Assembly (NCBI GenBank): GCA_003488145.1
Contig: DNMQ01000010.1
Span: 1 to 15,393 of the forward strand
Source of the DNA: Pseudomonas sp.
GTDB lineage: Bacteria > Pseudomonadota > Gammaproteobacteria > Pseudomonadales > Pseudomonadaceae
Direction: 5' to 3'
Length of the DNA: 15,393 nucleotides
Position 1 is the first letter of the stretch; every line of letters begins with the position of its first letter. This document shows, one piece after another, positions 1-15,393 of the stretch. Below the pieces are notes generated by a model. The model worked only from the letters and a program-made list of their open reading frames with translations. It was not told where the DNA came from and did no database searches. The position numbers were made by a program, and so were the translations under genes.

Positions 1-491
1 GCCGACGGCGAATTGACGGTAATGCGCGATCCATCGGCGCCACTGGCGTCAAAGCCGCCGACAACCAGGTTGCCCTGAGCAACGGCATAGACGTTGCCAT
101 CGATCCCCTTCAGGGGCGCCATCAGCAGGCTGCCGCCGCGCAGACTCTTGGCATTACCGATGGACGATACGGTGATGTCGATGGTCTGCCCCGGCTTGGC
201 GAAGGGTGGCAGCTCGGCATGAATCGACACCGCGGCGACGTTCTTCAACTGGATATTGCCGCCGGCCGGCACCTTGATGCCGAACTGCGCCAGCATGTTG
301 TTGAAGGTTTGCACGGTGAACGGCGTTTGGGTGGTCTGGTCACCGCTGCCATTCAGGCCAACGACCAGGCCATAGCCGATCAGCTGGTTGCTGCGCACAC
401 CGTGAATGGTCGCGACATCCTTCAGCCGCTCGGCCTGAGCAGCGCTGCAGAGCATGAGTGAACCCGCGAGCAGAAGCAGTTTTTTCCACAT
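1..491 (-). CDS. flgI: FlgI, flagellar P-ring protein precursor (partial, 3' end beyond window)
   Basis: FlgI polymerises in the periplasm into the P ring, the peptidoglycan-level bushing around the flagellar rod. Only the first 163 codons are present; the gene runs off the left edge. The protein starts [20 protein letters not shown], a typical Sec signal peptide with cleavage expected after AQA. The mature part begins [17 protein letters not shown] and continues [15 protein letters not shown], the conserved start of the P-ring family. The chosen ATG is 14 bases downstream of the flgH stop, so the two genes are in one operon. FlgA, encoded at 8058-8807, is the dedicated chaperone for FlgI ring assembly. 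Identification is secure. The rest of the gene and any flgJKL genes beyond it cannot be seen. Confidence 0.97.
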
Positions 492-505
492 GGCATCAGC
501 TCCGG

Positions 506-1201
506 TCAGAAGGGCCACATCGGGCTCATGAAGAAACGGTCGAGCCAGCCCGGCTGGCTGGCATCGGCAAAGGCGCCGGTGCCCGAGTAGGTGATGCGCG
601 CATCGGCAATACGGGTGGACGGCACGGTGTTGTCGGTGGAGATATCGTCCGCGCGAACCAGACCTGCGATACGCACCAGTTCGTCACCGGTATTGAGCGT
701 CATCCACTTCTCGCCGCGCACGGCAAGGATGCCGTTAGGCAGCACTTCGGAAACGGTGACAGTAATGGAGCCGGACAGGCTGTTGCTCTGCCCTGCCTGG
801 CCAGAGCCGGAGGTGTCGCGCGACGCCTCGTACTCGGCTCCCAGGTTCATCGAGTTGCCGGTCAGAGGGTTGGCCATGGACACCGCGCCGCCAAACAGCG
901 AGCCGAGACCTATGTTCGCGCTGCTGTCCTTCGAGAGTTTCGACGTCGCGTTCTTGCTGGCCTGGGTCCGCTCGTTGAGGGTAATGGTGATGATGTCACC
1001 AACCCGATGAGCCTTGCGGTCGTCGTAGAGGTTGGTTTCAAAGCCCGCCTGGTAGATCGCGCCATTGTTCTGCGCAGCCGGCAACGGCGTGCGTGGCAGC
1101 ACCGGCGCGTAGTACGGATCGTTCGGTTTCGGCGCAGGAGCAACACATCCGGCCAGCGCCAGGGCGGACGACATCGACACAACGATCAGCAAACGGCTCA
1201 T
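506..1201 (-). CDS. flgH: FlgH, flagellar L-ring lipoprotein
   Basis: FlgH forms the L ring, the outer-membrane bushing of the basal body. The predicted protein has 231 residues, the usual family size. It begins [19 protein letters not shown], a lipoprotein signal with an LAGC lipobox, so Cys19 should be lipidated. Downstream are family motifs: [38 protein letters not shown] and, at the C-terminus, [18 protein letters not shown]. The frame stays open 21 codons further upstream. The start at 1201 was chosen because it places the lipobox correctly and is preceded by a TGAGG ribosome site five bases away. It lies between flgG (81 bases upstream) and flgI. Confidence 0.97.
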
Positions 1202-1282
1202 AAATACCTCAAGCCATGACAGGCCATCGAAACTACAGCGGGGGGACGTGGTGCCTACCCGCAAACAACGGCAAACCCGCGA

Positions 1283-2068
1283 TCAGAGCTGCTGCGTCAC
1301 GAACGACAGCATCTGGTCCGCGGTGGAAATGACCTTGGAATTCATCTCGTAGGCGCGCTGAGTGGTGATCATGTTCACCAGCTCCTCAACGACGCTGACG
1401 TTGGAGTTTTCCAGGGTGTTCTGCAGCACCGTGCCCAAACCGTTGAGGCCCGGCGTACTCACCTGCGGTGCACCACTGGCGGCAGTTTCCAGGAACAGGT
1501 TGCTGCCCATCGCCTGAAGACCTGCCGGGTTGATGAAGTCGGCCGTCTGCAGGTTGCCGATGATCTGCGGCTGCGGATTGCCCACGGTGGTCACCGAGAC
1601 AGTGCCGTCCTCGCCCACGGTGAAAGTCTGAGTTTCCGGCGGTACCACGATGGCCGGCTCCAGCGCATAACCGTTGGAAGTCACCAGCTGGCCGTCCGAA
1701 CTAAGGTGGAAGCTACCGTCACGGGTGTAGGAAACCGTGCCATCGGGCAGCAGTACTTGGAAAAAACCGCGTCCGTTGATGGCCATGTCCAGCGGCTGCT
1801 CAGTGGTTTGCAGGCTGCCGGTGGTAAAGATTTTTTGCGTGCCGGTGACGCGCACACCGGTACCCAGCTGCAGGCCGGAGGGCAATTCGCTGTCCTGGCT
1901 GGACTGACCGCCTGGTTGCCGACGAATCTGATAGAGCAGATCCTGAAACTCGGCGCGGTCCTTCTTGAAGCCGGTGGTGGACACGTTGGCCAGGTTGTTG
2001 GAAATGGTCGTCAGGTTCATGTCCTGGGCGGACAGTCCGGTCTTGCTGACCCAAAGTGCTGGAAGCAT
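1283..2068 (-). CDS. flgG: FlgG, distal rod protein
   Basis: FlgG builds the distal rod that passes through the P and L rings and connects to the hook. It has 261 residues, the standard length. The N-terminal rod domain carries the family signature NNLANVSTTGFKKDRAEFQD near residues 25-45. The C-terminal domain ends with SNVSVVEELVNMITTQRAYE and SKVISTADQML, the conserved amphipathic helix of axial proteins. The ATG at 2068 follows a GAGGAGAAAG ribosome site. The flgF stop is 35 bases upstream, and the two are co-transcribed on the minus strand. FlgF and FlgG are paralogues. The STTGFKKDRAEFQD form and gene order identify this one as FlgG. Confidence 0.98.
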   Translation of the reverse strand: MLPALWVSKTGLSAQDMNLTTISNNLANVSTTGFKKDRAEFQDLLYQIRRQPGGQSSQDSELPSGLQLGTGVRVTGTQKIFTTGSLQTTEQPLDMAINGRGFFQVLLPDGTVSYTRDGSFHLSSDGQLVTSNGYALEPAIVVPPETQTFTVGEDGTVSVTTVGNPQPQIIGNLQTADFINPAGLQAMGSNLFLETAASGAPQVSTPGLNGLGTVLQNTLENSNVSVVEELVNMITTQRAYEMNSKVISTADQMLSFVTQQL

Positions 2069-2103
2069 GAGCTTTCTCCTCGTGCGCCGCCGGCGCCACG
2101 CTA

Positions 2104-2844
2104 TTAGCTGAGTTGCAGTACGCGCGCCATGGCAGCCGCGTCATCTTCGGCGGTGCGCATCATCTTTACGTGCAGTTCGAACTGGCGAGACAGCGCCAGG
2201 ATGGAAGTCATTTCGGATACCGCATTCACATTGCTCGCCTCGAGAAAACCCGAGACGACCCGTACGTTCGCGTCAGGCTCGATAGGCTGGCCATCCTTCA
2301 GCCGAATCAGGCCATCAGTGCCCTTTTCCAGCTGCTGCGGATCAGGGTTGACCAGCTTGATGCGATCCACGGTGACCACAACGTTCGGGTCCTCGCCCAG
2401 CGCGCGAATACTGATGGTGCCGTCATTGCCGACGTCCACCTTCTCTTCCGGCGGAATCGCGATCGGCCCACCATTGCCCAGCACCGGCATACCGTCTGCG
2501 GTACGCAACATGCCAAGCACGTCAATATTCAGGCTGCCGGTGCGGACGTAGGCCTCACTGCCATCTGGCGCCTGCACCGCAATCCAGCCCTCGCCTTCGA
2601 CGGCGACATCAAGATCACGACCGGTTTCCTGCAAGGTGCCCGGCGTGAAGTCGGTGCCCGGACGCTCGGACATCGCATACACCCGCGCAGGATGACTGTC
2701 GCCAAAGACCTGCATCGAACGGGCTTGCTCGAAATCCCGGCGAAAGCCGGTGGTGGAAATATTCGCCAGATTGTTGGCATGGGCCTGCTGGGCCCGCGCA
2801 TTCTGGCTGGCACCGGTCATGGCCACGTAGAGCATCTTGTCCAT
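2104..2844 (-). CDS. flgF: FlgF, proximal rod protein
   Basis: FlgF is a proximal-rod axial protein of the basal body, exported by the flagellar type III system without a signal peptide. The product is 246 residues, beginning MDKMLYVAMTGASQ, with the rod signature NNLANISTTGFRRDFEQ near residues 25-41 and a C-terminal axial helix (SNVNAVSEMTSILALSRQFE). An in-frame ATG six bases upstream (2850) would add Met-Ser, but a GGAG sits directly against it with no spacing. The ATG at 2844 has the same GGAG six bases away, so it is preferred. This is the first gene of the flgFGHI operon, 54 bases downstream of a sigma-54 promoter at 2898-2913. Confidence 0.97.
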   Translation of the reverse strand: MDKMLYVAMTGASQNARAQQAHANNLANISTTGFRRDFEQARSMQVFGDSHPARVYAMSERPGTDFTPGTLQETGRDLDVAVEGEGWIAVQAPDGSEAYVRTGSLNIDVLGMLRTADGMPVLGNGGPIAIPPEEKVDVGNDGTISIRALGEDPNVVVTVDRIKLVNPDPQQLEKGTDGLIRLKDGQPIEPDANVRVVSGFLEASNVNAVSEMTSILALSRQFELHVKMMRTAEDDAAAMARVLQLS

Positions 2845-2897
2845 CGACATCTCCGAGACGCGAGTTTGACACTTACGATTCTGTTGCAGATGAAAAA

Positions 2898-2913
2898 TGC
2901 AAGGCGCGTGCCA
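2898..2913 (-). promoter_or_regulatory. sigma-54 (RpoN) promoter of flgFGHI operon
   Basis: On the minus strand the site reads TGGCACGCGCCTTGCA, a complete match to the TGGCACG-N4-TTGCW consensus with GG-N10-GC spacing. Transcription should start near 2887, leaving a leader of about 43 bases before the flgF start. In Pseudomonas, such flagellar promoters are activated by sigma-54 with FleQ or FleR. That part is known from the family and not seen here. Confidence 0.9.
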
Positions 2914-2959
2914 TCACCGAAAGGAGAACTTAAGAAGCTGATTTATATAGCTTTTACAG

Positions 2960-2990
2960 AAACGAAGAAGGCCCTTACGGGCCTTCTTCG
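2960..2990 (-). terminator. Rho-independent terminator after flgE
   Basis: A perfect 12-bp stem (2963-2974 paired with 2979-2990) closes a four-base loop. On the minus strand the stem is followed by GTTTCTGT, a modest T-rich tail. It lies 54 bases beyond the flgE stop and upstream of the flgF promoter, so it separates the flgBCDE and flgFGHI transcripts. Confidence 0.85.
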
Positions 2991-3043
2991 AAAGGAGCGG
3001 CGGAATAATGCCGTCAGCGGCAACCGTTCTTTGCCGCGGGCTA

Positions 3044-4402
3044 TCACCGCAGATTGATGATGGTCTGCGTGATCGCGCTTTCGGTTTCGATGGTCTTGGC
3101 GTTCGCCTGATAGTTGCGCTGGGCGACGATCAGATTGACCAGCTGATCTGACAACTCGACGTTGGAGTCCTCTAAAGCACCGGACTGCAGAGCCCCCATA
3201 GTTCCAACTCCTGGAGGGTTTCGAACTGGCTCACCGGACTCGAAAGATTGTACCCATTGAGTTTTACCAATTGGTGTTAACCCTTGTTCATTGGCGAAGG
3301 TGGCTAACACTATGCGGCCCTGCACTTTTGACTGACCGTTAGTATAACGAGCAAAGATCTGACCATCTTCATCAATTTCAAGACCAGCTAGCTCCCCAGT
3401 CGTATAGCCGTCTTGGCTAACCTTGTTTACAGCAAACGCACTGGAAAACTGGGTGGCATTACGGAAATCCATAGTGACGCCACCATCTTGATTTGCAAGC
3501 GCGCCATTCCAAGCCCACGCCCCCGTTTCACTATCTATCTTTGCAGGAACCCAACCCCCTGCCGGCGGAACACCAGTGGCACTTATAAGATTAACTTTAC
3601 CGTCTACTATATTAAATAGAGGCGGAGTAGGAGGCGTCGTAGCAGGGGTGTCCAGATCAGTTATAGCAGACAACTTACCCGCCGTATCAAAAGTCAAGCC
3701 CATTGAATAAGGTGAGGTACCACTGGGATCTGACGGATTTCTCCCATCAATCAACACCTCCATTCTCCATGAATTTGCCGCCGGCGCGGGCTGTTTTATG
3801 AAGTACTGAGTCAGCACATGGGCATTGCCTTGCGAGTCATAAATATTTGTGGAAGTCGATGAGTTATAACTAGTCGGATCGGAAGGATCAAACGCATTTA
3901 CTGGCGTCGAGCTTGTAGAGTTCAGGTTGAATACCTGCTCAATATTCGACGTCGGCTTCGGATCTTGACTGCCAGACTGGATGCGCAAGTCACCAATAGT
4001 ATCTTGCAATACTCCATCAGCATTTACTGTATAGCCTTGAAGCTTATAGCCAAAATTATCAACTATAGAACCTTCACGATCAGTTCCGAAATAACCAGCC
4101 CTCGTGTAACTCAAGGCTCCGTTGTTGCTAACTTGAAAGAAGCCCTTCCCATTTATAGCAAGATCAAGTGCATTTTGAGTATAGTTGACATTTCCCTGAG
4201 TGAATTGCTGCGCCACACTAGCTAGTTGCACACCGCTACCAACAGCATTTTTACTGACCCCCATCGAAGCCGCATACACATCGGAGAATTCTGCACGCGA
4301 TTGTTTGAAGCCCACGGTGCCGGCGTTGGCAATGTTGTTGCCGGTGACATTGAGATCTTTACTCGCCGCACGCAGGCCGCTAAGACCGATATTGAAGGAC
4401 AT
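3044..4402 (-). CDS. flgE: FlgE, flagellar hook protein
   Basis: FlgE polymerises into the flexible hook joining rod to filament. The product is 452 residues. The N-terminus MSFNIGLSGLRAASKDLNVT and the motif NNIANAGTVGFKQSRAEFSD (residues about 23-42) are the axial-protein rod domain. The C-terminus has LEDSNVELSDQLVNLIVAQR followed by an AKTIETESAITQTIINLR-type helix, the hook signature. The middle is the variable surface-exposed D1/D2 region. A ribosome site AAGGAG lies seven bases before the ATG. It is the last gene of flgBCDE, 30 bases after flgD and followed by a strong terminator. The central roughly 1.1 kb (about residues 38-408) is clearly AT-richer than both ends of the gene, with AT-ending codons common there. 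Confidence 0.98.
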   Translation of the reverse strand: MSFNIGLSGLRAASKDLNVTGNNIANAGTVGFKQSRAEFSDVYAASMGVSKNAVGSGVQLASVAQQFTQGNVNYTQNALDLAINGKGFFQVSNNGALSYTRAGYFGTDREGSIVDNFGYKLQGYTVNADGVLQDTIGDLRIQSGSQDPKPTSNIEQVFNLNSTSSTPVNAFDPSDPTSYNSSTSTNIYDSQGNAHVLTQYFIKQPAPAANSWRMEVLIDGRNPSDPSGTSPYSMGLTFDTAGKLSAITDLDTPATTPPTPPLFNIVDGKVNLISATGVPPAGGWVPAKIDSETGAWAWNGALANQDGGVTMDFRNATQFSSAFAVNKVSQDGYTTGELAGLEIDEDGQIFARYTNGQSKVQGRIVLATFANEQGLTPIGKTQWVQSFESGEPVRNPPGVGTMGALQSGALEDSNVELSDQLVNLIVAQRNYQANAKTIETESAITQTIINLR

Positions 4403-4432
4403 TGAATCGCTCCTTTGCCGAAGTGCCGGCGG

Positions 4433-5116
4433 TTATTGTCCGATGACCTGGACTTGAGAAAGCCCGATGCTGCCAACACCGGCAAGGTTGAGCATCAGCT
4501 CCCCGCCGTTCTGCCCGAGGGTTACGCTGTCGACGTTAGCCGGCAGCAAGGTATACAACCCCTTGGTTTCGCCCTGATACGTAGCCTGCGCCTCGAATCG
4601 ATAGGTGCCGGGCGGCAAGACCTTGCCGCTGGAATCCTTGCCATCCCACATGAAGGAGATGTTCCCGGCCTCTTGCGCACCCATGTTCACGCGACCAACC
4701 GCAGCGCCGGTACTGTCGTAGATGTTCACGAACACATTGCTGCTCGACGTCGGCAGGACCAGGCTGGCCTTGAAGGTTTCACTGGTATCGACCACGGCCT
4801 TGTCGGCCGGCACGATCACCTTGCGCCCGACCAGGGACGAGGCCTGGAGCGCCTGCGAAGACTGATAGCCGGAAAGGATGGTTTCCATGCTGGAATTCAG
4901 TTTCTCGACACCCTCGACGGTGCTGAACTGCGCCAGCTGACCGATGAACTCGCCGTTTTCCTGGGGTTCCAGTGGATTCTGGTTGTTCATCTGGGCAACC
5001 AGCAGTTCAAGGAACTCGTTCTTGCCAAGGTCGTTCCCCTTGACCTCGCGATCCTCTCCGAACTGGTACTGCTCGAGTATCGAACTGGTACCGCCAACGC
5101 CGCTTGTAGTGCTCAT
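4433..5116 (-). CDS. flgD: FlgD, hook capping / hook assembly scaffold
   Basis: FlgD sits as a cap on the growing hook and guides FlgE polymerisation, then leaves when the hook is complete. The product is 227 residues. The N-terminal export and assembly region contains LGKNEFLELLVAQMNNQNPL (near residues 30-49) followed by EFIGQLAQFSTVEGVEKLN, both hallmarks of FlgD. The C-terminal half has the FlgD Ig-like/Tudor fold, with MWDGKDSSGKVLPPGTYRFE as the clearest motif. It is 19 bases downstream of flgC and 30 bases upstream of flgE on the same strand. The ribosome site (GAGAG, about eight bases before the ATG) is weaker than those of its neighbours. Confidence 0.97.
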   Translation of the reverse strand: MSTTSGVGGTSSILEQYQFGEDREVKGNDLGKNEFLELLVAQMNNQNPLEPQENGEFIGQLAQFSTVEGVEKLNSSMETILSGYQSSQALQASSLVGRKVIVPADKAVVDTSETFKASLVLPTSSSNVFVNIYDSTGAAVGRVNMGAQEAGNISFMWDGKDSSGKVLPPGTYRFEAQATYQGETKGLYTLLPANVDSVTLGQNGGELMLNLAGVGSIGLSQVQVIGQ

Positions 5117-5135
5117 GAATGCGCTCTCGTAACGA

Positions 5136-5579
5136 TCACTGACCCAGCGTCAGCACTTTCTGCAACATGGTCTTGGCCGTATTCATCAGTTCGGCGTTGG
5201 TCTGAAACGCGCGACTGGCTGAAATCATGTCGGCCATCTCTTCCACCACATTGACGTTCGGGTAATACACGTAGCCTGCCTCATCAGCGGCCGGATGATT
5301 GGGTTCGTAGCGCGCCTGCAGCTCGCCCTGATCCTCGACCACACCCAACACCTGAACACCTACGCCCGCCTGATCCTGCTCCGCGAAAAGCGACTGGTCG
5401 GGCTGGCCGCCGGCCTGCTGAAACACGGTCGCAAACACGGGATGCCGAGCGCGGTAAGTCTGATCGACGCTGGATGAAACGGTTTCGGCGTTCGCGATGT
5501 TGCTGGATATAGTGTTCAGACGGGTGCTCTGGGCACTCATGCCACTACCGGCAATGTTGAAGACGCTGCTTAGAGACAT
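5136..5579 (-). CDS. flgC: FlgC, proximal rod protein
   Basis: FlgC is a proximal-rod subunit of the basal body. The product has 147 residues, a normal length. It starts MSLSSVFNIAGSGMSAQSTR and carries the rod signature NTISSNIANAETVSSS. It ends with the typical axial helix YVYYPNVNVVEEMADMISAS and SRAFQTNAELMNTAKTMLQK. The ATG follows AAAGGAG with six bases spacing. The gene lies 11 bases downstream of flgB and 19 bases upstream of flgD, so translation of the three is probably coupled. It has no signal peptide, as expected for a type III export substrate. Confidence 0.98.
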   Translation of the reverse strand: MSLSSVFNIAGSGMSAQSTRLNTISSNIANAETVSSSVDQTYRARHPVFATVFQQAGGQPDQSLFAEQDQAGVGVQVLGVVEDQGELQARYEPNHPAADEAGYVYYPNVNVVEEMADMISASRAFQTNAELMNTAKTMLQKVLTLGQ

Positions 5580-5590
5580 GGGAAACTCCT

Positions 5591-5995
5591 TTACTCGCCG
5601 CGCAGGGCACTGATCAGCCCTTTGAACTTGCTATTGAGCAGGGTGAAGCTCGCCTGAAAGTCAACGGCGTTCTTCGCGTAGTTGGATTGCTCGATCTGCA
5701 GATCGACAGTGTTCTGATCAAGCGAGGGATGCGCGGGAGTGCGGAAGCGCAAGGAGGCATCGGCAATCTCCAACCCCTCGGCGGCAATATGCTTGTCACT
5801 AGTCCGCGTTACCCCGAACCCACCCTGGCTGCGAGCGGACTGCTCGGCAAGCACGCTGCTGAAGTCCAGATCGCGGGCCTTATAGTTAGGCGTGTCGGCG
5901 TTGGCGATATTGTTCGCCAGCACTTCGGCGCGCTGCGAGCGAAAACCGAGTGCCTTCTCGTGTAAACCCAGTGCCTTATCGAAACTGATGCTCAT
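5591..5995 (-). CDS. flgB: FlgB, proximal rod protein
   Basis: FlgB is a proximal-rod component close to the MS ring and FliE. The predicted product is 134 residues. It begins MSISFDKALGLHEKALGFRS and contains VLANNIANADTPNYKARDLD, the family signature with the characteristic NADTPNYKARD. The C-terminal helix includes NTVDLQIEQSNYAKNAVDFQ, and FTLLNSKFKGLISALRGE ends the protein. An in-frame ATG eight codons upstream (6019) is possible. The start at 5995 is preferred because it gives the normal length, has a GAGG upstream, and matches the usual short N-terminus. It is the first gene of flgBCDE, about 44 bases from a sigma-54 promoter. Confidence 0.97.
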   Translation of the reverse strand: MSISFDKALGLHEKALGFRSQRAEVLANNIANADTPNYKARDLDFSSVLAEQSARSQGGFGVTRTSDKHIAAEGLEIADASLRFRTPAHPSLDQNTVDLQIEQSNYAKNAVDFQASFTLLNSKFKGLISALRGE

Positions 5996-6038
5996 GATCT
6001 GGCCCTCTGCCGGATACAAGTCTGCTTACGCAAACACC

Positions 6039-6054
6039 AGCAAAGCTCATGCCA
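6039..6054 (-). promoter_or_regulatory. sigma-54 (RpoN) promoter of flgBCDE operon
   Basis: On the minus strand the sequence is TGGCATGAGCTTTGCT, one mismatch (C to T) from TGGCACG-N4-TTGCW, with exact GG-N10-GC spacing. The expected start is near 6028, giving a leader of about 33 bases before the flgB ATG at 5995. The arrangement mirrors the flgF promoter. Confidence 0.85.
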
Positions 6055-6113
6055 CTGAACGCAAATCATTGATTTTATTAGGCTAACCAGAGAACTCTCG
6101 GTTAGAGGGCGTC

Positions 6114-6141
6114 AAAAGCGGCAAGGCTTTACCGCTTTTTT
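6114..6141 (-). terminator. Terminator after cheR (possibly bidirectional)
   Basis: AAAAGCGG (6114-6121) pairs with CCGCTTTT (6132-6139) around a ten-base loop, 50 bases beyond the cheR stop. On the minus strand the stem ends in TTTT. On the plus strand it ends in TTTTTT. It isolates cheVR transcription from the flgB promoter. The loop is long, so strength is uncertain. Confidence 0.65.
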
Positions 6142-6192
6142 GCCGCACCCGCCATGTTGCATGACGGTTTTCTGCCGCCGGCGTCATGCCAG

Positions 6193-7017
6193 CTATTTCG
6201 CCTTGTAGATGATTCCCGGACTGCACTGGACCATCTGATACAGCTCAGGCAGGCCGTTGAGCGCTTCGGAGGCGCCAAGAAACAGATAGCCGCCTGGGCG
6301 CAACGTCGCATGAATGCGCTTGAGAATGTCCTTCTTCACATCGGCGGAAAAGTAGATCAGTACGTTACGGCAGAACACGATGTCGAACTTGCCCAGCGCG
6401 GCATAGCTGTCGAGCAGATTCTGCACCCTGAACTCGACCCGCGAACGGATCGCGGGCTTTACCGCCCACCGCCCTGGTGCCTTGACATCGAAGTAGCGCT
6501 GCAGGCGGTCACTGGACAGGCCGCGAGCAATTGCCAGACTGTCGTATTCTGCCGCCTTGCACGCCGCAAGCATCGCGCCGGACAGCTCGGTAGCCACGAT
6601 CTGCACCCCGGTTTTCGCCTGACTGGGATTGCTGCGCTCGTACTCATCGATGGACATCGACAGAGAGTACGGCTCCTGCCCGGACGAGCATGCCGCCGAC
6701 CAGATCCGCAGACGCTGCCCCGCACCAGTCTTGAGCATCTCTGGCAGCACACGACTCTTGAGCACTTCGAACGGGTAGGTGTCACGAAACCAGAGCGTTT
6801 CGTTGGTCGTCATAGCATCGACGACTAATTCCCGAAGCCCGCTACGTGGCTGTGCCTGAATCCTCCGGACCAGATCGCCCAGCGTATTGATGCCTTGTTG
6901 TTCCATCAGCTTGTTCAGCCGACTGGACACCAGATACTGCTTGTTACTGCCCAGCAGAATGCCGCACGTCTTTTCAAGAAACACCCGGAACTGCTCAAAA
7001 TCCAGATCGACTGACAC
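6193..7017 (-). CDS. cheR: CheR, chemotaxis receptor methyltransferase
   Basis: CheR transfers methyl groups from S-adenosylmethionine to glutamates on chemoreceptors for adaptation. The product has 274 residues. The N-terminal all-helical domain includes SNKQYLVSSRLNKLMEQQGI and TTNETLWFRD (about residues 70-79). The SAM-binding fold follows with RIWSAACSSGQEPYSLSM (about 104-121), IVATELSGAML, and FDIVFCRNVLIYF (about 211-223). The usual VATDIS-type aspartate is Glu here. There is no ATG at the 5' end. An in-frame TGA lies just upstream of TTG (7020) and GTG (7017). GTG is chosen because it is the commoner start, with GAGG nine bases away; TTG has better spacing (six bases). It is co-transcribed with cheV, 37 bases upstream. 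Confidence 0.95.
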   Translation of the reverse strand: MSVDLDFEQFRVFLEKTCGILLGSNKQYLVSSRLNKLMEQQGINTLGDLVRRIQAQPRSGLRELVVDAMTTNETLWFRDTYPFEVLKSRVLPEMLKTGAGQRLRIWSAACSSGQEPYSLSMSIDEYERSNPSQAKTGVQIVATELSGAMLAACKAAEYDSLAIARGLSSDRLQRYFDVKAPGRWAVKPAIRSRVEFRVQNLLDSYAALGKFDIVFCRNVLIYFSADVKKDILKRIHATLRPGGYLFLGASEALNGLPELYQMVQCSPGIIYKAK

Positions 7018-7054
7018 CAATCAAAGCCTCACCATCATGAGAGAGGAACTAGCC

Positions 7055-7987
7055 TCAGTTTGCATCCGCCTGCCTGATCCGCTCAGCCACTCGGGCAGCA
7101 AGATCATCAGGCTGGAACTTGGCGAGGAAGTCATCCGCCCCCGCCCGTTTCACCATGTTCTGGTTGAACACGCCGGAAAGGGAAGTATGCAGGAGTATAT
7201 GCATACCTTGCATGCGCGGATCGTGCCGCACCTCGGTAGTCAGGGTATAGCCATCCATCTCCGGCATTTCAATATCGGAAATCATCATCAGAAACTCTTC
7301 AGCCGGCTTCTTGCCCTCGTCAGCCATTCGCTTCAGATAATTGAGGGCCTCCCGTCCATCATTCAGCTTGACGACCTCGATACCGATATTTTCCAGGCAA
7401 CGAGCAATCTGCTTACGCGCCACAGACGAGTCGTCGACGATGAGCACGCGACACGAAAGCGCCCTGGCACGGGTATCGTCATCGACCACATCAGCTGACA
7501 CCTCTTCGGAGGTCGGCGCAACTTCTGCCAGCACCTTTTCCACATCGATGATCTCCACCAGCTTGTTGTCGATGTGAGTTACGGCCGTCAGGTAATGATC
7601 GCGTCCTGCACCCTTTGGCGGAGGCAGGATCGCTTCCCAGTTCAGATTGACGATCCTTTCAACCGAGCTCACCAGGAAACCCAGCGTTCTGTTGTTGTAC
7701 TCGGTGATGACAGCGAAAGAATTCTGCAAATCCATCAGCGCCGACTTGCCCGTGGCGAGCGACAGATCGAGGATAGGCAGGGTGCTGCCGCGAATGCTTG
7801 CAACGCCCCGTACCACCCGGCCGCATTTGGGCATCACGGTCAGGCGCGGGCACTGCAACACTTCGCGCACCTTGAACACGTTGATGCCATATAGCTGCTC
7901 GCCTTCGAGACGAAAAAGCAGCAGCTCCAAACGGTTTTGCCCCACCAACTGGGTACGCTGGTTAACCGAATCCAGTACACCGGCCAT
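7055..7987 (-). CDS. cheV: CheV, CheW-receiver chemotaxis adaptor
   Basis: CheV couples chemoreceptors to the CheA kinase and can be phosphorylated to modulate adaptation. The product is 310 residues. Residues about 15-150 form a CheW-like domain (LFRLEGEQLYGINVFKVREV, ASIRGSTLPILDLS). Residues about 170-305 form a receiver domain with the acidic pair D175-D176 in VLIVDDSSVARKQIA, phosphoacceptor D228 in MMISDIEMPEMDGY, T258 in LLHTSLSG and K280 in FLAKFQPDD. All catalytic receiver positions are present. The frame is open 30 codons upstream. The ATG at 7987 gives the standard MAGVLDSVNQRTQLV start and has GAGAGGA nearby. It forms a two-gene operon with cheR and is divergent from flgA, whose start is only 70 bases away. 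Confidence 0.96.
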   Translation of the reverse strand: MAGVLDSVNQRTQLVGQNRLELLLFRLEGEQLYGINVFKVREVLQCPRLTVMPKCGRVVRGVASIRGSTLPILDLSLATGKSALMDLQNSFAVITEYNNRTLGFLVSSVERIVNLNWEAILPPPKGAGRDHYLTAVTHIDNKLVEIIDVEKVLAEVAPTSEEVSADVVDDDTRARALSCRVLIVDDSSVARKQIARCLENIGIEVVKLNDGREALNYLKRMADEGKKPAEEFLMMISDIEMPEMDGYTLTTEVRHDPRMQGMHILLHTSLSGVFNQNMVKRAGADDFLAKFQPDDLAARVAERIRQADAN

Positions 7988-8030
7988 GCCAGTCTTCCTC
8001 TCTGCTTGCAGATTATTGGGGCCGAGGACG

Positions 8031-8046
8031 CGGCACGCCCCTTGCT
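8031..8046 (+). promoter_or_regulatory. Probable sigma-54 promoter of flgA
   Basis: CGGCACGCCCCTTGCT matches TGGCACG-N4-TTGCW except at the first base, with correct GG-N10-GC spacing (GG at 8032, GC at 8044). The expected transcription start is about 8057, one base before the first flgA ATG candidate. It lies in the short cheV-flgA divergent region. Confidence 0.7.
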
Positions 8047-8057
8047 TTGGTTGGGAT

Positions 8058-8807
8058 ATGAACGTCCAAATGACCATTTTCCGGCGCGGCCGGCTACCGT
8101 ACAGAAATGTGCTGCTATCAATGCTGTGCGTGTTTTCTCAGTTCACCCACGCGTCAACCTTGTCACATCCTCAGCAGCTTATCGACGTGACCGAGCAGTT
8201 TCTTGAGCAGACAGTAAGCGAGTATTTGAGCCGCAGCGCTATCGATGCACGCTACGAGGTCGAAGTAGCCAGACTGGACCCTCGTTTGCGCTTGAATCAA
8301 TGCGATCAAACTCTCACGACCAGCCTTGGCAGCACCGCTATCCCTGTAGGACGTGTGAGCGTACGGGTAAGTTGCGAAGGCAGCAGCCCATGGTCGGTAT
8401 TCATCCCTAGCCACGTCCGCCTTTATCGTCAGGTCCTTGTCGCCAGCAAATCACTTCTGCGCGGCACAGTATTGACCGATGCCGACGTGAGGCTAGCCGA
8501 ACGGGATGTGTCCATCCTTACTCAGGGATACCTGACAAGACACGACGAGGCGCTGGGTAACAAGCTGACACGGCCGGCTCAGCCAGATCAGGTCATCACG
8601 CCTAATCAGCTGGAAATGGCGAAGGTAGTACGCAAAGGCGATCAGGTGGTCATCACGGCCAGGTCGGGCTCGATAAGCGTACGCATGCCCGGCGAGGCGA
8701 TGGCCGATGGCGTTACGGGCAAACAGATCCCGGTCAAGAACCAACGTTCCGGTCGCACGATCAAGGCCCGAGTGACTGGCCCAGGCCAGGTTGAAGTGGC
8801 AATGTAG
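8058..8807 (+). CDS. flgA: FlgA, P-ring assembly chaperone
   Basis: FlgA is a periplasmic chaperone that helps FlgI polymerise into the P ring. From this ATG the product is 249 residues. Residues about 1-33 are a Sec signal peptide (NVLLSMLCVFSQFTHAS, cleavage near S33). The two conserved cysteines of the family are in RLNQCDQTL and RVSCEGSSPW. The C-terminal half is a SAF-type domain: ASKSLLRGTVLTDADVRLAE, then VVRKGDQVVITARSGSISVR and a C-terminal GQVEVAM. The start is uncertain. An in-frame ATG at 8070 is an alternative and better fits the predicted sigma-54 start at 8057. Neither has a good ribosome site. It stands alone upstream of the flgM promoter. Confidence 0.93.
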   Translation: MNVQMTIFRRGRLPYRNVLLSMLCVFSQFTHASTLSHPQQLIDVTEQFLEQTVSEYLSRSAIDARYEVEVARLDPRLRLNQCDQTLTTSLGSTAIPVGRVSVRVSCEGSSPWSVFIPSHVRLYRQVLVASKSLLRGTVLTDADVRLAERDVSILTQGYLTRHDEALGNKLTRPAQPDQVITPNQLEMAKVVRKGDQVVITARSGSISVRMPGEAMADGVTGKQIPVKNQRSGRTIKARVTGPGQVEVAM

Positions 8808-8855
8808 CATGTCCGCATGCCGCAGTTTTCCAGTGTGTTCGCTGGAAAAAAAGGC

Positions 8856-8882
8856 TAAAGTTTCCTCCATTGTTGCCGAACA
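8856..8882 (+). promoter_or_regulatory. sigma-28 (FliA) promoter of flgM
   Basis: TAAA (8856-8859), a 15-base spacer, then GCCGAACA (8875-8882). This matches the flagellar sigma-28 consensus TAAA-N15-GCCGATAA at ten of twelve defined positions. The start is expected near 8889, about 30 bases before the flgM ATG. It fits late-class control of flgMN, with FlgM inhibiting the sigma factor that transcribes it. Confidence 0.85.
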
Positions 8883-8918
8883 CATGGCAAGCGTCCTGAT
8901 TCCTTCGAGGTTTGCATC

Positions 8919-9248
8919 ATGGTCATCGACTTCAATCGGCCCAACAGTCCACTGAACGCCCCTAACGGGCGCAGCGGCGTACAAGGCAACGAGCGTACTG
9001 CCGGCACCCAGCAAGGGCCTGCTAGCGAAGCGCCTAAAACCGACAGCGTCAACTCCAACACTAGCGACACCGTTCAACTGAGCCCTGAAGCCCAGCGCCT
9101 GCAGCACGCGGCTGACAAATTGAACGAGCAGCCCGCAGTGGACCAGGAGCGCGTTGAGAAGCTGAAACAGGCGATCGCTGATGGCTCCTACCAGGTTGAT
9201 AGCCAACGCGTCGCATCCAAGCTGCTCGCGTTCGAGACCCAGCGCTGA
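8919..9248 (+). CDS. flgM: FlgM, anti-sigma-28 factor
   Basis: FlgM binds sigma-28 (FliA) and holds late flagellar genes off until the hook is complete. The product has 109 residues. The N-terminal half is low-complexity and rich in N, G, P and T (likely disordered). The C-terminal half holds the sigma-binding helices: [40 protein letters not shown] and VASKLLAF, the family core. The ATG has GAGG eight bases upstream. It is preceded by its own sigma-28 promoter and followed 42 bases later by flgN. Sequence and context both support the call. The length is typical of Pseudomonas. Confidence 0.95.
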
Positions 9249-9290
9249 ACCTGAGCCGACACATACACGCGAGCAAGCCCAGAGCACGAA

Positions 9291-9761
9291 ATGCAAGATA
9301 CAGCCCTGCTTGAGCAGCTAACCGATGATATCGGCATCGCACGCCAGCTCCTTGAACTCATCGATCAAGAATTCACCGCACTGGGTGAACGCAATCTGGC
9401 GGAGCTAGAGGCGATATTAGCGAAGAAGCAGCCGTTACTGGCACTGCTTGGGCAGCATGGCACTCAGCGTAGCCAGTGGCTTGCGGGATTACAGCTGACG
9501 CCTGATCGCGCCGGACTTGAAGCGGCCGCAAATAGATCGAAGGACGGTGCGCTTATCCTTGAGCGAGCGCTATCGCTGGAGACAGAGCTTGAGCGCTGCC
9601 GTAGCGCCAATGAAAGAAATGGCCGTCTCATCCGAGCCAATCAAAGCGCCCTCGGCGGAATGCTGCACATTCTCCAAGGCAAGGACGATACACCCGGCCT
9701 GTATGACAATCGTGGCGGTTCCGCCAAGAACAAGCCGCAACGGCCTCTGAGCCAAGCCTGA
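9291..9761 (+). CDS. flgN: FlgN, export chaperone for hook-filament junction proteins
   Basis: FlgN is a small cytoplasmic chaperone that binds FlgK and FlgL and delivers them to the flagellar export apparatus. The product is 156 residues and mostly helical, with the FlgN-family N-terminal layout: LLEQLTDDIGIARQLLELID, then LGERNLAELEAILAKKQPLL. The second half (LERCRSANERNGRLIRANQS, then LHILQGKDDTPGLYDNRGGS) is the usual conserved LYD-type tail. It has no signal peptide. The ribosome site is weak (GAG about six bases before the ATG), suggesting translational coupling to flgM upstream. Family identity rests on pattern and position after flgM. Confidence 0.92.
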   Translation: MQDTALLEQLTDDIGIARQLLELIDQEFTALGERNLAELEAILAKKQPLLALLGQHGTQRSQWLAGLQLTPDRAGLEAAANRSKDGALILERALSLETELERCRSANERNGRLIRANQSALGGMLHILQGKDDTPGLYDNRGGSAKNKPQRPLSQA

Positions 9762-9824
9762 ACGATAGAACGCCACAAGGACGCAACGCGATGGTCACAA
9801 CAATGCGCCGGAGAGCATCGGCCC

Positions 9825-10571
9825 GTGTCTAGCTTATTCCTCGGCGATGAAGGCCCGCAGCCTCCCAAGGTACTGACGGCGCCACTCGAGATTTACGCCA
9901 ATCTGCGTCCCCTTCTCGACAACAACACCCCCCTCACGCTTCGCTTCCATGAGCGCAACCAGCGCTACCAGAGTTTTCTGGTTGAAATGAACCGTGAAAC
10001 CGGCTGGATAGCGCTCGACGAATTGATCCCCAATGACGGCGAGAGACTGCTATTGCAAGGCGAGCCGATTCATATCGAAGGATTCTACGAAGGCGCACGA
10101 CTCTCCTGGACGAGCGACCAACAGGTTCATACCGGCGAAATTGATGGCGCTCGCTGCTATTGGATCCCAACCCCGACAACGCTCACTTACCATCAGCGCC
10201 GCAATGCTTATCGCGCACAGCTGAAAGAGATCGCCGTCGCTGCGCAGCTCGGCGGCTCAACAGTAAGAAAAGCCCTGGAAGGCAGGCTGCTCGATATATC
10301 GGCTACTGGCTGCAAGCTGAGCCTAAAGGGCGACCAACAGGCCATTCTTCAAACGGGACAGGTCTACGAGATGATCGCGAAGCTGCCAATTGGCGCGATC
10401 CAGACGGAAGTCGAGCTTCGTCACGTGGCCATTGATGAAAAGTCTGGAACTTCGATCTGCGGGCTGCGCTTTCATCGCCTCAGCGGACTGACGCAACGGC
10501 AGATTGAAAAGCTCGTGTACCAGCTTCAACGCGACGCACGCCGCGACAATTCCGCCTCACCGTTCGGCTAA
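9825..10571 (+). CDS. flgZ: FlgZ / YcgR-like PilZ c-di-GMP receptor (flagellar brake)
   Basis: This protein binds cyclic di-GMP and, in Pseudomonas and enterics, slows or stops flagellar rotation. The product is 248 residues. The N-terminal YcgR-type domain covers about residues 18-118. The PilZ domain follows with both ligand motifs intact: RxxxR at R126-R130 (in QRRNAYR) and DxSxxG at D157-G162 (in LLDISATGCKL). The start is GTG, with GGAGAG about nine bases upstream. No in-frame ATG precedes it within the intergenic gap. It is the third gene of flgM-flgN-flgZ, 63 bases after flgN. The name flgZ follows Pseudomonas usage and ycgR the enteric one. Confidence 0.93.
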   Translation: MSSLFLGDEGPQPPKVLTAPLEIYANLRPLLDNNTPLTLRFHERNQRYQSFLVEMNRETGWIALDELIPNDGERLLLQGEPIHIEGFYEGARLSWTSDQQVHTGEIDGARCYWIPTPTTLTYHQRRNAYRAQLKEIAVAAQLGGSTVRKALEGRLLDISATGCKLSLKGDQQAILQTGQVYEMIAKLPIGAIQTEVELRHVAIDEKSGTSICGLRFHRLSGLTQRQIEKLVYQLQRDARRDNSASPFG

Positions 10572-10576
10572 CGCGC

Positions 10577-10660
10577 CGCGCAGCGCAGCGCGCCTTGCCA
10601 GACTACCGCTCAGCTCAAGGCTTGTCGCGAAAAAGCGGCACAGCCGAGTCAAAAGCCTTG
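10577..10660. repeat. Hairpin-rich spacer between flgZ and tRNA-Arg
   Basis: CGCGC (10577-10581) and GCGCG (10588-10592) form a short GC hairpin after flgZ, without a T run. Further on, CAAGGCTT (10616-10623) and AAGCCTTG (10653-10660) are perfect inverted repeats that enclose a small CGGC-TGT-GCCG hairpin. On the minus strand this small hairpin is followed by CTTTTT (AAAAA at 10630-10634). The inner part may be the tRNA terminator, but its stem is only four base pairs. Confidence 0.4.
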
Positions 10661-10692
10661 CTATCTGAACGTGATCGCTGTGCGAAATCTTA

Positions 10693-10769
10693 TGGCGTCC
10701 CAGGCGAGGTTCGAACTCACAACCTTCCCCTTAGGAGGGGGATGCTCTATCCAATTGAGCTACTGGGAC
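10693..10769 (-). tRNA. tRNA-Arg, anticodon CCU
   Basis: The minus strand folds into a complete 77-base cloverleaf. The 7-bp acceptor stem is GTCCCAG/CTGGGAC, the D arm is GCTC/GAGC, and the anticodon stem is TCCCC/GGGGA with loop CTCCTAA. The variable loop has five bases, and the T arm is GTGAG-TTCGAAC-CTCGC. The discriminator is G and the CCA end is encoded. Anticodon CCT reads the rare codon AGG. All stems pair; the only non-Watson-Crick pair is one G-T in the T arm. Confidence 0.97.
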
Positions 10770-10783
10770 ATCACGCGGCGGGC

Positions 10784-10812
10784 ATGGTAACGAGCCAAGC
10801 ATGATTTGTCAT
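10784..10812 (-). promoter_or_regulatory. Probable sigma-70 promoter of tRNA-Arg
   Basis: On the minus strand, ATGACA (10807-10812) and TACCAT (10784-10789) are separated by 17 bases. The following bases are GC-rich (GCCCGCCGCG), like a stringent discriminator. The tRNA 5' end is about 8 bases after the expected start. The -10 match is four of six. Confidence 0.5.
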
Positions 10813-10874
10813 GCGCATCGTAGACCTGATGCCATGCAGCCTCCTACAGCCGAATACACCTCTCACACATAGCA

Positions 10875-10887
10875 ATGCAAATTGCAT
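10875..10887. promoter_or_regulatory. Palindrome, possible activator site
   Basis: ATGCAAATTGCAT is a perfect 6-1-6 palindrome. It sits about 97 bases upstream of the sigma-54 element at 10983-10998, a usual distance for an enhancer-binding protein. Which protein might bind is unknown. Confidence 0.4.
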
Positions 10888-10942
10888 GACCGCTATTAGC
10901 CATCCGTGCAAAGCGCAAGCAATACTCGCCCCACCACAACGC

Positions 10943-10955
10943 CAACTTATTGATT
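10943..10955 (-). promoter_or_regulatory. IHF binding-site consensus
   Basis: On the minus strand AATCAATAAGTTG is an exact match to WATCAANNNNTTR. It is in an AT-rich stretch about 28 bases upstream of a sigma-54 element. IHF bending between an enhancer and a sigma-54 promoter is a well-known arrangement. Confidence 0.6.
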
Positions 10956-10982
10956 TATAACAGTTTTTATCCAGATAAACTT

Positions 10983-10998
10983 TGGCACAGCTACTGCA
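10983..10998 (+). promoter_or_regulatory. sigma-54 promoter of small-gene pair
   Basis: TGGCACAGCTACTGCA fits TGGCACR-N4-YTGCW with exact GG-N10-GC spacing. The expected start is near 11009, leaving a 30-base leader to the ATG at 11039, which has AAGGA eight bases upstream. Confidence 0.75.
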
Positions 10999-11038
10999 AT
11001 AGCTAGGCAAAGTTAACGTGACGCGAAGGATAACGCTC

Positions 11039-11251
11039 ATGATCAAGTCGGCTTTTCTTCTTACTACAGGCTTTACATTTGCCGCCCTGACAGCCTCGCA
11101 GCTGCCATCCACCGAACCGCAGCAACAGCGATACGAGCCCTCTTCCCAGTTCTCAATTCAGCGCACGAGCAATTCGGAACGCGCACAGATCACCACCCTC
11201 AACTCAGGCGAGGCGAGCGTGCTCACTCAACCGCAACGCTGGGTGTTCTAA
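11039..11251 (+). CDS. Small exported protein of unknown function (70 aa)
   Basis: I do not recognise this gene. The product is 70 residues. The N-terminus MIKSAFLLTTGFTFAALTAS is a convincing Sec signal peptide (one Lys, hydrophobic core, small residues at the cut). The mature peptide of about 50 residues starts near QLPSTEPQQQ. It is rich in Gln, Ser and Thr, has no cysteine and is likely unstructured or surface-associated. A GTG seven codons upstream (11018) is possible, but the ATG has AAGGA at the right spacing. Support for it being real comes from the sigma-54 promoter and IHF site directly upstream, a good ribosome site, and a second small gene 43 bases downstream. Its location beside flagellar genes with sigma-54 control suggests co-regulation with motility, which is inference. 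Confidence 0.7.
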   Translation: MIKSAFLLTTGFTFAALTASQLPSTEPQQQRYEPSSQFSIQRTSNSERAQITTLNSGEASVLTQPQRWVF

Positions 11252-11294
11252 GGGATTCAGTTGAGCGCGGATGGTTCCGCAAAAGGAGTTACTC

Positions 11295-11480
11295 ATGTCC
11301 AGATTTGCATTGACTTGCTTGCTTCTTACCGCAGCGTGCGGCTACGGTGCCTTCTTGGCCCCCCAAAGCCTGGCGACCTTGGATACCTTGTGCAAAGCAG
11401 GACTTGGCATATTCGGAAGCTTATCCCTGATCGCACTCATGATCGGACGCAGGATCAAGTTCGATCCAGTGCTGCGCTAA
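11295..11480 (+). CDS. Small membrane protein of unknown function (61 aa)
   Basis: I do not recognise this gene. The product is 61 residues with two hydrophobic segments: about residues 4-22 (FALTCLLLTAACGYGAF) and about 35-53 (AGLGIFGSLSLIALMIG). These are followed by a basic tail GRRIKFDPVLR. By the positive-inside rule, it is probably an inner-membrane hairpin with both ends in the cytoplasm. LTAAC at 11-15 resembles a poor lipobox, but the second membrane segment argues against a lipoprotein. The ribosome site AAAAGGAG six bases before the ATG is among the best in the window. It lies 43 bases after the 70-aa gene on the same strand, with no promoter or terminator seen between, so the two are likely one transcript. 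Confidence 0.7.
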   Translation: MSRFALTCLLLTAACGYGAFLAPQSLATLDTLCKAGLGIFGSLSLIALMIGRRIKFDPVLR

Positions 11481-11613
11481 GACCCCACAGTCGGACGATA
11501 ATTAGACTGGTTCACAGTAAAGGCATTTTGATAGCACGAGCACTTTACTAATCAGAATATCGACGTACAATTGGCGTCATGAAGCCGTCTCCTAATTTTT
11601 AACCTGGCTGACG

Positions 11614-11640
11614 GAACAGCGAGTACTGGTGGTTGTCAGA
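11614..11640 (+). promoter_or_regulatory. Probable AlgU (sigma-22/RpoE-like) promoter of amrZ
   Basis: GAACAG (11614-11619), a 16-base spacer, then TCAGA (11636-11640) resembles the AlgU consensus GAACTT-N16/17-TCTGA. In P. aeruginosa, amrZ (algZ) is known to need AlgU. The -35 matches only at GAAC and the -10 at four of five bases. Confidence 0.5.
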
Positions 11641-11654
11641 CCGGTGACTACCCC

Positions 11655-11669
11655 GGCAATACGCCAGCA
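11655..11669 (+). promoter_or_regulatory. Probable AmrZ autoregulatory site
   Basis: GGCAATACGCCAGCA closely resembles the AmrZ operator as I remember it from P. aeruginosa (GGCAAAACGCCGGCA, two differences). It lies just downstream of the predicted AlgU start and 25 bases before the amrZ ATG, a good position for self-repression. The reference motif is recalled, not searched. Confidence 0.5.
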
Positions 11670-11694
11670 CGCCCACCTGACTAACCGGTTAATT

Positions 11695-12018
11695 ATGCGC
11701 CCTATGAAACAGGCAGTTTATTCCAGCCGTACGGCTGACAAATTTGTTGTTCGGCTTCCCGACGGCATGCGTGAACGCATCGCCGAGGTAGCGCGGAATC
11801 ATCACCGCAGCATGAACTCAGAAATCATCGCCAGATTGGAGCAGAGCCTGTTGCAGGAAGGCGCACTGGATGAAGATCTGAGCATGCGTCTCGACAGCCC
11901 AGAGCTGTCTCTTCACGAGCGAGAGCTTCTGCAGCGCTTTCGCCAGCTAGCTCACCGCCAGCAGAACGCGCTCATTGCATTGATCGCTCAGGACACCGAG
12001 CTCGCCAAAGAAGATTGA
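11695..12018 (+). CDS. amrZ: AmrZ, ribbon-helix-helix transcription regulator
   Basis: AmrZ is an Arc-family ribbon-helix-helix DNA-binding protein. In Pseudomonas it represses flagellar genes through fleQ and controls alginate, other exopolysaccharides, twitching and c-di-GMP enzymes. The product is 107 residues. The flexible arm and beta strand read [20 protein letters not shown], with K16 and R20 at the positions of the known DNA contacts K18 and R22. The helices follow ([20 protein letters not shown]). The C-terminal tetramerisation part includes [20 protein letters not shown] and [13 protein letters not shown]. The frame is open 22 codons upstream. The start at 11695 gives the family N-terminus MRPMKQ. 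No strong ribosome site is visible; a TAACCGGTTA palindrome occupies that position. No gene is co-transcribed with it. Confidence 0.95.
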
Positions 12019-12033
12019 CCTCGGACCAGCCAC

Positions 12034-12063
12034 CAGCTGGAGACAGGTGACTGGCTCCAGCTG
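12034..12063 (+). terminator. Strong hairpin after amrZ, possible terminator
   Basis: CAGCTGGAG (12034-12042) pairs perfectly with CTCCAGCTG (12055-12063). Inside it, CAG/CTG close a GTGA loop of the GNRA type. It begins 16 bases after the amrZ stop. No T run follows, so it may be a 3' stabilising structure and not an intrinsic terminator. Confidence 0.45.
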
Positions 12064-12258
12064 ATGCTGCCTCTGATTACCCCCTGCTTCCGGCTGCCAC
12101 TCTCAGGCGGCCAACAAGTCAGCCAGCCGCATCAGTTCACCCCTTCATCATCATCCTAGCCAATCAAGACAGAATGTGCTTCGGACACACAGGTCGCGCC
12201 GAATCTATGGTCGACCCGAGATCCGCGCTCGATAAGAAGTTAGAACTTGGATGCAGCA
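12064..12258. other. Intergenic region between amrZ and oadB, no gene seen
   Basis: The 271 bases between the converging amrZ and oadB genes hold only the hairpins at 12034-12063 and 12259-12283. I see no convincing promoter, small gene with a ribosome site, or repeat in the remainder. Confidence 0.6.
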
Positions 12259-12283
12259 AGGCGCCCCCGTTGCAGAGGCGCCT
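12259..12283 (-). terminator. Probable terminator of the oadGAB operon
   Basis: AGGCGCC (12259-12265) pairs with GGCGCCT (12277-12283) around an 11-base loop, seven bases beyond the oadB stop on the minus strand. The stem is GC-rich, but only TT follows it, so it is a weak intrinsic terminator at best. Confidence 0.5.
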
Positions 12284-12289
12284 ATACAA

Positions 12290-13426
12290 CTAGCCTACAA
12301 AGTTGAGCAGCACCCCGGCCGCAACCGCAGAGCCGATGACACCTGCCACGTTGGGCCCCATGGCATGCATCAGCAGGAAGTTCTGAGGATTGGCCTCCAG
12401 CCCCACCTTGTTCGATACACGTGCAGCCATCGGCACAGCAGAGACTCCTGCGGAACCGATCAACGGATTGATCTTGTTCTCACTGAAACGGTTCATCACT
12501 TTGGCCATGAAAATACCCGCTGCGGTACCACCGCAAAAGGCAATCATACCCAGCACGAGAATCCCCAAGGTTTTCATCTGCAGGAAGGCCTCGGCCGATA
12601 GCTTCGAACCGACTGTTAGACCAAGAGCAATGGTGACGATGTTGATCAGGGCATTTCGTGAAGTATCCGCCAGGCGGTCCACCACACCACATTCGCGCAA
12701 CAAATTACCGAAGGCGAACATACCCACCAGCGGTGCGGCATCCGGCAGCAGCAAGCCGACCAGCAAACAGAGCACCAGCGGGAATACTATCTTCTCGACC
12801 TGCCCGACATGACGCAGTTGCGTCATGACGATTGCACGCTCCTCTTTTGTGGTCATCGCACGCATGATCGGCGGCTGAATCAGCGGCACGAGGGCCATGT
12901 AGGAATACGCGGCAACCGCAATCGGACCGAGCAACTCTGGGGCAAGCTTGGATGTCACGAAGATCGACGTTGGACCGTCTGCCCCCCCAATGATAGCGAT
13001 CGACGCTGCCTCGCGCAGCGTGAACTCCATACCCGGAATCCCGGCAGCGGTCAGAGCAAGAGCGCCTAGCAGGGTCGCAAAGATTCCGAACTGCGCCGCT
13101 GCACCAAGCAGCAGGGTCTTTGGGTTGGCAAGCATGGGGCCAAAGTCGGTCATCGCGCCAACGCCCATGAAGATCAACAGCGGAAAGACGCTGGTCGGTA
13201 ACCCTACCTCATAAAACAGATGCAGAATTCCGGCACCCTCGCCCATGTTGGCAACCGGGATGTTTGCCAGGATGCCACCGAACCCTATAGGGATCAGCAA
13301 CAAAGGTTCGAATCCCTTCCGAATCGCCAGATAGATCAGCCCCAGACAGACGAAGATCATCAGCGCCTGCCCTGGCTCCAGATGGTACAGGCCGGTTCCG
13401 TGCCACAGCTTGAGCAACTTTTCCAT
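12290..13426 (-). CDS. oadB: OadB, oxaloacetate decarboxylase beta subunit (sodium pump)
   Basis: OadB is the integral membrane subunit that decarboxylates carboxybiotin and couples this to Na+ export. The product has 378 residues, mostly hydrophobic with many membrane helices. Conserved functional residues are present. D150 in [13 protein letters not shown] corresponds to Klebsiella D203. N320, G324, S329 and R336 in [17 protein letters not shown] correspond to N373, G377, S382 and R389, with a constant offset of 53. The protein is about 55 residues shorter than the 433-residue Klebsiella form, all at the N-terminus, as in other short members of the family. The ATG at 13426 follows GGGGAG closely. 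The oadA stop is 10 bases upstream, so the genes are tightly coupled. Confidence 0.95.
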
Positions 13427-13436
13427 GGGACTCCCC

Positions 13437-15221
13437 TTAGCCGATGCTCAGCAGACTGTCACCGACCGAAACCGCGTCGCCCACCTTGACGCTGACGGAG
13501 GCGACGGTGCCGGCCTTGAACGCACGGATCTCGGTTTCCATTTTCATGGCTTCGAGAATCATCACCAGATCGCCCTCCTGGACCAACTGTCCGGGCTGCA
13601 CCAGCACTTTGAATATGTTGCCCGCCAGCGGCGCCGCCTGGGTTTCACCACTGGCAGGCACGGCGGCAGAACCAGCCACCGCGCTGGTAGCGCCGCCACC
13701 AGCGCCGAGAGGCTTGATGCCCTCGATATCGCCGCCATCGCTCACTTGTACGACGAAAGATTTGCCGTTGACTTCAACGGTGTAGACCTCCGGCTTGCCC
13801 GCCTCTCGCGGTGGTAGATCGCCCCCGGTTGGCGCCGGCTCGAACGCGGATGGGTTTCCACGGTTCTCCAAAAACTTCAATCCGATCTGGGGGAATAGTG
13901 CATAGGTCAGCACGTCATCGATCGAATCCGTAGCGAGCTTGATGCCTTTCTCTTTTGCGATCCCTTTCAGTTCGGCAGTAAGTCGATCCATTTCCGGCTG
14001 CAGCAGGTCTGCGGGACGACAGGTGATCACCTCAGCCCCCTCCAGCACACGAGCCTGCAGCTCGGAATTGAAAGGCGCAGGGGCCGCACCGTATTCACCT
14101 TTGAGCACGCCTGCCGTCTCTTTGGTGATCGACTTGTAGCGCTCTCCCATCAGCACATTGATCACCGCCTGGGTACCGACGATTTGCGACGTGGGCGTCA
14201 CCAGCGGGATGAAGCCGAGGTCTTCACGAACGCGAGGGATTTCAGCAAGCACGTCGTCGAACTTGTCCAGAGCACCCTGCTCCTTCAGCTGACCTTCCAT
14301 ATTGGTCAACATGCCGCCGGGCACCTGAGCCACGAGGATTCGCGAGTCGACACCGCGCAGGGTGCCCTCGAATTTCGCGTACTTCTTGCGAACCTCGCGG
14401 AAGTACGCCGCGATTTCCTCGAGCAGCTCCAGGTTCAAGCCGGTATCGCGCTCCGTGCCCTGGAAAATAGCCACCACCGATTCCGTCGGAGAATGTCCGT
14501 AGGTCATCGATAGCGACGAGATGGCTGTATCGACATTGTCGATACCCGCCTCTACTGCCTTGAGAATGGCGGCCGTCGACAGGCCGGCTGTAGCGTGGCA
14601 CTGCATATGGATCGGAATCGCAAGGCTGGACTTCAAGCGCGACACCAGCTCGAACGCCATGTACGGCGTAAGGATGCCTGCCATATCCTTGATCGCCACC
14701 GAGTCGGCGCCCATATCCTCGATCTGCTTTGCCAGATCGACCCACATCTCCAGCGTATGCACCGGACTGGTGGTATAGGAAATGGTGCCTTGTGCATGCT
14801 TGCCCTGTTGTTTGACGGCACGCAGGGCAGTTTCGAGATTGCGCGGATCGTTCATAGCGTCGAATACGCGAAAGACATCGACGCCATTTACAGCGGCGCG
14901 CTCGACGAATTTTTCCACGACATCATCGGCGTAGTGCCGATAGCCCAGCAGGTTCTGGCCTCGCAGCAGCATCTGCTGGCGCGTGTTGGGCATGGCCTTC
15001 TTGAGTTCGCGAATGCGCTCCCAAGGGTCTTCTCCCAAGTAGCGGATACAGGCATCGAAGGTCGCGCCGCCCCAACTTTCCACCGACCAGAAGCCAACCT
15101 GATCGAGTTTGGCAGCGATCGGCAACATGTCTTCCAAGCGAACACGGGTGGCTAGAATGGATTGGTGCGCATCACGCAGCACCACATCGGTTATGCCGAG
15201 CGGCTGTTTAGCAATGGTCAT
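13437..15221 (-). CDS. oadA: OadA, oxaloacetate decarboxylase alpha subunit (biotin carboxyltransferase)
   Basis: OadA moves the carboxyl group of oxaloacetate to its own biotin, giving pyruvate. The carboxybiotin then goes to OadB. The product is 594 residues. The carboxyltransferase domain (about 8-270) has D17 in [10 protein letters not shown]178 in VAIKDMAG, and HMQCHATAG at 205-213. The conserved linker region follows ([20 protein letters not shown]). The A/G/P-rich stretch near 505-530 leads to the biotinyl domain with K560 in EAMKM ([11 protein letters not shown]). The frame is open 34 codons upstream, but [20 protein letters not shown] is the usual start and has GGGAG upstream. Position 207, a Zn-ligand His in Klebsiella numbering, is Gln here. 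A pyruvate carboxylase B subunit is less likely, given the adjacent oadB and oadG. Confidence 0.95.
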
Positions 15222-15243
15222 GGAAGGAACTCCCTTTCCAGAG

Positions 15244-15393
15244 TCAACCGCGGCGCGCGCGGTGTTGATGAATCGCGGCCTGGATGGCTGCAAGAATATC
15301 CGCATCTGTTTCAGCGCTCGCAACCTGAGCGGCCGCTACTCGAGGCGCCGGCTCAGTGACGAAGCGGCCGGCGAGGTAGGACATCAAGCGAAT
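15244..15393 (-). CDS. oadG: OadG, oxaloacetate decarboxylase gamma subunit (partial, 5' end beyond window)
   Basis: OadG is a small membrane-anchored subunit that joins OadA to OadB in the sodium pump and helps bind Zn2+. Only the last 49 codons are present. The translated tail includes [10 protein letters not shown], an A/V/P-rich linker, and [20 protein letters not shown] before the TGA stop. The final stretch (aliphatic helix followed by H-x-H and basic residues) is the typical OadG C-terminus, which binds the OadA biotin/association region. The stop is 22 bases upstream of the oadA start. The family call rests mainly on this tail and on the position in front of oadA and oadB. The N-terminal membrane helix is outside the window. 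Confidence 0.85.

What the first reader, a model, noticed from the sequence alone, without database searches (positions are those of the whole stretch)
10860..11480. Two small genes of unknown function under a sigma-54/IHF promoter next to the flagellar locus
A sigma-54 element (10983-10998), an exact IHF consensus (10943-10955) and an upstream palindrome (10875-10887) lead into a gene for a 70-aa exported peptide. A 61-aa two-helix membrane protein gene follows, and both have good ribosome sites. This is the full layout of an enhancer-activated operon, yet neither product matches a family I know. Its position between flgZ and amrZ suggests a motility- or surface-related role such as a secreted peptide with a membrane partner, which is inference.
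Basis: partly seen in the sequence, partly recalled or inferred. Interest (0 to 1): 0.7.

Follow-up and report, generated by a model that had tools for sequence, protein, structure and literature searches.

The report
AlgB-driven envelope-stress alarm peptide operon
Two tiny neighbouring genes, kept together in many Pseudomonas and Stutzerimonas, most likely make an exported peptide whose last residues (-RWVF) switch on the envelope-stress protease AlgW, from a promoter probably run by the regulator AlgB; this would supply a missing link in a well-known stress and alginate pathway.

Summary
ORF2 is NCBIfam PA3371 family, and the pair corresponds to srgA and srgC of the P. aeruginosa srgABC operon. 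Of 80 named loci, 79 have the sigma-54 site, and in 79 of 79 the ORF behind it ends [WLF][VTIS]F, 60 of them RWVF. That is the C-terminal signal by which MucE activates the protease AlgW. Paired TGCA-N3-YGCA sites precede the promoter in 50 of 53 loci. In two complete genomes the only strong sigma-54 activator gene beside such a promoter is algB (1 of 22; 1 of 15), and two of three perfect sites in 140 kb lie upstream of algD. In 6 of 9 genomes the region divergent from algB also encodes a -WVF ORF. Best reading: AlgB and sigma-54 make SrgA, whose tail activates AlgW, so MucA is cut and AlgU freed. Promoter, pair and motif are shown; AlgB binding and AlgW activation are inferred and untested. 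The passages I read do not state this link.

The parts
10876..10886 (.).
   Evidence: at least one such site in 53 of 53 loci; 79 perfect sites in 4,240 b against 22 in 529,884 b elsewhere
10907..10917 (.).
   Evidence: two sites 30-32 bp apart in 50 of 53 loci and in 74 of 79 named loci
10943..10955 (.). IHF-type site CAACTTATTGATT between enhancer and promoter
   Evidence: strict match in 33 of 53 loci
10983..10998 (+). sigma-54 -24/-12 element TGGCACAGCTACTGCA
   Evidence: 53 of 56 loci, 79 of 80 named loci
11039..11251 (+). ORF1, srgA counterpart: 70 aa, hydrophobic N-terminus, variable linker, C-terminus -PQRWVF
   Evidence: no Pfam or NCBIfam match
11237..11248 (+). codons of the RWVF tail (proposed AlgW PDZ ligand)
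   Evidence: AlgW ligand rules in PMC8545111
11295..11480 (+). ORF2, srgC counterpart, PA3371 family: 61 aa, two hydrophobic stretches, conserved tail GRRIKFDPVLR
   Evidence: NF041882 84.9 bits; found in all 37 genus members searched, the window's own genome included; alignment A1
11692..12018 (+). AmrZ-like ribbon-helix-helix regulator directly downstream (neighbour, probably not part of the operon)
   Evidence: Pfam Arc 91 bits; AmrZ match within 5 kb in 43 of 55 relatives
10693..10769 (-). tRNA-Arg (CCT), common upstream neighbour
   Evidence: tRNA-Arg (CCT) upstream in 38 of 56 loci

Best explanation
The two genes are the Stutzerimonas form of the srg operon (srgA-srgC, without srgB). A sigma-54 enhancer-binding protein, most likely AlgB of the KinB-AlgB two-component system, binds the paired TGCA-N3-YGCA sites, is brought by IHF bending to the sigma-54 promoter and makes SrgA and SrgC. 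SrgA enters the envelope with its C-terminus in the periplasm. Its last residues (-RWVF) fit the PDZ domain of the membrane-bound protease AlgW, as the MucE tail does, so AlgW cuts MucA and the envelope-stress sigma factor AlgU is released. SrgC, a two-helix hairpin with an invariant tail predicted to be cytoplasmic, is a partner of unknown action. In several Stutzerimonas and Pseudomonas genomes a second operon, divergent from algB itself, encodes another -WVF ORF, so the regulator would talk to the protease through purpose-made ligands. Shown here: promoter architecture, conservation of pair and tail, conservation of the AlgW pocket, algB adjacency. Inferred: AlgB binding, AlgW activation, topology, the role of SrgC.
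For: (1) Tail: without conditioning on the ending, the ORF of 45-130 codons with the best ribosome site 25-110 bases behind the sigma-54 element ends [WLF][VTIS]F in 79 of 79 named loci (RWVF 60, R at -3 in 72); 1 of 606 ORFs of at least 150 codons does. (2) AlgW ligand rules (PMC8545111 section 8): aromatic at 0 and -2, size of -1 limited by E285, -3 Arg to E285. In the 52 SrgA extracted from the first set, 0 is F (required by that extraction), -1 V/T/S/I in 52, -2 W/L/F in 52, -3 R in 48. (3) W281, L282, E285, M342, R374 and the catalytic triad are the same in all 6 AlgW-type proteins compared; 284 is V or I. (4) MucE ends SVRDELRWVF and activates AlgW (PMC8545111, PMC3819740); -FTF also activates AlgW in vivo (PMC3684759) and is a natural SrgA ending in L114, L118, L280 and L327. 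(5) srgABC over-expression went with raised algU, algR, mucABCD and alginate (PMC9901815). (6) Paired UAS plus sigma-54 beside 1 of 22 and 1 of 15 strong activator genes of G174 and G028, both algB; 0 in 140 kb of other G174 sequence. (7) 8 of 9 algB loci carry the arrangement with at most one mismatch per site; 6 of 9 have a -WVF ORF in the 1.3 kb divergent from algB. (8) Two of 3 perfect sites in 140 kb lie upstream of algD. (9) A review states that AlgB activates AlgW (PMC13001231).
Against: Nothing was measured. In P. aeruginosa, deletion of srgABC did not change plasma survival of the parental strain and the plasma resistance of the over-expressor was not explained by alginate (PMC9901815); whether its algU rise needs SrgA is not stated in the passages read; SrgA could not be detected there with protein tags. 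Published control of algW transcription by RpoN (PMC3684759; PMC13001231) could link RpoN to AlgW without SrgA. K287 of AlgW is K only in G174 and Q in the other 5 compared; Y311 is F in G303. The P. aeruginosa-like SrgA ends -AWTF, lacking Arg at -3. AlgW-type protein and MucA were not found in the window's own assembly (73.5% complete), only in the 6 relatives searched; none of the AlgW-type matches reaches the cut-off of the DegS model (0 of 7 genomes). In G174, G171 and G113 no -WVF ORF was seen in the 1.3 kb divergent from algB, and in G067 UAS and sigma-54 element near algB are not in register. Three of 53 loci have one UAS only. Reviews disagree on whether phosphorylated or unphosphorylated AlgB promotes alginate.
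Confidence: 0.72

Rival explanations
1. The operon is driven as described, but by another sigma-54 activator than AlgB; the algB adjacency reflects one shared operon only.
For: No binding data were available; the passages of two papers searched for an AlgB motif gave none.
Against: Paired sites next to algB in 8 of 9 genomes and next to none of the other 21 and 14 strong activator genes of G174 and G028; two perfect sites upstream of algD, which a review calls an AlgB target (PMC10418997).
Confidence: 0.15
2. SrgA acts elsewhere in the envelope: its -WVF end is a ligand for another PDZ protease such as MucD, a degradation signal or an outer-membrane-type signal, and AlgU activation is a side effect of over-expression.
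For: HtrA proteases with two PDZ-type stretches, read as MucD, occur in the same genomes. PMC9901815 proposes a direct effect on complement assembly or on the envelope. That porin C-termini also end in F is recalled.
Against: The tail obeys AlgW's particular rules (small -1, Arg -3, Trp -2) and its last four residues are those of MucE; a 70-residue protein is too short for a beta-barrel.
Confidence: 0.2
3. One reading: a secreted peptide with a membrane partner serving motility, under FleQ.
For: It lies between flgZ and amrZ in the window.
Against: FlgZ is near in only 25 of 55 relatives; in the loci read, the same enhancer pair recurs at stress-type genes (DUF3509, BON, CsbD, DUF2383 and others) and at algB, and none read as flagellar.
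Confidence: 0.04
4. The two ORFs are not real genes.
For: They are short, and ORF1 has no family in Pfam or NCBIfam.
Against: Conservation and purifying selection; for the P. aeruginosa counterpart, published transcripts and preliminary detection of the SrgA product in E. coli.
Confidence: 0.01

Closest known systems
srgABC (PA3369-PA3371) of P. aeruginosa, PMC9901815
   Same: Same order (periplasmic small protein first, two-helix PA3371-family protein last); the G174 operon has the same sigma-54 element, IHF site and UAS pair. G174 products of 9.83, 5.34 and 6.50 kDa and a possible cut after Gly27 agree with the published 9.9, 5.3, 6.5 kDa and Gly27.
   Different: The window has no srgB; its SrgA is shorter (70 aa) and ends -RWVF instead of -AWTF. 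The term rpoN does not occur in the paper's text, AlgW occurs once, in the reference list, and WVF and PDZ not at all.
MucE of P. aeruginosa (AlgW-activating small envelope protein)
   Same: Small envelope protein with C-terminal RWVF.
   Different: Similarity beyond the tail was not tested. mucE transcription is AlgU-dependent (PMC3819740, title and passages), srgA has a sigma-54 promoter. MucE orthologues were reported only in P. aeruginosa.
DUF1328 (PF07043) two-helix proteins
   Same: Similar size and hairpin layout to SrgC; weak matches to the PA3371 model, about 29 bits, below the cut-off; partner of a -WVF ORF beside algB in G298, G303 and G067.
   Different: Lacks the KFDPVLR tail. Pfam was run on the G174 protein beside algB only; the others are so named from their sequence.
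E. coli DegS activation by outer-membrane-protein C-termini
   Same: PDZ-gated protease opened by a C-terminal aromatic tripeptide (PMC8545111).
   Different: Here the proposed ligand is a dedicated, regulated small protein rather than an unfolded porin.

Membership tests
PA3371 family (NF041882), ORF2 | score above the curated cut-off over the whole model | tested here: met
   84.9 bits against 50, residues 1-61, model positions 1-60 of 60
srg operon (srgABC) | srgA-type gene upstream of a PA3371-family gene behind one promoter | tested here: met
srg operon (srgABC) | srgB, a one-helix protein, between them | tested here: not met
   43 bases between ORF1 and ORF2 in the window; an srgB-like ORF is seen in L107 (G174), L102-L104, L114 and L118
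MucE-like AlgW activators (by function) | small protein exported to the envelope | tested here: inconclusive
   hydrophobic N-terminus by eye in the SrgA listed; no signal-peptide program was run
MucE-like AlgW activators (by function) | C-terminal WVF-type tripeptide | tested here: met
MucE-like AlgW activators (by function) | activates AlgW, giving MucA cleavage | not testable with these tools
   needs a protease assay
MucE orthologue | sequence homology and gene neighbourhood of mucE (PA4033) | not tested
   described as working like MucE, not filed as a MucE member
sigma-54 enhancer-dependent promoter | GG-N10-GC element, upstream sites, IHF site, conserved phasing | tested here: met
   L093-L095 shift both sites by 10 bp together
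AlgB regulon | direct AlgB binding | not testable with these tools
   inferred

The most novel reading that the evidence does not exclude
KinB-AlgB reaches the periplasmic protease AlgW by transcribing dedicated PDZ-ligand microproteins: SrgA, and a second -WVF protein encoded beside algB. Each is made together with a small companion (SrgC; DUF1328 or DUF2383 beside algB), of which the two-helix kinds may gate or present the ligand. The cell would thus fake a misfolded-porin signal on purpose and switch on AlgU before damage, with feedback if AlgU activates algB. This would supply the missing step between AlgB/RpoN and AlgW in Pseudomonadaceae.
Probability: 0.55. Interest if true: 0.87.

Novelty: new variant of a known kind. 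Interest (0 to 1): 0.75.

Why it matters
KinB, AlgB and RpoN are described as acting on AlgW, with control of algW transcription as one stated route, but the passages I read name no molecule that carries the signal into the periplasm. A widespread small protein with the AlgW tail, behind a sigma-54 promoter whose enhancer sites recur at algB and algD, is a concrete candidate. It also offers a reason for the algU rise in the published srgABC over-expressor, a proposed consensus for AlgB sites, and a short list of stress genes for its regulon. All of this can be tested with one peptide assay and a few deletions.

Tried and rejected
Pfam and NCBIfam for ORF1: nothing. Search of 5.8 billion proteins with ORF1: only 6 relatives, 81-99% identical, so orthologues were reached through gene order instead. 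The second, weaker hits of the PA3371 model that I fetched (5 loci, L122-L126) read as DUF1328-type proteins, not srg copies; Pfam was run on a similar G174 protein, not on those hits. Other activators (NtrC, FleQ, DctD) were considered from recalled motifs only; algB was the only adjacency found. Four of the 28 places found with the UAS2/sigma-54 pattern (L164, L176, L178, L187) looked like chance or other regulation and were set aside. An AlgU-type promoter was sought on the + strand at 10501-12100 and not found. Promoter-like and terminator-like sites at 10800-11750 did not exceed shuffles; Rfam at gathering score gave only the tRNA. Structure prediction was not run.

Limits: the SrgA extraction required a final F (52 of 53 loci; L127 was missed because of a duplicated sigma-54 motif, and ends RWVF), so the count, made without that condition, is the one to trust. 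The named set is the best 80 of 237; 59 of the 80 are not among the first 56 loci, though some come from genomes already met. Related genomes are not independent.

Full report
What is there. The window (nearest named relatives are Stutzerimonas kunmingensis, chloritidismutans and neighbours) holds, between a tRNA-Arg and an AmrZ-like gene, a sigma-54 element at 10983-10998, an IHF-type site at 10943-10955, a palindrome at 10875-10887 and ORFs of 70 and 61 aa. A second site, TGCAAAGCGCA at 10907-10917, begins 31 bp after the first, TGCAAATTGCA at 10876-10886.

Who carries it. ORF2 is the NCBIfam PA3371 family (84.9 bits, cut-off 50). In 58 genomes, the window's own included, a protein search found ORF1 in 18 and ORF2 in 37, the latter being all 37 of the genus. 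The PA3371 model matches 224 of 298 family genomes, 134 of them over the cut-off; the weaker second matches that I fetched read as DUF1328-type proteins. I fetched 60 loci, 55 of srg type and 5 of DUF1328 type; with the window this gives 56 srg loci.

The promoter. 53 of these 56 have the sigma-54 element, and all 53 have at least one TGCA-N3-YGCA-type site upstream. 50 of 53 have two, 30-32 bp apart (31 bp in 37); L080, L086 and L091 have one. A strict IHF match is present in 33 of 53. In L093-L095 both sites are shifted by 10 bp together, one helical turn. Perfect TGCA-N3-TGCA sites are 18.6 per kb in the enhancer zone and 0.04 per kb elsewhere in the same loci. In the named set 79 of 80 loci have the sigma-54 element, and 74 of these 79 have two sites 30-32 bp apart.

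The tail. In the named set the ORF of 45-130 codons with the best ribosome site 25-110 bases downstream was taken whatever its ending: 79 of 79 end [WLF][VTIS]F (RWVF 60, HWVF 6, RFTF 3, RFVF 3, RLVF 2, RWTF 2, RLSF 1, RWIF 1, SWVF 1). In the first set (final F required) tails were RWVF 35, HWVF 3, RLSF 3, RWIF 2, RLVF 2, RFVF 2, RWTF 2, RFTF 2, AWTF 1 of 52. Of 606 ORFs of at least 150 codons in the fetched loci, 1 ends [WLF][VTIS]F and 13 end in F. The rest of the protein is a hydrophobic N-terminus and a variable linker; median pN/pS is 0.43 for ORF1 (36 pairs) and 0.13 for ORF2 (16 pairs).

What the tail resembles. MucE ends SVRDELRWVF; that peptide activates AlgW, with large aromatic residues at 0 and -2, the size of -1 limited by E285, -3 Arg paired with E285 and -5 Glu with K287 (PMC8545111, passages and section 8). 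MucE's -WVF activates AlgW so that MucA is degraded and AlgU freed (PMC3819740, passages). A truncated pilin ending -FTF activates the same path in vivo (PMC3684759, passages), and -FTF is a natural SrgA ending (L114, L118, L280, L327; L323 repeats L118). The AlgW pocket residues 281, 282, 285, 342 and 374 are the same in 6 of 6 proteins compared; 287 is K only in G174, whose SrgA has E at -5. I call these proteins AlgW because the G174 one has 389 residues with its catalytic residues at the published numbers; none reaches the DegS model's cut-off. A full-length AlgW-type match and MucA were found in 6 of 7 genomes; the miss is the incomplete window assembly.

The published counterpart. G174 contains a published mucE primer exactly and an srgABC whose sizes agree with PMC9901815, so it is P. 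aeruginosa or a close sister. There, srgABC over-expression went with raised algU, algR, mucABCD and alginate; [quoted passage not shown] deletion of srgABC had no plasma effect in the parent; resistance was not explained by alginate (section 8). Other passages seen: PA3369-3371 at 0.32-0.36 in a PA2206 mutant table (PMC3557286), in a biofilm transcript table (PMC2998477), PA3369-3370 in a gene-chip table (PMC12431658).

Which activator. The paired-site and UAS2/sigma-54 patterns are rare; patterns read backwards gave 0 in all 7 and all 5 genomes. The second search found 28 places in 5 genomes: the 5 srg operons, 4 judged chance, and others that by my reading lie before DUF3509-type, BON, CsbD, DUF2383 and similar genes; ten proteins were put to Pfam, giving DUF3509 (twice), BON, DUF2383, CsbD, hemerythrin, DUF892, DUF1328, KGG and, for the second -RWVF protein, nothing. 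Among strong sigma-54 activator genes, 1 of 22 in G174 and 1 of 15 in G028 have paired sites (at most one mismatch each) plus a sigma-54 element alongside, and both are algB; 140 kb of other G174 sequence gave none. In 9 genomes with an algB locus (one partial), 8 have the arrangement before the divergent operon. In G298, G303 and G067 the divergent region encodes a -RWVF ORF and a DUF1328-type protein; in G028, the window's own genome and G075 a DUF2383-type protein and a -WVF ORF; in G171, G113 and G174 no -WVF ORF was seen in the 1.3 kb read. Of 3 perfect sites in 140 kb around algD in G174, two lie 616 and 514 bases upstream of the algD start codon. From memory, AlgB is reported to bind about -274 to -224 of the algD transcription start, which would cover the first; I saw no paper for this. 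[quoted passage not shown]). PA3370-3371 and PA5482-5481 are listed together among operons down-regulated under low shear (PMC4981712, passage); that PA5482 is the DUF1328 gene beside algB is recalled.

Mechanism proposed. Active AlgB binds the two sites, IHF bends the DNA, sigma-54 polymerase starts near 11009, and SrgA and SrgC are made. SrgA's tail in the periplasm opens AlgW, MucA is cut, AlgU is freed. Shown: the DNA and protein features and their conservation. Inferred: each molecular interaction. SrgC's action is open; its tail follows GRR and is probably cytoplasmic by the positive-inside rule (recalled rule, no program run).

Against. See the Against line. In particular algW itself is under RpoN in one strain, and two reviews disagree on which form of AlgB is active.

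Novelty. The operon and the AlgW signal are known; joining them, the proposed AlgB site and the second algB-linked -WVF gene were not in the passages read. A search for SrgA, aeruginosa and alginate from 2022 on listed PMC9901815 and one unrelated paper. MucE with KinB listed 15 papers; of those not opened before, only PMC3861424 was opened, and read whole. MucE, AlgW and WVF together listed 3, all read in passages. The key KinB/RpoN papers are not held, so prior mention there cannot be excluded.

Noticed in passing
L332 (G028) and L335 (window's own genome, contig C165): A second small -RWVF protein (78 aa, no Pfam match) lies downstream of a DUF2383-type gene beside algB and has a sigma-54-like element of its own.
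   Followed up: partly
L167, L171, L173, L174, L180, L181, L185, L188: DUF3509-type proteins (Pfam run for L171 and L173 only, the rest by likeness) recurrently sit behind the same enhancer/sigma-54 arrangement, suggesting a general-stress regulon.
   Followed up: partly
L092 (G010): What reads as a transposase gene interrupts the srg promoter and the start of srgA, while srgC is kept.
   Followed up: no
L084 (G009): srgC is present without a detectable srgA or sigma-54 element upstream.
   Followed up: no
window 11692-12018 and relatives: An AmrZ match lies within 5 kb in 43 of 55 relatives (L110 has too little downstream sequence): an AlgU-linked regulator next to a proposed AlgU-activating operon.
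   Followed up: partly
L127 (G235): The same sigma-54-type sequence occurs twice upstream of srgC, 184 bp apart.
   Followed up: no
L128 (G028): FlgZ is not near the srg pair in this close relative, unlike in the window.
   Followed up: partly
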